From Alphaproteobacteria bacterium (lineage in GTDB: Bacteria > Pseudomonadota > Alphaproteobacteria > Micropepsales > Micropepsaceae), in the NCBI GenBank assembly GCA_025350465.1, contig JANXXU010000005.1:1-64000 (forward strand): DNA of 64,000 nucleotides. Reading direction: 5' to 3'. Below are positions 1 through 64,000 of this stretch, one piece after another (position 1 is the first letter of the stretch; each line of letters begins with the position of its first letter). The position numbers and the translations under genes were made by a program. The notes beneath the pieces were generated by a model. It saw only the letters and a program-made list of their open reading frames with translations, made no database searches and was not told the DNA's origin.

Positions 1-34
1 TTGTGACGCTACCTGCCAACGGTTGCGGCGGACA

Positions 35-919
35 TTATGATATGCCGTTAGCTCGATCCGCGAGCATCTGACGAAGGTAATGACCATAGTCCGATGGGCC
101 AAGCTTATGAGCCCGGCGCGCGACATCCGCCGGTGTAACCCACCCTGCGGCGAGTGCAATTTCCTCAAGGCAGGCAACTTGCAGCCCGGTCCGATGTTGA
201 ATGGCGCGAACGAATTCGCCCGATTCAATGAGTGAGTCTGTGGTACCCGCATCGAGCCACGCGAGCCCTCGACTTAATTGCTCGACCATTAATTCCCCTC
301 GCTCGAGATAACTCAAATTTATGTCCGTAATTTCCAACTCGCCTCGCTTCGATGGTTTGAGAGAACGGGCAATGTCGATGACGCGATTGTCGTAGAAATA
401 GAGGCCGATAACGGCCCAGTTGGATTTTGGCTTCTTCGGCTTTTCGACAATCGACAATGCGCGGCCCTTTTTGTCGAATTCGACGACGCCGTAACGCTTC
501 GGGTCGGGAACGCGGTAGGCGAATATTTGCCCACCTTTCTTTACCTTTGCGGCTTGGCGCAGGACGTCGGGCAATCCCTGACCAATGAGAACATTGTCGC
601 CGAGCGCAAGCGCGACGCGCTCGTTGCCGATGTGATCCGCTCCAATGACAAAGGCTTGCGGCAAACCATCCGGGCGAGGCTGTTCCGCGTAGGTTAGACG
701 TATGCCGAACTCTCGGCCGTCACCGAGGGTTTTCCTAAACAGAGGCAAATCCGAAGGTGTCGAAATCAGAAGGATATCGCGTATGCCGGCGAGCATGAGG
801 CTCGATAGGGGGTAGTAGACCATCGGTTTGTCGAAGATGGGCAGGAGCTGCTTCGAGATCGCGGTCGTGAGCGGGTAGAGCCGGGTACCGCGTCCTCCGG
901 CCAGGATGATCCCTTTCAC
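35..919 (-). CDS. rmlA: Glucose-1-phosphate thymidylyltransferase
   Basis: This enzyme makes dTDP-glucose from glucose-1-phosphate and dTTP, the first step towards dTDP-rhamnose and other dTDP-deoxysugars. The N-terminal nucleotide-binding signature GGRGTRLYPLT is at residues 8-18, followed by a KQLLPIFDKPMVYYPLS block and GDN at about 107-109. At 294 aa the length is normal for RmlA. I chose the GTG at 919 because homologues begin MKGIILAGG and a GGAAG sequence lies just upstream; the reading frame stays open to 970. It points away from the rest of the cluster. rmlB, rmlC and rmlD are not in this window, so either they lie to the left or the dTDP-glucose feeds another pathway. Confidence 0.93.
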   Translation of the reverse strand: MKGIILAGGRGTRLYPLTTAISKQLLPIFDKPMVYYPLSSLMLAGIRDILLISTPSDLPLFRKTLGDGREFGIRLTYAEQPRPDGLPQAFVIGADHIGNERVALALGDNVLIGQGLPDVLRQAAKVKKGGQIFAYRVPDPKRYGVVEFDKKGRALSIVEKPKKPKSNWAVIGLYFYDNRVIDIARSLKPSKRGELEITDINLSYLERGELMVEQLSRGLAWLDAGTTDSLIESGEFVRAIQHRTGLQVACLEEIALAAGWVTPADVARRAHKLGPSDYGHYLRQMLADRANGIS

Positions 920-1810
920 GATCTTGCTTCCACTGAGGCCGTAAGCATTCGTTTGAGCCCATCGCGCCAATGAGGCAGCACAATACCGAATTTAGATCCC
1001 GTCCGTGAACAATCGAAGACGGAATTTGAGGGACGCATCGCAGGCGCTGGGTTTAACCGCCGCCTGGCCCTCGTCGACTCTCGATCGTCACTCGATGAAG
1101 GCGGCCCCAACTTTGTGTCCAAGGGCCGGGTAGCTCTGGCTACATCGGCCTTTCCGAACACTTTGCGTTGGGCGCTTGCGTTGGCCAGCCAACCGCGCAA
1201 CGATGCCAAGCGCGCCCAGTTGCCATGACGACGATGACGCTTGTGGGACGCACGAGCAGATCAGCAGAGTTAGCGCAGCCCCCGATAGCCACAAAAGACA
1301 TAGACAAGCGCGAAATAAGTGGCACTTTTTGGCCAGTCGAACATCGCGGCCTCACAGCGGTAGGTTTCGTAGTCGTCTGTCAACTGGCTCAATGTTAGTT
1401 GTAGCGCTCGTCTGAGCATGTTTATGGCCCCCGATTTTGGCCTCCCCCGAGGCGGTATCGAGCAATAGCCTACCGATGTTCACGAACGACTCCACCGCGT
1501 TCAGAAAAGGAAACACATTTGCCTCTCCACTGGCACAAGGAAGCATCGGTGGGGGCTATTCGGCCCGCGGCCGGGCTGGGCGATCAGTAACGTAAATAGG
1601 CCAAAAAAGGCGGCAAACCAAATGCCGCTCTGCCGACGGCGCTCGTCTGAAAATCGAGAATTCGCGCAATCGGCGAATGCCGAGAGATGACACGCCTCAG
1701 TTGGCGAATTGGAGTCGCGATCACGCTATTGCCAAACATCATGGTCCCGACGCTTAGGTGGCCTCGCGCCCCTAAGCATCGACAGCAAACTTTAATGCGA
1801 ACGTCGCCAT
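920..1810. other. Gene-free stretch, possible mobile-element debris
   Basis: No open frame here has a recognisable product, a ribosome site or a convincing codon pattern. The region is less uniform in composition than its neighbours. Near 1315-1345 the sequence AAGTGGCACTTTTTGGCCAG resembles, from memory, the subterminal ends of some IS21-type insertion sequences, but no matching inverted copy and no transposase was found. I treat it as non-coding or decayed DNA at the edge of the polysaccharide locus. Confidence 0.4.
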
Positions 1811-2134
1811 CTAGTTTGATTGGATCGGCGTGACGCTCTGAATGAAACAGCTGCCGCCCAGGTGCAAGGCTAGCGCGTCGCCGGGACTCACGCACTCATG
1901 GGGACTCATGTTGCGGGTCACGAAATAGTTCTCGGGCCAATCCTGGTACTGGCATTTCGCGTCGACCAAAATCTTGTACCTGCCGCCGCCTTTGGCTTTC
2001 GCGACAAGCGTTTGGGTGTCGACCTTGCTGATGCCGTCCAAGTCACGGTAGTGCAGACAGCGCCCTTCGTCTGCGGCCGCGATACCGGGTTGCATCGCGA
2101 AGGCCAAAATACCCAGGGCCACCATTCGTCTCAT
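1811..2134 (-). CDS. Small secreted protein, DUF6491-like
   Basis: This 107 aa protein starts with a clear signal peptide (MRRMVALGILAFAMQPGIAA, cleavage near residue 21). The mature part contains four cysteines, at about 26, 61, 81 and 96, which suggests disulfides in the periplasm. The layout, a first Cys, a V-D-x-x-T-L segment and a Y-x-I-L-V-x-x-x-C segment, resembles the DUF6491 family of uncharacterised proteobacterial secreted proteins. The ATG at 2134 was chosen because of the signal peptide and a GGAGAG ribosome site about 7 bases upstream; the much longer open frame above it is not supported. Function is unknown. It sits alone between two gene-free stretches. Confidence 0.75.
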   Translation of the reverse strand: MRRMVALGILAFAMQPGIAAADEGRCLHYRDLDGISKVDTQTLVAKAKGGGRYKILVDAKCQYQDWPENYFVTRNMSPHECVSPGDALALHLGGSCFIQSVTPIQSN

Positions 2135-2623
2135 GTTCGACTCTCCATCTTTATCTTTGGCGTGCTCATGCTCGGCCGCGAAAATAGCAGGGCTAACGCG
2201 CCCAGCCTTCCTCATGACGTCACAGTCCACCGGCATAGATGAACCTAGCCTGAACGAGTTGTACGTCAGATTCCGCTCTAAACCGCGCCCGCGCGTCGGT
2301 TGCAAGGGGGGCTTCCGGTCGACGAGCGTCGTGTCTCCTTCGCCTCTGACGACGCCGGCATTCGTGGGCTCGCGGTGGATTTGTGAGCCTTCTCGCGGGT
2401 AGCCGAGTTGCGCGCGGGCACCGCCACTACCCCGATGCGCTGGACGAGGTGCGCGCTCCGTCGCGTTATCGAACGGCGGTGCGCGCACTGATTCGCGCGC
2501 GGCGCCCAGTCTTGTTGCCTGGAGTAGATCTGATCGTTCGGGATTTGTGCGACCATGGCGCTTGGTTAACTGATTCGTAACGAATGCGGCGCAAGCGATC
2601 GCGGACGACTCAGCGAGGGAAAA
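2135..2623. other. Gene-free stretch between divergent small secreted-protein genes
   Basis: This region separates two divergently transcribed genes for small exported proteins and should hold both promoters. Several short open frames cross it on both strands, but none has a ribosome site plus a plausible protein. No convincing promoter boxes, hairpins or repeats were identified by eye. Confidence 0.4.
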
Positions 2624-3055
2624 ATGATCGGCGGGAAAAGCATAATCGGCATGGCCGCAGGTCTGCTTCTGGTCTGCCTGGCTCCAGGTCAGGCGGTGTC
2701 GGAGCCCGATCCGGTCAGTGAGCTGGCGAATGCGATTTGCGCCGGCAAGACTACCGGCGACATCTCGACCTCCCTTGCAGACCTGGGACCTGGCGGTAGC
2801 CTCACCGACAGCGATGTTGCGGAAGCGTTCGGAGAGGCTTCTTTCATGGCCGATCTCGGACGGTGCGGCAGCGGGCAGGCTATCGCCGACGCTTACGCGG
2901 CGTTCAAACGCGGCAAGGATACGCAAAAGCTCGACGCTTCGTTTGCGATGGGTCGGGTGAGCGGCGAGCCGACCGGCGGCACCGCAAGCGCCGGACTCTA
3001 TCAAGGTTCTTTCGCCAGTCTGGGCGCCGCCGGCGATCCGCCCAGCGGGAAATAA
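2624..3055 (+). CDS. Hypothetical secreted protein
   Basis: This 143 aa protein has an N-terminal signal peptide (about residues 1-25, ending near GQAVS). The mature region is rich in Ala, Gly, Ser and Asp, with two cysteines near residues 39 and 81. No known domain is recognised. A GAGGG ribosome site precedes the ATG. It lies about 110 bases upstream of the beta-barrel protein gene on the same strand, so the two may be co-transcribed with the polysaccharide co-polymerase gene. An envelope role is therefore likely, but this is inference from context only. Confidence 0.7.
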   Translation: MIGGKSIIGMAAGLLLVCLAPGQAVSEPDPVSELANAICAGKTTGDISTSLADLGPGGSLTDSDVAEAFGEASFMADLGRCGSGQAIADAYAAFKRGKDTQKLDASFAMGRVSGEPTGGTASAGLYQGSFASLGAAGDPPSGK

Positions 3056-3167
3056 AGGATTCAGCAAGGAATTCGAGGGTCCCCGCCGTGCGATTGGTTA
3101 GGGCCGTCTTAGCAGTGAAGCCCTTAATATTGACGTTCAATTGACGAACGAAGCAGGAGACTTCGGC

Positions 3168-4436
3168 GTGAAGTTGGTGGTCTTTGCAGCGGTGTTTGCG
3201 GGCGCATTGTCGCTCGCGCCGACGCTTGCCCTCGCCAACGATCCCGATGAAGCCGAAACCGCCGATGTCGTCACCCGCCCGCGGCCCGATTACGATGCGC
3301 GCGGTATTCGGATGGGTGCGTTCTATCTCTATCCCTCGCTGGCGGCCGGCGCCGGCTACAGCGACAACGTCTTCAACACGCATACCGGCACCGTCGCCGA
3401 CACGTTTTTCACCGCCGATCCCCAACTGCGTTTGCGTTCCAATTGGGCGCAGCACGCTCTCAATGTTACGGCCGAAGCCAAGTCCTACTGGTACGACCAG
3501 CAATCGAGTGAAAACCGCACCGATTGGAATGTATCGGTCGACGGGCGCATCGACATCTCCCGCGGCAGCGACATCAGCGGTGAGGTTCACTACAAGGATT
3601 TTCATGAGCAGCGCGGCACCGACCTCGTCGGCGGCTTGGGCGCCGGCGATCCGGCCGAGCCGACTTCGCTCAGCGTTTTCGGCGGCAGCCTGGCCCTCAA
3701 CCACACGTTCAATCGTTTGCTCGTTTCAACGGGCGCGAGCGTCGACGACATCAGCTATCGCAACACGCCCGTGGTCGGCGGCGGGCCGGCGATCGACAAT
3801 CACGATCGTGATCGCGCCGTCGCCGAAGTCTTCGCCAAAGCAACCTATGAAGTCACGCCCGACACCGGGCTCTTCGTGCGCGGCGCTTGGAACGACCACA
3901 ACTTCAAGACGGCCGTCGACGATTTCGGCTTCAACCACGATTCAACGGGCTGGAAGATCGACAGCGGCGTCCATTTCTCGATGACGCATTTGCTTATCGG
4001 CGAACTCTTTGCCGGTTATCAGGCGCAGAACTACGCATCGGCCGCGTTCAAATCGACGAACGGCCTTTCCTTCGGCGCCGACTTGAAATGGTTCCCGACG
4101 ATGCTGACGACGGTCTCTTTCGAGGGCGCGCGGACGATCGAGGACACCTCGATCACCGGTTCGTCCGGTTATGTCTCGACGCGCGGGCAAGTCTCGCTGG
4201 ATCACGAGTTGCTTCGCAACATCATCTTGTCGGGCAAGATCGGCTACGAAACCGCCGACTATCAGGACATCTCGCGCCAGGACGATATCGTGAGCGCGCA
4301 AGTCGACGGCGTCTATCTGATCAACAACAACTTCCACTTCGACGCGGGCTGGCGCTACGTCGATCGCAATTCTGCCGACGCGGCCTTCACCTATACGACG
4401 AACAATTTCTTCCTGGCGCTGACCGGCAAGATGTGA
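3168..4436 (+). CDS. Outer-membrane beta-barrel protein (BBP2-type) of the polysaccharide locus
   Basis: The predicted protein of 422 aa has a signal peptide (MKLVVFAAVFAGALSLAPTLALA). A long series of amphipathic, aromatic-rich strands follows, with alternating residues such as GAFYLYPSLAAGAGYSDNVF. It ends in an alternating hydrophobic strand (NNFFLALTGKM), typical of outer-membrane barrels. Proteins like this (putative beta-barrel porin 2 family) are commonly encoded next to Wzc/ExoP-type genes in alphaproteobacterial exopolysaccharide clusters. The GTG at 3168 was chosen because AGGAG lies 8 bases upstream and the signal peptide begins there; a TTG at 3141 is also in frame. A role in polymer passage or anchoring at the outer membrane is inferred from context. 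Confidence 0.8.
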   Translation: MKLVVFAAVFAGALSLAPTLALANDPDEAETADVVTRPRPDYDARGIRMGAFYLYPSLAAGAGYSDNVFNTHTGTVADTFFTADPQLRLRSNWAQHALNVTAEAKSYWYDQQSSENRTDWNVSVDGRIDISRGSDISGEVHYKDFHEQRGTDLVGGLGAGDPAEPTSLSVFGGSLALNHTFNRLLVSTGASVDDISYRNTPVVGGGPAIDNHDRDRAVAEVFAKATYEVTPDTGLFVRGAWNDHNFKTAVDDFGFNHDSTGWKIDSGVHFSMTHLLIGELFAGYQAQNYASAAFKSTNGLSFGADLKWFPTMLTTVSFEGARTIEDTSITGSSGYVSTRGQVSLDHELLRNIILSGKIGYETADYQDISRQDDIVSAQVDGVYLINNNFHFDAGWRYVDRNSADAAFTYTTNNFFLALTGKM

Positions 4437-4620
4437 GGCTTCCGTCGGCCGTCGACGGGTTTTCTGGGGGAAAGCTACGAAGTGATGGGCCGGGCGCGGT
4501 GGTGCGTCCGCGGCGGGAGACGCGCGTGTCTGTGGATGGTTCGGTCGACCTAAGCGTAGTGGCAGTGCGCAGCCAACCCACATGGGCTAGTGTTCCGGCT
4601 CAGGTGGAGTGGGTTTTTGC

Positions 4621-6849
4621 ATGAACGTTCATCGGCTGCACGCGCTCGACGGCGACCTCACGCCGCGCGCCTCGGCTCCGTCGGCGGAGGACGACGCCGG
4701 CCTGAGCGATTTCGACCTGCGCGCCCTGATCCAGGCGTTGCTGGTGCGACGTTGGACGATCATGGGCACCGTCATCGTTGCAATGACGATCGTGACGCTC
4801 GTCGTGCTGCAGATGACCCCGGTCTACACCGCCTCGACCTTGATCATGGTCGGCCAGCGCGAGAACAAGGTCATCGACGTGGAGTCGGTGCTTGCCGGGC
4901 TGCCCAACGACACCGCGACGATCGAAAATCAGATTCAGATTCTGAAGTCCTCATCGCTCGCCGCGCGCGTGATCAAGAAGCTCAATCTCGAACGCGACGC
5001 GGAATTCTCGGGCGGCAAGCAGGGCACGGGAATCCTCGCCATGCTCATGTCGCTCGTCGGTTTGCGCGAGCGGGCGATGTCGGCCCCGCAAGCGCAAGGG
5101 ACGATCGATCCGTCAATCCTCAAGCGCTTCGCCGGCAAGCTCACGGTCGCGGCGCAAGGCCGCTCGTCGATCATTCGCGTGTCCTTCGATTCACTCGACC
5201 GCGCGAAAGCCGCGACCATCGCCAACGCCATCGCCGACCAATACATCGTCGACCAGCTCGAAGCGAAATTCGACGCCTCCAAGCGCGCCGGCGATTGGCT
5301 GAACGAACGCTTGACCCAGCTCGCCGACCAGGTTCGCGTCGCCGAGAGCGCGATCGAGCAATACAAGGCCGCGAACGGGCTGTCGGGCTCCACCGACGAT
5401 AATTCGGCGACGACCCAGCAGATGACCGATCTCAACGGGCAGATCGTGCTGGCGCGCACGAACCTGGCCGAGCAGGACGCGAAATTCCGCCAGGTGAATA
5501 CGCTTTATCATTCCGGCGGCGGGGTCGACTCGATCGCCGAGGTGTTGAACTCGCCGTTGATCTCGCAGCTGCGCGGCCAGCAAGCCGAGCTCATCCGCAA
5601 GGAAGCCGAGCTCGCGACCAAATACGGCGAGCGCCATCCCCAGATGATCGCGCTCAAGGACGAGCGCACCAATCTCGACAAGAAGGTCGACGAGGAGGTG
5701 CGCCGTATCATCCAGAACCAGTCGAACCAGGTGAACGTGGCGCGCGCGCGGCTGGCCTCGCTTGAGGAAAGCCTCAAGACGATGCAGACCACCGCCGGCG
5801 GCGAGGGCCAAGTGCGCATTCGCCTGCGCGAGCTGCAGCGTCAGGCGGAGTCGAGCCGCACGCTTTATCAATCCATCCTGGGGCGCGCCAAGGAGACGCA
5901 GGACAAGGATCAGATCCAGGCGCCGGACGCCCGCCCCATCGAACCCGCGACCGAGCCGCGCGAGCCGAGCTTTCCCAACAAGACGTTGATCCTGGGCATC
6001 ACGCTTTTCGGCTCGACGATCTTGGGTATTTTGTTTGCCCTGCTGCTCGAGCGGCTCGACAACGGCTTTCGCACGGGGCTCGAGATCGAACGTATTGCGC
6101 GCGTCGCGAACCTCGCGGTGGTGCCCGCCGTCGCGCGCGGCCGCGACGTCGCCGAGCGCGTGATCCAGAAGCCCCTGTCGTCGTTCACGGAAGCGCTGCG
6201 CTCGCTCCACGCCGGCATTCAGCTGTCCAATGTCGATCAGCCGCCGAAGGTCATTCTGGTCACCTCGTCGGTGCCGAACGAGGGCAAGACGTCGATCGCC
6301 GTCAGCCTCGGGCGTCTCGCGGCGCGCGGCGGCGCGCGCGTCATCCTGGTCGACGGCGACTTGCGCCACCCCAGCGTTGCCGAGCAATTCGGCGAGCGCA
6401 AGGCCGACGCGGGGCTCATCGACGTGCTCACCGGCAAGCGCGATCTCGCCACCATCCTGCAGCGCGATCCGATTTCCCCGCTCGAGTATTTGCCGGTCGC
6501 GATGCCGCCGTCGAACCCGGCCGACCTGATCGGCTCGCAGGCGTTGAAGAACCTCATCGACGTCCTGCGATTGCACTACGACCTCATCATCCTCGACGCG
6601 GCGCCGATGCTGCCGGTCGCCGACACAAGGCTGTTGTCGCGGCTCGCCGACAAAACCGTTTATGTCGTGCATTGGGACAAGACGCCGCGCGAAGCGGTGA
6701 TGAGCGGCCTCAAGATGCTGCGCGATGCGGGCGCGGAGATCGCGGGCACGGTGCTCAACCAGGCCGACATGCGGCGTCACGCGATCTACGGTTACGGTTA
6801 TTCGAGTTATGGGTACGGCAGCTACTACGGCAAATACTACGCGGAATAG
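4621..6849 (+). CDS. Polysaccharide co-polymerase / tyrosine autokinase (Wzc/ExoP type)
   Basis: This inner-membrane protein controls polymer chain length and export in Wzx/Wzy-dependent synthesis and regulates assembly by autophosphorylation. The N-terminal Wzz domain has a first membrane segment at about residues 40-62. A long periplasmic coiled-coil region with the GNVR-type end follows, and a second membrane segment lies near 460-482. The cytoplasmic BY-kinase domain carries a Walker A-like SSVPNEGKTS, Walker A' VILVDGDLRHP and Walker B LIILDAAPM. The tail ends in a tyrosine cluster (nine Tyr in the last 25 residues), the autophosphorylation site in this family. The ATG at 4621 gives 742 aa; an in-frame GTG at 4609 is also possible. 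The next gene starts two bases after the stop. Confidence 0.93.
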   Translation: MNVHRLHALDGDLTPRASAPSAEDDAGLSDFDLRALIQALLVRRWTIMGTVIVAMTIVTLVVLQMTPVYTASTLIMVGQRENKVIDVESVLAGLPNDTATIENQIQILKSSSLAARVIKKLNLERDAEFSGGKQGTGILAMLMSLVGLRERAMSAPQAQGTIDPSILKRFAGKLTVAAQGRSSIIRVSFDSLDRAKAATIANAIADQYIVDQLEAKFDASKRAGDWLNERLTQLADQVRVAESAIEQYKAANGLSGSTDDNSATTQQMTDLNGQIVLARTNLAEQDAKFRQVNTLYHSGGGVDSIAEVLNSPLISQLRGQQAELIRKEAELATKYGERHPQMIALKDERTNLDKKVDEEVRRIIQNQSNQVNVARARLASLEESLKTMQTTAGGEGQVRIRLRELQRQAESSRTLYQSILGRAKETQDKDQIQAPDARPIEPATEPREPSFPNKTLILGITLFGSTILGILFALLLERLDNGFRTGLEIERIARVANLAVVPAVARGRDVAERVIQKPLSSFTEALRSLHAGIQLSNVDQPPKVILVTSSVPNEGKTSIAVSLGRLAARGGARVILVDGDLRHPSVAEQFGERKADAGLIDVLTGKRDLATILQRDPISPLEYLPVAMPPSNPADLIGSQALKNLIDVLRLHYDLIILDAAPMLPVADTRLLSRLADKTVYVVHWDKTPREAVMSGLKMLRDAGAEIAGTVLNQADMRRHAIYGYGYSSYGYGSYYGKYYAE

Positions 6850-6850
6850 C

Positions 6851-7444
6851 GTGGGCGTCATCGCGGCGCTGTTCGCGGCACTCGGCGCGAGCCTCCTCGT
6901 CGCGGGCGCGTTGCGTTTGCCGGGCGCCTACGCGGCCTCGTTCGCCGAGGTGACCTATCGCCAAGCCGCGCTGCTCGGCACGCGCATGGATGCGGCGGCG
7001 CTCGACCGCGCGGCGGCGCACCTCGATCCCTCGCGCGCCGCCTTCCTCGACATGCGCATCGCGCAGGAGCGTGGGCTGCGCACGGTCGAGGGTCGCGCGC
7101 GCCTGACACGCGCCGCGGCGGAGCTCGAGCGCGGCCTGCGCCGGGCGCCGGCCGACGCCTATGCCTGGACGCGGCGCGCGGCCGTTCTCGTTCAGCTCAA
7201 GGGCGCGAACGAGGCTGCCGCGCGCTCGCTCTCCCTTGCGCTGATGATCGCGCCGCACGATCGCAAGCTCGGCGCCATACAATTCGATCTCGCGGTCGTG
7301 CTGTGGCCGATGATGGACGCGCAGGCCCGCGAAGCACTGGCCCGCCGCGCCCGCTTCATCGCCGCCACCCCCGACCTCGCGCCCCAAGCCCACGCCTTCG
7401 CGGCAACCGCGCTGGGCCAGTCGCTGCTGAGTGCTAGCCGATGA
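6851..7444 (+). CDS. Predicted membrane-anchored repeat protein of the polysaccharide operon
   Basis: This 197 aa protein begins at a GTG only two bases after the stop of the autokinase gene, so the two are almost certainly co-translated. One hydrophobic N-terminal segment (about residues 2-24) acts as an anchor or signal. It is followed by an Ala/Arg/Leu-rich helical region with a TPR-like flavour: LDPSRAAFLDMRIAQERG and RRAPADAYAWTRRAAVLVQL look like successive helix pairs. No catalytic motif is seen. Similar small helical proteins occur in exopolysaccharide operons and are thought to be periplasmic scaffolds, but the role here is inferred only from position. Confidence 0.7.
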   Translation: MGVIAALFAALGASLLVAGALRLPGAYAASFAEVTYRQAALLGTRMDAAALDRAAAHLDPSRAAFLDMRIAQERGLRTVEGRARLTRAAAELERGLRRAPADAYAWTRRAAVLVQLKGANEAAARSLSLALMIAPHDRKLGAIQFDLAVVLWPMMDAQAREALARRARFIAATPDLAPQAHAFAATALGQSLLSASR

Positions 7445-7469
7445 TGGCGCCGAAGCTCTTCCCCACCAT

Positions 7470-7568
7470 GTCATCCCCGCGAAGGCGGGGACCCAGGGCG
7501 AAGCCTGCGCCGGCATCGACGCAGCGTTCTTGCAAAGAAAGCTGGATTCCCGCCTTCGCGGGAATGAC
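7470..7568. repeat. Palindromic intergenic repeat element
   Basis: The element is bounded by GTCATCCCCGCGAAGGCGGG on the left and CCCGCCTTCGCGGGAATGAC on the right, an imperfect inverted repeat of about 27 bases. Each arm is itself a hairpin, and the middle is about 45 bases. This is the widespread palindromic GTCATTCCCGCGAAAGCGGG class found in many proteobacterial genomes. It lies between the repeat-protein gene and the sugar transferase gene and falls in an open frame upstream of the latter, so the real start of that gene must be downstream. Confidence 0.85.
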
Positions 7569-7583
7569 AAGAAAGTGCGCGCC

Positions 7584-8945
7584 GTGAAGCACGTGCGCAT
7601 CGCCGGCAAGCGGATTCAGATGGTGGAGCTTTATCTCTATCTGCTGGCGGCGCTTGCCTCGGGCGTTGCCTATGTCGTGGCGGTGCAGCTGCGCACGGCC
7701 GCCTCGCCCGCGCTCTTCAGCCCGTACGGCATGAACCTCAGCGACGCGGCGGTGATGGTGGCGCTGGCCACGCTCACGAAGATCCTCATGCGCGTCTACG
7801 AGCATTCGACCGCGGCGAGCATCGTGCGGTATGCGCAAGTGGCGCTGACGGCGGCCGTGCTCTTCTTCTTCGCCGCGCTGATCCTCTTCTATGTCCTGCC
7901 GACGACGCGCGTTCCCATCAGCATGGTGATGATCTTTATCGCCGCCGATCTGGCGCTGGGCCTGCTCATTCTGCCGGCGCATCAGTACTTCCGCGCCTCG
8001 CCGGCGCTGCAGCGCGCCATCGTCGTCATCGGCGACCGCAAGATGGCCGAGCAGCTCGCCAATCATCGCCTCAGCCTGATGTCGCAAAAGGCGAGCTATT
8101 GGGCGACCTCGTCGGCCGACATCGCGCGCGCCCTCGACGACGCCGACCGCAGCGGCGAGAAGGTGCCGTTCGACGAAATCATCATCGACCGCGACGCGAC
8201 GCACGAGCTGCCGGACTGGAGCGCGCTGCTCAAGGCCCGCGACCAGGGCATGCTGATCCAGACGCCGGATGCGTTCGTCGAGAGCGAGTTCGGCGAGGCG
8301 CGGCTCAAGGACGAGACGGCGTTCGACGTGATCGTGGCGGCTTCGTCGAACTGGAACAAGCTGCGCGGCGCCGTGAAGCGCGTCTTCGACCTCCTCGTCG
8401 GCAGCGCGCTCTTCGTCGTGCTGCTGCCGGTCGCGGGCGTCGTGGCGCTCGTTATTTATTTCAATGACGGACGCTCGATCTTCTATCGTCAGCAGCGGGT
8501 GGGCCTGAACGGGCGCGTCTTTCGCATCTGGAAATTCCGCACCATGGTGGTGGATGCGGACCGCAAGGGACCGGAGTCGACGAAGGCGCATGATCCGCGC
8601 GTGACGGGCGTGGGTCATTTTCTGCGGCGCACCCATCTCGACGAAATTCCGCAATTGATCAATGTGCTCAAGGGCGAGATGAGCCTGGTGGGCCCGCGGC
8701 CGCAAACGCCGGGCAACGTCACCGCGTGGTCGAAGGACAGCCCGCTTTATCACCTGCGCCATCTGGTGAAGCCCGGCGTGACCGGGTGGGCCCAGGTGCG
8801 GTTCCCCTATGTCGAAAGCTCCGAGCAGGCGCGCGTGAAACTTTCGCATGACCTCTTTTACGTGAAGCACCACTCGCTGGCGCTCGACCTGCTGGTGCTC
8901 GCGCTAACGCCGCGGATCATTTTGGCGGGGGAGGGGGGGCGGTAG
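7584..8945 (+). CDS. Undecaprenyl-phosphate sugar phosphotransferase (initiating enzyme)
   Basis: This enzyme starts repeat-unit synthesis by moving a sugar-1-phosphate from a UDP-sugar onto undecaprenyl phosphate at the inner membrane. The N-terminal part has four or so membrane segments (first about 120 residues) and a nucleotide-binding-like middle. The C-terminal 200 residues form the bacterial sugar transferase domain. A membrane helix there is followed by IFYRQQRVGLNGRVFRIWKF, then DEIPQLINVLKGEMSLVGPRP and KPGVTGWAQV, all family signatures. I start at the GTG 7584 (453 aa), after the palindromic repeat; an ATG at 7620 is the alternative. The sugar specificity (glucose or galactose are common) cannot be read. 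Confidence 0.9.
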   Translation: MKHVRIAGKRIQMVELYLYLLAALASGVAYVVAVQLRTAASPALFSPYGMNLSDAAVMVALATLTKILMRVYEHSTAASIVRYAQVALTAAVLFFFAALILFYVLPTTRVPISMVMIFIAADLALGLLILPAHQYFRASPALQRAIVVIGDRKMAEQLANHRLSLMSQKASYWATSSADIARALDDADRSGEKVPFDEIIIDRDATHELPDWSALLKARDQGMLIQTPDAFVESEFGEARLKDETAFDVIVAASSNWNKLRGAVKRVFDLLVGSALFVVLLPVAGVVALVIYFNDGRSIFYRQQRVGLNGRVFRIWKFRTMVVDADRKGPESTKAHDPRVTGVGHFLRRTHLDEIPQLINVLKGEMSLVGPRPQTPGNVTAWSKDSPLYHLRHLVKPGVTGWAQVRFPYVESSEQARVKLSHDLFYVKHHSLALDLLVLALTPRIILAGEGGR

Positions 8946-8950
8946 GGCCG

Positions 8951-10399
8951 TCATTTCCACGAGAGGCGGGCTAAGGCAGTCCGTGCAAAGGGATATCCGC
9001 CATAGCCGGCCACGAGCGCGCCGAGGACTAATGATGCGATCCCGCTTATCCCGGCATTTACTTCAAAGGCTGCAATCGCACACACACTCGCGCCCGCCAA
9101 CCACCAGCCGCCGATCCGCAAGAGCGTCGCTGAAGTTAGCTGCTTGTTCCAGACGGCAAACGCGGCTGCTGCAAGCGCCGCCAATGTTGCGACGACAACG
9201 TGCGAGCCGACATAAGCCCATGCGCCGTAGTCCCCCGCAAAGAGGAGTACGCCGCCCAGCAACAACAAGTGATAACCGGAGTATCCAATCCAGTAGGCAC
9301 GCTTTGCTCCGATGGCTAGCAGATATGCGGCAAAGGCCGACGCCAGAAGAAATGCAATGTCGCCTGCAAAATAGGCGCCGAGGTAAACATGGGCTCCCAA
9401 AAATTTCGATGTATAGGCAAGCGGGATGAGGATGGGTGCTGTGATCACGACTGTGACGCAACCTGAAGCCGCCAGACGCGCGCAGGTCTCAAGGGTGCGA
9501 GACAATTCAAGCCGCATCTCGGGCGTATCGCCTTGTGCGGCCGCTTTCGGATGCAGATGACCCCAGACGCCATTCATAATGAAAGGGCTTAGATATGCCG
9601 ACAGCGCCGTAACGACTTGCAAGAGGCCGTTCGCTGTCGCGCCACCCGCATGAGCAACGATGCTGGCTCTTGCCGACAATAGCGCAAAACTCCCAAGTAC
9701 CGTGGTGCTGAGCATCAACGCGGCATAGGACAAAAGAGGTTGAACATTTTCTCGTCGCCAGGAAAGGTTGGCAACGATTTGGCCGCCCACGGGCGTGCGT
9801 CCGACGAAACATGCGAAAGACGCAAAGAGCCCCGCCGCACTCAAGCATGCGGCGAATACTGCACCCTGAAGCCCAAACAACCAGATGGCGACGACGAATA
9901 CGACGGCATCCCAAACAGTCGCCGCAATGTTCGACCAGACATATAGGTCGAAGCGATCAATCGCGAAGGTGATGCTTTCCCACCAAACGGACGCCAAGGC
10001 GGCAAGAAAAGCGGCGGCAACGAGCGGCCACAGAACTATCGCGCCAAATCCGTTGTCAAAAATGGTCGAACGGATTTCAGCCTGTGAGGCCAAGAAAATG
10101 ACAAAGAGCACGACCGCATTCGTACAGACAATAAAGATGGCGGTCCCGACGATAGCGCCCGCGTCCTGCATGCGCCCGGACGCGACATGCGGTCTGCCCA
10201 AGTTGATGACACCTGTGGACAAAGTCATGGATATCGCTGCGATAAGCGCATTGTAGAATTGCAGCATCAAAGAGAGATATCCGACGCCGTCGACGCCCAA
10301 GAGCGTGGCAATGATTTTGATTTTGATAAGGCCAGCCGTAAGCTTGACAACGCTAAGGCTTCCACCCTGCAGGAGGCGCCATCGAAAACCGCCACTCAC
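8951..10399 (-). CDS. Wzx-type polysaccharide flippase (MOP superfamily)
   Basis: This 482 aa protein is hydrophobic throughout, with about 12-14 predicted membrane segments and short polar loops. It begins with a basic segment (MSGGFRWRLLQGGSLSVVKL) before the first helix, as in Wzx/RfbX flippases. Its expected role is to translocate the undecaprenyl-linked repeat unit to the periplasmic face for polymerisation. It runs opposite to the sugar transferase gene, ending five bases from it, and diverges from the aminotransferase gene across a 121-base spacer. Wzx sequences diverge strongly, so the assignment rests on topology and context. Confidence 0.85.
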   Translation of the reverse strand: MSGGFRWRLLQGGSLSVVKLTAGLIKIKIIATLLGVDGVGYLSLMLQFYNALIAAISMTLSTGVINLGRPHVASGRMQDAGAIVGTAIFIVCTNAVVLFVIFLASQAEIRSTIFDNGFGAIVLWPLVAAAFLAALASVWWESITFAIDRFDLYVWSNIAATVWDAVVFVVAIWLFGLQGAVFAACLSAAGLFASFACFVGRTPVGGQIVANLSWRRENVQPLLSYAALMLSTTVLGSFALLSARASIVAHAGGATANGLLQVVTALSAYLSPFIMNGVWGHLHPKAAAQGDTPEMRLELSRTLETCARLAASGCVTVVITAPILIPLAYTSKFLGAHVYLGAYFAGDIAFLLASAFAAYLLAIGAKRAYWIGYSGYHLLLLGGVLLFAGDYGAWAYVGSHVVVATLAALAAAAFAVWNKQLTSATLLRIGGWWLAGASVCAIAAFEVNAGISGIASLVLGALVAGYGGYPFARTALARLSWK

Positions 10400-10520
10400 G
10401 ATGAAATGCTCCGCACGCCGACCCGTCGCTCGTAAATGCTACAATTGATTCTCGCGAGTCCCCGTGGCTCACGATGGCGTCGATTCAATCTGGATATCAC
10501 ATTTTTGCACTAGGTGAGAA

Positions 10521-11762
10521 ATGTCGAAAGCTTCCGCGCTCGGACTCGCTCGAAACACTTCTATTATTTCAAACACGCTGGCGATCGAGGGCGGCAGGCC
10601 GATACGTGACAGTTACCTCGTCTTCGGAAAACCGATGATTACCGAGGATGACAAGGCCGCGGTGATGAGCACACTCGATTCCGCATGGATAGGCACCGGC
10701 CCGAGGGCTGCCGAGTTTCAAAAACTCATCTCCGGTTATTGCAACAGCCCCTACGCCGTGGCGACGAACTCCTGCACGGCGGCGCTGCATTTGTCGTTGA
10801 TCGGTGCGGGTGTGCAGCCTGGAGACGAAGTCATCGTGACACCTTTGACGTTTTGTGCGACGGCCAACGTCATTGTGCACTGCGGCGCGACACCTGTGTT
10901 CGTCGATTGCGAACGAGCTACGCAGAATATCAACTGGCACAAAATCGAACAGAAGATCACGAGGAAAACGAAAGCAATTATCTGCGTCGATATGGCGGGG
11001 CGGCCGTGCGATCTTGACGAAATTATGGAGATCGCAACGCGCAACAAGGTCATGTTGATCGAGGATGCTGCGCACGCGCTAGGCGCCGAGTACAAGGGTC
11101 GCAAAGTTGGGTCCATCGCGCCACTCAGCTGCTTCAGCTTTTATGTGACAAAGAACCTGACGACCGGCGAAGGCGGAATGGTGATGACCGCCGATGAGGA
11201 GCTGGCCAAAAAGATCGCCATCTATTCGCTGCACGGTCTCAGCGCGGATGCGTGGAAACGGTATTCGGACGTGGGATTTAAGCACTACTCCGTTCAGGTG
11301 CCCGGATACAAATACAACCTCACCGACATGCAGGCCGCGCTTGGCATTTCACAATTCAAGCGCATTGAGGCCATGCAAGCGCGGCGCAAGACGATTTGGA
11401 ACATCTACCAAGAGGCTCTTGCCGGCTTGCCCATATTTTGCCCAGCCGAACCTTCACCCGACACGAAACATGCCTATCATCTGTATACGGTCCATCTGGA
11501 TCTGGATCGCCTGGTTGCCGGGCGCGATGAGATTCAGGCGGCATTGCACAAAGAAAATATCGGAACCGGCATCCATTATACGGCGGTGCACAACCACGAC
11601 TATTACGCCCGGACGTTTGGCTACAAACCATCGGATTTTCCCGAAGCGAATTGGATCAGCGAGCGCACGCTATCGCTCCCGCTGGCTGCGAACCTTTCAG
11701 ACGCCGACGTTCAAAATGTGATCGATGCAGTCTCAAAAGTCGTGAACCACTTTGCGCGATGA
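10521..11762 (+). CDS. DegT/DnrJ/EryC1-family sugar aminotransferase (ArnB-like)
   Basis: This PLP-dependent enzyme should aminate a nucleotide-linked keto-sugar, using glutamate as donor. The PLP-binding lysine is K211 in FYVTKNLTTGEGGM, with the cofactor-contacting EDAAHALG at 181-188. The PGYKYNLTDMQAALG segment and IGTGIHYTAVHNHDYYA closely match the layout of ArnB, more so than WbpE-type members. Length is normal at 413 aa, and AGGTGAGAA precedes the ATG. No ArnA-like partner is present. The nearby GDP-mannose 4,6-dehydratase makes a 4-keto-6-deoxy sugar that a DegT enzyme could aminate, but the true substrate is not determined. The glycosyltransferase gene overlaps its stop by four bases. 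Confidence 0.9.
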   Translation: MSKASALGLARNTSIISNTLAIEGGRPIRDSYLVFGKPMITEDDKAAVMSTLDSAWIGTGPRAAEFQKLISGYCNSPYAVATNSCTAALHLSLIGAGVQPGDEVIVTPLTFCATANVIVHCGATPVFVDCERATQNINWHKIEQKITRKTKAIICVDMAGRPCDLDEIMEIATRNKVMLIEDAAHALGAEYKGRKVGSIAPLSCFSFYVTKNLTTGEGGMVMTADEELAKKIAIYSLHGLSADAWKRYSDVGFKHYSVQVPGYKYNLTDMQAALGISQFKRIEAMQARRKTIWNIYQEALAGLPIFCPAEPSPDTKHAYHLYTVHLDLDRLVAGRDEIQAALHKENIGTGIHYTAVHNHDYYARTFGYKPSDFPEANWISERTLSLPLAANLSDADVQNVIDAVSKVVNHFAR

Positions 11763-12925
11763 GCGTTACCGTCGCTCACTTTACCGACAAATACGGCGTC
11801 ACCGGCGAGAACTACATTTGCGAACAGGTTGCGATGCTCTCTCGCTATCGGGGAAAGCTTTTCGCCGAGCGGCGCGTGATTTCGAAATTTAATCCCGTTC
11901 CGGATGCCGTTTGCTTCGCCGCCGCTTTCAATCGTCCCGTTCTTAATCGGGCATATGAGGCAGTGACCAAACGCTTTGCTTCGAGCCTCTACGAAACGCT
12001 GCTGAATCGATTCTATGCGGAGAGATTGTCGGGGCTGGGGGCGGGCATCATTCACGCGCATTTTGGCACCACGGCGTGCAGAGTTCTGCCAATGAAGAGG
12101 AAACTGAACGTGCCGTTCATTGTTACGTTTTACGGCAACGACATCAGCGAAACATTGAGATCGCCCAGATGGGTGGGCCGTTATCAGAAATTGTTTGCGG
12201 AAGCGGACCGTTTTGTGGTGCTTTTTGATGAGGGGGTGGATCGGCTAAGTCGAATCGGGTGCCCTAGGGAAAAAATTGCAGTTTGGGATATCGGCATTCC
12301 AATTGCGGAATATCCTTACCAAGAGCGCAAGTTCTCGGGACCCACGCTCCAAATTCTGACGGCTGCGCGATTTGTCGAGAAGAAGGGGTATTGGGTGCTC
12401 TTGGAGGCGTTCGCGCGCTTATTCCGCCGGCGACCGAATATTCGTTTGAAGATCATTGGGTATGGCCCCCTTAGACCAGCCATCGTCGCAAAGATTGCCG
12501 AGCAGGGCTTAGCTGACGTGGTGACCCTCGTTGATACGGGCGGCAGGTCGGACTTCTTTGAGTTATTTAAGACGGCTCTGGTGGAAAGTCATATTTTCGT
12601 CCTTCCGTCCATCGTCGCACCGAATGGCGACGACGAAGGGGGGCCACCGGTCGTGATCACGAACGCGATGTCGAGTGGTCTTCCGATCGTAGCGACTGCG
12701 GTCGGCGGAATTACGCGCGCGATTGTGCATGAGCAGACGGGCTTGATCAGTGAGTCGGGGAGCGCGGATAGTCTGGAGCGGTCGATTGAGCGGTTGATTG
12801 TTGATCCCGGATGGGCGGTCCAGCTGGCGCGGAATGCGCGTCAGAGATGCGAAACCAACTTCGACTTGCACAGGCAGTTGCAAAAGCTGGAAGCGATATA
12901 TGACGACCTCGTTGCCCGGCGCTGA
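11759..12925 (+). CDS. Glycosyltransferase family 4
   Basis: The 388 aa protein has the two Rossmann-like halves of a GT-B glycosyltransferase. The N-terminal half includes GAGIIHAHFGTTACRVLP and IVTFYGNDIS, similar to colanic-acid WcaL-type enzymes. The C-terminal half has LTAARFVEKKGYWVLLEAF and an E-x7-E-like donor site in the DDEGGPPVVITNAMSSGLP region. It should add one sugar to the lipid-linked repeat unit at the cytoplasmic membrane face. The ATG at 11759 overlaps the aminotransferase stop (ATGA), which fixes the start and suggests translational coupling; the open frame extends further upstream inside the aminotransferase gene. Donor sugar is unknown. Confidence 0.9.
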   Translation: MSVTVAHFTDKYGVTGENYICEQVAMLSRYRGKLFAERRVISKFNPVPDAVCFAAAFNRPVLNRAYEAVTKRFASSLYETLLNRFYAERLSGLGAGIIHAHFGTTACRVLPMKRKLNVPFIVTFYGNDISETLRSPRWVGRYQKLFAEADRFVVLFDEGVDRLSRIGCPREKIAVWDIGIPIAEYPYQERKFSGPTLQILTAARFVEKKGYWVLLEAFARLFRRRPNIRLKIIGYGPLRPAIVAKIAEQGLADVVTLVDTGGRSDFFELFKTALVESHIFVLPSIVAPNGDDEGGPPVVITNAMSSGLPIVATAVGGITRAIVHEQTGLISESGSADSLERSIERLIVDPGWAVQLARNARQRCETNFDLHRQLQKLEAIYDDLVARR

Positions 12926-13748
12926 ACCTGATATTGAGCGGCTAAAATATGCCTATCGAGATAGACGGGCCGGGGGCGGATTTTGGGATTTTAGAACTTG
13001 GGGCCTTCTTGATGCTGGTGTGCAGTTCAATGAGGGTCAATTTCGAGACATGGTTGTCTCGACGTTGCGGGAGAACGGGCGGGACCAAAAGTGGATCGAG
13101 TCTGCCTCGGTCATCGAAGTCGGATGCGGTTGGGGCCGGAATCTTTATATTTTTCATGAACTCGGCTTCAGCCACGGGCAGATCGACGGAATCGATCTCA
13201 TGGAGCATTTTGTTGCTCATGGCCGGGAGATTTGTCCAAGCTTGAACATCAACGTTGGCAATGGGCTCTCCATCAACAAGCCGGAAAAGTCTTACGACAT
13301 CGTCTTGTTCCACACGGTGTTTTCATCGCTTCTTGACACCCGCTTGCATGGGGGTTTGTTGAGCGAAGCTTTGAGAGTGTTAAAGCCAGGGGGCTTGATC
13401 TTGATCTATGACATCGTTGAAGGATATCGCACTTCGCTGCTTGAAGATGAAAGGGGCAAGATCGAATACATTCGGCCTGTGGGCCAGGACACGTTGAGTG
13501 CATGCGCCGAGCGCATCGATTTGAAGCCTGTGAAATCGGTCGTGCTAGGTTTGACCCCAAGGATCCGAACATTGGTATTTAACGGGGTTACGAGCCCGAT
13601 CCGGCGTCGGCTCGGCTTTGCAAATCGTCCACGGAAATCATTCCTGACGCGGCGTGCGATTGCGTCCGTGTTGTCATTGATACCTGGACTTCGGAGCCAT
13701 TTCTTTTTGGTATTGGCGCCTGAAGGACCTGCTGATGCCGGATTGTAG
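12900..13748 (+). CDS. Class I SAM-dependent methyltransferase
   Basis: This 282 aa protein has a typical motif I, SVIEVGCGWGRNLYIF, near residues 75-90, and a downstream LKPGGLILIYDIVEGY segment (motif VI region). This is the methyltransferase type 11/12 fold. It starts at an ATG inside the last 26 bases of the glycosyltransferase gene, and its end overlaps the next methyltransferase by 14 bases, indicating tight co-translation. In polysaccharide clusters such enzymes usually O- or N-methylate a sugar or cap the chain end. Substrate and position cannot be read. Confidence 0.83.
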   Translation: MTTSLPGAEPDIERLKYAYRDRRAGGGFWDFRTWGLLDAGVQFNEGQFRDMVVSTLRENGRDQKWIESASVIEVGCGWGRNLYIFHELGFSHGQIDGIDLMEHFVAHGREICPSLNINVGNGLSINKPEKSYDIVLFHTVFSSLLDTRLHGGLLSEALRVLKPGGLILIYDIVEGYRTSLLEDERGKIEYIRPVGQDTLSACAERIDLKPVKSVVLGLTPRIRTLVFNGVTSPIRRRLGFANRPRKSFLTRRAIASVLSLIPGLRSHFFLVLAPEGPADAGL

Positions 13749-14505
13749 GCTATGTCATGAACTCGATGGCGAAATCTGTCGCGCTCATGCCGAGGCGAAA
13801 GCAACATTGAAGAGGCCGATTCCGCCGCCTCCGATCGGCGCCTGTATGATGCCGATCGTACGGAGCTATCTGAAACTAATCGAACCGAAACATCAGGTCT
13901 TGGAAATTGGCTGTGGTACCTGGTCGCCGATAAAGGACCAATCGGAACGTGTCGGGGCGGGCTATGAGGCCATAGATGTTCAAGAGCAGTACTATGGCGA
14001 GAATGTTGTCGCGACGCGCATCGAAAATCTGGCTGCGCTGTCATACGAAAACGACCGATTTGATATAGTCGTAGGCAATCAAACGATGGAGCATTGGGCA
14101 GAACACGGCTGCACAATGGAATGGGGTTTATACCAGTGTTTCCGCGTGCTGAAACCGGGCGGTACGTTGCTCCTCAATGTGCCGATTTACTTCCACGGAA
14201 CGAAGGATTTCTTGCACGGCCGGCTGGATCGGTTGAAAGCACTTTTCTCGCGATTTAGCGGCGATTGCGTATTCGAGTCCTGGGGACAAGACCCTGCGCC
14301 GTTGCCGCGATTTTACGCTCATCCCCGTTTCTGGGCACTCGAAAACCGGTCCGCATATATTTTAGATATCAGGGCGCGAAAGGACAAGGCGCTGCCGCGA
14401 AACGTTTCGAACCGTTTGGGCCTTCAGGGCAAGCTCGGCCAGTTGTTCCACTACTCTCTTGAATACAACGTCTATCGCTTACTGAAAAAGTCAGGCCTTA
14501 GATAG
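13735..14505 (+). CDS. Class I SAM-dependent methyltransferase with Cys-containing N-terminus
   Basis: The 256 aa protein carries motif I VLEIGCGTWSPI near residues 55-66 and a methyltransferase-11-type post-core CFRVLKPGGTLLLNVPIYFHG. The N-terminus, MPDCRLCHELDGEICRAHAEA, contains a CxxC and a further Cys, which might bind a metal or be structural. It overlaps the preceding methyltransferase by 14 bases and is the last gene of this plus-strand block, facing the minus-strand polymerase gene. Having two consecutive methyltransferases suggests two distinct methyl groups on the repeat unit. Substrate unknown. Confidence 0.82.
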   Translation: MPDCRLCHELDGEICRAHAEAKATLKRPIPPPPIGACMMPIVRSYLKLIEPKHQVLEIGCGTWSPIKDQSERVGAGYEAIDVQEQYYGENVVATRIENLAALSYENDRFDIVVGNQTMEHWAEHGCTMEWGLYQCFRVLKPGGTLLLNVPIYFHGTKDFLHGRLDRLKALFSRFSGDCVFESWGQDPAPLPRFYAHPRFWALENRSAYILDIRARKDKALPRNVSNRLGLQGKLGQLFHYSLEYNVYRLLKKSGLR

Positions 14506-14566
14506 TGGCAGCGGTTTCGAACGACTGACGGCCGGGTGAGAGAGAACAGGTCGCGCGCGATTGTTC

Positions 14567-15610
14567 TCATTGAAACAGAATTGATTTATACGGCAGATAA
14601 CATTTCTCAAAAAGAAGAGACATGTTCATCCACGATACAAAGAATATGAGAAGCCCGAAATATGGAATGGCACCATACAGCCGGGCGTATCTGTCTCCCC
14701 GATAAAGAGCGGAGAGCCGTTCCATTGCCACAAGCTGGAACGGCACAAGATAGTACCCAACTCTGTCCCCGATCACAGACGAATACAAAGCCAGCGGCAG
14801 GACAGCTACCATCAGGCAAGATGCCATAACGAAAAGTTGGTAATCGTCCGGAAACTTCTCCCGCCAACGGCGTCTTAGAAACAGAAAGAAAGCAATACCC
14901 ACTATTCCAAGTAGCGCGGCGCGAAACGGCGCGCCGGCCGCATCTCTAGCGCCATCACCATATCGATCAAGATAAAAGCCAAAGAGGGTTGAGAAGGCAT
15001 AGTATGCGCCTGGTGCCGCCAGTATGACGCAAAGCGCGACGGTCCAAACGGACAAACGCAACCGCACCAGCGGCGTCAAGCCTAGGAATACAAAGGCGCT
15101 CTGGTGAAACGTTCCACCAGCCAAAACAGCCGCCACGTATGAAAACTGTCTTCTCCCTCTATAGGCGTTGGTCGCCAGCATTATGAAACCGATTGCGATC
15201 GCCTGACGAACCGCCGACATCGGCATGTTCACTATCAGAACCGGGAAAGACAGCGCTACGACAGCGAGCGGGTTTTCCTGTGCCTTCGCAAAAAAGAATA
15301 GCCCGATGAAGAACAGCAACGCCCCCACGACATTTATATAGTAATAGTCGAGGTCAAGGTAGTGAGCGAAGATATTCAGAAGCAAGAACCCCGGCTCGCG
15401 AGAAGAAAGAATCTCACCGACGCTCTGTTGTTTCGTGATCTGAAAAATATTTAGATACCCGGTCCAATCGCAACCGACCTCCCATCGATATCCAACGAAA
15501 ACAAACAAAACTATGGATGCCGCGGCCAATAGGAGCGTGTTCTTCCTATTTCGGATTCTTCCGAAAGGTACGAGCAAACACAGCAGGATATAGACGGTTA
15601 CGTAGATCAC
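14567..15610 (-). CDS. EpsG-family membrane protein, probable polysaccharide polymerase (Wzy-like)
   Basis: This 347 aa protein has about ten membrane segments. The early motif LFVFVGYRWEVGCDWTGYLNIF matches the EpsG family, where an R-x(5-6)-D-W-x-x-Y signature sits after the first helices. EpsG proteins are thought to polymerise repeat units at the periplasmic face, as Wzy does. The coding sequence is markedly AT-richer than the flanking core genes. It lies 15 bases downstream of the stop of the glycosyltransferase read on the same strand, so it is the last gene of a minus-strand operon. Confidence 0.85.
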   Translation of the reverse strand: MIYVTVYILLCLLVPFGRIRNRKNTLLLAAASIVLFVFVGYRWEVGCDWTGYLNIFQITKQQSVGEILSSREPGFLLLNIFAHYLDLDYYYINVVGALLFFIGLFFFAKAQENPLAVVALSFPVLIVNMPMSAVRQAIAIGFIMLATNAYRGRRQFSYVAAVLAGGTFHQSAFVFLGLTPLVRLRLSVWTVALCVILAAPGAYYAFSTLFGFYLDRYGDGARDAAGAPFRAALLGIVGIAFFLFLRRRWREKFPDDYQLFVMASCLMVAVLPLALYSSVIGDRVGYYLVPFQLVAMERLSALYRGDRYARLYGAIPYFGLLIFFVSWMNMSLLFEKCYLPYKSILFQ

Positions 15611-15625
15611 GCTGCTGACATTGGT

Positions 15626-16708
15626 TTAGGCCGCTACCGATCGTAGGATTTCTGCGATGCGCGGCAGCTGGCTGTGCTGCGAGTACTCTTTCTCGACTAG
15701 GGCCCGCCCCGCCGCGCCCATTCGCGCGCGCAGGTCGGGATTTGCGATCAAAGTCGCCAGTGCTTGCGCCCACTCCCTTTCTGTGGATGCAAGGAAACCG
15801 TTTTCGCCATGCCTGACGATCTTGGAATTCACGCCAACTGGGGAGGCGATTACCGGGAGGCCGCATGCCATATACTGGATCAACTTGTAACCACATTTAC
15901 CGCGCGACCAAGGGTCATCTGTCAGCGGCATGATGCCGATGTCGAATTGTTGGATATCCTTGATTTCCGTGTTCAAGGTCCAATCGGCAAATTCAAATTG
16001 ATCTATCGTCCTGCTGTTCGCTCCCACACCAACTGCCCGAAACGAGATTTCATTCTTCGCCTGGAGATCACGGAGAATAGGAATTAGTGGCTTCACATAG
16101 GCCCATGTCGAAGGGGACCCAATCCAGCCGACGGTCACACGCGCCGGCCGTTCAGGGCTAAGAGTGTCGCGAGAACGATATATCTGAGTGTCCACGACCG
16201 TGGGCACGACGGCGCTATTTGGGCAATATTGTTCGGCGTAAGCCTTCAAATAGTCGTTGCCGCATGTTGCTGCTTTGGCTCGACGCAACAGCGGTTCTAA
16301 TTTTCGCCCTAGGACGCGTCGCACAAGCGGGTTCTTGTGAAGGTTATAAGTATGGAAAATCGCGTCGTCGCAATCGTAGACGATCGGTATTGTGTTGGGT
16401 AACAGCGGACGCTCCAAAAACCCGGGAACGTAGGGCAGCAGGTCGCATTGCACCCAGGCCACGTCAAAATTTTGCAGCGAAAGAAGTTGCCGGACGCGGC
16501 GAAAATACCCCTGCAACACTGACCATCCATGCATGCCGCGTTCGGCGGAAATTGATTTGACGTATTCGTTGGATAGCAGTGGCGCGAACTTCAACAGGAT
16601 ACCCTGAGTTTCGAGCGGTTGGCGATACTGAACCATTCTCTGCCGAGAGCTCGCAGCCAATTCGCCATACTTTGCCAGAGCCAAAACGCGCAGCTCACGT
16701 TCGCTCAT
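15626..16708 (-). CDS. Glycosyltransferase family 4
   Basis: The 360 aa protein has the GT-B layout. The N-terminal half includes VAWVQCDLLPYVPGFLERPLL and IVYDCDDAIFHTYN, the latter typical of a GT4 subgroup in capsule loci. The C-terminal half has VTVGWIGSPSTWAYVKPL and a donor-site region ending GYKLIQYMACGLPVIASPVG. Its role would be addition of one sugar in repeat-unit assembly. It shares a four-base overlap with the upstream glycosyltransferase gene, so the two are translationally coupled. The start at 16708 gives a normal N-terminal beta strand (RELRVLALAKYGELAASSR). Confidence 0.88.
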   Translation of the reverse strand: MSERELRVLALAKYGELAASSRQRMVQYRQPLETQGILLKFAPLLSNEYVKSISAERGMHGWSVLQGYFRRVRQLLSLQNFDVAWVQCDLLPYVPGFLERPLLPNTIPIVYDCDDAIFHTYNLHKNPLVRRVLGRKLEPLLRRAKAATCGNDYLKAYAEQYCPNSAVVPTVVDTQIYRSRDTLSPERPARVTVGWIGSPSTWAYVKPLIPILRDLQAKNEISFRAVGVGANSRTIDQFEFADWTLNTEIKDIQQFDIGIMPLTDDPWSRGKCGYKLIQYMACGLPVIASPVGVNSKIVRHGENGFLASTEREWAQALATLIANPDLRARMGAAGRALVEKEYSQHSQLPRIAEILRSVAA

Positions 16709-17946
16709 GATATCTCTCGAGCGCGAGTGGTTGCTTGGCGTTCAATCTCGCCGACATTGGTATTTGAGAGCTTGAGGTAGATGTCTCGATATCGTGTAAC
16801 CCCTGCTTCCAGCGAAAAGAGAGCGCGCGCGGTTTCGACACATCTGCGGGACGTCTCGGGATCGCGGACCAACTCGATCAATCGCTTCACGGATGCGCGC
16901 CGGTCGGTGTCAGAGAAATCGGTCAGCGCGACCCCGACGCGATTTCCTTCGAGAATCTCCGCCATGTCGCCCACTCGGTCGTTTCCCAGACACGGAACAC
17001 CGCAGGCCAGGTATTCAGCTAGTTTGGTCGGAGCGCTCGCGAGTTTTGAATATACTGGCTTGATAAGCGCCGCGCCCGCACTCATGCGTGCAATTAATTT
17101 CGGAACGTCAGCGTGCTGCGCGCTTGTGAGTTCAACGCGAGCCATGTCCATGTTACTGCGGGCCAGGCTATCAATAATGAGCTGATGGTCTGCCCGGCTG
17201 ACGATCAATAGTCTCGCGTTTGGTTCGTGCTCTCGCAATATCTTGAAGCATGCAACGACTTCGTCAAAGAGATACCAACTGCCAACCGACCCAAGATATC
17301 CGAGCGTAAAGACTGCCGGTTGTTCAGATCGGAGGAGTTTGAACAGATCAAGGTCCGCGCACGTTGGAATGACGTCTACCGGCGGCATGCGCCCCTGAAG
17401 ATAATCGAATTGAGATATTTCCACCTTGGAGGCGTGCGTCAGAGTCACCACTTGATCGGCCGCCCGAAAAAAGCGGCGTTCCAGCCATTTTGTAACGCGA
17501 TATAATCGGCTGTTGGCCGGCCAAATTCCGCCGTCCACTCGTTCATCCGCCCAGAAGCCACGGATGTCGAAAAGAAGCTTGGTGCCTGTCAGGCCGGCCA
17601 CGATTGATCCCATCATTGCGGGGACATAACTGCGGACGTGCAAGATCGCCGCTCGGTGTCGCACTGTTAGCCACAGCGCGACGCAGGTGCCGATCAATAT
17701 GTCAAAGGCTGTCGCTAAGACAGTCGGCCTCTTGTGGTAGGCAAGCGGTGTCCACGATATGCCGCTGGCGGCGGTCCGTGATCGCATCGCGGACATTCGA
17801 GCGCGGTCCGCCCGGTCTGCTTTCTTTTCGAAACTGATCAGGTGGATATCGAAATCGCTGGCCAGGTGCTGCAGATAAGCAAGCACCTGGGATTGCCCCA
17901 GGGGCTCGAGCATCCCGTCGTAGGATAGGTATATTATTCGTATCAT
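16705..17946 (-). CDS. Glycosyltransferase family 4
   Basis: At 413 aa this is a full-length GT-B enzyme. The N-terminus IIYLSYDGMLEPLGQSQVLAYLQHL is characteristic of one GT4 subgroup. It is followed by ILHVRSYVPAMMGSIVAGLTGTKLLFDIRGFWADERVDGG, and the C-terminal domain begins VFTLGYLGSVGSWYLFDE. The donor-binding part ends PTKLAEYLACGVPCLGNDRVGDM. Both ends overlap neighbours by four bases, placing it in the middle of a minus-strand glycosyltransferase operon. Donor and acceptor are unknown. Confidence 0.89.
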   Translation of the reverse strand: MIRIIYLSYDGMLEPLGQSQVLAYLQHLASDFDIHLISFEKKADRADRARMSAMRSRTAASGISWTPLAYHKRPTVLATAFDILIGTCVALWLTVRHRAAILHVRSYVPAMMGSIVAGLTGTKLLFDIRGFWADERVDGGIWPANSRLYRVTKWLERRFFRAADQVVTLTHASKVEISQFDYLQGRMPPVDVIPTCADLDLFKLLRSEQPAVFTLGYLGSVGSWYLFDEVVACFKILREHEPNARLLIVSRADHQLIIDSLARSNMDMARVELTSAQHADVPKLIARMSAGAALIKPVYSKLASAPTKLAEYLACGVPCLGNDRVGDMAEILEGNRVGVALTDFSDTDRRASVKRLIELVRDPETSRRCVETARALFSLEAGVTRYRDIYLKLSNTNVGEIERQATTRAREIS

Positions 17947-19196
17947 TTCTTTTCAGGACGTTTGCCTAGGTCGAGATCCGAAGGCAGCAGTCCCATGAGT
18001 TGAAGCGCGCTGTTCGACACAGTCTTCGCTTCATACCTCTCGCGCACGATGCGCAAGCTCGCCGCCCCCATCGCGAGGCGGCGCTCGGGCTGGCGTGCGA
18101 GGTCAAGAATGGCCCGGGCAATCTCGGGGGCGTTTCGCACCGGTACGAGCAAGCCGTTTTCGTTTTGCACCACCGTCTCCCGGCATCCCGGCACATCCGT
18201 GGTGATGATCGGGCGGCCCATCGCCATGGCCTCGAGCACTGTGCGCGGCGTGCCCTCGCGGTATGAGGGCAGCACGAAGATGTGGCATGCGGCGATGTGC
18301 GGGCGTACGTCCGTTACGGCGCCGCGATATTCGATCAAACCTTCGCTCGCCCAGGCGTCGATCTCGTGCGGCGAAACGGATGCGGGATTTGGATCGAAGG
18401 GTCCAACCAGCCTGAAGCGAATTTCGGGCCGCTCGCGCTTCACGATCCGCGCGGCTTCGACGTACTCGTAAAGACCCTTGTCGCGCAGCAATCGCGCGAT
18501 CATGAGGGCGACGGGTGGTCCAGCTGGCACGGGCTGCGGCGTGAAGTGGTCCACATCGACGCCGGAGCCTTGCACAAGGCCGACCTCGCGGACGCGCTTG
18601 AGAAGGCCGAGTTCATCGAATAGCGCTCGGTCGTCGGGGTTCTGAAAGATCACCGTGTCGGCGAAGCGCAACGCGGTGCTGTAGGCGGTTCGCGCCGCGC
18701 GGCGAATGGCTCTGCGTCGCAGGAGGACGTGCGAGCGCTCGGTGTCGTCTTCGGTGAATGCGTAGCCCAATCCCGTGATCATTGCCGCGCGACGCTTCAC
18801 GCCGACCAGCCGCGCCGCAAGAAGGCCATAAACCACCGGCTTGATCGTATAAGCAAAGAGGAAGTCGGGCCGCGTCTCGCGCAACGTCGCGATCAATTGC
18901 ACGAGCGTTGCGCTGTCTCTGACCGGATTGAGCCCCGCCCGCTGCATCGCGATTTCGCGATAAGGAACGCCCTGTGTCGCCAGCCAACGCTCTGCCTTCC
19001 TATCGCGTCCGGTCGCAGCCGCGGTGACACGATGACCGGCTTCGAGCATCGCCTTGATCAACGGGCCTTGAAAATTCACCAGCATCGAGACGTCGTTGCC
19101 CAGGACGAAGATATGCTGGGGCTTCGCCTCGGCACGCGGGGCGGCCGCGAACTCTAGAGCGCCGTGGTCGGCGGCTGGTTGCAAGGCTGGTCGCAC
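17943..19196 (-). CDS. Glycosyltransferase family 4 (PglA/N-acetylhexosaminyltransferase-like)
   Basis: The core begins HIFVLGNDVSMLVNFQGPLIKAML, as in the PglA-like GT4 group. It continues with DFLFAYTIKPVVYGLLAARL and MITGLGYAF. The C-terminal half has ALMIARLLRDKGLYEYVEAARIV and the E-x7-E region VLPSYREGTPRTVLEAMAMGRPIITTDVPG. The group often transfers N-acetylgalactosamine or related sugars, but specificity is not proven. I start at a GTG at 19196 preceded by GAGG (417 aa). The frame stays open to 19337, but the extra 47 residues are Arg-rich and unlike the family. It is the first gene of the four-gene minus-strand block. Confidence 0.87.
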   Translation of the reverse strand: MRPALQPAADHGALEFAAAPRAEAKPQHIFVLGNDVSMLVNFQGPLIKAMLEAGHRVTAAATGRDRKAERWLATQGVPYREIAMQRAGLNPVRDSATLVQLIATLRETRPDFLFAYTIKPVVYGLLAARLVGVKRRAAMITGLGYAFTEDDTERSHVLLRRRAIRRAARTAYSTALRFADTVIFQNPDDRALFDELGLLKRVREVGLVQGSGVDVDHFTPQPVPAGPPVALMIARLLRDKGLYEYVEAARIVKRERPEIRFRLVGPFDPNPASVSPHEIDAWASEGLIEYRGAVTDVRPHIAACHIFVLPSYREGTPRTVLEAMAMGRPIITTDVPGCRETVVQNENGLLVPVRNAPEIARAILDLARQPERRLAMGAASLRIVRERYEAKTVSNSALQLMGLLPSDLDLGKRPEKK

Positions 19197-19481
19197 GAGA
19201 TCCTCGGCACGCGGCGAATCGCATTGATTCTGCCACGCGGCGCGCGCTCGAACGGTGCCGATACCGTTCAATGTCGAGGATAAGCGGTTGCTTCGATGGG
19301 CCTTCCAATCGGTATCCACAGGCGCAAGGCATTTCACTTGACGCGCGCCTACCTGATTCGTAGGGATGTATTCGCGTCTTCACGTCGCCGTTCTTTTGCA
19401 TCGTCCATCGGGTCCCAAAGGCAGTCGCGGCCAAAAGCGCGATGTGTGCCCCGGATTGCGTGCGCAGCGGGCGTAACGCCT

Positions 19482-19553
19482 TGTAACGGCAATGCAACGG
19501 CTGTGTAACGGCATAAATGGCGCAGTTCTGCCGTTTGCAACGCTGTAACGGCA
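19482..19553. repeat. Three TGTAACGGCA direct repeats upstream of the glycosyltransferase operon
   Basis: The decamer TGTAACGGCA occurs at 19482-19491, 19504-19513 and 19544-19553, with start-to-start spacings of 22 and 40 bases. The third copy also forms the right arm of an inverted repeat with TGCCGTT at 19530-19536. The repeats lie in the roughly 400-base gene-free stretch (19197-19612) between galE and the minus-strand glycosyltransferase operon, upstream of the latter. Spacing near whole turns of DNA makes a regulator-binding site possible. Nothing else was recognised in this stretch. Confidence 0.55.
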
Positions 19554-19612
19554 AAAGGGTGGGGTCTCATTCGCAATTCGCAACTGGAGTGCAGTTGCGA
19601 ACGAACGCCGCC

Positions 19613-20602
19613 TTAGCTCGCGCGGTGGCCCTGCCGGTGCGCTTCCCAGCGCAGCGCCGTTTCCACGATCGTGCGCAGGCTGGCGATCTCGGGGCGCCAG
19701 CCCAGCTCCGCCTGCAGTTTGCGCGCGTCGCACACCAGCGCCGGCGGGTCGCCGGCGCGGCGCGGGCGCATCTGGGTCGCGAGCGCGTGCCCCAGCACCT
19801 CGCCGAACGTCGCCACCACCTCCTTGACGGTGTGCCCGGTGCCGTAGCCGCAATTGAAAACGCGCGTCTCGCTCGGGCGCCCCGGCTTCATCAGCGCCGC
19901 GAGGTGCGCATCGGCGAGGTCCATGACGTGGATGTAGTCGCGCACGCACGTGCCGTCGCGCGTCGGGTAGTCGTCGCCGTAGATCTCGAGCGCCGGGCGC
20001 CGGCCGATCGCGACCTCGGCCGCCACCTTGATCAGGTGCGTCGCCTCCTTCGTGCGCTGGCCGGCGCGCCCGTTCGGGTCGGCGCCCGCGACATTGAAAT
20101 AGCGCAAGATCGTGGCGCGCAGTCCGTGCGCCGCGGCCAGATCCTTCAGGATGAACTCGCTCGCGAGCTTCGATCCGCCATAAGGGTTCACCGGCGTCAG
20201 CGGCGCGCTCTCGTCGATCGGGTTGTGCTCCGGCGCGCCGTAGACGGCGGCGGTGGAGGAAAACACCACGTCGCGCACGCCGGCGCGCCCGAGCGTTTCG
20301 AACACCGCCAGCGCCTTCACCGTGTTGTTCGCATAATACTTCGACGGGTTGGCGACCGACTCCTCGACGCGGATGTGAGCGGCGAGGTGGATCGCTGCGT
20401 CGATCGCGTGCTCTTCGATCGTCTTGGCGAGGAGCGCGCTGTTGCCGCTGTCGCCCTCGACGAAGGCAACGCCCGCGGGCACCGCCTCGCGAAAGCCCGT
20501 GGACAAGTCGTCATAGACGACCGCTTCGTGGCCGCGGTCGAGCAAGCGGTGGCTCAGCGCGCTGCCGATGTAACCCGCGCCGCCGATGAGAAGGACCCGC
20601 AA
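19613..20602 (-). CDS. galE: UDP-glucose 4-epimerase
   Basis: This extended short-chain dehydrogenase interconverts UDP-glucose and UDP-galactose. The NAD-binding GGAGYIGSALSHRL is at residues 7-20, SSTAAVYG at 115-122, and the catalytic pair Y141-x3-K145 is in NPYGGSKLASE. Further family marks are HLAAHIRVEES and RDYIHVMDLADAH. The length of 329 aa is normal. It precedes the glycosyltransferase operon on the same strand and probably supplies UDP-galactose for the polysaccharide. Confidence 0.94.
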   Translation of the reverse strand: MRVLLIGGAGYIGSALSHRLLDRGHEAVVYDDLSTGFREAVPAGVAFVEGDSGNSALLAKTIEEHAIDAAIHLAAHIRVEESVANPSKYYANNTVKALAVFETLGRAGVRDVVFSSTAAVYGAPEHNPIDESAPLTPVNPYGGSKLASEFILKDLAAAHGLRATILRYFNVAGADPNGRAGQRTKEATHLIKVAAEVAIGRRPALEIYGDDYPTRDGTCVRDYIHVMDLADAHLAALMKPGRPSETRVFNCGYGTGHTVKEVVATFGEVLGHALATQMRPRRAGDPPALVCDARKLQAELGWRPEIASLRTIVETALRWEAHRQGHRAS

Positions 20603-20655
20603 GGCGACTCCTCAAGATGAGATGCGGGCCGATGTGACAGCAAACGCCGCGACGG

Positions 20656-21045
20656 TCAATCGTGATGGTGCGGAAAGGCGGCTTTGCAGGTGTCTGAGAG
20701 TTCCGCCTCATGCTCGCGCAAGCAGTGGCGCGGACCCTCGTCGGACTGCCCGCCGCCGGCGCAGAACTTGGCGATGTCGGCGCCGCATGCCGCGTTGACC
20801 TTGTCCATCATGGCCTTGCGCCTGGACTCCATGTCGCTGTGGCAGGCCGGCGAGAGCGCGTCGCGATGCTCGCGCATGCAGCTGCGGCCGGCGTCCGTGT
20901 GGGCGTCGACCCCCGGGCACAATTTCGTCATATCGGCGGCGCACGCCGCCGAAGGCCAAACCGGCTCGGCGGCGAGCGCGACGCCTGCAAAAGCAAAGCC
21001 GGCCGCGACGGCGACAACCGCAAGATTGATGGACTTGATGGACAT
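20656..21045 (-). CDS. Secreted protein with two cysteine-rich repeats
   Basis: The 129 aa protein has a signal peptide (MSIKSINLAVVAVAAGFAFAGVALA). Two tandem modules share the pattern C-x2-D-x3-x-C-x(n)-C-x3-H-x3-L-S-x2-C. The first is CAADMTKLCPGV to DALSPAC and the second CGADIAKFCAGG to AELSDTC. This matches the cysteine-rich repeat (PF00839-type) found in small bacterial periplasmic proteins and in the Golgi protein GLG1. The tail HHHD may bind metal. I start at the ATG 21045; a GTG at 21054 is in frame. Function unknown. Confidence 0.8.
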   Translation of the reverse strand: MSIKSINLAVVAVAAGFAFAGVALAAEPVWPSAACAADMTKLCPGVDAHTDAGRSCMREHRDALSPACHSDMESRRKAMMDKVNAACGADIAKFCAGGGQSDEGPRHCLREHEAELSDTCKAAFPHHHD

Positions 21046-21274
21046 CAACGACACCGCCCGTTTCGAAGCTCATTAAACGCCCGCCGTCGGCGAACCTGTC
21101 GGGCAGGAAACTGACTGGCAAATCGGACAGGAACCAGCCCCAGCCGAACCACCGTTCATCCGCCATTCAGTCAGGAGATGATCACGTCGCGCCATCGGGG
21201 AAAAGGACTAGTGGCTCAACTGCGCATCGCCCTCGGCGAGCGCTCCAATGCTTTTGCAAAGGATCGACTGCAAA

Positions 21275-22180
21275 ATGAAACTCACTTCAACGGCGACGGT
21301 GCTAGCTGTGGCATTGGGCGTCGCAGCACTAAGCAGCCCCGCCTTCGCCGAACGAGGCGACCGCTGGCGCGACCACGATGGCAAGGGCGAGGGTCAAAAC
21401 CAGGGCCAACACCAAAATCAAGGTCAGCATCGCGACAACAACAATAACGGCGGTCATCCGAACTGGAATCAGAACAACCAGGGCGGCGGCGGCAATTGGC
21501 GTCATCGTGAGGATATCCCGCACGGGCCTTTGGGTTTCAGCCCGCGCGGTCCGGTGGGCCCGCAGGGTGGGCCCGGCAATGGGGGTGATCGCCGCTTCGG
21601 CCGTGGCGACGGCGACCATTCACACAACGACCAACACAACCAAAACAACAACAATTGGGCGGAGCGTTGGCGCGGCCGTGACAACGGTGGCGACCGGGAT
21701 CATCGCTTGGGCGAGGATCGTTGGCGCAACCACGACAACAACAACGGCGGCGACCGGGATCGTCGTTTTGGCGAGGATCGTTGGCGCAGCCACGATCGTG
21801 ACCATGACGGAGATCGGTGGCGCGACCGTGACCGCGGCCACGATTGGGATCACGATCGCTGGCGCGATCATCATCCCCGCTGGTGGCGCCCGGACTTCTT
21901 CCACTACGGAAATTATTGGTATCCGCAGTGGTACAATAACGGCTGGAACGACAGCTGGCGCTACGGAATAGGCCTGCGGTTCTTCGACGACCTCTATTGG
22001 TGGAACTACGAAAACGAATGGTGGTTCTGGGACGCGAACGGCGAGTGCTGGCACCAAGGCGATCCGCGTTGGGGCGGTGGCTACGGCGGGCGCGACAGCT
22101 CCTGGCCGCGTGAGTGGAACGATCATCACTGGCGCTTCTGCTACGACGCCGGCGACGACGGCTACGACGGCAATTATTGA
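21275..22180 (+). CDS. Secreted low-complexity protein, Asp/Arg/Trp/Asn-rich
   Basis: After a signal peptide (MKLTSTATVLAVALGVAALSSPAFA) the mature protein is highly biased. There is a Gln/Gly/Asn/His-rich part, then repeated units of the type GEDRWRxHDxNNGGDRD. The last 90 residues are extremely rich in Trp and Tyr (for example FFHYGNYWYPQWYNNGWNDSW). The total is 301 aa. The ATG at 21275 follows an AGGA sequence and starts the signal peptide. No enzymatic domain is recognised. The DRDRWR pattern is reminiscent of RcnB-type metal-homeostasis proteins, but the RcnB core is not evident. A surface or matrix role is only a guess from the polysaccharide context. Confidence 0.78.
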   Translation: MKLTSTATVLAVALGVAALSSPAFAERGDRWRDHDGKGEGQNQGQHQNQGQHRDNNNNGGHPNWNQNNQGGGGNWRHREDIPHGPLGFSPRGPVGPQGGPGNGGDRRFGRGDGDHSHNDQHNQNNNNWAERWRGRDNGGDRDHRLGEDRWRNHDNNNGGDRDRRFGEDRWRSHDRDHDGDRWRDRDRGHDWDHDRWRDHHPRWWRPDFFHYGNYWYPQWYNNGWNDSWRYGIGLRFFDDLYWWNYENEWWFWDANGECWHQGDPRWGGGYGGRDSSWPREWNDHHWRFCYDAGDDGYDGNY

Positions 22181-22188
22181 GCGGCCGG

Positions 22189-22214
22189 CCGGGCAGGGAA
22201 ACCTGCCCGGTCGT
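22189..22214. terminator. Hairpin terminator between convergent genes
   Basis: CCGGGCAGG (22189-22197), a GAAA loop and CCTGCCCGG (22202-22210) form a perfect 9-base-pair stem with a stable tetraloop, followed by TCGTTT on the plus strand. It sits between the stop of the low-complexity protein gene and the stop of the convergent epimerase gene, where a terminator for one or both is expected. Confidence 0.8.
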
Positions 22215-22215
22215 T

Positions 22216-23208
22216 TCAGTTCTTAGGCCAGACGCGATAGTAATTCCTGTACCACTCGACAAAGCGCGGAATGCCTTGCGCAATCGGCGTCTTCGGTTCA
22301 AAGCCCAGATCGCGCCGCGATGCTTCGATGTCGGCGAACGTCGAAGCGACGTCGCCGGGCTGCATCGGTTCGAAATTCATCCGCGCCTTCTTGCCAAGCG
22401 CGCGCTCGAGCGTGGCGATGAAGTCGGTGAGTTTTTCCGATTTGTGGTTGCCCAAATTGTAGACGCTGTGCGGCGGCTTCGCGCTCGGCTCATGGGCAAG
22501 CGCTCCCAGGATGCCCGAAACGATGTCGTCGATATAGGTGAAGTCGCGCCACATCTCGCCGTTGTTGAACACCTTGATCGGCTCGTCGGCGAGGATGGCC
22601 TTGGTGAAAAGAAACGCCGCCATGTCGGGCCGCCCCCACGGTCCATAGACCGTGAAAAACCGCAAGCCCGTCGCCGGAACCGCATAGAGATGCGCATATG
22701 TCCGCGCGATCAATTCGTCCGCTTTCTTCGTTGCGGCATAAAGAGAATTGGGCTGCTCGGTCTCGTCTTCGACGGCAAACGGCAACTTGGTATTGGCGCC
22801 GTAAACGGATGACGAACTCGCATAGACGAAGTGCTGCAGTGCCGGGAGAAGCCGCGCCAGCTCGAGCATCACCACCTGACCCATGACGTTGGACGTCACG
22901 TAGGTGTAGGGATCCGTCAGGGAATGGCGCACGCCTGCTTGTGCAGCCAGGTGGGCGATGTGGGTGATATTGCTGTGCTTGTTGCCGAGCGCCAGCATCG
23001 CCGTGCGGTCGGCGATGTCGAGCTTTAGGAAACTGAATTCCTTCTTTGCCTGTAAATTCTTGAGGCGAGCGTCCTTTAGCGACACTTCGTAATACGAGTT
23101 CAAATTATCGATGCCGGTGACGCGAGCACCTTGCGTGAGCAGAGCTTCGCAGACGTGATAGCCGATAAACCCTGCCGCGCCGGTAACGAGAACATGCATG
23201 GGTTGCAT
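22216..23208 (-). CDS. UDP-glucuronate 4-epimerase-type NAD-dependent epimerase
   Basis: This short-chain dehydrogenase likely epimerises a UDP-uronic acid at C4 (UDP-glucuronate to UDP-galacturonate). GAAGFIG is at residues 10-16, SSSSVYGANTKLPF at about 131-144, and the catalytic Y157-x3-K161 is in SLYAATKKADE. The block GLRFFTVYGPWGRPDMAAFLF is diagnostic of the LpsL/Cap1J type. I use the ATG at 23208 (330 aa); an ATG nine bases downstream is equally possible, and the frame is open to 23277. It starts 22 bases after the 6-dehydrogenase stop on the same strand, and the two enzymes act in sequence. Confidence 0.9.
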   Translation of the reverse strand: MQPMHVLVTGAAGFIGYHVCEALLTQGARVTGIDNLNSYYEVSLKDARLKNLQAKKEFSFLKLDIADRTAMLALGNKHSNITHIAHLAAQAGVRHSLTDPYTYVTSNVMGQVVMLELARLLPALQHFVYASSSSVYGANTKLPFAVEDETEQPNSLYAATKKADELIARTYAHLYAVPATGLRFFTVYGPWGRPDMAAFLFTKAILADEPIKVFNNGEMWRDFTYIDDIVSGILGALAHEPSAKPPHSVYNLGNHKSEKLTDFIATLERALGKKARMNFEPMQPGDVASTFADIEASRRDLGFEPKTPIAQGIPRFVEWYRNYYRVWPKN

Positions 23209-23230
23209 CCGATCGTGGCGCCGCCGACGC

Positions 23231-24499
23231 TCACAGACTCCAATAGGTGAGATGCGAGGGAACTTCGGCAGGCTCAAGCGCCGACTTGATGTCGATCAGG
23301 ATCCCGTCGTGCTTGAGTTTTCCAAAAAGAGCGGCCTTGTCGTTCAGGAATTCGCGGTGCGGCACTGCCAAGACCAATGCGTCGAGGTCCCTCAATCCGG
23401 CGATACCCGCCAGCGCGATGCCGTATTCATGGACGGCGTCCTCGGCGCGGGCGCGCGGATCGACGATGGAGGCGGCGACACCGAACGTCTTGAGCTCGTT
23501 GGCGATGTCGGGTACGCGGCTGTTGCGGGTGTCCGACACGTTTTCCTTGAATGTCAGGCCGAGGATGGCGACGCGCGCATCCTTCAGTGACGTCCCCCGT
23601 GCACTCAAGAAGCGGACCAGCCGTTGCGCGATGAACGCGCCCATGCCGTCGTTGATCCGGCGCCCGGCGAGGATGACGTCCGGATGATAGCCGAGAGCTT
23701 CGGCTTTGGTCGTCAGGTAATAAGGATCGACACCGATGCAATGACCGCCGACGAGACCAGGCGTGAAGGGCAGGAAATTCCACTTTGTCCGCGCCGCTTT
23801 GAGGACATCAGCCGTGCGAATGGCAAGCCGGTCGCAAATCAACGCGAGTTCGTTCATCAAGGCGATATTGAGATCGCGTTGCGTGTTCTCGAGCACTTTT
23901 GCCGCCTCGGCAACTTTGATTGACGGCGCGACATGGATGCCGGCAGGCACGATCGCGCCGTAGACTCGCGCAAGCGTTTCCGCGGTTTCCTTGTCCTCGC
24001 CGGCGACGACTTTCGTGATGCGCTCGAGCGCATGTTCGCGATCGCCGGGATTGATGCGCTCGGGGGAATAGCCGAGCTTGAAGTCGTGATGACCGGCGGC
24101 CTGGGCCAAGATGGGTCCACAAAAATCTTCTGTCAGGCCGGGAAAGACGGTCGATTCATAGCAAACGATCGAGCCCCGCTTCAGCGTTTTTCCAACCGTC
24201 TCCGACGCCGCATGCAGGGCCTTGAGTTCGGGACGTTTCTGGGCATCGATCGGGGTGGGGACGCAGACGACAAAGATATCCGCGCCTTTCAGTTCCTCGG
24301 CGCGGTGCGAGAAATGCACCGGGGAATTCTTGAACTCGACGGCATTTGTTTCGCCGGTCCAATCGTGGCCGGCGCTAAGTGCTTCGACGCGGCGTGGGTC
24401 GGTGTCGAAGCCGACGGTGCCCGGAAACTTGCGCGCGAAGGCCAGTGCCACCGGTAGTCCGACATATCCCAGTCCGATCACTGCAATACGTTCGGCCAT
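23231..24499 (-). CDS. Nucleotide-sugar 6-dehydrogenase (TviB/WbpA type)
   Basis: This four-electron dehydrogenase oxidises C6 of a UDP-hexose or UDP-N-acetylhexosamine to the uronic acid. The NAD-binding IAVIGLGYVGLPVALAF is at residues 5-21. The substrate segment YSPERINPGD is at about 144-153, and the catalytic C254 is in GGHCIGVDPYYL. The sequence resembles TviB/WbpA/CapL rather than the classical UDP-glucose dehydrogenase Ugd, so UDP-GlcNAc is a possible substrate. The ATG at 24499 has a GGAGAACGGG site; an open frame above it is not supported. It is co-oriented with the downstream C4 epimerase. Confidence 0.91.
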   Translation of the reverse strand: MAERIAVIGLGYVGLPVALAFARKFPGTVGFDTDPRRVEALSAGHDWTGETNAVEFKNSPVHFSHRAEELKGADIFVVCVPTPIDAQKRPELKALHAASETVGKTLKRGSIVCYESTVFPGLTEDFCGPILAQAAGHHDFKLGYSPERINPGDREHALERITKVVAGEDKETAETLARVYGAIVPAGIHVAPSIKVAEAAKVLENTQRDLNIALMNELALICDRLAIRTADVLKAARTKWNFLPFTPGLVGGHCIGVDPYYLTTKAEALGYHPDVILAGRRINDGMGAFIAQRLVRFLSARGTSLKDARVAILGLTFKENVSDTRNSRVPDIANELKTFGVAASIVDPRARAEDAVHEYGIALAGIAGLRDLDALVLAVPHREFLNDKAALFGKLKHDGILIDIKSALEPAEVPSHLTYWSL

Positions 24500-24605
24500 C
24501 CCGTTCTCCACACTTTTGTCAGCCGCTCCTGCGCTTTGCGTTGCGGCGGCATAGGGCAGGGCGGGTAGCTTGTCTGTCAAGTCTTTGAGCTGGCGGCGTT
24601 TGGGA

Positions 24606-26051
24606 ATGGCAGAGGACGGATATTCGCGGCGACTCAGCTTGGAGGCGCCGATTGTCGCCCTCTTTGTTCTGATATTGGCGTGGGTGCCGTTTCCGTATGG
24701 CAGCAATCGGCCCTGGGCGCTTTATGTCCTAGCCATAGCTCTGGGTGCCGTATTAACATTTTGGTCCGGCGCGGTTATTTGCGCGTGCGCGCGTCTGACG
24801 CCGCTGACCCGTAAACTCTCACTACCTGCCGCGTGCCTTGGGATAGCGCTCGGCTTTGCGTTGCTCCAAGCGCTTGATCTAACGATCATCGATCGCATGT
24901 TCGGCGGTACGAGGTTTGCGGCACTGCTTTCGCATCCGGTCTGGACGATGGCCTCGCATGCGTTTGGTGGTCCGAGCGCAGCCTACATCTCGGTTGATCC
25001 ACAGCGCACTTGCGCGGCGATCGTGGTGACGCTGATCAGCGTCGGCGCCTTTGTCCTCAGCTTCGAGCTGGCACGCGATGCAGGCCAGGCGCGTTTTCTC
25101 CTGCAAGCCACGATTGCGATCGGATCTGCTTATGCGGTGCTTGGGTTTGCGGAACTTTTTCTCCGAACCGACGTCCATTCCTGGTTGATGGCGGATCCAA
25201 AACCCGTCGACGTTCGCCTTACTGGTCCGTTCATCAACCCCAATCACTTTGCAACCCTCGCCGGGATGGGCGCGATCGGCGCGTTCGGCCTTCTTGTCGA
25301 AGCGCTCACGCGGTCGGTCGTGTGGAATCGCGGGGGAAAAATATTGGCGCGCACATTGTTGCAAGCTGTAAGCGGAGCGAACGCTGTGTGGTTTGCCGCA
25401 GCGCTGTTGCTCTTGTCGGCAGTGCTGCTCACGCAATCGCGCGGCGGCATCGCCGCCTTCTTCGTCGGAATCGTCGTGCTGGTTGCGGCTCTCGTCGTGA
25501 AAGGTGGCGGCGCCTCCGGCGGTAGCGCCCCGCGATGGACGCTGCCAATTACGCTGCTCGTTGTGATCGGCGTTGCCGGATGGATCGCAGCCGCTCCGAT
25601 CGTCGAGCGTGCGCAACTGCAAGGCGCGGGAGACGATTCGCGGGCGGCGATTGCGCGAGCGACGCTGAAGGGGATTGCATCGGCGCCCTTCTTGGGAAAT
25701 GGCTTTGGTGCGTTCGAGCGCTACTACCCCATTTACTCCGATGGTACTGTCGTCGGCGACGTCGACCAGGCGCACAACGACTACCTTGAGACGCTTGCCG
25801 ATTTGGGGCTGCCCGCAGGACTTGCCTTCATTGGTGCACCGGCGATCCTCGCGCTTCTTTGCTTGCGCGGTTCGATGACGCGCAACCGCGATCGAATATT
25901 TCCGGCAATCGGCGTCGCCGTATCGGCCCTGGTCGGTACACATGCTCTCGTCGACTTCAGCCTGCAAATCCCCGCCGTCAGCGTGTTTTTTGCGACGTTG
26001 CTCGGGCTTGGCGTGTCGCAAGCTTGGTCAACGGCTCAGCACCGAAACTAG
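24606..26051 (+). CDS. O-antigen ligase/polymerase family membrane protein (Wzy_C domain)
   Basis: This 481 aa protein has about 11-12 membrane segments. The Wzy_C hallmarks are FINPNHFATLAGMGAIGAFG, LLTQSRGGIAAFFVG and, in the large periplasmic loop, DQAHNDYLETLADLGLPAG. Such proteins either ligate the polymer to lipid A core (WaaL) or polymerise repeat units (Wzy). With an EpsG-type protein also present, a ligase or second-polymer role is possible. The ATG at 24606 is used; a TTG at 24570 is in frame. It diverges from the 6-dehydrogenase gene and precedes gmd on the same strand. Confidence 0.88.
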   Translation: MAEDGYSRRLSLEAPIVALFVLILAWVPFPYGSNRPWALYVLAIALGAVLTFWSGAVICACARLTPLTRKLSLPAACLGIALGFALLQALDLTIIDRMFGGTRFAALLSHPVWTMASHAFGGPSAAYISVDPQRTCAAIVVTLISVGAFVLSFELARDAGQARFLLQATIAIGSAYAVLGFAELFLRTDVHSWLMADPKPVDVRLTGPFINPNHFATLAGMGAIGAFGLLVEALTRSVVWNRGGKILARTLLQAVSGANAVWFAAALLLLSAVLLTQSRGGIAAFFVGIVVLVAALVVKGGGASGGSAPRWTLPITLLVVIGVAGWIAAAPIVERAQLQGAGDDSRAAIARATLKGIASAPFLGNGFGAFERYYPIYSDGTVVGDVDQAHNDYLETLADLGLPAGLAFIGAPAILALLCLRGSMTRNRDRIFPAIGVAVSALVGTHALVDFSLQIPAVSVFFATLLGLGVSQAWSTAQHRN

Positions 26052-26116
26052 AGTTTCCTTAGGGTCTCTTGGCTGCTAGGAAAGCGGTTCCATTGCCCTA
26101 GGAGTCCCCAAAGAGC

Positions 26117-27160
26117 ATGAATTCCCGTGTAGCGCTGATAACCGGCATAACTGGCCAAGACGGCGGCTTCTTAGCGCAGCTCCTGTTGGACAAAGGATAT
26201 GAGGTCCATGGCATGCGCCGGCGCTCGTCGTCCGCCGAGGACGGCCACGACCGTCTGGGCGAGAGCGGCTTGATGCAGCGCGTGCACCTGCACTATGGCG
26301 ACATGACTGACCCGGCGAGCATCATACGCGTCGTGCGCGATGCCCGGCCGGACGAGATCTACAATCTAGCCGCCCAAAGCCATGTGAAGGTCAGTTTTGA
26401 GAATCCGGCCTATACCGCACAAGTCAACGCGCTTGGCTGTCTCCATCTGCTCGAGGCAATCCGATTGCTCGATATGGTGAAGAGCGCGCGATTTTACCAA
26501 GCCTCGACGTCGGAACTTTACGGCGACGCTGATGAAATGCCCCAACGCGAGACGACGGTTTTTCGGCCGCGCTCGCCATATGCGATCTCGAAGCACTTCG
26601 CATTGCTGACGACGATCAACTATCGCGAAGCTTATGATCTTCACGCTTCCAATGGAATTCTGTTCAACCACGAAGGCAAGACACGGGGCGAGAGTTTCGT
26701 GACGCGCAAGATCACGCGCGCTGCGGCGGCATGGAGCGCCGGCAACCGCAAACCCCTCGCCCTAGGCAATTTGAACGCAAGGCGCGACTGGGGCGACGCA
26801 CGGGACTATGTCCGCGGCATGTGGCTAATGTTGCAACAAGCGGCACCCGACGACTACGTCTTGGCGACGGGCGAAAGCCGCACCGTGCGTCAATTCGTTG
26901 AAGCCGCCTTCGCCACGATCGGTGTCCAGATCGACTGGCGCGGCGAGGGCGCCGGTGAGATCGGCGTCGACACACGCTCGGGCGATGCCGCGGTCGTCGT
27001 GGATCCGCAATTCTTTCGCCCGGCCGAGATTAGCCACCTCGTCGGCGATGCAACGAGGGCGCGCCAAAAGCTCGGCTGGCGGCCTGAGGTTTCCTTCGAA
27101 CGCATGGTACGTGAAATGGTGGAGGCCGACGTCGCGCGGCTCCGCGGTCACGCGAGGTAA
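26117..27160 (+). CDS. gmd: GDP-mannose 4,6-dehydratase
   Basis: This enzyme converts GDP-D-mannose to GDP-4-keto-6-deoxy-D-mannose, the precursor of fucose, rhamnose and perosamine. The NADP-binding ITGITGQDGGFLAQLLL is at residues 8-24. STSELYG is at 130-136, the catalytic Y155-x3-K159 is in SPYAISKHFA, and RDWGDARDYVRGMWLML is conserved. The usual NHESPRRGETFVTRKI stretch reads NHEGKTRGESFVTRKI here, a modest variation in a substrate-contacting loop. The length of 347 aa is typical. manC starts five bases downstream and supplies the substrate. No reductase (fcl/rmd) is in the window. Confidence 0.94.
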   Translation: MNSRVALITGITGQDGGFLAQLLLDKGYEVHGMRRRSSSAEDGHDRLGESGLMQRVHLHYGDMTDPASIIRVVRDARPDEIYNLAAQSHVKVSFENPAYTAQVNALGCLHLLEAIRLLDMVKSARFYQASTSELYGDADEMPQRETTVFRPRSPYAISKHFALLTTINYREAYDLHASNGILFNHEGKTRGESFVTRKITRAAAAWSAGNRKPLALGNLNARRDWGDARDYVRGMWLMLQQAAPDDYVLATGESRTVRQFVEAAFATIGVQIDWRGEGAGEIGVDTRSGDAAVVVDPQFFRPAEISHLVGDATRARQKLGWRPEVSFERMVREMVEADVARLRGHAR

Positions 27161-27165
27161 GCGTC

Positions 27166-28578
27166 ATGGCCTTTGCCAAGATTCAACCGGTTATCTTATG
27201 TGGCGGCGCCGGTATGCGGCTGTGGCCGCTTTCACGGCATATGTTTCCAAAGCAGCTACATGCCCTCACCGGCGAGCGGTCTCTATTGCAGGAGACGGCG
27301 CTGAGAGTTTCGAACGCCGATCGGTTCACCTCACCGATCGTCATCTGCAACGAGGCGCATCGTTTCGCCGTCGGTGCGCAGCTCGCTGAGATCGGTGTCA
27401 CGCCGACGCGCATCATTCTCGAGCCTGAGCCACGAAACACCGCGCCCGCCCTCACCGCGGCCGCGCTCGTCTCGGTCGAGCAGGAGGGTCCGCTCTTCGC
27501 TGTGCCCTCCGACCACTTCATCTCGGGTGACGACGAATTTTTCGACGCGGTCGAGCGAGCGTGCAGCATTGCGCGATCGGGCCGGATCGCGACCTTCGGC
27601 GTGCAACCGAGCGCGCCCGAGACCGGCTATGGCTATCTTGTTTCGGGCGAGAAGCTCGAGGACGGCGTGTTCGCTCTTGACGGTTTCATCGAAAAGCCGC
27701 GCGAAGCGCGAGCCCGCGCGCTGATAAGCGCGGGTGCGCTGTGGAACAGCGGCATGTTTCTCTACCGGCGCGACGTGCTGATCGAAGAGCTGACGCGCTA
27801 CGAGCCGGCAATGGTTGAACTCGTCAAAGGCTCGATCGATAAGGCGCGACGGGACCAGGATTTTCTGTGGCTCGATCCGGCTGCGTTCGGCGAAGTGCGC
27901 GGAATCTCGATCGACTACGCCGTCATGGAGCGCACGAAGCGAGGTGCGATCGTGCCCGCGCAGTTCCGCTGGTCGGACATCGGCTCATGGGAAGCTCTCT
28001 GGTCGATCGGCGAAAAGAGCGAACACGGCAATGTCACGCACGGCGATGTGCGATTGATCGACGCGCGTAACTGCTATGTTCGGGGCGAAGACGCGCTGAT
28101 CGCTGCGATCGGTGTCGAGGACCTGGTTATCGTGGAAAGCGGCGACGCGGTGCTCGTCGCCAGGCGCGACCGCGTCCAGGACTTGAAGCAGTTGGTGGAG
28201 GATTTGAAGCGCGATCGTCGCCGCCAACAGCACAATCACCGCCAAGTGCATCGGTCGTGGGGCCATTTTGTGACATTGGCGGAAGGGCCCGGTCATCAGG
28301 TGAAGGTGCTCACGCTCAAACCGGGCGCGGCAATTTCGTTACAGCTGCATCGGCACCGGGCGGAGCATTGGGTGGTTCTCGAAGGCGAGGCGGAAGTAAC
28401 GCTGGATGACAAGACCTTGCGCCTGACTGCGCATCAGGCGGTTGACGTTCCGATTGGCGCGACCCATAGGCTGCGAAACGCGGGACCCTCGCTGCTGCGG
28501 GTCGTTGAGGTGCAGTCTGGCGCCTACTTGGGCGAAGACGACATCGAACGCCTCGACGACCGCAAAGAAGAAGGGTGA
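27166..28578 (+). CDS. manC: Bifunctional mannose-1-phosphate guanylyltransferase / mannose-6-phosphate isomerase
   Basis: The N-terminal pyrophosphorylase makes GDP-mannose. The signature is CGGAGMRLWPLSR at about 12-24, followed by FPKQLHAL, and FIEKPREARA matches the substrate region. The C-terminal cupin is a type II phosphomannose isomerase with LQLHRHRAEHWVVLEGEAEV as the metal site. Two-domain proteins of about 470 aa are standard for ManC/AlgA. The common family form is GGSGTRLWPLSR; here Ala and Met replace Ser and Thr in the phosphate-binding loop. It follows gmd by five bases and precedes fabD by four, so all three may be on one transcript. Confidence 0.94.
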   Translation: MAFAKIQPVILCGGAGMRLWPLSRHMFPKQLHALTGERSLLQETALRVSNADRFTSPIVICNEAHRFAVGAQLAEIGVTPTRIILEPEPRNTAPALTAAALVSVEQEGPLFAVPSDHFISGDDEFFDAVERACSIARSGRIATFGVQPSAPETGYGYLVSGEKLEDGVFALDGFIEKPREARARALISAGALWNSGMFLYRRDVLIEELTRYEPAMVELVKGSIDKARRDQDFLWLDPAAFGEVRGISIDYAVMERTKRGAIVPAQFRWSDIGSWEALWSIGEKSEHGNVTHGDVRLIDARNCYVRGEDALIAAIGVEDLVIVESGDAVLVARRDRVQDLKQLVEDLKRDRRRQQHNHRQVHRSWGHFVTLAEGPGHQVKVLTLKPGAAISLQLHRHRAEHWVVLEGEAEVTLDDKTLRLTAHQAVDVPIGATHRLRNAGPSLLRVVEVQSGAYLGEDDIERLDDRKEEG

Positions 28579-28582
28579 GCAT

Positions 28583-29527
28583 ATGGGGCGCGCATTCACG
28601 TTTCCGGGCCAAGGCAGTCAAGCCGTGGGGATGGGCCAGGCGCTCGCCCAATCCTTTGCAGCGGCGCGCGAACTCTTCGAGGAAATCGACGAGGCATTGA
28701 AGCAGCCGCTGTCTCGGCTGATGTGGTCCGGACCTGAGGCGGATTTGACGCTGACCGAGAATGCGCAGCCCGCGTTGATGGCGGTGAGCCTCGCCGTGAT
28801 GCGTGTGCTTGAGCGTGAGGGGCACCTCGAGTGGGGTCGCCACGTACAATTGGTCGCCGGTCATTCATTGGGCGAGTATTCGGCGCTCGCGGCCGCGGGC
28901 GCGTTCTCGATCCCGGATGCGGCGCGGCTCTTGAAAGCCCGCGGGCGCGCGATGCAGCGCGCGGTTCCGGTCGGACAAGGCGCGATGGCGGCTTTGCTCG
29001 GTGCTGAACTGGCGCAAGCCGAAGAGTTGGCAAAGGAGGCGACGCGCGGCGATGAAGTTTGCGTCGTCGCGAACGACAACGCGCCGGGCCAGATCGTCAT
29101 CTCGGGTCACAAGGCTGCAATCGAACGCGCGGCGGAGCTGAGCAAGAGCAAAGGCATCAAGCGCGCGATCATGCTGCCGGTGAGCGCGCCGTTTCATTCG
29201 CCGTTGATGAAACCCGCGGCGCGCGAAATGGAAGATGTGCTCGGCGACGCGGTCTTGGCGCCGCCGCGCGTACCTATCATTTCCAATGTTACTGCGGAGC
29301 CGACCAGCGATCCGGCGACGATCAAACGATTGCTGGTGGAACAGGTCACGGCGCGCGTGCGGTGGCGCGAAACGATCGCGTCGTTGCTCGACCGTGGCAT
29401 CACCAGCGTCGTTGAAGCGGGCGCCGGCAAGATCCTCACGGGTATGGCAAAGCGGATCGATAAGGAACTCGCCGCCGTTTCGATCGAAACGCCGCAGGAG
29501 ATCGAGGCGTTCATCAAAGCGTTGTAG
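28583..29527 (+). CDS. fabD: Malonyl-CoA:ACP transacylase
   Basis: This enzyme loads malonyl groups from CoA onto acyl carrier protein for fatty-acid elongation. The active-site serine is S95 in VAGHSLGEYSALAAAGAF, and the catalytic histidine is H205 in SAPFHSPLM. FPGQGSQAVGMG at the N-terminus is a family mark. I start at the ATG 28583 (314 aa) with AGAAGGGTGA upstream. It begins four bases after the manC stop and leads the fabD-fabG-acpP-fabF set. Confidence 0.96.
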   Translation: MGRAFTFPGQGSQAVGMGQALAQSFAAARELFEEIDEALKQPLSRLMWSGPEADLTLTENAQPALMAVSLAVMRVLEREGHLEWGRHVQLVAGHSLGEYSALAAAGAFSIPDAARLLKARGRAMQRAVPVGQGAMAALLGAELAQAEELAKEATRGDEVCVVANDNAPGQIVISGHKAAIERAAELSKSKGIKRAIMLPVSAPFHSPLMKPAAREMEDVLGDAVLAPPRVPIISNVTAEPTSDPATIKRLLVEQVTARVRWRETIASLLDRGITSVVEAGAGKILTGMAKRIDKELAAVSIETPQEIEAFIKAL

Positions 29528-29636
29528 GCGGCCACCGCGCCGGCCGGCAGGTCACAGGATGACACTGCTCTTGCGGCGACCACGGAAGTGGTGGTCAAAC
29601 TGGCGCCCGATTGGCAGCTCTCAGACGAGATCACTC

Positions 29637-30374
29637 ATGTTCGACCTCACAGGCAAAACGGCGCTGGTGACCGGCGCGTCGGGCGGCATCGGCGGCGATA
29701 TTGCGCGCGCCTTGCACAAACAGGGCGCCACGGTCACGCTTTCCGGCACCCGGGCGGAAGCGCTCGAAGCGTTGAAATCGGAGCTCGGCGCACGTTCCCA
29801 TGTCGCCGTTTGCAATCTGAGCGAAAGCAAGCAGGTGGATGAGCTGCCCAAGGTGGCCGAAGGACTGATGGGCGGCCTCGACATCTTGGTCTGCAATGCC
29901 GGGATCACGCGCGACAACCTTTTTATGCGCATGAAGGACGAGGAGTGGGATGACGTCATACGGGTCGATTTGACGGCCACGTTCCGGCTCTCGCGGGCGG
30001 TGTTGAGGTCCATGATGAAGAAACGGTGGGGCCGCATTATCTCGATCACGTCGGTCGTCGGCGTCACCGGAAATCCGGGGCAGGGCAACTATGCGGCCGC
30101 GAAAGCGGGCCTCATCGGCATGACGAAGTCTCTCGCCGCGGAAATAGCGTCGCGCAACATCACGGTGAATTGCGTGGCTCCCGGCTTCATCAAATCGCCG
30201 ATGACCGATGCGCTGAACGAGCAGCAGCGTGCAGCGGTCACAACGAGGATTCCCTCCGGTCGCCTCGGGACTGGCGCCGACGTCGCTGCCGGCGTGATTT
30301 ATTTGGCCTCGGAGGAGGCATCTTACGTCACCGGACAAACGCTGCACGTCAACGGCGGAATGGCCATGATTTGA
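29637..30374 (+). CDS. fabG: 3-oxoacyl-ACP reductase
   Basis: This NADPH-dependent reductase performs the first reduction of fatty-acid elongation. The cofactor loop TGASGGIGGDIARAL is at residues 12-26, NAGI at 87-90, and the catalytic S139, Y152 and K156 lie in ITSVVGVTGNPGQGNYAAAK. The length of 245 aa is standard. It lies 109 bases after fabD; the intervening sequence has no gene. The start at 29637 fits the conserved MFDLTGKTALVTG N-terminus. Confidence 0.96.
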   Translation: MFDLTGKTALVTGASGGIGGDIARALHKQGATVTLSGTRAEALEALKSELGARSHVAVCNLSESKQVDELPKVAEGLMGGLDILVCNAGITRDNLFMRMKDEEWDDVIRVDLTATFRLSRAVLRSMMKKRWGRIISITSVVGVTGNPGQGNYAAAKAGLIGMTKSLAAEIASRNITVNCVAPGFIKSPMTDALNEQQRAAVTTRIPSGRLGTGADVAAGVIYLASEEASYVTGQTLHVNGGMAMI

Positions 30375-30511
30375 ATGGCTTAACCATCGTGCCGTAGGCA
30401 TTGGCAAGGCTGCATCTCATATGTTACCACCCAGGCGAGTGCCCGCCGGGCCGGATTTCTGGTAAGCCGGAGCGGGCGGCAATCCGTCTAACTGTCTCAA
30501 GGACATCAAAA

Positions 30512-30751
30512 ATGAGCGACGTCGCCGACCGCGTTAAGAAGATCGTTGTCGAACACCTCAACGTCGAAGCCGAAAAAGTGACCGAGAACGCGAGCTTCAT
30601 CGACGATTTGGGCGCGGACAGCCTCGACACCGTCGAACTCGTCATGGCATTCGAGGAAGAATTCGGCGTCGAAATTCCCGACGATGCGGCCGAGTCGATC
30701 GTGACCGTCGGAGATGCCGTCAAGTTCATCAAAGAAAAGGCCGCAGCCTGA
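30512..30751 (+). CDS. acpP: Acyl carrier protein
   Basis: This 79 aa acidic protein carries acyl chains on a phosphopantetheine arm attached to S37 in the DSL motif ([19 protein letters not shown]). The helix II acidic face ([11 protein letters not shown]) that docks with Fab enzymes is intact. AAGGA lies upstream of the ATG at 30512. It sits between fabG and fabF, the usual order. A hairpin with a T run overlaps its stop codon. Confidence 0.97.
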
Positions 30752-30766
30752 GAAGCGGCCCTTTTT
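30739..30766 (+). terminator. Terminator-like hairpin at the acpP stop (possible attenuator)
   Basis: GGCCGC (30739-30744) and GCGGCC (30755-30760) form a perfect 6-base-pair GC stem with a 10-base loop, followed by CTTTTT (30761-30766). The acpP stop codon lies within the loop. fabF starts only 11 bases after the T run, so partial termination here would let acpP mRNA exceed fabF mRNA, as expected from the abundance of ACP. Translation of acpP may also interfere with hairpin formation. Confidence 0.65.
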
Positions 30767-30776
30767 CCGCGAGACT

Positions 30777-32048
30777 ATGAGCGCCCGCCGAGTTGTCGTC
30801 ACAGGTCTTGGAATGGTCACGCCGCTCGGTTGCGGCGTCGAGATCACCTGGGCGCGGGTCCTCGAAGGACGTTCGGGCGCCAGGCGCATCAAAAAGTTTC
30901 GGACCGACGATTTGCCCTGCAAGATTGCGGCCGATGTACCACGTGGTGATGGGACAGACGGCACGTTCGACGTCAATCAGTGGGTAGATTCGAAGGAGCA
31001 GCGACGGGTCGACGATTTCATCATCTTCGCGCTCACCGCCGCCCAGCAGGCCTTTGACGATTCCAGGCTGAAACTCGAGACGGAAGAACAAAAAGAACGC
31101 GCGGGCGTCTTGATCGGCTCCGGCATTGGCGGGCTTCCTGGGATTGAGGACGCGTCGATAACGCTGCATGAAAAGGGGCCGCGCCGGATCAGCCCGTTCT
31201 TTATTACCGGCCGGCTGATCAATCTTTCTTCGGGCCAAGCCTCCATCCGGTTCGGCCTCAAAGGTCCATGCCATGCCGTGGTCACGGCATGTTCAACCGG
31301 CGCGCACGCGATCGGCGACGCGGCGCGGATGATCATGCTCGATGATGCCGATGTCATGATGGCGGGCGGATCTGAGGCGGCAATTTCTCGGCTTGGCATC
31401 GCCGGGTTCTCGGCATGTCGTGCCCTTTCGACGGCCTTCAACGACGAGCCGCATCGCGGCTCGCGCCCTTACGACCGCGACCGCGACGGCTTCGTGATGG
31501 GCGAAGGCGCGGGCGTTGTAATTCTCGAAGAGCTCGCCCATGCCAGGAAGCGGGGCGCGAAAATCTACGGTGAAGTGAAGGGCTATGGCATGTCGGGCGA
31601 CGCCTACCACATCACCTCGCCGGCCGAAGACGGCAACGGCGGCTTACGCTCGATGCAAATGGCGCTCAAGCGCGCGGGCCTGATGCCCTCAGAGATCGAT
31701 TATATCAATGCTCACGGGACCTCGACGCCCGTCGGTGACGAGATCGAGCTGAAGGCCGTCGAGCGCCTGTTCGGAAACGCCGCCAACCGAGTCTCGATGT
31801 CGTCCACCAAGTCCTCGATCGGGCACTTGCTGGGCGCGGCGGGTGCGGTCGAGGCGATTTTCTCCCTCCTTGCGATGCGCGATCAGATTTGCCCGCCCAC
31901 GTTGAACTTAGACAATCCTTCTGTGGAAACGGTGATTGACCTTGTGCCGCACAAACCGCGCAAACGCGAGATTCGCGCTGCGCTGTCGAATTCGTTCGGA
32001 TTTGGCGGGACAAATGCGACGCTGATTTTGACCCCGCCCCCGCAATAG
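30777..32048 (+). CDS. fabF: 3-oxoacyl-ACP synthase II
   Basis: This condensing enzyme elongates acyl-ACP with malonyl-ACP. The catalytic cysteine is C172 in VTACSTGAHAIGDAA, with histidines in INAHGTSTPVGD and SSIGHLLGAAGAVEA and a C-terminal NSFGFGGTNATLIL. At 423 aa it is full length. It starts 25 bases after acpP and is followed by mltG, a common alphaproteobacterial order. Confidence 0.96.
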   Translation: MSARRVVVTGLGMVTPLGCGVEITWARVLEGRSGARRIKKFRTDDLPCKIAADVPRGDGTDGTFDVNQWVDSKEQRRVDDFIIFALTAAQQAFDDSRLKLETEEQKERAGVLIGSGIGGLPGIEDASITLHEKGPRRISPFFITGRLINLSSGQASIRFGLKGPCHAVVTACSTGAHAIGDAARMIMLDDADVMMAGGSEAAISRLGIAGFSACRALSTAFNDEPHRGSRPYDRDRDGFVMGEGAGVVILEELAHARKRGAKIYGEVKGYGMSGDAYHITSPAEDGNGGLRSMQMALKRAGLMPSEIDYINAHGTSTPVGDEIELKAVERLFGNAANRVSMSSTKSSIGHLLGAAGAVEAIFSLLAMRDQICPPTLNLDNPSVETVIDLVPHKPRKREIRAALSNSFGFGGTNATLILTPPPQ

Positions 32049-32098
32049 TTAAGATCACCGTTTCGGCGATAACCCTCTCGATCGCGGAGTGCGAAACG

Positions 32099-33118
32099 TT
32101 GCGTTTTGTCGCCGGTCTTTTCAAGCTCGTGTTGGTGCTTGTGCTGTTGGCCGGCGTCGGGGGTGCCGTCCTCGCCTGGTACGTGTTTGACCAATTCGAA
32201 TCGAGCGGGCCTCCCGCTCGCGAAGGGGCAGCCACAATATTCATGCTGGAAAAGGGCTCTGGCCTGGCCCAGACCGCACAGGCGTTGGAGCGCGATTGGC
32301 TCGTCAAAGACGCGATCGTCTTTCGCGCCGGCGTGACGTGGTATGGCAAGACGAGCGCGCTCAAGGCCGGCGAATACGAAATCCCATCGGGCGCCAGTCC
32401 CAAAGCGATTATGGAGATTTTCGTCCAAGGCAAATCGATCGTGCACAAGGTTACGGTCGCCGAGGGGCTAACCAGCGCGACCGTGATGGACTTGGTCCGT
32501 CGCGACGCTGTTCTTGTCGGCGATCTAACAGTGGTCCCGACTGAGGGGTCGCTTCTGCCCGAAACCTATTTATTTCAGCGCGGCACGACCCGCGACCAGC
32601 TAGTCGGTCAGATGCAGCGCGATCATGTGAAGGTGCTTGATGAGCTTTGGGACAAGCGCCAAGCGGGCTTGCCGTTCACGACAAAGAACGAGGCGGTGAC
32701 GCTGGCTTCTATCGTCGAAAAGGAAACGGGGCTTGCAAGCGAACGCCCGCGCGTAGCGGCGGTGTTCATCAACCGCCTGCGCAAGGGTATGAGACTTCAG
32801 TCCGATCCGACGATCATCTATGGATTGACCAAGGGTGTGCCGCTGGGCCGGGGCATCCGACAGAGCGAACTCGAGAAGGCGACGCCTTACAATACATATG
32901 TGATCGCCGGTCTGCCGCCGACGCCAATCGCAAACCCAGGGCGCGCGTCGCTCGAAGCCGTCCTGAATCCGGCGCCGACCCAGGATTTGTTCTTTGTTGC
33001 CAATGGGACCGGCGGCCATGCCTTCGCCGCGACAGAGGCGGAACACCAAGTCAACGTTCAAAAATGGCGCGAGATCGAGCGTCAGCGGACACTTCGCACA
33101 TCGACGGCTCCGCGTTGA
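32099..33118 (+). CDS. mltG: Endolytic murein transglycosylase
   Basis: This inner-membrane enzyme cleaves nascent glycan strands and helps set their length. A membrane anchor spans about residues 5-28. The LysM-like part follows, and the catalytic domain (YceG) has the key glutamate E207 in LASIVEKETG, with RLRKGMRLQSDPTIIYGL and YNTYVIAGLPPTPIANPG as family marks. The start appears to be a TTG at 32099, with GGAG about 10 bases upstream; no better start precedes the anchor. The length of 339 aa is normal. Confidence 0.93.
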   Translation: MRFVAGLFKLVLVLVLLAGVGGAVLAWYVFDQFESSGPPAREGAATIFMLEKGSGLAQTAQALERDWLVKDAIVFRAGVTWYGKTSALKAGEYEIPSGASPKAIMEIFVQGKSIVHKVTVAEGLTSATVMDLVRRDAVLVGDLTVVPTEGSLLPETYLFQRGTTRDQLVGQMQRDHVKVLDELWDKRQAGLPFTTKNEAVTLASIVEKETGLASERPRVAAVFINRLRKGMRLQSDPTIIYGLTKGVPLGRGIRQSELEKATPYNTYVIAGLPPTPIANPGRASLEAVLNPAPTQDLFFVANGTGGHAFAATEAEHQVNVQKWREIERQRTLRTSTAPR

Positions 33119-33185
33119 GGCCTTTCGCACCCGCGTCTAGAATTCGCCTGATGAGTCGCCCCTCAAACCGGCCGGACCGCACGTC

Positions 33186-34073
33186 ATGACGCTATCGAGC
33201 ATGACAGGCTTTGCCCGCGCGCAAGGGGCGCAGGCCGGATGGCGCTGGCATTGGGAGGTTCGCAGCGTCAACGCGCGCGGCCTTGATGTCCGGGTGCGTT
33301 TTCCGGAGGGCTTCGACGGGCTTGAGAGTCCGGCGCGCATTTTGGCAACCGAGCGTTTCGCTCGCGGTAACGTCTCTGCGTCTCTGACGCTGACGAACGA
33401 TCCGGCGCGGGGCTCGATCAAAATCAATCCCGAGGTTCTTGCTCAAGTCATTGCGACACTGGACGCGCTCAAGGGAAAAATTGCCGCATCGCCGCCGACG
33501 CTCGACGGCATTCTGGCGCTTCGCGGCGTACTGGAGCCCCAAACGGTGGAACTTTCGCAAGCAGATCTCGCGGCGCGCGACGCAGCTGTCCTGGGAAGCT
33601 TGGCAGGCGCATATGATGCGCTGAACATCGCAAGGCGCGAAGAAGGCGCGCGTCTCCACGTGGTGCTCTCGCAGCAAATCGACCGCATGGAACAACTCGT
33701 GCAAGACGCCGAGCGCGTCGCGGCGAGCCAGCCGGCGCAATTTCGCGCCCGCCTTCGCTCGATGGTCGACGAGCTTTTGTCGACGCGAGCCGGCGTGTCT
33801 GAGGAACGACTGGCGCAAGAAGTCGCGCTTCTCCTCGCCAAGGCAGATGTGCGCGAAGAAATCGACCGGCTCAAATCGCATCTCGCGCAAGCCCGCGACT
33901 TGTTTTCGGCCAAAGGAGCACAAGGCCGCCGCCTCGACTTCCTTGCGCAGGAATTCAATCGCGAAGCCAATACGCTCTGTTCGAAATCCTCCGATATCGA
34001 GTTGACGCGGATCGGACTTGAACTCAAGACCGTGATCGATCAATTGCGCGAACAAGTGCAAAACGTGGAATAG
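33186..34073 (+). CDS. yicC: YicC-family endoribonuclease-like protein
   Basis: The 295 aa protein begins MTLSSMTGFARAQG, the typical YicC N-terminus, with WHWEVRSVNARGLDVRVRFPEG following. The C-terminal DUF1732 part includes EEIDRLKSHLAQARDLF and GRRLDFLAQEFNREANTLCSKS. E. coli YicC has been reported as an RNase affecting small RNAs. Here it is encoded directly before gmk (four bases apart), the arrangement seen across proteobacteria. Confidence 0.94.
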   Translation: MTLSSMTGFARAQGAQAGWRWHWEVRSVNARGLDVRVRFPEGFDGLESPARILATERFARGNVSASLTLTNDPARGSIKINPEVLAQVIATLDALKGKIAASPPTLDGILALRGVLEPQTVELSQADLAARDAAVLGSLAGAYDALNIARREEGARLHVVLSQQIDRMEQLVQDAERVAASQPAQFRARLRSMVDELLSTRAGVSEERLAQEVALLLAKADVREEIDRLKSHLAQARDLFSAKGAQGRRLDFLAQEFNREANTLCSKSSDIELTRIGLELKTVIDQLREQVQNVE

Positions 34074-34077
34074 GATT

Positions 34078-34710
34078 ATGAATCAAATCGCCCGGCGCGG
34101 CGTCATGTTCGTGCTGTCGAGCCCTTCCGGTGCAGGCAAGACGACGCTGTCGCGCGGCCTTGTCGAAGCGGACGGAAATATTTCGATGTCGATCTCCGTC
34201 ACGACGCGCCGCCCCCGGGGCGGCGAGGTGGACGGCAAGGACTATCATTTTATTTCACCGCCCGAATTCGACCGCATGGTCGCCGGTGGCGAGCTGCTGG
34301 AGCACGCAAAGGTCTTCGACAATTGCTATGGGACACCCAAACGGCCCGTCGAAGAAGCGCTCGCACGAGGGCGCGACGTCTTGTTCGACATCGATTGGCA
34401 GGGCACGCAGCAGCTCGAGAGTTCGGCGCCCAACGATCTGGTCAGTGTTTTCATCTTGCCGCCGTCCATGCAGGCACTTGAGCGTCGCCTCGAGGCGCGC
34501 GCTCAGGACGCGCCGGACGTCGTGGCAAAGAGAATGGCGCGCGCCGCAGACGAAATGAGCCATTGGGCGGAGTACGATTACGTACTCATCAATCTCGACA
34601 TAGATCGCTCGCTCTCCCAAGTGCGGGCGATTCTGGAGGCTGAGCGGTTGCGGCGCCAGCGCCAGGTCGGTCTGAACGAGTTTGTCGGCGGTCTCAGAAA
34701 CCGAATTTGA
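34078..34710 (+). CDS. gmk: Guanylate kinase
   Basis: This enzyme phosphorylates GMP to GDP with ATP. The P-loop SSPSGAGKTTLSRGL starts at residue 14. The GMP-binding region includes SVTTRRPRGGEVDGKDYHFIS and LLEHAKVFDNCYGTPK, and VLFDIDWQGTQQL is the Walker B region. The length of 210 aa is standard. It ends the plus-strand block and faces rsmA. Confidence 0.96.
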   Translation: MNQIARRGVMFVLSSPSGAGKTTLSRGLVEADGNISMSISVTTRRPRGGEVDGKDYHFISPPEFDRMVAGGELLEHAKVFDNCYGTPKRPVEEALARGRDVLFDIDWQGTQQLESSAPNDLVSVFILPPSMQALERRLEARAQDAPDVVAKRMARAADEMSHWAEYDYVLINLDIDRSLSQVRAILEAERLRRQRQVGLNEFVGGLRNRI

Positions 34711-34716
34711 GCGACC

Positions 34717-34781
34717 AGAGCGTGATCCCGAACAAGAACACCTGGAGCGAAATCGTTTCGGTTTGAGATGATTTCGCTCTA
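34717..34781. repeat. Inverted-repeat element between convergent gmk and rsmA
   Basis: GAGCGAAATC (34745-34754) and GATTTCGCTC (34770-34779) form a perfect 10-base-pair inverted repeat with a 15-base loop, preceded by AGAGCGTGATCC. This resembles the AGAGCRTGATC-type intergenic repeats frequent in Hyphomicrobiales genomes. The right arm reaches the stop codon of rsmA. It may act as a weak bidirectional terminator, though there is no long T run. Confidence 0.7.
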
Positions 34782-35639
34782 GCTCCCGCCGCTCAACCGC
34801 GCGTAAGCCCTCGCCAATTTGGCAAATCCCTCGACGTCCACTTCTTCCGCACGTGCAGTTGCCGCGAGTCCGGCCTGCGCGATGAGCGCATCGACGTCGA
34901 TGTTCAGAGATTTGAGACTTGAGCGCAGCATTTTGCGGCGCTGCCCGAAGGCGGCGGCGGTCACTCGTTCGAGAGACTTCACCTCGGCCTCGCCGCGCGG
35001 GTGCGGCAAGACAGCGAAATGAACGACACTTGATGTTACCTTGGGCGCCGGCGTGAAGGCGCTGGGATGGACGTCGAACAAGATTTTGGGTGCGGTGCGC
35101 CACTGGCTGATCACCGAGAGCCTGCCATACGTCTTCGATCCGGGCCCGGCGACAATTCTCTCGGCGACCTCGCGTTGAAACATCAACGTCAAGCTTTCGT
35201 ACCAAGGTGGCCAAGGTTCCGCGGTCAGCCATTTGACGAGGAGGGGAGTGGCGACGTTGTATGGCAGGTTCGCAACGACAATCGCACGGATGGTACCCGG
35301 CAAAAGGAGCCGCTCATCGACCTCAAGCGCGTCGGCATCGACGATCGTCAATTGCCCCGGATACGCGGCGGCAATCTGCTCGAGACCCGGACGGCAGCGG
35401 CTGTCGCGTTCGATGGCAATGACGTGGGGCGCGCCTTCGGCAAGCAGCGCACGCGTCAGCCCGCCCGGTCCGGGTCCGACTTCGATGACTGTGCGGTTTC
35501 CAAGCGGGCCGGCCGTGCGCGCGATGCGACGCGTCAAGTTGAGATCGAGCAGGAAATTTTGACCCAACGATTTGCGTGCGCTCAAACCCAGCGCGGCGAT
35601 CACGTCGCGCAACGGTGGCAGGCCGTCGCCGCCCGTCAT
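34779..35639 (-). CDS. rsmA: 16S rRNA dimethyladenosine transferase
   Basis: This enzyme (KsgA) dimethylates two adjacent adenosines near the 3' end of 16S rRNA in late 30S assembly. [17 protein letters not shown] at about residues 23-39, the SAM motif [16 protein letters not shown] (51-66) and the catalytic NLPY at 124-127 are present. The length of 286 aa is usual. Its start overlaps the pdxA stop by four bases, and it is the last gene of the lptF-to-rsmA minus-strand operon. Confidence 0.95.
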
Positions 35640-36643
35640 TCTCGCGCGCGCTTCTGAGCCATTTGGGACGCGAGCCGCAATGCCGCGATCAAGCTTGTCG
35701 GATCCGCATTGCCGCGACCCGCGATATCGAGGGCCGTACCGTGATCAGGCGACGTTCGTACGATAGGAAGGCCCAGAGTGGCGTTGACGCCGCCTGCGAA
35801 ATCCAACGTCTTGAGAGGGATCAACGCCTGGTCGTGATACATGCAAATCGCCGCGTCGTAGCGCTCGCGGGCGCGCGCGTGAAATAGCGTATCGGCCGGA
35901 TAGGGGCCCGAGGCGTTGATGCCCTCCGCCTGTAATTTGGCAATGGCCGGCGCGATGATGTCACGTTCTTCGCTCCCCAACGCGCCGTCCTCGCCGGCAT
36001 GCGGATTGAGAGCGGCGACAGCAAGGCGCGGATGCGTGATGCCGAAGTCTCGAACCAGCGCCTTGTGCGCCGCGCGCGCGGCCAATTCGATTGTTTCAAC
36101 GCTCAACATACCCACAGCCCTTGCCAGCGGGACATGCACGGTTACAAGCACGACGCGCAGCCCCTCGATGACCAACATCATGACAGGGGACGCGGGCTTG
36201 CACAGCTCCGCAAGATATTCGGTGTGGCCCGGGAAGCGGAATCCGCCGGCATACATGGTCGCTTTGTGAATAGGATTGGTAACGACTGCCAAGGTTATCC
36301 CACGTCTTGTCAGAAGAACCGCCTCATCGATGGAGCGAAGAATGCTCGTCGTGTTCGAAGGATTCGGGCGTCCAAGTTCGGGCGCCGTCGACAGCGCAAC
36401 CGGCATCACCGGCAACGCGCCATAGAATTCGCTTGCGGCGTTCTCGGCGGAAGTCACCGGTTTGATCGGGACGGGAAAGCGCAGCCGCTTGCCCTGCGTT
36501 TCGAGCCAGTCACCGTCCGCCAAGGCCACGAACGGCGGAATGGATTTGTCGGTTTGAGCGGCGGCCCACGCTTTCAGCGTGATTTCGCCTGAGATGCTCG
36601 CGGGCTCACCGATCGTTAGGGCGAGCGGCGCGGCGGCTGACAT
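35636..36643 (-). CDS. pdxA: 4-hydroxythreonine-4-phosphate dehydrogenase
   Basis: This enzyme acts in the DXP-dependent pyridoxal phosphate pathway. The N-terminus [15 protein letters not shown] is the PdxA start region (GDPAGIGPE in most homologues). [25 protein letters not shown] and [20 protein letters not shown] carry the conserved substrate and metal ligands. [37 protein letters not shown] is diagnostic. The length of 335 aa is normal. It lies ten bases after the surA-like gene and overlaps rsmA by four. Confidence 0.95.
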
Positions 36644-36653
36644 CCAGGTTTGT

Positions 36654-38072
36654 TCAGTTGTCGCGGATGTCGATCGACGCGTCGCGACGCAAGTCGCGCA
36701 GATAGCGTCGCGCCATCATCGATAGTTCCTGGCCGAAGAGTCTCTGCTGAATGTCGTCGCGGGTCGGCATTTGGAAGGGCTTGACCGTTGTATCGGCATT
36801 CGCCGCAACGCTATTGCGTCCAGGCGTCATGCCCCCGGCACAAACGACAAACATCTGTACGCCCGCAGCCGAGCGCAAGGGTGGTGTCGAGCGGCCGTTG
36901 GGCGTTTTCTCGAGTATCTTGCGGAAATCGGCTGCCAGGTCTTTCACATTCACCTCTCCGAGCGGCACCGCGGTCGCGCCTTCGGCCTTCGCTTGGGCGG
37001 CCAAATTTCCGCAGCCGCTTACCGTTTGATAGAGACGTATCGAGCTTTGCCTGACCTTTTCCTGCTTTTCCTTCGACGCACCGGCGACAAGCGGAATTTG
37101 AATCGACGCCATCGTGATCCGGCTCGACATTGGCTTGCCGTCGCTCGCCGCGTTGTTCACCGGGGCAGCCGCCGGTGTCGGCGGGGCCGCTTCGGGTTTC
37201 GAGCCGGCCGCCGTGCGTTTTTCGCGCAAGCCGATCAGATAGTAGCCGCTGGCCGCGCGTATCGGATCGGAGACCGAACCCGGCCGCATGGATTGCAAAG
37301 CTTTGCCCACTTCCGGCGAGACCTCGCCCTCGGTGACCCAACCCAGGTCGCCGCCGCCGCTCGCCGTGGAAGATTTGCTGAATTGTCGTGCCATTGCAGC
37401 GAAGGAAGCACCTTGCTGGAGTTGGGCACGGATGTTTTGAACGCTTTCCTTGGCTTGCGCCTCTTTTTCGGGCGATTCAATTGCGATGAAAATCTCGGCT
37501 GCTTGATACTGCGTGCTGGACGCTGTTTGCGCCATCCGCGCCAACACCTCGTCCACGTCCTGCTCGGAAACGGCCACGCGCGGCGCCAGGCGCTGCTGCA
37601 CGAGCTTCTGCCAGGCAATATCGGCCTGCAGCTGCGATTGCAGGGTGGCTTTGGCGATGCCGTTTTCATCCAGCATCTTGTTGATCTGGTCGGAGGTGAT
37701 GTTGTTTTGCTGACCAATGCGCTTCAGCGCACCGTCGATATCCTCCGGCGTGACCTTCACGTTGTATTTCTGCGCTTCCAACATCTGCAACATCTCATCG
37801 ACCAACTGGCGCAAGATCTGATCGTGGAGGCGGCGCGCAAGATCGGCACTGGGCTGCTGGCCGGAGGTGACCATCGCCAGCTTGACGCGCTGGTCGAGGT
37901 CGTAGCTGGAAATGACGATGTCGTTGACAACGGCGGCGGCGCGCATGGTCTGCCCGCGCGTTGCCGGATCGGCCGACGCGTGGGCAAGGATACTTGCCAA
38001 AGAAACGGCGACGGCGCACGCCAAGCCCGCGACATTGCGCAGCGTGAACCATGTTACTCGATTGAAGCGCAT
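36654..38072 (-). CDS. surA: SurA-like periplasmic peptidyl-prolyl isomerase/chaperone
   Basis: SurA helps outer-membrane proteins, including LptD, to fold. A signal peptide (about residues 1-34, ending ASILAHASA) precedes a SurA N-terminal chaperone region (VVNDIVISSYDLDQRVKLAM) and one clear PPIC domain (YQAAEIFIAIES to GYYLIGLREKR). A Pro/Ala linker and a further C-terminal part follow. I start at the ATG 38072 (472 aa); an ATG at 38090 would add six residues and the frame is open to 38123. It lies between lptD and pdxA on the same strand, as in many proteobacteria. Confidence 0.9.
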   Translation of the reverse strand: MRFNRVTWFTLRNVAGLACAVAVSLASILAHASADPATRGQTMRAAAVVNDIVISSYDLDQRVKLAMVTSGQQPSADLARRLHDQILRQLVDEMLQMLEAQKYNVKVTPEDIDGALKRIGQQNNITSDQINKMLDENGIAKATLQSQLQADIAWQKLVQQRLAPRVAVSEQDVDEVLARMAQTASSTQYQAAEIFIAIESPEKEAQAKESVQNIRAQLQQGASFAAMARQFSKSSTASGGGDLGWVTEGEVSPEVGKALQSMRPGSVSDPIRAASGYYLIGLREKRTAAGSKPEAAPPTPAAAPVNNAASDGKPMSSRITMASIQIPLVAGASKEKQEKVRQSSIRLYQTVSGCGNLAAQAKAEGATAVPLGEVNVKDLAADFRKILEKTPNGRSTPPLRSAAGVQMFVVCAGGMTPGRNSVAANADTTVKPFQMPTRDDIQQRLFGQELSMMARRYLRDLRRDASIDIRDN

Positions 38073-38232
38073 ACTTGATCCCGTCGTCATTGCCGCCACA
38101 GATGCCAGGCGGGGAGCCGCCACGTTGCGGTCGACCCGGCGTGCGCGGCATGGGGTTAACGGCGCGAGAGAATACCTCGTTCGCTGCCGCGATCAATGGC
38201 CGGAAAAAGATAGGCGCGAGCCCCCGGCGGCG

Positions 38233-40416
38233 TCAGTTGACGCCTTTCAGCCGGTAGGTGAATAGCAGCGACGTGGCGGGCGCAATGTCGCGATCTCTCG
38301 TGAAATCGCGCCTGAAATCGAGACCGAAGACCGCACATTCGTCTTCGTAAGCAACGCCGAACCTGGCTTCGACCATCTGATTGTCTTCGAGATTGCGCCG
38401 GGCCGCCGCGTCCACCCACCAATATTGCATCGCCCTGATTCGTCCGTCGATGCTCACCTCCTCGCGACCCAGCGGGTCGATCGGGTCCGCCGGATCGGGC
38501 GCCAGCTTCAAATAGCCGGCTTTTAGCGAGTAGAGGTCGACATCAAACGCTTCGGCATAAACTTCGTTTCGCTCGAATGTAAAGTCGTCATGACCGATAC
38601 GGAACCGGTTGACGACGCGGAAATTGTTGGTCGGCTGAAGCGTCACACGGCCAACGTAGTCCGATTGCCGATCACGCAATCCCGATGCTGGCGTGAAGTT
38701 GTCGTCCTGGTGAAGGCGAAAGCTTTCGCCCACGATTGCTTCGGCGAACCCCTCGTCAAAATATGCCGCGTAGCGCAGGCCCGCGTTCATTCGAGGCCCT
38801 GTTTCGACGCGGTCGTCTCCGGGGAATTTGTTATAGGAGAACAAATTTGTCTCGTCGAATTCGAAGCTTGCGCTGTCTTCGTTCGGAATGGTGTTGGGAT
38901 TGCCGCCGTAAGGCGCGAGGATCGCTTGCACGATCGGTTCGAGGACTTGTCGTATCCCGCCGTCCGTGCTGACAAGTGGATAGCGCCACTCGACGCCGGC
39001 GAGCGGAAGCACCCGGCCGGTCGTCTCCGTCGCGTCGCCCAAAGGACCTGTGTTGGTCACGTAGTAGACGTCGGTGCGAAGGTTGGCAAAAAAGGTGATG
39101 AGGTGGCCACCTGGTGTCGTAATAGGCAAATTCCAAGTCGCGGTTGCCGAAAGCCGATTGGTATCCTGGCGGCAGGTCGGGTCACACGTCGTCTGGCCGC
39201 GGTGGAGCACGAGAAGATTGCCCTGCAGGGAGAACCGTCCCCCCAACACCGGCGCGTCCGGAACGTATTCGATTTCGGCGAGCGGCAAGACCAGTGGCGT
39301 CGTACCCGGGTCATCCGTGGCACGCAGGCCCTGGAAGTACCAGGCGTTGACCGACGCATAGGAGCGCCCCTGGATACCTTCGACGAACACGTTGTTCACC
39401 AATCGATCGAGCGTCGAGATGGCATAGCGTTTCAGGTACGTGTCGCTCGACGTCAGTTGGGTATCGAAACCCCAGCGCCAGACATCGTCGATCTGAAAGC
39501 GGCCATTGCCGAACAGATGGCTGCCGAAGGCGTCGTTGCCGGTCTTGTTGCCAAGATTATCTCGCGTTTCGCCGTAGCGCGCGCTGCCGGTGATATCGTA
39601 GGCGCCGGTTTGGGTGCGCTCGCGCCACTCCGCCTTGAGCAACGGACCGTCGTTCTCGGTATACTCCGGTGTCAACGTCAAATCGTAGCTCGGCGACAAC
39701 GCGAAGTAATACGGCACTTCGACGAAGTAGCCGATGTCGGTCGAGTGACCTACGTTCGGAATGAGGAAGCCGGATTGGCGGGGTGCGGACGGATCGGCGT
39801 GCGAGAAGTACGGCAAATAAAGAACCGGAACGCCGGCGATCTCGAAGTATGCATCCTCGTACTCGACGCGCGCCGCTTCTCTGTCGTAGGTGATCTTGAA
39901 CGCTCTGATCTGCCACGTGAGCGGGCGCGATGGATCCTCCTTGCAAGCTTGGCAGGTTGAGTAGACGGCCTTTTCGAGCGTCATGATATTGCCGCCCGAC
40001 CGCGTGCCGCGCGCGGCCGCGAGATTGCCGCGCCCGGCCAAGACGACGTTCAAGCTGTCGATGACGCCGTCGCGCATGTCATCGGTGATTTCGAATTTGC
40101 TGCCCGAGATGGTCGTGCCGTCGGGCTCCTTCATCGAGACGCGGCCCTCGGCGGTCACGATGCGTGTGGTCTGATTGTAGATAAGTTTGTCGGCGATAAG
40201 CGTGTGGTCGCCGTAGGTGACCTCGACCTTGCCCTCGGCGGTCACGGTGTTCGTGTGCGCGTCGTAGCTCATGGTGTCGGCGCGGATGAGGACTTCTTGC
40301 GGCTTCGCCGCTTGCGCCGTGGCGGGCGCAGCCGCACTCGGCGCGTCGGTCTTAGCGAAGGACGTCGTTGCGATGAGCGTCAGGAAGACGGCAAGGATGG
40401 GATACGCAGACTTCAT
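38233..40416 (-). CDS. lptD: LPS-assembly outer-membrane protein LptD
   Basis: LptD forms the outer-membrane channel that inserts lipopolysaccharide into the outer leaflet. A signal peptide (MKSAYPILAVFLTLIATTSFA) leads into an OstA/LptA-like jellyroll (VLIRADTMSYDAHTNTVTAEGKV to about residue 150). A large LptD barrel domain follows, with GFLIPNVGHSTDIGYFVEVPYYFAL and repeated amphipathic strands up to the C-terminus. The length of 727 aa is normal. The ATG at 40416 overlaps the lptG stop by four bases, which fixes it; the frame is open further upstream. Confidence 0.94.
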   Translation of the reverse strand: MKSAYPILAVFLTLIATTSFAKTDAPSAAAPATAQAAKPQEVLIRADTMSYDAHTNTVTAEGKVEVTYGDHTLIADKLIYNQTTRIVTAEGRVSMKEPDGTTISGSKFEITDDMRDGVIDSLNVVLAGRGNLAAARGTRSGGNIMTLEKAVYSTCQACKEDPSRPLTWQIRAFKITYDREAARVEYEDAYFEIAGVPVLYLPYFSHADPSAPRQSGFLIPNVGHSTDIGYFVEVPYYFALSPSYDLTLTPEYTENDGPLLKAEWRERTQTGAYDITGSARYGETRDNLGNKTGNDAFGSHLFGNGRFQIDDVWRWGFDTQLTSSDTYLKRYAISTLDRLVNNVFVEGIQGRSYASVNAWYFQGLRATDDPGTTPLVLPLAEIEYVPDAPVLGGRFSLQGNLLVLHRGQTTCDPTCRQDTNRLSATATWNLPITTPGGHLITFFANLRTDVYYVTNTGPLGDATETTGRVLPLAGVEWRYPLVSTDGGIRQVLEPIVQAILAPYGGNPNTIPNEDSASFEFDETNLFSYNKFPGDDRVETGPRMNAGLRYAAYFDEGFAEAIVGESFRLHQDDNFTPASGLRDRQSDYVGRVTLQPTNNFRVVNRFRIGHDDFTFERNEVYAEAFDVDLYSLKAGYLKLAPDPADPIDPLGREEVSIDGRIRAMQYWWVDAAARRNLEDNQMVEARFGVAYEDECAVFGLDFRRDFTRDRDIAPATSLLFTYRLKGVN

Positions 40417-41507
40417 CCGTCCTCCTGGTTGAACACGGCCGCCATGCCAAGCAGCAAAGCAGTTGTCGCCGGTGCCCAGGCCGCCAACGCTACCGGCACA
40501 ATCCCTGAAATTCCAAGGGCTTGTGTGACGTCGGTAAAGAAGTACAGCAAGAACCCCGTCAACACGCCAGCCAGGATGAGCCTGGCTGCTCCCCCTAGCC
40601 GCGCGAGCCGTAGCGAAAACGCCGCCGCAACGAAGATCATAGCGCATAACAGTACCGGTGCGGCAAGCAAGGCGTGGTAGTGGAGCCGGTGTTTTGTCGC
40701 CGAAAAGCCTGCGGCCTCAGCAAGGCTAATGAAGCGCGGAAGGTCCCAAAATGAGATGGTGTCTGGGGTTGCGAAGCTTTCCTGAATCTGGGACGCAGTT
40801 AGAGTCGTCTTGAGGTCTAGTGTCGAATAGAACACAGCTGGACGGTCCGGACCGGTAACCCAGGCCCGCTCCAGGTGCCAATAGCCCGCCTTCAAGGCGG
40901 CGGCGCGCGCATCGATTCGGCCCCTGAAAAGATCCTGCCCCTCGTAGATGAAAAGGATCACGTCCTCAAGTTTCAAGCCACTATCCGACACACGCAACGC
41001 GTGAATAACCGATTGTCCCTTCTCGTCACCTTGCCGAAGCCACAACCCATTGGTTGACACCTGCAGCAAGGATGGGCGGCCGCGAATGTATTTTGCTTCG
41101 AGTTCCTCGTAGCGCGAGATCAGCCGCGATGCGAACGGGTTGTAGATCCCCGTCATGAAACAGCCGAGCAGAATCGCAGAGGCGAGAGCCGGTGCAAGGA
41201 ATAGCCACGCCGAAACACCCGAGGCGCGCGCGATGACCAACTCCTGATTACGGGTCATTCGGGCAAAGCACCAGATTGCGCCGAAGAGACAGGCGAACGG
41301 CATCATCTTTTCGGTGAGGTTCGGCAGCTTGAGGAGGGCCATGCCCACGAGCGTCGAGAACGCGACCGCTTCCTTGCCGGCCGTGCGATTGAGCAATTCG
41401 ACAATGTCGATCACGAAACCGAGGGTGACGCACAAGGCGAAGACCAAGCCGACGCTGATCAAGAATTGAACCGCCAAATAGCGTGACAGGGTCCAACTGA
41501 TGCTCAT
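40413..41507 (-). CDS. lptG: LPS export ABC transporter permease LptG
   Basis: This YjgP/YjgQ-family permease works with LptF and the LptB ATPase to pull LPS from the inner membrane. Its 364 aa include a first membrane segment FLISVGLVFALCVTLGFVIDIVELL. The conserved KLPNLTEKMMPFACLFGAIWCFARMTRNQELVIARASGVS follows, then a periplasmic beta-jellyroll and three C-terminal helices. It overlaps lptF by four bases upstream and lptD by four bases downstream. The ATPase gene lptB is not in this window. Confidence 0.94.
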   Translation of the reverse strand: MSISWTLSRYLAVQFLISVGLVFALCVTLGFVIDIVELLNRTAGKEAVAFSTLVGMALLKLPNLTEKMMPFACLFGAIWCFARMTRNQELVIARASGVSAWLFLAPALASAILLGCFMTGIYNPFASRLISRYEELEAKYIRGRPSLLQVSTNGLWLRQGDEKGQSVIHALRVSDSGLKLEDVILFIYEGQDLFRGRIDARAAALKAGYWHLERAWVTGPDRPAVFYSTLDLKTTLTASQIQESFATPDTISFWDLPRFISLAEAAGFSATKHRLHYHALLAAPVLLCAMIFVAAAFSLRLARLGGAARLILAGVLTGFLLYFFTDVTQALGISGIVPVALAAWAPATTALLLGMAAVFNQEDG

Positions 41508-42634
41508 TGCGCACCGGCGGCTGGTACGACACGGCTATTGGCGCGCGAGCGGATCCGTTCGAGCGACGGCATACTCAAGACCGCGACCAGTGCGATGATC
41601 CAAAGGGCCGGCCAGAGATACATCACGAATGCCATGCTGGGCGACGCGTCGACCAAACGTTGCAAAGCGAATCCGGGCAGGCGAGCCATGAGCACGGCCA
41701 ACATCGCCAAGCCGATGCGACCGCCGTAGCCGCGCCGGTTGAACGTGCCGCCGACGAGCGCCGTGACGCCGATCAAGGCGAAGACGATGCAGTAAAGAGG
41801 CGCGCTCAGGCGGTTATGTGCTTCGGCGACATACCGATTGCGCTGGTTGACGGTGAGACCCGCTTCCGGATGCAGCAATTCTTGCAGATAGCGCTCGCTC
41901 GCTTCGCGCGTTGCCGTGTCGCGCTGTTTGTCGAATTGGCTGAGGTCGAACGTGTATTTTTCGAAGTTCAAGATCTTTAACCGCCCTTCGCCCCCCTCGA
42001 GCCATTGGACGTTGCCGTTGTCCATGATCAGGCGCGGGCCTTGCGGCGTTGTCGCCAGCGTCCCCTGCTGCGCCATATATGTTGCGATGTTTTTCGGGTT
42101 GCGGGCGTCGTGCACCAGAATGCCTTTTATTTCGCCGCCGCTTCGCTCGCCGACATAGACCGTCAGGCCCTCGACCGGCGAAGTGAACGCGCCTTCTCTC
42201 ACGAAGGTGTTGACGAGATCGGCGCGAATTTCGAATACGCGATCCTTCATCTCGCGCATGCCGGCGGGCATGAAGTAGAGGTTGAACACATATGCAACGA
42301 GCGTCGTCGCCGTCGCCACCAGCACGACGGGCCCCGCGACTGCCCAGCGGCTGAAGCCTGCCGCCCAAATCACCACGAGTTCGCTTTCGACGTAGAGGCG
42401 GTTCAGCGCGTAGAGGACGGCGCAGAACAGTGCGAAAGGCAGGATCAGCGCCATCAAGCTCGGCAACGCCAAGAGCGTCAGGTAGATGTAGGTGGCGGCG
42501 GACTGGCTCTGATTGATCACGAGATCGAGCATCCGCAGCGACTGCGACAGCCACACCACGCCGGTCAGAACGAATGTAAAAAAGAGGAGCGGCCCGCCGA
42601 TTTGCCGAAAGATGTAGGCCGGAATGCCCGACAT
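41504..42634 (-). CDS. lptF: LPS export ABC transporter permease LptF
   Basis: This is the second YjgP/YjgQ permease of the LPS transporter. The N-terminus YIFRQIGGPLLFFTFVLTGVVWLSQSL and the segment LPSLMALILPFALFCAVLYALNRLYVESELVVIWAAGFS are typical. The soluble periplasmic part is about residues 100-270, followed by C-terminal helices. The ATG at 42634 gives 376 aa; a TTG at 42664 is also in frame. It is the first gene of the minus-strand lptF-lptG-lptD-surA-pdxA-rsmA operon and diverges from pepA across about 250 bases that must hold both promoters. Confidence 0.93.
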   Translation of the reverse strand: MSGIPAYIFRQIGGPLLFFTFVLTGVVWLSQSLRMLDLVINQSQSAATYIYLTLLALPSLMALILPFALFCAVLYALNRLYVESELVVIWAAGFSRWAVAGPVVLVATATTLVAYVFNLYFMPAGMREMKDRVFEIRADLVNTFVREGAFTSPVEGLTVYVGERSGGEIKGILVHDARNPKNIATYMAQQGTLATTPQGPRLIMDNGNVQWLEGGEGRLKILNFEKYTFDLSQFDKQRDTATREASERYLQELLHPEAGLTVNQRNRYVAEAHNRLSAPLYCIVFALIGVTALVGGTFNRRGYGGRIGLAMLAVLMARLPGFALQRLVDASPSMAFVMYLWPALWIIALVAVLSMPSLERIRSRANSRVVPAAGAQ

Positions 42635-42885
42635 GAACTGGGACGCCCTCTGGGCCCAAGCCAAGGGCCATCTTTTCTTTGCGGTGTGGCCTCGCTACAA
42701 AGCGCCGCAACTGAAACCGCCCTAACGCCCCGATTATCCATCGAATCCGGCGCTTGAGCGACTGTAGGAACCGCATAATCTAGACGTGCTTTTGGCGCAA
42801 CAGCAAAGCGGCTCCATGCTCACCTTTTGCGCCTCCCAAGACACCCTTTGGCCTATTCCGGCTGCGACCAGAAAGTGTAACGCCC

Positions 42886-44379
42886 ATGCAGATCAACTTT
42901 GCCAAGTTCGAAGCGTCGGAGGAGGGCGTTCTTGTCGTCGGCGTCGCCGAGAATGAAGAGCTTTCCGGTCTCGCTCAGCACCTCGACAAGAAAGCCAAGG
43001 GGGCGATCTCCAAAGCGCTCACGACGATGCGCTTCACGGGCGGCAAGGGTCAGCTCGTCGAAGTGTTGTCGCCAGCGGGTCTCGAACTCGACCGGCTGCT
43101 CGTTGTGGGAATGGGCGGGGCAGAGGGTTTCAACGGCCTCGCCGCGGAGTCCGTCGGCGCGATGGCGACGGCACGCTTGCTCACGAGCGGGCAGAAAGAG
43201 GTCTGCTTCGCGGTTGAAATTCCCAAAGGCGCGACCATCGAGCCGGACGAAGCGGCCGCGCATCTCGCGCTCGGCTGCTATCTGCGCGGATACCGCTTCG
43301 ACAATTATCGCACGACCCTGAAGAAGACCGAGAAGCCGAGCCTCGGCAAAATAACGATCGGCACCGAGGACGTTGCCGGCGCGAAGAAGGCTTGGAAGCA
43401 ACAGGAGGCGTTGTCCTCCGGCATCTTCTTCGCGCGCGACTTGGTGACCGAGCCGCCGAACGTGCTTTATCCGGCGGAATTTGCGCGCCGCGCCCGCAAG
43501 CTCGAGGAGCTGGGCGTCGAGGTCGAGATCCTCGACGAGAAGGACATGGGCAAGCTCGGCATGCATTCGCTCCTCGGCGTCGGCCTGGGCTCCGAGCGCG
43601 AGTCGCAAATGCTGGTCATGCAGTGGAAGGGCGCGAGCGACCGCAAGGCGGCGCCGGTCGCTTTCGTCGGCAAGGGTGTCACCTTCGACACCGGCGGCAT
43701 TTCGCTCAAGCCAGGGCCTGGAATGGATGCGATGAAATACGATATGGGCGGCGCGGCGGCGGTGACCGGTGCCATGGTTGCGCTCGCCTCGCGCAAGGCG
43801 CGCGCCAATGTCGTGGGGATTTGCGGCCTCGTTGAGAACATGCCGGACGGCAAGGCGCAGCGCCCCGGCGACGTCGTCAAATCGATGTCGGGCCAGACGA
43901 TCGAAATTCTCAACACCGATGCCGAAGGCCGGCTCGTTCTCGCCGACGCGCTTTGGTACTGCCAGCAGCGCTTCAAGCCGCAATTCATGGTCGATCTGGC
44001 GACGCTGACCGGCGCCATCCGCGTTTCTCTGGGCCTGGAGATTGGCGGCATGTTCTCAAACAACGATCAGTTGGCCGAACGTCTGAGCGCCGCCGGCAAG
44101 CGCGAGGGCGAGGAGCTCTGGCGCATGCCGATGGGCGAGCGCTTCGACAAGCTGATCGAAAGCCCGATCGCCGACATGAAGAACATCGGCGGCCAATTCG
44201 GCGGCTCGATCACGGCGGCGCAATTCCTGCAGCGCTTCGTCAACAAGGTGGCGTGGGCGCATCTGGATATCGCGGGCACTGCGTGGACCGACGAAGCGCG
44301 CGGCACGACGCCCAAGGGCGCCACCGGGTTCGGCGTGCGCTTGCTCAATCGCCTGGTTGCCGACCACTACGAAGGCTAG
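42886..44379 (+). CDS. pepA: Leucyl aminopeptidase (M17)
   Basis: This cytosolic metallo-aminopeptidase releases N-terminal residues from peptides. The two-metal site is seen in VGKGVTFDTGGISLKPGPGM (K263, D268, K275), D286, and the signature NTDAEGRLVLADAL with D345 and E347. The C-terminal catalytic domain and N-terminal macro-like domain together give the usual length of 497 aa. It is followed, after a repeat element, by holC, the common proteobacterial pair. Confidence 0.96.
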   Translation: MQINFAKFEASEEGVLVVGVAENEELSGLAQHLDKKAKGAISKALTTMRFTGGKGQLVEVLSPAGLELDRLLVVGMGGAEGFNGLAAESVGAMATARLLTSGQKEVCFAVEIPKGATIEPDEAAAHLALGCYLRGYRFDNYRTTLKKTEKPSLGKITIGTEDVAGAKKAWKQQEALSSGIFFARDLVTEPPNVLYPAEFARRARKLEELGVEVEILDEKDMGKLGMHSLLGVGLGSERESQMLVMQWKGASDRKAAPVAFVGKGVTFDTGGISLKPGPGMDAMKYDMGGAAAVTGAMVALASRKARANVVGICGLVENMPDGKAQRPGDVVKSMSGQTIEILNTDAEGRLVLADALWYCQQRFKPQFMVDLATLTGAIRVSLGLEIGGMFSNNDQLAERLSAAGKREGEELWRMPMGERFDKLIESPIADMKNIGGQFGGSITAAQFLQRFVNKVAWAHLDIAGTAWTDEARGTTPKGATGFGVRLLNRLVADHYEG

Positions 44380-44392
44380 AGCTTCACCTTTT

Positions 44393-44522
44393 CTCCCCCG
44401 TTCTTACGGGGGAGGTGGCCGAACGAAGTGAGGTCGGAGGGGGGAAGTCAGTACGCGCCGACTTCCCCCCTCCGTCACTCGCCTTCGGCTCGTGACACCT
44501 CCCCCGCTAAAGCAGGGGAGGA
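44393..44522. repeat. GC-rich inverted-repeat element between pepA and holC
   Basis: This 130-base element starts with CTCCCCCGTTCTTACGGGGG and ends with CTCCCCCGCTAAAGCAGGGG, both hairpins. A long internal stem (GGAGGGGGGAAGTC pairing with GACTTCCCCCCTCC) lies between. The pattern of GGGGGAGGTGGC modules next to GTCGGAGGGGG and GTCACTCGCCTTCGGC belongs to a family of repeats common between genes in alphaproteobacteria. Two related copies flank holC on the other side. Confidence 0.88.
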
Positions 44523-44542
44523 AAACAACGTGCGAGTCCAAG

Positions 44543-45007
44543 ATGAGCGAAGTCCTTTTCTATCACGCCGAGCGAACGTCGCTCGAAGACGTTCTGCCCG
44601 GCTTGTTGGAGCGCACGCGCGAGCGGGGTTGGAAAGCGTTGGTGCGCGTGGGCTCCGACGAGCGCGCCGCCGCACTCGACGCGCATTTGTGGACCTACAA
44701 GGAAGAGGGATTCCTTCCGCACGGTCTCGACCGCGACCCACATCCGGCGGAGCAACCCATTTTGCTGACGAGCCGAGACGGCAACGCGAACGGCGCGGAG
44801 GTTTTGTTCCTGGCCGACGGCGCCGAACCCGGCGATTGGACGGCGCCGGAAATCGCCGGGCGCACGCGCATCGTCCTGATCTTCGACGGCCGCGATCCGG
44901 TAGCCGTCGACGCCGCGCGCGCCCAATGGACGAACGCCAAGGCCGCCGGCCACGAGGTCACCTACTGGCAACAATCGGCCGCGGGCAAATGGGAGAAGCG
45001 GGCATAA
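44543..45007 (+). CDS. holC: DNA polymerase III subunit chi
   Basis: Chi links the clamp-loader to single-stranded DNA-binding protein. The N-terminus EVLFYHAERTSLEDVLPGLLERTRERGWKALV and the motif LWTYKEEGFLPHG, with NGAEVLFLADG downstream, match HolC. The length of 154 aa is typical. The ATG at 44543 was chosen by family length; the upstream part of the frame runs into the repeat element. It lies directly after pepA, as in many proteobacteria. Confidence 0.93.
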   Translation: MSEVLFYHAERTSLEDVLPGLLERTRERGWKALVRVGSDERAAALDAHLWTYKEEGFLPHGLDRDPHPAEQPILLTSRDGNANGAEVLFLADGAEPGDWTAPEIAGRTRIVLIFDGRDPVAVDAARAQWTNAKAAGHEVTYWQQSAAGKWEKRA

Positions 45008-45030
45008 CGACCGGCGGCGCCGTCTCTTTT

Positions 45031-45288
45031 CTCCCCTGTCGTTACGGGGGAGGTGGCCGAGCGTAGCGAGGTCGGAGGGGGGACGTCGGCGGGGGGAGGT
45101 GGATACACGGCGCGCGTCACGCACCCCCTCCGTCTCGCCACCGGCGCCCTTCATCACTGCCGTTTCACAGCCGGCTCGCCACCTCCCCCGTAACGACGGG
45201 GGAGGAAAGAAATGTCGCCGTTCCTTTCCTGCCCCGTTCTTACGGGGGAGGTGGCACGAGCCGAAGGCGAGTGACGGAGGGGGAGTGT
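45031..45288. repeat. Two further copies of the GC-rich inverted-repeat family after holC
   Basis: The stretch 45031-45214 starts with CTCCCCTGTCGTTACGGGGG and ends with ACCTCCCCCGTAACGACGGG, so its ends are inverted copies. 45228-45288 is a partial third copy (CCCCGTTCTTACGGGGGAGG, then GCGAGTGACGGAGGGGGAG). They share modules with the element before holC. This accounts for the whole gene-free space between holC and the next small gene. Confidence 0.88.
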
Positions 45289-45289
45289 C

Positions 45290-45550
45290 TTACCGCTGCG
45301 CGATCGCCGCGCCGCGCGTGTTGTTCGCCTGCGTGTTGGTCGCGGAGGCCGGCTTCACGCAGCGCCACTGGCTCTTGCCGGCTTTATCTTTGAGTTCGGT
45401 CAGCACTTCCGGCGCCGTGCATTTCGGCAGCCAGCCGCTGCCGCTGCTTCCTAAGAAGAAGCCGACGCCGAAACTGTCCGCCTGCGCGGGAGCGGCGAAC
45501 GCCAATGCGGCAAAGATGGCCGAGCCAATGAGAATCGTTTGCGGACGCAT
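45290..45550 (-). CDS. Small secreted hypothetical protein
   Basis: The 86 aa product has a clear signal peptide (MRPQTILIGSAIFAALAFAAPAQA). A short mature part follows with a Gly/Phe stretch (FGVGFFLGSSGSGW) and two cysteines in PKCTAPEVLTEL and SQWRCVKPA that could pair. CAGGTGA lies at a good distance before the ATG at 45550. No family is recognised. The stop lies at the edge of the repeat cluster after holC. Confidence 0.68.
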   Translation of the reverse strand: MRPQTILIGSAIFAALAFAAPAQADSFGVGFFLGSSGSGWLPKCTAPEVLTELKDKAGKSQWRCVKPASATNTQANNTRGAAIAQR

Positions 45551-45724
45551 TCGTGTCACCTGAGGTCTTGTGAGGGGAGGCCCCCAGTTAACACGATCGC
45601 GGCGGCATGCAACGACGGGATCGCCGCAGGGGCGCTGATTGCTGGGGAAGAACGGGCGACCCTGTCGCAATCGCCTGGTTTGTTTACGCGCTAAGGGCGA
45701 TGAGCGGGCGGGTTCCCGCCCTGG

Positions 45725-45982
45725 TCAGACCGCGTCCGACCATTCGGCGACAGGGGGATCGAAGTCGACCTCGATGCGGCTGTCGCCGGCTTTGATCTGG
45801 TCGGCGAAGAACGCACAGCGTTCGCTCGATTGGAAGCCGAAGCGCAAGCTGCCGTTGCGCAAGCGCATGCGCTCCCAATCTCGAAATTCTTCTCCCAACT
45901 GTTGCGGGGCCGGATTCTTGACGCTGTCGAGATCCATCGCGCGCGGCACGTCTCGGGTTGGAATGACGATGTAAAATTTCAT
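45725..45982 (-). CDS. Small hypothetical protein
   Basis: This 85 aa frame starts MKFYIVIPTRDVPRAMDLDS and is acidic with mixed composition. It has no signal peptide, membrane segment or recognised domain. The ribosome site is weak (GGCTCC region). The protein-like composition and lack of a better overlapping frame support it moderately. A longer upstream extension of the same frame is Arg/Pro-rich and unlikely to be translated. Confidence 0.5.
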   Translation of the reverse strand: MKFYIVIPTRDVPRAMDLDSVKNPAPQQLGEEFRDWERMRLRNGSLRFGFQSSERCAFFADQIKAGDSRIEVDFDPPVAEWSDAV

Positions 45983-46213
45983 GGAAGGAGCCTTGCGAGA
46001 GTTGGGGCCGAGCGGCGAATAACCCCAAACGCGGCGGCACTCGATTGCCGGCACCTCTGAGCATTCTGCCATCGGTATACCAAGAGCGCGGGCGATCATA
46101 GCGCTCGTCTTGCGTGCAGGTCCCGCGCTTGCCGGCAAGGGCCGCCGGCCGTGCCTCCCAATGGAAGAAAGCCGATGGAAGAAAGCCAACGGAAGCAAGA
46201 AGGAGAGAAGGGT

Positions 46214-46471
46214 CTAGACGCCCGGTGTCGACACCGACCGCCAGTGCGGGCTGAAGGCGACGACGTTTTCGCCGTGCGCCGGGTCGACGACCGGCTGGCG
46301 CGCCGGCCGCGTCAGGCCCGCCTCTTCGCCGGCCTCTAGGAACGTGTCGATGACCTCGACCAGCTTCATGAACTGAAACCAGGCCCATGGCGTACCGGTG
46401 CCGTCGATCATGCGTTCGACGGCCCAGGACTTGAGTGCGCGCATCTGCGCATCGGGGGCCATCTCAGTCAT
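46214..46471 (-). CDS. Small hypothetical protein
   Basis: The 85 aa product (MTEMAPDAQMRALKSWAVERM onward) is predicted soluble and largely helical, with a central WAWFQFMKLVEVIDTFLEAG helix. No known domain is recognised. An AGGTG sequence lies about 9 bases before the ATG at 46471; a GTG at 46483 is also in frame. The roughly 240 bases between this gene and the nuclease remnant to the right show nothing further. Confidence 0.55.
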   Translation of the reverse strand: MTEMAPDAQMRALKSWAVERMIDGTGTPWAWFQFMKLVEVIDTFLEAGEEAGLTRPARQPVVDPAHGENVVAFSPHWRSVSTPGV

Positions 46472-46715
46472 GTGTCGACGCACCTAAGTGATTCGCGAGG
46501 AGGCTTAGGCTGGCCCGCCCGAGTTAATTGCGGCTTAATAAGGCCGTCCAGGGGCCTTAGGGCGCCCCCGTCGGTGATTTGGTCCTGGCGGAGCTAACGC
46601 GCGACCGCACGCCGCGAGAAGTTGTTTTCCAAACGATCGACTACGCAACCTTCCGCGGGGTCGCGTGGCGGATTCCTGCTTCGCGACTGCCTCGCCGGTT
46701 CTTGCGAATCGTAGG

Positions 46716-47690
46716 TCAAATTTTTTCGAGAGACGCTGACTTCGGGTCATATCGAAATTCCGTCAGCGTCCCATCTTTGATCTTCTCCACCACTTCGTCG
46801 ATTACAAACCGTGGCACAAGAAACCACTCTCGCGGAACCACCGGTATGCCGAAGCGATCCTCGATCTGAATGTCAAGTCGTGCGGCGGCAAACACACGAT
46901 GAATTAGCTTTTCCAGCCGCGACCGATTGATGTTGTAGAGTTTGTATGTCGCGACAACTTCAACGTCCGCCAATAAGTACGTCGCATCAAGCTCAGCATT
47001 CGCAATGCGCGTCTTCACATCGCCGCCCGTAACACCGATCTTGTGAATGATCTCGCGATTGCGAGCGACGTCTGGATGGTCGGACTTGCTGCGCAGCACG
47101 TAGATCGTGCCACTTTCGGTGTCGCTTTCCTCTGCAAGCGTCCCGAACAGCGGTCCCGCTGACTGGTCCGTGATCCTGCGGCCTGCCTCGTCCTTGTGTA
47201 GCGCGCGCTGCAGCGAACGCATCAACAGATTGCTCTCGGTGCCGTTGTCGAAGATCACGCGCAGGCGCGCGTCGGTGCGTCCTTGCGGGTTGGAGAATAT
47301 CTCGCCCATCTCGGCGACATAGGCTTTCAGGCCACCGACGACGAACCAACTGCCCGGACGAATTTCGGCCTTGAGTTCGAAGGGGCGCGCTTCGCGGATG
47401 CCGCCGTCGAGTTCCGCCTGCACCTTATCAAACAAGGGTTTGAACTTGGCGAAGTCCTCGCATTTCTGGCGGTTCGCAATTTCCTCCGCTGCCCGTTTTT
47501 CGACGCTGGTGCGGACGTGGCGAAGGTTGTTGATGTCGGACGCGTCGTCCGCGTCTTCCAATTCCGCCAACAGTTCGTCGTCGTTACCAGCTTCGGCGAA
47601 GCCGCGCGGTTTGGTGGATGGCGCATCGTTCAGCAAGTCCTGACGGTCCAGCGGTTCGAGAATCGCACGACAGTCATCCAGCGTCCGCAA
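46716..47690 (-). pseudogene. GIY-YIG (T5orf172-type) nuclease, N-terminally truncated remnant
   Basis: The frame encodes 324 aa of which about residues 195-290 form a GIY-YIG/T5orf172 nuclease domain. It includes GTIYVLRSKSDHPDVA, HKIGVTGGDVKTRI with the expected Arg, then LEKLIHRVF and PREWFLVP. The upstream half matches the non-nuclease part of the same family. The only start available is a TTG at 47690 without a ribosome site. The frame runs back through LYAARLDRLRTLDDCR directly into helicase sequence at about 47706-47716, so the true N-terminus and promoter-proximal end are gone. Family relatives (from memory) carry some 70 more residues. It probably is not expressed normally. Confidence 0.72.
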
Positions 47691-48397
47691 GCGATCGAGG
47701 CGCGCGGCATATAGCCGTTCAGCTGCTCATAATAGGTGTAGGTGACGGTATCGAACTTGGCTTCGTCGTGCGGCGCTAGCACCGCTTCGGCGTCGCCCCG
47801 GAAGTACGAGCCCGTCATCGCCACGACGTGCACCTTGTCGCGCGCGATGAGATGGCCGAGATGCGCGCCGAGCTTGTTGTCGGGATTGGCAGACACGTGA
47901 TGGAATTCGTCGACCGCAATCAGGCGATCGTCGAACGCCTCGACACCCAATTGATCGACGGCAAAGCGGAAGGTCGCATGCGTGCAGACGAGAATTTTGT
48001 CGTCACTCGCCAGAAACGCGCGGACCGATTTGACCTTGCCCCCGTTGTCGGGGCCAGGCGCGTTGCACAGATTCCACTTCGGCTGGACCATCCAATCGGC
48101 CCAGAAGCCGAACTTGGACAGCGGCTCGTCGTTGAAGCTCGCGCCGATCGAGCGTTCCGGCACAACGATGATCGCCTGCTTGATGCCCTGATTGGCTAGC
48201 TTATCGAGCGCAATGAACATTAGCGCGCGACTCTTGCCTGACGCCGGTGGCGATTTGATCAGAAGGTATTGCTCGCCGCGCCGTTGATAGACGCGCTCCT
48301 GCATCGGCCGCATGCCCAGCGCGTTCGCCTTGGTCGAGCCGCCGTTACGCGCGTAGGATACCAAAACGGAGGGGACCGCTTTTCTTTCGGACGTCAT
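47630..48397 (-). pseudogene. DEAD/DEAH-box helicase, C-terminally truncated remnant
   Basis: Only the first motor domain remains. Walker A SPPASGKSRALMF is at residues 49-61, motif Ia IIVVPERSIG at about 77-86, motif II AVDEFHHV at 162-168 (DEFH) and motif III AMTGSYF at 193-199. At about residue 228 the family-like TYYEQLNGY ends abruptly. The remaining 25 or so residues are nuclease-gene sequence read in the wrong frame, ending at 47630. Helicase domain 2 with motifs IV-VI is absent, so ATPase translocation should not work. The ATG at 48397 overlaps the methyltransferase stop (ATGA), showing that the genes were once an operon. Confidence 0.78.
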
Positions 48398-50199
48398 ACG
48401 TCGGCTCCCGCGTTTCGCTTTTTCGCATTCTTGGCCGGTTCGGCCGCGGCGCATATTTTGGTATAGAGGTCGAACAATTTTTCTAAGCGCTCGGTGTCGT
48501 TCTTGAAGCGGCGCCCGATATAGATGCGCTCCAGCGTTTCGTCGTTGCGCAGATGCGCAGCACGCAAGTCGTCCGGCATGGCTTCGGGATCGTAGAGATC
48601 GGCGATCGTCGCCGGGAAATGCGCCTCGCGCGCCAACAGGATGTCTTCGGCGCAGCGCGAGAGATCCGCTTTGTTCTGCTCGGTGAGCGCCGGGACTGGG
48701 AACGTGTTCCAACCGAGCGTGTTGGAGTAGCGATACCGCGTCTCCAGCTTGCCGCAGACCGTCGCAATCCATACGAGGTGCAGGCGTGAAACAATCAGCG
48801 AAAAATTCCAGATTGGTGCGTCATAAAGAGCAAATGCCTGGTTGGTAGTTACACACTCTGCCCCCTTTAGGTCGGCTGGTATGTAGTCGCGCTGTTCGGA
48901 GGACACGGTTGGGACCAGAATCAAATTCTCCTCCGCAACGTTGCGATCTCGGTATTGATGCGATCGCTTTGCGAGTTTGTTTAACGACTTGTCTCGGCTT
49001 GCCAACCGCGTTGATCGCACCGCCTCGATGCGATCGGCCACGTTCGGTTCGCTAAGGGCGAGAGCCAACATATCGTCGTCAATCCAAAGGCAGAACCTGC
49101 ACATTTCCTTGTATGCGATGACGAGGAAGTTGCCGGAGCCGCAGGCGGGGTCGAAGACGCGGATGCGCGCCATGCGCTTGCGCAGGTTGAGCAGCGTGCG
49201 CGTGTTGTTGCCCCCTTCTTCCAACCGGGCGCGAAGATCGTCGAGGAAGAGTGGGTTCAACACTTTCAGGATATTGGGCACGCTGGTGTAATGCATCCCG
49301 AGCGCGCCGCGTTCCTCATCCTCCGCCACGGCTTGGATCATCGAACCGAAGATGTCGGGATTGATCCGCTTCCAATCGAGGTTGCCGATGTTGAGCAGAT
49401 AGACGCGTGCGATCTTGCTGAAGCGTGGCACGTCAATCGAGCCGGAGAAGAGTTCTCCGTTCACGTACGGAAAGATGTTGGCCCAGCTGCGCAACTTCGA
49501 AGCCGTGCGGTCTTGGACCTTGATGTTCATGGCGCGAAATATTTCGCGGATCACTTCGTGTGTGTTTGAGGCGTCGCGCTCACTCATCTGTTCGACGGTT
49601 GCGGTAAAGAGGCTCGTGCCGTTGAAGATGTCGGTGTCTTCGGCGAAGAAGCAGAAGATGAGGCGCGCCATGAAGTGGTTCATGTCGTGGCGGCGCTCCG
49701 CCGTGCCCCAGTCGGCGTTGTCCTTCAACAACTCGACGTAAAGCTTGTTTAGGCGACCAGTTGCCCTGATGTCGAACGAGCTTTCGCGGATTTGCTTGAC
49801 GGTGGTGATGCCCGCGAGTGTCAAGAAGAAGCCAAAGTGGTCGGGAAAGTCGCAATATGCGCAGGCGATAGGTGGATCGTCGGAGGTCAGATCCTCGGCT
49901 TCGAACATGTCGCCGTCGGTCGCCAGAACGAACTTCGCCTTGGCCTTTTGGGTGGCAGAGCTTGCCTTCAACGCCGCAAGCGTCTTCGTGACGTCGCCCT
50001 TCGCGCACGTCGCGATGTGAACGTTGTTAGTTTGCAGTACGCCGCCAATGTCGGACTTGTTCGAGGCGCCCGAGCGCAGCTTCTTGATCGTCGTCGCTTT
50101 GTTGCCGAACGCCTCCAAGAAGGCGAACGGAAACTCCTGCGCATCGAACGGTTGCTCAGCAAGCGCAGAAATCGCTTCTTCAATTTCAACGGCGTTCAA
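48394..50199 (-). CDS. MmeI-type DNA methyltransferase with internal deletion of the catalytic region
   Basis: The 601 aa product matches the MmeI-like class I methyltransferase family. An N-terminal MmeI_N part is followed by a helicase-spacer part with EERGALGMHYTS at 296-306. The SAM motif I VFDPACGSGNFLVIAYKEM is at about 348-366. A TRD-like part (VTTNQAFALYDAPIWNFSL) and a C-terminal tail (TLERIYIGRRFKNDTERLEKLFDLYTK) are also present. Motif IV, NPPY, which should follow motif I by about 100-150 residues, is absent. Sequence jumps from YKEM directly to CRFCLWIDDDM, which in relatives lies some 300 residues later. The frame is preserved across the junction, but base methylation is unlikely. 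It starts at a TTG with GGTGAGG upstream. Confidence 0.8.
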   Translation of the reverse strand: MNAVEIEEAISALAEQPFDAQEFPFAFLEAFGNKATTIKKLRSGASNKSDIGGVLQTNNVHIATCAKGDVTKTLAALKASSATQKAKAKFVLATDGDMFEAEDLTSDDPPIACAYCDFPDHFGFFLTLAGITTVKQIRESSFDIRATGRLNKLYVELLKDNADWGTAERRHDMNHFMARLIFCFFAEDTDIFNGTSLFTATVEQMSERDASNTHEVIREIFRAMNIKVQDRTASKLRSWANIFPYVNGELFSGSIDVPRFSKIARVYLLNIGNLDWKRINPDIFGSMIQAVAEDEERGALGMHYTSVPNILKVLNPLFLDDLRARLEEGGNNTRTLLNLRKRMARIRVFDPACGSGNFLVIAYKEMCRFCLWIDDDMLALALSEPNVADRIEAVRSTRLASRDKSLNKLAKRSHQYRDRNVAEENLILVPTVSSEQRDYIPADLKGAECVTTNQAFALYDAPIWNFSLIVSRLHLVWIATVCGKLETRYRYSNTLGWNTFPVPALTEQNKADLSRCAEDILLAREAHFPATIADLYDPEAMPDDLRAAHLRNDETLERIYIGRRFKNDTERLEKLFDLYTKICAAAEPAKNAKKRNAGADV

Positions 50200-50310
50200 T
50201 TTTCCTCACCATCTCGTTCCGCCTTATTTCGCCTTCGTTGCGCCGCTCGATCCGATCGCGCGCCATACTGCATACGCCCCTAACGGTTCGCCATGTTAAC
50301 CCTTGAACCC

Positions 50311-50583
50311 TCAGCGGAAGTCCACCCGAAGAACGCGACCGACGGCCTTTGCAAATTTGATCAAAGTCGCGCCGGACGGCATCGCACGGCCGCTCTCAAG
50401 GCGCGCGATCGCCGATTGCGTCGTTCCCATGCGTTGCGCCAATTGGCTTTGCGTCAGCTTCGCTTTCGCCCGTGCGTCGATCAGCGCAGCGGCCAGAGCG
50501 TATTCGTCGGCAAGCCGGTCATAAGCCACCTTGACGTTCGGGTTCTTGAGCGACTTCGCCTTGAGGTCCTTTAGGGTCGGCAC
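50311..50583 (-). CDS. XRE-family helix-turn-helix regulator (HigA-like)
   Basis: This 90 aa protein has an HTH_3 domain at about residues 43-70 (LTQSQLAQRMGTTQSAIARL). The N-terminal arm is typical of HigA-type antitoxins (YDRLADEYALAAALIDARAKA). The start is a GTG with a strong AAGGAG site. No toxin gene is found on either side. It lies 111 bases upstream of the methyltransferase gene on the same strand, so it may regulate that operon in the manner of a controller protein. A cluster of palindromes about 50 bases upstream is a likely autoregulatory operator. Confidence 0.88.
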   Translation of the reverse strand: MPTLKDLKAKSLKNPNVKVAYDRLADEYALAAALIDARAKAKLTQSQLAQRMGTTQSAIARLESGRAMPSGATLIKFAKAVGRVLRVDFR

Positions 50584-50972
50584 TCTTGATCTCCTTCACA
50601 CGGTCAGGCGCAGGTCTTCGACCATGCTTCTGCTATATAGCAAAAATGCTATGACCCGTCGCCTGCTCGGGATAAAGGAAAGAGTGGGCGAGACGCTGGC
50701 GATCCCAGGCGAAGCTCATTGCATTTGTTCGCTATTTGTTCTATACTGAAAGCATGGCGCATTTTGCCGAAAACAGACCGAATCCTCATCCAGTCCGCAT
50801 GTCGCGGGCGGGCGGATGCAACGGCGGGCTTGTTGCAAAACAGTCGCTGTATTTTTCGGTTTTTTACAGCGGGATACAGCGGGGCGTTGGCTTCACTGCC
50901 ACAGGAAGAAAGGGCGGGCGGGCCGCCTTCGCCAAGGCTACGGCGCCCAAGGACGCCCGCGGTCCCAGGCAA
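50584..50972. other. Gene-free stretch upstream of the XRE regulator
   Basis: The left part holds the regulator ribosome site and, at 50631-50652, its probable operator. A nine-codon frame ending in TGA just before the regulator start (50596-50624, minus strand) is the only hint of an upstream peptide. The right part contains a GGGCGGGCCGCCTTCGCC-type GC-rich intergenic repeat near the end of the ABC-F gene. No toxin-like gene is present. Confidence 0.55.
50631..50652. promoter_or_regulatory. Overlapping palindromes, probable operator of the XRE regulator
   Basis: TGCTATATAGCA (50631-50642) is a perfect 12-base palindrome, and ATAGCAAAAATGCTAT (50637-50652) is a perfect inverted repeat with a 4-base centre sharing the middle half-site. 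Three TGCTAT half-sites in alternating orientation within 22 bases, just upstream of an HTH gene, are what an autoregulated XRE repressor would bind. The AT-rich block may also contain the -10 element. Confidence 0.65.
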
Positions 50973-52850
50973 CTACGCCTCTTCGGCGGTGGCGCGGTCG
51001 TACGCGTCGCTCGCTTGCAGCCATTCGGCTTCGGCCAGCTCGATCTTGCGGACGGTGTCGGCGCGCTCGCGCGTCAGGGTGATCATGCGCTGCGGCTCCT
51101 TGTCGTAGAGACCGGGCAGGTTGAGCGCCGCCTCGATCCTGGCAAGCTCGCCGTTCAACATCGCCACCTTCTTCTCGGCCTGATCGACCGTGCGCTTGAG
51201 TGGCGCCAGCTGCGCGCGGCGGTCGGCGCCCTCGCGCCGGTTGCCGGCGCGCGACCCGCCGTTCGCCTTCTTGGCCTTGGCCGCGCCTTTGAGCTCGTTC
51301 AGCAGCAAGCGGCGATAGTCCTCCATGTCGCCGTCATAGGGCGTCACGCGGCCGCCGGCGACCAGCCACAAACGATCGGCGCAGGTCTCCACCAGATGCG
51401 GATCGTGGCTGATGAGAATGACCGCGCCCTCATAATCGTTGAGCGCATGGACCAGCGCCTCGCGGCTGTCGATGTCGAGATGGTTGGTCGGCTCGTCGAG
51501 GATGAGAATGTGCGGCTTCTCCAGGCTCGCGAACATGATCAACAGCCGCGCGCGCTCGCCGCCGGAGAGATTGCCGATGGCGGTCGCGACCTTTCCTTCC
51601 GGAAAGCCGGCGGCGCCGAGCTTGGTGCGCAGCTCGCGCTCCGGCGCGTCGGGCAGATATTTGCCGAGCTGCTGCACCGGGGTCAGCTCCTCCGACATTT
51701 CGTCGAGCTGATGCTGCGCGAAATAGCCGATGCGCAAACGCCGCGCCTTGACGACGCGCCCGCTCATCGCGGCCAGCCGGTCGGCGATGAGCTTGGCAAA
51801 CGTCGATTTGCCGTTGCCGTTGGCGCCCAGGAGCGCGATGCGATCGTCGGGATCGATGCGCAAGCTCATGTGGCTCAGCACGACGCGCCCGTCATATCCC
51901 GTGCTCACGTCTTCCATCGCGATCAATGGCGGCGACAATTGTTCGGGCTCGCCCAGACGAAAGGGCGCGACGCGCTCCTCGGCGATCGCCGAGATCGGCT
52001 GCAGCTTGGAAATCGCTTTGAGGCGGCTTTGCGCTTGACGCGCTTTGGACGCCTTGTAGCGGAAGCGGTCGACGAATTCCTGCATGTGCTTGCGCTGCGC
52101 GTCCTGTTTGGTGCGCATCGCTTCACGCAGCATCATTTTTTCTCCGCGCGTGCGCTCGAACGTGTCGTAGTTGCCGGTGTAATAGGTGAGCGTGCGGTTC
52201 TCCAGATGCAGGATCGAATCGACCGCGGTGTTGAGCAGATCGCGGTCGTGGCTGATCAAGATCAGCGTGCGCTGGAAGCGCTTGAGATAATTTTCGAGCC
52301 AGATCGAGCCCTCGAGATCGAGATAGTTCGTCGGCTCGTCGAGCAGCAGCAGATCGGGGTCGGCGAACAAGACGCTGGCGAGCGCGACCCGCATGCGCCA
52401 GCCGCCGGAGAATTCGCTGCACGGCCGCTGCTGCGCGTCGTTGTCGAAACCGAGGCCGTTGAGGATTTCCGCCGCGCGCGCGGGCGCACGGTGCGCGCCG
52501 ATGTCGGCGAGACGCGTTTCGATCTCGGCGATGCGATGGGGATCGCTCGCGGTTTCGCTCTCGACCATCAGGCGCGCGCGCTCTTCGTCGGCCGCGAGCA
52601 CGGTCTCGAGCAGCGAGGTCTCGCCGCCCGGCGCTTCTTGCGCGACGCGGCCAAGGCGCCAGTTGCGCGGGAACGCGATGCCGCCGGCTTCGCTGTCGAC
52701 CTCGCCGGCGATCAAGCGGAACAGCGTCGACTTGCCGCTGCCGTTGCGGCCGACGAGACCGACCTTATGGTTGGTCGGAATCGTCGCCGACGCCTGTTCG
52801 AACAACAGGCGCCCTTCAATGCGATAGCTAAGGCCGGAGATGCGCAACAT
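50973..52850 (-). CDS. ABC-F family ATP-binding protein
   Basis: This soluble protein of 625 aa has two ABC domains without membrane segments, the ABC-F layout of ribosome-associated translation factors. The first Walker A is GRNGSGKST at 34-42 with LLLLDEPTNYLDLEGSIWLE. The inter-domain linker is charged (MMLREAMRTKQDAQRKHMQEF). The second domain has GANGNGKSTFAKL, LSGGERARLLIMF and LILDEPTNHLDIDSREAL. A C-terminal coiled coil follows (about 540-625). It resembles the YheS/Uup side of the family. Exact subfamily and role are not settled from sequence. Confidence 0.9.
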   Translation of the reverse strand: MLRISGLSYRIEGRLLFEQASATIPTNHKVGLVGRNGSGKSTLFRLIAGEVDSEAGGIAFPRNWRLGRVAQEAPGGETSLLETVLAADEERARLMVESETASDPHRIAEIETRLADIGAHRAPARAAEILNGLGFDNDAQQRPCSEFSGGWRMRVALASVLFADPDLLLLDEPTNYLDLEGSIWLENYLKRFQRTLILISHDRDLLNTAVDSILHLENRTLTYYTGNYDTFERTRGEKMMLREAMRTKQDAQRKHMQEFVDRFRYKASKARQAQSRLKAISKLQPISAIAEERVAPFRLGEPEQLSPPLIAMEDVSTGYDGRVVLSHMSLRIDPDDRIALLGANGNGKSTFAKLIADRLAAMSGRVVKARRLRIGYFAQHQLDEMSEELTPVQQLGKYLPDAPERELRTKLGAAGFPEGKVATAIGNLSGGERARLLIMFASLEKPHILILDEPTNHLDIDSREALVHALNDYEGAVILISHDPHLVETCADRLWLVAGGRVTPYDGDMEDYRRLLLNELKGAAKAKKANGGSRAGNRREGADRRAQLAPLKRTVDQAEKKVAMLNGELARIEAALNLPGLYDKEPQRMITLTRERADTVRKIELAEAEWLQASDAYDRATAEEA

Positions 52851-52963
52851 GGGGCGCCTGTTTATGCGAGCCGCGCCGCCCTGTCACTGCGCGCTTTTCC
52901 CACGCTTGCGGGAGCCGGGCGCGCTCTCTATGAAGGCCGTCCCTTCAGACGCGAGACCTTGAC

Positions 52964-53386
52964 ATGACGACCGAGCGCACCCTCTCCATCATCAAGCCCG
53001 ACGCCACAAGGCGAAACCTGACCGGCAAGGTCAACGCGCACTTGGAAGCCGCCGGCTTGCGGATCGTCGCGCAGAAGCGGCTCTGGCTTTCGCGTGCGCA
53101 GGCCGAGGCATTCTATGCCGTCCATCGCGACCGGCCGTTCTTCAACGACCTGGTGAAATTCATGACCTCGGGACCGGTCGTCGCGCAGGTCCTCGAAGGC
53201 CCGAATGCGGTTGCCAAAAACCGCGAGGTCATGGGCGCGACCAACCCGGCGAATGCGGCCCCCGGTACGATCCGCAAGGACTTCGCCGAGTCGATCGAGG
53301 CAAATTCCGTGCACGGCTCCGACAGTCTCGACAATGCCAAGGACGAAATCTCCTTCTTCTTCGCCCGCACCGAAATCGTCGGTTAA
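52964..53386 (+). CDS. ndk: Nucleoside diphosphate kinase
   Basis: The enzyme equilibrates nucleoside di- and triphosphates through a phosphohistidine. The active-site histidine is H117 in [16 protein letters not shown], and [17 protein letters not shown] and [22 protein letters not shown] are family signatures. The length of 140 aa is exact for Ndk. It diverges from the ABC-F gene, as in many alphaproteobacteria. Confidence 0.96.
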
Positions 53387-53405
53387 CGATTGAGTAAGAA
53401 ATGTT

Positions 53406-53423
53406 CGGCCAATCCGGCCGTTT
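53406..53423 (+). terminator. Weak hairpin after ndk
   Basis: CGGCC (53406-53410), a five-base loop and GGCCG (53416-53420) form a short GC stem followed by TTT. It lies 20 bases after the ndk stop and before the histidine kinase gene. The T run is short, so termination would be weak. Confidence 0.4.
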
Positions 53424-53494
53424 GGTCTCCGCGCCCTTAGCCAAAGCTCAACGCAGTTGTGGTTCGATCGCGTACAGCGATCCGGTCGACACGC

Positions 53495-55030
53495 ATGTTG
53501 GGGGAGCAGTCCAAGCAAGCCGCTCGCGCCGCCATGCGCGCGCAACGCCAACGCCTTGTCGCGGTGGGCGCGATTTTTGTCGCCGTGCAAGCCCTCATCG
53601 TCGTCTTCAGTTGGATGGCACTCGAAGTCGTCAACGTCGCCCGCGCCTATGCGGGCGGCGAGGGGTTTTATTCCAAGGCGCAGAAGTCCGCCGTGATCGC
53701 TTTGCATCGCCTCGCCGAGACCGGCGACGATGCGTTTTACGACGTCTTTCAACACTACATCGCCATCCCGGTCGGCGACCGGATCGCGCGCGAGGAGCTT
53801 GAGAAGCCGCAACGCGATTCCGCCGTGATACGCCGCGGATTGCTTCAGGGGAGGAACCATCCCGACGATGCGACCGGCATCGCGGACTTCTTTCTTTTGC
53901 TCAGCGATTGGGGGCCGTTCAAAATCGCGGTCGACGATTGGCGCATTGGCGACGGATTGAACAGGGAGCTGATCGACGACGCCGGCCGTTTGCGGGCAGC
54001 GATAAAAGGACACGCGTCGCACGCCGATGTCATGCGCTTCCTGGGCGAGGTCGACCGGATCGACGGCCGCTTGACGGTGCTCGAAGCGAATTTTGCCGGG
54101 CACATGATCGACGCGGCACACGACGCGCGCGGCATGGCGTTGCTTGGACTGGGCGCCGGCGGATCGTTGTTGGTGGCGGGCGGCATTCTGTTGATGTGGC
54201 GCATCGGACGACGCGGCGCGCAGGCCGAGCTTCGAGCGCTCGAAAGCGAAGAGCGCATGATGGTCGCCAAGGACGAGGCCGAGCACGCGAACAAGGCGAA
54301 GTCGGTCTTTCTTGCCAACATGAGTCACGAGTTGCGTACGCCGCTCAACGCCGTCATCGGGTTCTCTCAAACCATCAAGAACGAAATGTTCGGACCCGTC
54401 GGACAGCCGCGGTACCAAGAATACGCGGGTGACATCGAATCCGCCGGGCGTCATTTGCTCTCGCTCATCAACGACATCTTGGATTTGTCGCGGATCGATT
54501 CCGACAAGATCGAGCTGCGCGAACAGATTTGCGAAATCTGCGAGATCATCAGAAACGCCGTCGCACTGTGCGGAGAGCGTGCGACGACGAGCGGGATCAA
54601 CCTCGGTGTCGATGTCGGCGGGCGGTTGCCGCCGCTTTTCGCAGACGAGCTAAGGCTGAAGCAGGTCTTGATCAACCTGCTCGCAAACGCGATCAAGTTC
54701 ACGCCACCAAGAGGATCCGTCGAAATCGTGGCGCGCCGCGCCGGCTGCGGCGGCATCTTGATTCGAGTGGCGGACACGGGCATCGGGATGTCGCAAGACG
54801 AAATTGCGGTCGCACTAAAGCGCTTCGGCCAAGTCGACCATGGCTTCAATCGAAAATTCGAAGGCACCGGCCTGGGCCTTCCGTTGGCGATTGCGTTGGT
54901 GGAACTGCACGGCGGGACGTTGACGATCAAGAGCACGCCGAACGTCGGGACGACCGTCGATGTGCTGTTTCCGCAATCACGCGTGCGTGCCGAGGTCGAC
55001 GAGCCCGCCGTCGCTGCAATATCGGCGTAA
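53495..55030 (+). CDS. Membrane sensor histidine kinase (orphan)
   Basis: The 511 aa protein has an N-terminal membrane segment (about residues 21-43), a periplasmic sensor region of about 170 residues with no recognised fold, and a second membrane segment (about 214-236). A HisKA domain follows with the phospho-accepting H278 in ANMSHELRTPLNAVIGFS. The HATPase_c domain has an N-box in LINLLANAIKFTPP, G1 VADTGIGMSQ and G2 GTGLGLPLAIALVELHGG. No receiver domain is fused and no response regulator is adjacent. I start at the ATG 53495; a GTG at 53459 is in frame. Confidence 0.9.
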   Translation: MLGEQSKQAARAAMRAQRQRLVAVGAIFVAVQALIVVFSWMALEVVNVARAYAGGEGFYSKAQKSAVIALHRLAETGDDAFYDVFQHYIAIPVGDRIAREELEKPQRDSAVIRRGLLQGRNHPDDATGIADFFLLLSDWGPFKIAVDDWRIGDGLNRELIDDAGRLRAAIKGHASHADVMRFLGEVDRIDGRLTVLEANFAGHMIDAAHDARGMALLGLGAGGSLLVAGGILLMWRIGRRGAQAELRALESEERMMVAKDEAEHANKAKSVFLANMSHELRTPLNAVIGFSQTIKNEMFGPVGQPRYQEYAGDIESAGRHLLSLINDILDLSRIDSDKIELREQICEICEIIRNAVALCGERATTSGINLGVDVGGRLPPLFADELRLKQVLINLLANAIKFTPPRGSVEIVARRAGCGGILIRVADTGIGMSQDEIAVALKRFGQVDHGFNRKFEGTGLGLPLAIALVELHGGTLTIKSTPNVGTTVDVLFPQSRVRAEVDEPAVAAISA

Positions 55031-55088
55031 GTAACAGGCAATAGCGTCGCTCAGGGATGGTGCGCCATGACGGCAGAAGCGACTTGGT

Positions 55089-55682
55089 TCAACAAATGCA
55101 AGAATTAAGTGCTTGCTTCAGTGCCCCTGGATAGAGGCGGTGCTCGGCCTCGAGGATACGGGCGCTCAGCGTTTCGGCAGTGTCGCCGGGCATCACGGGC
55201 ACTTCTGCTTGCGCGATCGTCGCGCCGGCATCGAGTTCGGGTATGACATAGTGCACGGTGCAACCCGTGACGCGTACGCCGGCGGCCAGCGCCTGGGCAT
55301 GTGGCCGCAGGCCACGAAATGCCGGCAGCAGCGAAGGATGGATGTTGATGATCCGGCCTTCCCACTTGCGGACAAATGCCGCGCTCAAGATTCGCATGAA
55401 GCCGGCCAAGCACACGAATTCAATGTGTGCGTTCCTCAAGATCGTATCGAGTTCGGCGTCGAAAGCCTCGCGGTCGCGGTTCTCGCGACGGAAGCGGGCT
55501 TGGTCGACGACGGCGGTCCCGACCCCCGCGGAGCGGGCAAACGCGAGCCCCTCTGCGCCGGCTACGCTCGAAACCACCAGGGCGATGTCGGCCGGATAAT
55601 CGCTGGCGTGCGCCGCTTCGATGAGTGCGCGCATGTTGCTGCCGCGTCCGGAGATCAAAATCGCGACACGCCTACGCGACAT
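55089..55682 (-). CDS. purN: Phosphoribosylglycinamide formyltransferase
   Basis: The enzyme transfers a formyl group from 10-formyltetrahydrofolate to GAR in purine synthesis. ILISGRGSNMRALIEAA near the N-terminus, the catalytic NIHPSLLPAFRGL and the HYVIPELDAGATIAQAEVPV block are all present. At 197 aa the length is normal. The ATG at 55682 lies two bases after the purM stop; the upstream open frame belongs to a shadow of purM. Confidence 0.95.
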   Translation of the reverse strand: MSRRRVAILISGRGSNMRALIEAAHASDYPADIALVVSSVAGAEGLAFARSAGVGTAVVDQARFRRENRDREAFDAELDTILRNAHIEFVCLAGFMRILSAAFVRKWEGRIINIHPSLLPAFRGLRPHAQALAAGVRVTGCTVHYVIPELDAGATIAQAEVPVMPGDTAETLSARILEAEHRLYPGALKQALNSCIC

Positions 55683-55684
55683 GC

Positions 55685-56749
55685 TCACGCGCTCAGATGG
55701 CCGCGATAGCGCACGGTCGGCTCGCTCTTGCCTTTGATCAAGTGGCCCAGGCGCACGACGCGCTCGCCCTCGGCGGTCAATATTTTCTGCGCTTCGAGCG
55801 CATGGCCGGCCGCGACGATCGCCACCATGCCGATGCCGCAATTGAAGGTGCGAAGCATCTCGCGTTCTTCGACGCCGCCCATGCGCGCAAGCCATTGGAA
55901 GACGCCGGGCAGAGGCCAGCTCGACAGATCGATTTCGATGTCGAGGTCGTCGGGCACGACGCGCGGCGTGTTGTCTGTCAAGCCGCCGCCGGTGATATGT
56001 GCAAACCCCTTCGCGAGGCCGGCGCGAATAAGCTTCAGCGCGCTCTTTACGTAGATGCGCGTCGGAACGAGCAGCGCCCGGCCGAGCGTGTCGTTCTTGG
56101 CAAAGGGCGCCGGCGCGTCATACGTCAGAGATTGATCGGCGACGATGCGGCGGGCCAAGGAAAATCCGTTCGAGTGCAGGCCCGTCGAGGCCAGGCCCAG
56201 AACGACATCGCCTTCCACCATATCGCGGCTCGGCAGCACGTGATCGCGTTCGACGGCGCCGATCGCGAAGCCGGCGAGGTCGTAGTCGCCGCGTGCGTAC
56301 ATGCCGGGCATCTCCGCGGTCTCGCCGCCGACGAGCGCGCAACCTGCTTGGCGGCAGCCTTCGGCGATGCCTTTGACGACCTCCGTCGCCATCGCGACGT
56401 CGAGTTTGGCAGTCGCGAAATAGTCGAGAAACAGAAGTGGCTCGGCACCCTGCACGACGATGTCGTTGACCGACATCGCGACAAGATCGATGCCCACCGT
56501 GTCGTGAATGCCGGCCTCGATCGCCACCTTGAGCTTGGTTCCGACGCCGTCCGTCGAGGCGACCAGCAAGGGATCCTTGAATCCCGCAGCCTTCAAATCG
56601 AACAACGCGCCAAACCCGCCCAGACCCGCGTCCGAACCGGGGCGCGCAGTGGATTTCGCAAACGGCTTGATCGCCTCGACGAGCTTTTCGCCTGCGTCGA
56701 TGTCGACGCCGGCGGCCACATAGGTCAGGCCGTTCTTGCGCGTGGTCAT
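55685..56749 (-). CDS. purM: Phosphoribosylformylglycinamidine cyclo-ligase
   Basis: PurM (AIR synthetase) closes the imidazole ring in purine synthesis using [14 protein letters not shown] at about 42-52, [15 protein letters not shown], the [20 protein letters not shown] block and [13 protein letters not shown] are family marks. The ATG at 56749 gives 354 aa, the usual length; the frame is open far upstream without support. purN follows immediately, as in most proteobacteria. Confidence 0.95.
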
Positions 56750-56830
56750 TGGCGGCGCGACGCTCCGACGGATTCGCGAGTTTGGGCGCGTTAGAGCAGA
56801 ACGCGACCCCCATTCCAAGGCAAGAGCGCA

Positions 56831-58183
56831 ATGGCGATTGAAGCGGCCCTCGCGGCACACCGGTTCGGGCTTGGCGCCAATCAGGCCGATTTGACGAATG
56901 CATCGAGCGATCCCAGGGGGTGGCTCAAGTGGCAACTCGGTTCGGTCGATCCGGCGCTTCAGGCCTTTGCCGCAAACAAGCGCTCTGGGGATATCCTGCG
57001 CGAACTGCCAGGCCAGGTCGACCAGCTGAAGGGCACCGCCGAAGGCAAGAAGAAAATCCAGGAAATGGGCCGCGATATGTTTCTCGGCGAAATGCGGCCT
57101 TGGATGAAGAATGCGTTCGAAACGAAGGTGCCGTTTCTCGAGCGCCTTGTTTGGTTCTGGTCGAACCATTTTACGATTTCGATTCAGAAGGCGCGGCTGA
57201 TCTATTTCGCCGGCACGTACGAGCGCGAGGCGATCCGGCCGAACGTGCTCGGCAGTTTCGAAGATTTGCTGTTCGCCTCGGTGCGTCATCCGGCGATGCA
57301 GCTTTACCTCGACAACGCTTTTTCGATAGGACCCAATTCGCGGGCCGGAAAATTCACCGGCAAGGGGCTGAACGAGAACCACGCGCGGGAAATCTTGGAG
57401 TTGCACACGCTTGGCGTCGACGGCGGATACGGCCAAGACGATGTGATCGCGCTGGCAAAAATTCTGACGGGCTGGAGTATCGAGCGCGGCGATCAGGTCG
57501 ACAACGCAACCGGATTCAAATTCTTCGAAAACCGCCATGAGCCCGGCGCCAAAGTTCTGCTCGGCAAGACCTATTCGGAGAACGGCGAGCGTGAGGGAAC
57601 GGATGCGTTGCGCGATCTCGCGCGTCATCCCGCGACCGCGCGTCACGTCGCAACGAAGTTCGCGCGGCACTTCATCGCCGACGAGCCGCCGCCGCAAGCG
57701 GTCGCACGTTTGGAGCGTGTCTATCATGCCACTGGCGGCGATCTGCGTGCTTTGTCGCTTGCGATCGTCGACGAACCCGCCGCCTGGAACCGGCAGCTGA
57801 TGAAGGTGCGCACACCGATCGAGTATGTCGTCGCCGCTGTGCGCCTTCTGGGCGGCGTGCGCGAAACCCTCGGTGACGAACAGTTCAAGGGACTCGCCGA
57901 GTCGCTGCGCATCATGGGCCAGATACCGTTCACCGCATCGTCGCCGAAGGGTTGGCCCGATGTGGCGTCGGCGTGGGCCGGTCCCGCCGCAATCATGGAG
58001 CGCGCGCAATGGGCGCATGTGCTCGCGTCGCGCATTCCGCAAAAGCCTGATCCTGTGCGGCTGGGCGAAATGGGCCTGGGCGCGCTCTTGAGTGCAACGA
58101 CACGCGCGGCATTGGAGCGTGCGGCCGACGCGACGCAAGGCTTGGCGCTTCTCATCGCATCGCCGGAGTTTCAAAGACGATGA
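56831..58183 (+). CDS. DUF1800 family protein
   Basis: The 450 aa protein shows the DUF1800 hallmarks. [12 protein letters not shown] is near the N-terminus, followed by [18 protein letters not shown] and the signature [37 protein letters not shown]-terminal [15 protein letters not shown] is also present. Function is unknown in the family. It is nearly always encoded with a DUF1501 protein, here overlapping by four bases, and the pair is thought to act at or outside the cytoplasmic membrane. No obvious signal peptide is seen on this partner. Confidence 0.93.
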
Positions 58184-59373
58184 CCCTCGATCGCAGAACG
58201 CTCATTCAATCGGCAGCCGGCGCGTTCGTCCTAGGCGTCGACGCGCCACGATTTTCGTTCGCTGCAACGCCCGGCGATCGCCGTCTCATCGTAATCATCT
58301 TGCGCGGTGCCATGGATGGGCTCGCGTCCGTGCCGCCGCATGGCGACGCCGACTATGCGCGCGTGCGCGGCGCGCTCGCGTTGTCGAGGGGGCAAGGTGG
58401 CATTGTCGATTTGGACGGCTCGTTTGGTCTTCATCCGGCACTTGGGACGCTCAAGACCTTTTGGGATCAAAAGCAACTCGCCGTCGTGCACGCCGTTGCG
58501 TCGCCCTATCGCGACCGCTCGCATTTCGACGGGCAGAATGTGATCGAGACCGGGGCGCTTCGGCCGAACGGTTTGCCGGACGGTTGGCTCAACAGAGCGA
58601 TGGGGCCGCTCGGCATCAACGATCCCAAGCATGCCCTTGCGATTGCGCAGTCGGTGCCGGTGATCTTGCAGGGGCGGCGTGATGTCTCTTCATGGATGCC
58701 CGCTCAGCTGCCTCAGGTCGACGACGATTTTATCGCGCGGCTCAAGGTTCTTTACGCAAACGATCCGCTTTTTCGCGGTGCGCTCGACAACGCGATCGAT
58801 GTCGACGCGGTCGCCAACGCGTCCGGCGCACCGATGGATCCCAATGCGATGCGCGGCGCGCGCGGATATCGCTTCGAGCCGCTGGCAAGAATGGCAGGCA
58901 ATCTGATTGCCGCTGCGGATGGGCCAACGATTACGGTGCTCGAGGTCAGCGGCTGGGACACGCATCAGGCGCAAGGCACGACGGAGGGGCGGCTCAATTA
59001 TGTGCTCGGCGATTTTGACAAGGGGCTGAAGGCCCTGGCCGACGCGGTCCGACCGATCTGGGATCGAACAGCCATTCTGGCATTCACCGAGTTCGGACGC
59101 ACCGCGGCGCCCAACGGTTCGGGCGGAACCGACCACGGAACGGCGTCAGCTGCGTTCATTGTCGGCGGCGCGGTGAACGGCGGGCGCGTAATTGCGCAGT
59201 GGCCAGGCTTGCACTCGCTCTATGAGGGCCGCGATCTGGCGCCGACGACCGATCTGCGTGCGGTATTCAAGGGCGTGCTCGGCGATCACATGCGCATCGC
59301 ACGCACCCAACTCGACGCGACTTTTCCGGACAGCACCAATGTCGCGCCGGTCAGCGGCTTGATCAAAACCTAG
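58180..59373 (+). CDS. DUF1501 family protein with Tat-type signal
   Basis: The N-terminus [19 protein letters not shown] has a twin-arginine motif followed by a weakly hydrophobic stretch, so export in folded form is likely. The body is the DUF1501 (alkaline-phosphatase-superfamily-like) fold. It has [45 protein letters not shown] and [21 protein letters not shown], which hold potential metal-binding Asp and His residues. At 397 aa it is full length. It overlaps the DUF1800 gene by four bases; the two probably act together. Confidence 0.93.
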
Positions 59374-59463
59374 GCTCGCCCGAAGGCATTGCAAGCGTGG
59401 GGTCTTTGGCTATGGTCTGCGCCCCGCGCGCGACCGGATCGCCGCGCCTTCGAACGGCCGGCC

Positions 59464-61224
59464 ATGACCCAACGCATCTTGATTACCAGTGCGCTTCCAT
59501 ACATCAACGGCATCAAGCATTTGGGCAATTTGACGGGCTCGATGCTGCCGGCCGATGTCTATGCGCGCTATCAGCGCCAGCGGGGGCGCGAGGTTCTTTT
59601 CATCTGCGCGACCGATGAGCACGGCACCCCAGCCGAACTGGCGGCGCTGGAGGCCGGACAGTCGATCGAAGAATATTGCGCGGAGTGGAACCTGAAGCAG
59701 AAGGAACTCGGTGAACGTTTCGGCTTGTCGTGGGATTTCTGGGGTCGCTCCTCCAGCGCGCAGAACAAGGCGCTGACCCAACATTTTGCCAAGGTGCTGT
59801 GGGAGAAAGGGTTTCTGGATATTCGCTCGACGCGGCAAGTCTACTCGCGCGCCGACAAACGCTTCTTGCCTGACCGCTACGTGGAAGGCACGTGCCCGCA
59901 TTGCGGCTACGAGCGTGCACGCGGCGATCAGTGCGAGAACTGCACGCGCGTCCTAGACCCTGCCGATCTGATCAACCCGCGCTCGGCCGTCTCGGGGTCG
60001 ACCGACATCGAGCTGCGCGACAGCAAGCATGTCTTCCTGCTGCAATCGCAATTCTCCGACGAGCTGCGGGCGTGGATCGGGACAAAAGCGGAATGGTCTG
60101 GCGTGGTCACGTCGATCGCACTCAAATGGCTCGACGAAGGCCTGCAAGACCGCGGCATCACACGCGATCTTAAATGGGGCGTTCCGGTAAATGCGCAGGA
60201 CTGGGGACCAAATCCGAAGGGCGAGAAGCCTGACGTCGAGGGGCTAAAGGACAAGGTCTTCTATGTTTGGTTCGATGCGCCGATCGAATATATCGGCGCG
60301 ACGCGCGAATGGGCGGACGCGATCGGCAAACCGAACGAGTGGGAGCGCTGGTGGCGCGGCTCGGCCGTCAAGGATGTCCGCTACGCCGAGTTCATGGGCA
60401 AGGACAATGTGCCTTTCCACACCGTCGGTTTTCCGGTGACGCTTCTCGGCGCCAACAAGGGTGAGCCGATCGATCAGCAGTGGAAACTCGTCGACGTCAT
60501 CAAGGGCACGAATTGGTTGAACTATTACGGCGGCAAATTCTCGACCAGTCAGAAGCGCGGCGTGTTCATGGACTCGGCGCTGGAAATTTTGCCGGCGGAT
60601 TTTTGGCGTTGGTATTTGGTGGCGAATTCGCCGGAGAGCGCTGACACGTCGTTCACATGGCAGCACTTCAGCGAAACTGTGAATAAGGACCTTGCCGACG
60701 TTCTCGGCAATTTTGCGAACCGCACGCTGAAGTTTGCGGCGGCGAAATTCGGCGGCGTCGTACCAAGTGGCGGGACAGCCGGCGTAAAAGAGGCAAGCCT
60801 GACCACCGAACTCGAGCGTCGGTTCGGGATCTATTCCGCCTTCTTAGAGGAGACCCATTTCCGCAAGGCGGCAGCGGAGCTGCGCGCGATTTGGACCCTA
60901 GGCAACGAGTATCTGGCGAAAGAAGCGCCATGGACCGAAATCCGGACCGACAAAGGGCGCGCTGCTTTGATCATTCGCACCGCCGTCAACCTGATCCGGC
61001 TCTTTGCCATCCTTTCGGCGCCCATTATCCCCTTCACCGCTGAGGCGCTAATGAGATCCGTGAAGCTCGATCCCAAGGCGGTGAGCTGGCCGAAGGGGCG
61101 GATCGCGGATGAACTCATTGTGATTGCCGCCGGTGCGCCTATCGAGGATCAATTCGCGTTCACCAAGATTCTTCCTGAGCAGATGGCCGCTTGGGAGGAG
61201 CGCTTCGGCGGCGCGACCGCTTGA
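59464..61224 (+). CDS. metG: Methionyl-tRNA synthetase
   Basis: The enzyme charges tRNA-Met. The HIGH-type motif is HLGN at 19-22 after [11 protein letters not shown] zinc knuckle has C144, C147, C157 and C160 (CPHC and CENC). The KMSKS loop reads KFSTS at 358-362 in [17 protein letters not shown]. The anticodon-binding helical domain follows ([19 protein letters not shown]). At 586 aa it lacks the C-terminal tRNA-binding extension of some homologues. The ATG at 59464 was chosen from family N-termini; an open frame extends upstream. Confidence 0.95.
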
Positions 61225-61627
61225 AGCGCCGGCCACGAGGCCGGCTCCCATACGCGCTGGCGTTGAGTGCACCGCGCTCATGCCACCCTCAGCAGTGGAA
61301 GACGAGCGAGTTTATCGCGGACGGGGAAATCGCGTCGTAACCGCTCGCTCAGTGCTTGAATGCGAAATGCGCCGCACGCCGCGAGATCAGCGCAGCCAAA
61401 TTTGCTCTGTACACGCCGTGGTTATATTCGCTGTGGAGAAACGCCTGATGCGTTCAAGGTTTGCGGGACTTTTTATCGGCGCGCGCCGATGATCTCATTA
61501 TTCCACGCAAATTATCCGTTAGGGTAATTGCAGATTACGAAAAACTACGGCAACGTAAGAATAGTTGAAGGGATCGGACCTTATTGGGGTGAGGAGCCGA
61601 TGCGGGGTTGGGTAGTTGGGGGTTTGC
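61225..61627. other. Gene-free stretch with a hairpin and a 16-base palindrome
   Basis: Directly after metG, GCCGGCC (61228-61234), an ACGA loop and GGCCGGC (61239-61245) form a 7-base-pair hairpin without a T run. At 61475-61490 the sequence ATCGGCGCGCGCCGAT is a perfect 16-base palindrome. The remainder is AT-richer towards the right and should carry the promoter of the L,D-transpeptidase gene. No coding frame is convincing. Confidence 0.55.
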
Positions 61628-62719
61628 ATGACGCGTCAAACGCGGCTTGCCGCTTTGGCTCTCCTGGGTGTCCTCGTTTCGGCTGGTGGTGTAGGTAGTC
61701 AAGATCCGTATCGTGCAAGGTCAGAAGCCCAATCTGCGGCTTCCGCGACACCGATCACCGCGCCCGTAGCGTCGAGCGAGCCAGCGAGTTCCACGAAATC
61801 AAACGATCCTTATCGTGCGCCGACGTCGAGTCCGGCTGCGCAATCTGCGCCGCAATCGATCGCTCCCGACACGCCCGCGGTCGTGATGTCTCCAGTCGTA
61901 CCTGATGCAACCGGTCAGCGCCAATCAGCTGAAGGAACGCCAGCCGCGAAGGCGCACGCGGATCAACCCGCTGTGCCGATGTTCGTACCCATCACGCAAG
62001 CGCCACAGCTGCCGGTGACCGAGACACTGTCGATGCGACCGGAGGACGCTAACGTCCGCTACGAGGTCGCCACCCGTCATCTGCTCGACGCCGTACCGAA
62101 CGACATCGAACCGTATTTCGATTTATTCTTGTATGTGAGTAAGGCGGGATCGGGCCCATTGGCCCAGCGCATGTTCGTCTTCCAACGCGATACGGATGGA
62201 CGCATCGTTCCCTACGCGGAGTGGCGTGTATCGACCGGGCGCGAGCAATGGGAAATCCACAACGACCGCAAAGTCCACACCGTGACGCCAGACGGTATTT
62301 TCATTCTCGATCCAAATCGGCTCTACCGGCACTATTGGTCGCACAGCTGGGACAACGCACCGATGCCCTATGCGATGTTCTACGACATGAAGACCAACGG
62401 TGCCTACTCAGGCGTCGCCATTCATGCGGCCATTGGACAGTCGAAGATTGATCGGCTCGGGCGTCGCGACTCCGCCGGCTGCATTCGCCTGGCGCCGCGC
62501 AATGCCAAAGAACTGTTCTACAAAGTTCAGAACACCACGCGCGGCGAAGTGCCGGTTCTCGCTGTGAATGCGCACAACTCCACCGACCGGTGGGGCAAGG
62601 CCGAGCGCAACGACGCGGGCGCCATGATGTTGCAGGATGGTTACCGCGCATTGCTTTATGTGGAGAATTTCGACGGCAACAAAGAAACTGTGGGACCCGT
62701 CGTCGCCTATACCCATTAA
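61628..62719 (+). CDS. L,D-transpeptidase (YkuD) domain protein, secreted
   Basis: These enzymes make 3-3 peptidoglycan cross-links or attach proteins to the wall, using a catalytic cysteine. The 363 aa protein has a signal sequence, then a Ser/Ala/Pro-rich linker in which the element DPYRA occurs twice (about residues 26-30 and 60-64). The YkuD domain has H266 in SGVAIHAAIG and C285 in DSAGCIRLAP. The start at ATG 61628 begins the signal peptide. A closely related gene follows on the same strand. Confidence 0.88.
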   Translation: MTRQTRLAALALLGVLVSAGGVGSQDPYRARSEAQSAASATPITAPVASSEPASSTKSNDPYRAPTSSPAAQSAPQSIAPDTPAVVMSPVVPDATGQRQSAEGTPAAKAHADQPAVPMFVPITQAPQLPVTETLSMRPEDANVRYEVATRHLLDAVPNDIEPYFDLFLYVSKAGSGPLAQRMFVFQRDTDGRIVPYAEWRVSTGREQWEIHNDRKVHTVTPDGIFILDPNRLYRHYWSHSWDNAPMPYAMFYDMKTNGAYSGVAIHAAIGQSKIDRLGRRDSAGCIRLAPRNAKELFYKVQNTTRGEVPVLAVNAHNSTDRWGKAERNDAGAMMLQDGYRALLYVENFDGNKETVGPVVAYTH

Positions 62720-62870
62720 CTAGCCGCATTCCTGGGATTCAGGCCGGGCATGCGGTTTGCAGCGTTGCACAAAGGACGCAAAGCGGCGTGGTTAAGCACG
62801 AACCGGGCTGTGCCGGATTGAGCGTGGGCTCACGTTGAATAAACTCAGGGCTGGGGAATTGGGGACTTCA

Positions 62871-63917
62871 ATGCAAGCCTGGCTCATGCGTTTGAGCGGC
62901 GCCTTTATCGTGGCGGCCGTGGGTTACGGCGCCTACACGTTTATGCGTGGGGATGACGGCGCGCGCCTCGCACAAGAAGCTGAGCGGCTGCGGCCGACGA
63001 TCAACGACCTCGTAGGGCAGGGTAGGATTGCGCTGCGAACGCTGATCGAAACAGCTCAGCAAGCCAGCGCGACGTCGCTTTCGTCGTTGGATGTGCATGA
63101 CCGGCGAGCTCAGGCTCAATTGCCGTTCGTGATCGTCGAGCCGCGCGACAGGACAGCGCCGATGGCGTCTGGCGATCAGCGGCGGAATTATCGCGTGATC
63201 TCGCCGCCCACGCCTCCCGTGCAGCTTGCCAACGGTTATGCCGAAGGTGGACCTCTCGACCTTGAGCCGGTCGAAGCTCGGTTGCGGGCCAAAGTGCCGA
63301 ACGATTTGTTTCGCTATTTTGAACTCTACCTCTATGTCAGCAAAGCGACGAAGGGTAAGGGCGAGTGGGCTCAGCGGCTATTTGCGCTCGCCAAGCAGCC
63401 TGACGAGAATTTGAAGCTGCTTTATCAATGGCCGGTTTCGACCGGACTTGAGGAACCTCTGCGCGCGCCGTCGGGACGCACGCTCGGAACGAACACGCCG
63501 CCGGGAATTTTCAAGCTCGATCGTGGGCGCTTTTACGAAGACTACCGTTCCAATCAATGGGATTCGCCGATGCCATTCGCGATGTTCTTCGAATGGATCC
63601 GCGGAGGGCGTGTGTCGGGCCTGGCTATTCACGGCACCGACGAAGAGGGTGTGAAAGCGCTTGGCGATCGGGCTTCTCATGGCTGCATCCGGCTGGCGCC
63701 GGAAGCAGCAAGGACCTTGTTCGATCTCATCCAATCGAAATATCGCGGCAATGTCCCGGCGTTCCGCGTCGATCCCGATAGCGGGACGATGAGCACGGCC
63801 GGCCTTCTGCAGCGCGATGAAAACGGCCACGTCGTCATGACGCGCGGCTATAAGGTCCTTGTCTTCATTGAAGACTATGGCGGGCCGTCGCAAGACACGG
63901 TTGCCGCGCTGTTCTAA
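62871..63917 (+). CDS. L,D-transpeptidase (YkuD) domain protein, membrane-anchored
   Basis: The 348 aa protein has an N-terminal membrane segment (about residues 7-25) and then a helical, Pro-rich region. The YkuD domain has H254 in VSGLAIHGTDEEG and SHGCIRLAP with H270 and C272. It shares with the upstream protein the block V-P-N-D-x-x-x-Y-F-x-L-x-L-Y-V-S-K-A and the stretch W-D-x-P-M-P-x-A-M-F, so the two look like paralogues. GGGGA precedes the ATG at 62871. The 83 bases after it to the window end contain nothing recognisable. Confidence 0.88.
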   Translation: MQAWLMRLSGAFIVAAVGYGAYTFMRGDDGARLAQEAERLRPTINDLVGQGRIALRTLIETAQQASATSLSSLDVHDRRAQAQLPFVIVEPRDRTAPMASGDQRRNYRVISPPTPPVQLANGYAEGGPLDLEPVEARLRAKVPNDLFRYFELYLYVSKATKGKGEWAQRLFALAKQPDENLKLLYQWPVSTGLEEPLRAPSGRTLGTNTPPGIFKLDRGRFYEDYRSNQWDSPMPFAMFFEWIRGGRVSGLAIHGTDEEGVKALGDRASHGCIRLAPEAARTLFDLIQSKYRGNVPAFRVDPDSGTMSTAGLLQRDENGHVVMTRGYKVLVFIEDYGGPSQDTVAALF

Positions 63918-64000
63918 CGCTCAACGAACTTGGATTGCGCGACGCGGCGGAATTTTCGGCCGCGTTGTCGTTTGGATCAGACAACAGTCGGGAGGCAGGC

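Follow-up and report, generated by a model that had tools for sequence, protein, structure and literature searches.

A tryptophan-rich, probably exported protein restricted so far to one genus of Micropepsaceae, with a conserved two-cysteine domain and an upstream TTCA-N7-TTCA repeat

Introduction

RcnB has a role in nickel and cobalt homeostasis, and its family (PF11776), represented by E. coli RcnB/YohN and solved as 2l1s, resembles in plan the protein described here in having a signal-peptide-like start, a charged low-complexity linker and a small C-terminal domain. The likeness extends to the DNA, since a TTCA-N7-TTCA direct repeat lies upstream of the present gene and of 7 of 20 RcnB loci in other alphaproteobacterial genera, and it ends at the C-terminal domain, which in the present protein has two invariant cysteines and far more tryptophan. 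The glycine-zipper 2TM proteins (PF05433) are likewise small and of secreted type and, in the four genomes searched, have the same GTTCAT-N5-ATTCAG upstream, but they carry a membrane-zipper segment where the present protein has an aromatic two-cysteine domain, and no sequence relation between the two was seen. Aromatic pairs followed by D-x-x-G, read by eye, are a likeness to the choline/glucan-binding repeats (PF01473). To our knowledge, few functions have been assigned in this class of alphaproteobacterial envelope proteins. On the regulatory side, a direct repeat with an 11-bp period is a usual form of the sites of OmpR-type response regulators. The accessible part of the work on CenR of Rhodobacter sphaeroides (PMC9275681) states that the direct-repeat form is typical of this regulator type, gives the CenR site as TGA-N8-TGA, with 28 of 31 sites running with transcription as TGA, and lists targets most of which are envelope proteins.

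The DNA analysed, here called the window, is the whole stretch of 64,000 nucleotides at positions 1 to 64,000 of contig JANXXU010000005.1 (assembly GCA_025350465.1) from an alphaproteobacterium of the family Micropepsaceae, and all coordinates are given in it unless another locus is named. Compositionally extreme secreted proteins usually go unannotated. In the present case what is conserved in the protein can be told apart from what varies, and a promoter element common to several such proteins puts them in one group with RcnB, giving a testable handle in the form of one regulator and one motif. A literature search, mostly outside subscription journals, returned no account of the Trp-rich family or of a TTCA-N7-TTCA regulon in the portions of the sources that were accessible.

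The open reading frame and the layout of the protein

The open reading frame runs from 21275 to 22180 on the forward strand, exactly where a sequence-only reading of the window had placed it, and encodes 301 amino acids plus a stop codon. Homologues are present in 8 of the 11 genomes of the genus, the window's own included. Another in-frame ATG is found at 21248, and since the residues that it would add are not kept in the nearest relative and an AAAGGA-containing stretch 5′ of the ATG at 21275 is common to the window and this relative, the latter is the likely start. The protein opens with MKLTSTATVLAVALGVAALSSPAFA, which by eye has the anatomy of a signal peptide and ends in SPAFA; with the cut placed by eye after AFA (residue 25), the signal-peptide-like N-terminus occupies 21275..21349 (+). 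The start is similar in six relatives in which it lies on the same contig as the gene, the seventh (L006) being left out of the comparison as its contig begins inside the gene start. The protein is probably exported, and the word "secreted" in the sequence-only reading stands by this signal-peptide anatomy and the similar starts of the relatives.

The N-terminus is followed at 21350..21871 (+) by a low-complexity linker that is very rich in Asn, Gln, Gly, Arg, Asp and His and contains a degenerate patch, GPVGPQGGPG. GEDRWR repeats had been noted in it, and Tandem Repeats Finder recovered the GEDRWR unit as a 60-bp tandem repeat at 21681..21795 (+; 1.9 copies, 90% matches). Repeats of NPPGPRGGPG replace the window-type linker in six relatives, the linkers of the window protein and of genome G001 are Asn/Gln/Arg-rich, and linker composition is unconserved across the family. 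In a comparison with collagen-like sequences made by eye, no long uninterrupted Gly-X-Y run was seen in these linkers, each relative's patch holding about three triplets (PPG PRG GPG) and the window linker the degenerate patch. The conserved aromatic C-terminal domain, supported by alignment A2 and by dN/dS, comprises 91 residues encoded at 21872..22144 (+), and the codons of its invariant cysteines are 22046-22048 (Cys258) and 22139-22141 (Cys289), also on the forward strand. An acidic Gly/Asp/Tyr tail at 22145..22177 (+) completes the protein and is found, among the eight, in the window protein and that of G001 only.

A conserved aromatic domain

The 91 C-terminal residues hold 16 Trp, 9 Tyr and 6 Phe, that is 31 aromatic residues (34%), and the high aromatic density reported earlier for this end of the protein proved to be the highest among 274 frames of the window. 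This comparison covered stop-to-stop open frames of at least 100 codons on both strands, overlapping frames counted, and the best 90-residue stretch of any other frame contained 19 aromatic residues. None of 20,000 random sequences matched to the frame in positional base composition reached 16 tryptophans, the maximum being 14; positional base composition fails to explain the aromatic density of the frame.

In the alignment of the eight domain sequences (A2), 40 of 100 columns are invariant, both cysteines among them. No histidine of the aromatic domain is invariant in A2, and alignment A5 has one invariant histidine just upstream of the domain. The dN/dS ratio lies between 0.085 and 0.52 and is below 1 in all 26 computable pairs (28 pairs in total, two of them saturated). 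Judged from these alignments, the aromatic domain is conserved, is under purifying selection and is not low-complexity filler, and it is presumably the functional part of the protein. The description "low-complexity", which the sequence-only reading had given to the protein as a whole, thus suits the variable linker and has to be withdrawn for the last 90 residues, which belong to the conserved two-cysteine domain.

The same data bear on whether the frame is a gene at all. The DNA is repetitive and several open frames overlap here on both strands, which is what would be expected if the frame were spurious and owed its existence to repetitive DNA or to an antisense gene. Conservation of the gene in eight genomes, with dN/dS in the above range in 26 of 28 pairs, together with the similar signal-like start, the upstream element and the hairpin in relatives, makes such an origin very improbable.

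Distribution and relation to known families

The gene was searched for at increasing phylogenetic distance. No match was found in 85 other genomes of the family at E 0.01, and at E up to 1 there were short weak matches in seven family genomes outside the genus, the best having E 0.09. A class-wide search of 385 genomes at E 0.001 matched only the window's own genome. In the phylum search of 398 genomes, five besides the window's own matched weakly over 28-33 residues (E 0.001-0.009), four of the matches having a stop codon inside, and these we take as compositional. The class and phylum searches scored the best 13 or fewer first-look candidates per genome, so that remote relatives could be missed. 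When contigs were searched with the single protein as the query no homologues were obtained; with the domain alignment as the query seven loci were found, all on contigs already among the genus matches. The plasmid search gave no match to the Trp-rich protein, and viral contigs no confirmed relative. As far as these searches reach, the family appears to be restricted so far to one genus.

That no family could be recognised, as was reported from the sequence alone, remains true after searches of Pfam, NCBIfam, PDB sequences and PHROGs (the last with the domain only), none of which gave a usable family match. The NCBIfam CigR entry matched weakly (E 0.076; 13.3 bits against a cut-off of 78) over the signal peptide and the start of the linker. 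The other weak entries were BRANT_His_rich (in one member, best E 0.73), PFF1_TM (in one member, E 1.1) and a bd-oxidase chain (E 3). The PF01473 repeat profile did not match at the gene in any of the 8 genomes.

Genomic neighbourhood

The position between nucleotide-sugar genes that had been pointed out earlier was borne out. On one side is galE, encoding UDP-glucose 4-epimerase (19613..20602, -; TIGR01179 above cut-off), and on the other, convergent with the Trp-rich gene, a gene for an NAD-dependent nucleotide-sugar epimerase/dehydratase (PF01370; 22216..23277, -). A small secreted-type Cys-rich gene (20656-21054, -; PF00839 match below cut-off) also lies between galE and the Trp-rich gene. 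No NCBIfam equivalog was above cut-off for the epimerase, and "uronate-type" is therefore our own reading of it. The region further contains a nucleotide-sugar dehydrogenase, a Wzz/AAA protein, several GT4-type glycosyltransferases, EpsG, a Wzy_C protein, GMD and GMP_PMI, and going by these gene assignments it is of exopolysaccharide type.

The epimerase adjoins the Trp-rich gene in 7 of 8 genomes, and galE is on the other flank in all 7 in which this flank is visible, with the Cys-rich gene intervening in the window. At L016, in genome G007, an unrelated large open frame follows the Trp-rich gene and the epimerase is at the end of another contig. The gap between GalE and the Trp-rich gene is 65-434 bp in the five relatives measured against 672 in the window, so that the Cys-rich gene may have been added in this genome. 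It is divergent from the Trp-rich gene, and a direct repeat is situated between the two.

Between the Trp-rich gene and the convergent epimerase is a terminator-like hairpin of 12 pairs (22186..22213, +). The hairpin scan of the window gave a count of 1, which is not above that of shuffled sequence (mean 1.3), and a GC-rich hairpin was found 3′ of the stop codon in 6 of 6 relatives folded. With a hairpin after the gene and both sugar-gene neighbours on the opposite strand, the Trp-rich gene is read as a separate transcription unit. The window scan found no sigma-70-type promoter.

The constancy of the two flanks would be in keeping with an exopolysaccharide-specific matrix protein, or one anchoring a capsule, that serves the polymer of the neighbouring cluster. 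The gene and the epimerase stay paired at three loci (L013, L014 and L018) where other frames part the epimerase from the dehydrogenase, and the three genus genomes without the gene are also without the epimerase at E 1e-90. These three genomes are 64, 88 and 86% complete, so the joint absence could be due to missing contigs, and one of them, G008, retains the dehydrogenase. The strand arrangement and the hairpin speak against a dedicated matrix or anchoring protein, as do the separate contig of the G007 epimerase and the epimerase relatives in five genomes of other genera (L042-L044, L046 and L047), near which no Trp-rich secreted frame was found within about 1.5 kb. Such a cluster-specific role is considered unlikely.

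A direct repeat upstream of the gene

The direct repeat CGTTCATCCGCCATTCAG, of the form TTCA-N7-TTCA with an 11-bp period, is located at 21153..21170 (+), ends 104 bases before the start codon and is a putative site for an OmpR-type response regulator. It appeared as a conserved block in the aligned upstream regions of five relatives, and the window copy was recognised by eye. The pattern CGTTCATSCRCCATTCAG has a single occurrence in the window and no other even with 3 mismatches; its 0 mismatches at 21153-21170 arise by construction, as the bases of the window copy went into the making of the pattern. The pattern GTTCATNNNCCATTCAG is found upstream of the Trp-rich gene in 7 of 8 genomes, G010 being counted through a contig that holds only an N-terminal match (E 5.8e-4). 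Genome G001 keeps the gene (L012) and lacks the element upstream of it even with 3 mismatches.

Compared with what the accessible text on CenR describes, the element is likewise a direct repeat with an 11-bp period, and its reverse complement TGAA-N7-TGAA contains the CenR core. It differs in that TTCA runs with transcription here and in its flanking bases. Set against the co-directional TGA-N8-TGA by which the CenR regulon is recognised, the period agrees and the strand is opposite. Because of the opposite direction and the different flanking bases, CenR is regarded only as a candidate regulator. The ChvI patterns in the part of PMC9731502 that was available, TTGC-N3-GCAA and N-GCC-N8-GCC, do not fit TTCA-N7-TTCA, and the word "motif" does not occur in the available part of PMC10746171.

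The element in four genomes

A search of four genomes for GTTCA-N7-TTCAG gave 30 sites. The window's own genome has 15 of them against 1 for a reversed control pattern, and the other three genomes show little excess over this control (5 v 3, 4 v 3 and 6 v 2). The strict form GTTCAT-N5-ATTCAG was found at 7 sites, 3 before the Trp-rich gene and 4 before a glycine-zipper protein, all 7 with a signal-peptide-like ORF within 140 bases. In 4 of 4 genomes the element ends 60-85 bases before the glycine-zipper start; PF05433 is above cut-off for L111, and the other three glycine-zipper proteins are alike by eye. Where the second half of the repeat opens with A or G, 12 of 19 sites have a secreted-type ORF on the same strand, one of which (L096) looks like a membrane protein, compared with 0 of 11 remaining sites. 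Of the 12 non-strict sites with GTTCAG as the second half, 5 are followed by a same-strand ORF of this type no more than 140 bases away. A same-strand secreted-type ORF accompanied 514 of 16,291 random positions (3.2%). It is lacking at 18 of the 30 sites, and 4 of the 30 have one on the opposite strand. Since the crude signal-peptide rule and the second-half split were both set after a first look at the sites, and the strict sites are orthologues of two genes, these figures are suggestive and do not amount to a clean test.

Three small secreted-type proteins are encoded on other contigs of the window's own genome, at L084 1556-1987, L092 1063-1455 and L108 1635-1940. They are His/Asp-rich or Arg/Asp/Trp-rich, have GTTCA-N7-TTCAG upstream and gave no Pfam match at E 0.1; L092 fails the strict signal-peptide rule.

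The upstream element tentatively places the Trp-rich protein among small secreted envelope proteins. As the promoter element is common to other small exported proteins, the Trp-rich protein is probably part of an undescribed cell-envelope gene programme.

The element at RcnB loci and the relation to RcnB

The element was also looked for at 29 RcnB loci, of which 9 belong to this genus and 20 to others, with start codons picked by a rough rule; L060 was dropped from the set as its start is off the contig and L057 was excluded as not RcnB. TTCA-N7-TTCA occurs in the 120-base stretch before the start at 8 of the 29 loci, namely 7 of the 20 from other alphaproteobacterial genera and 1 of the 9 from this genus, where it has the opposite orientation. 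Eight of the nine listed RcnB-locus sites fall in these 120 bases and the ninth is the same place seen through the overlapping L063, as L063 and L075 overlap and have one site in common. TTCA came first of the 256 tetramers in that arrangement, tied with its complement TGAA, and when spacings of 3-13 were compared 7 alone stood out at RcnB loci.

The RcnB loci bring in metal homeostasis, where the Trp-rich protein would be periplasmic and RcnB-like, buffering divalent metals through its His/Asp-rich linker, with the aromatic domain as a structural cap. The RcnB proteins of the genus are likewise built of a signal peptide, a charged linker and a small C-terminal domain, the element is found at the above 7 of 20 loci, and His/Asp-rich proteins are the products of element-bearing genes in the window's own genome. 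A shallow profile built from 10 RcnB sequences of the genus moreover scored 20.2 against the domain, a value reached by none of 250 column shuffles. This signal vanished with a deep profile of 30 sequences, which scored 11.2 against the domain, reached by 47 of 250 shuffles, and 12.5, thus higher, against the reversed domain. At E up to 10, RcnB was absent from the Pfam results for the protein and PF11776 did not match the gene in any of the 8 genomes, whereas 5 of these genomes, the window's own not among them, have RcnB genes above the curated cut-off at other places. The absence of an invariant histidine in A2, with one just upstream in A5, and the unconserved linker composition also count against a metal buffer, and we find such a function doubtful.

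RcnB membership is not supported, PF11776 being unmatched and the shallow-profile signal being lost with the 30-sequence profile, and because of this loss RcnB homology is not claimed. The sequence-only reading had itself named RcnB as the family against which it should be checked, and the comparison turned up no clear match. The Trp-rich protein is read, with moderate confidence, as an envelope protein that is RcnB-like in architecture and not placed in RcnB by sequence.

A proposed role in the cell envelope

We tentatively favour, at rather less than even confidence, a genus-restricted exported cell-envelope protein that is controlled by the upstream element and docks with its aromatic domain on a surface glycan. 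The element would be the site of an OmpR-type response regulator answering an envelope signal, and the protein made in response would be exported. Its linker would span the periplasm or a surface layer, where its Arg, His and Asp residues may touch metal or an anionic polymer. The aromatic domain, fixed by a disulfide, would dock by aromatic stacking on the strain's own exopolysaccharide or LPS. The docked protein would then stabilise the envelope or matrix. Glycan docking is the weakest step of this mechanism; two AlphaFold predictions had mean pLDDT of 48.8 and 42.4, too poor for use, and docking is accordingly argued from composition and location.

A more far-reaching version is possible, if rather improbable. 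In this version the two-cysteine aromatic domain would be a new small polysaccharide- or LPS-binding fold and one output of an undescribed alphaproteobacterial envelope regulon, defined by TTCA-N7-TTCA, that switches on a set of small secreted proteins of extreme composition, namely RcnB, glycine-zipper, His/Asp-rich and Trp-rich proteins.

A minor observation concerns the RcnB-domain proteins of the genus. In four of them (L051-L054) the RcnB domain is followed by a glycine-zipper-like stretch and a C-terminal region that contains Cys, and by eye these proteins look like a fusion of two protein kinds that share the element elsewhere.
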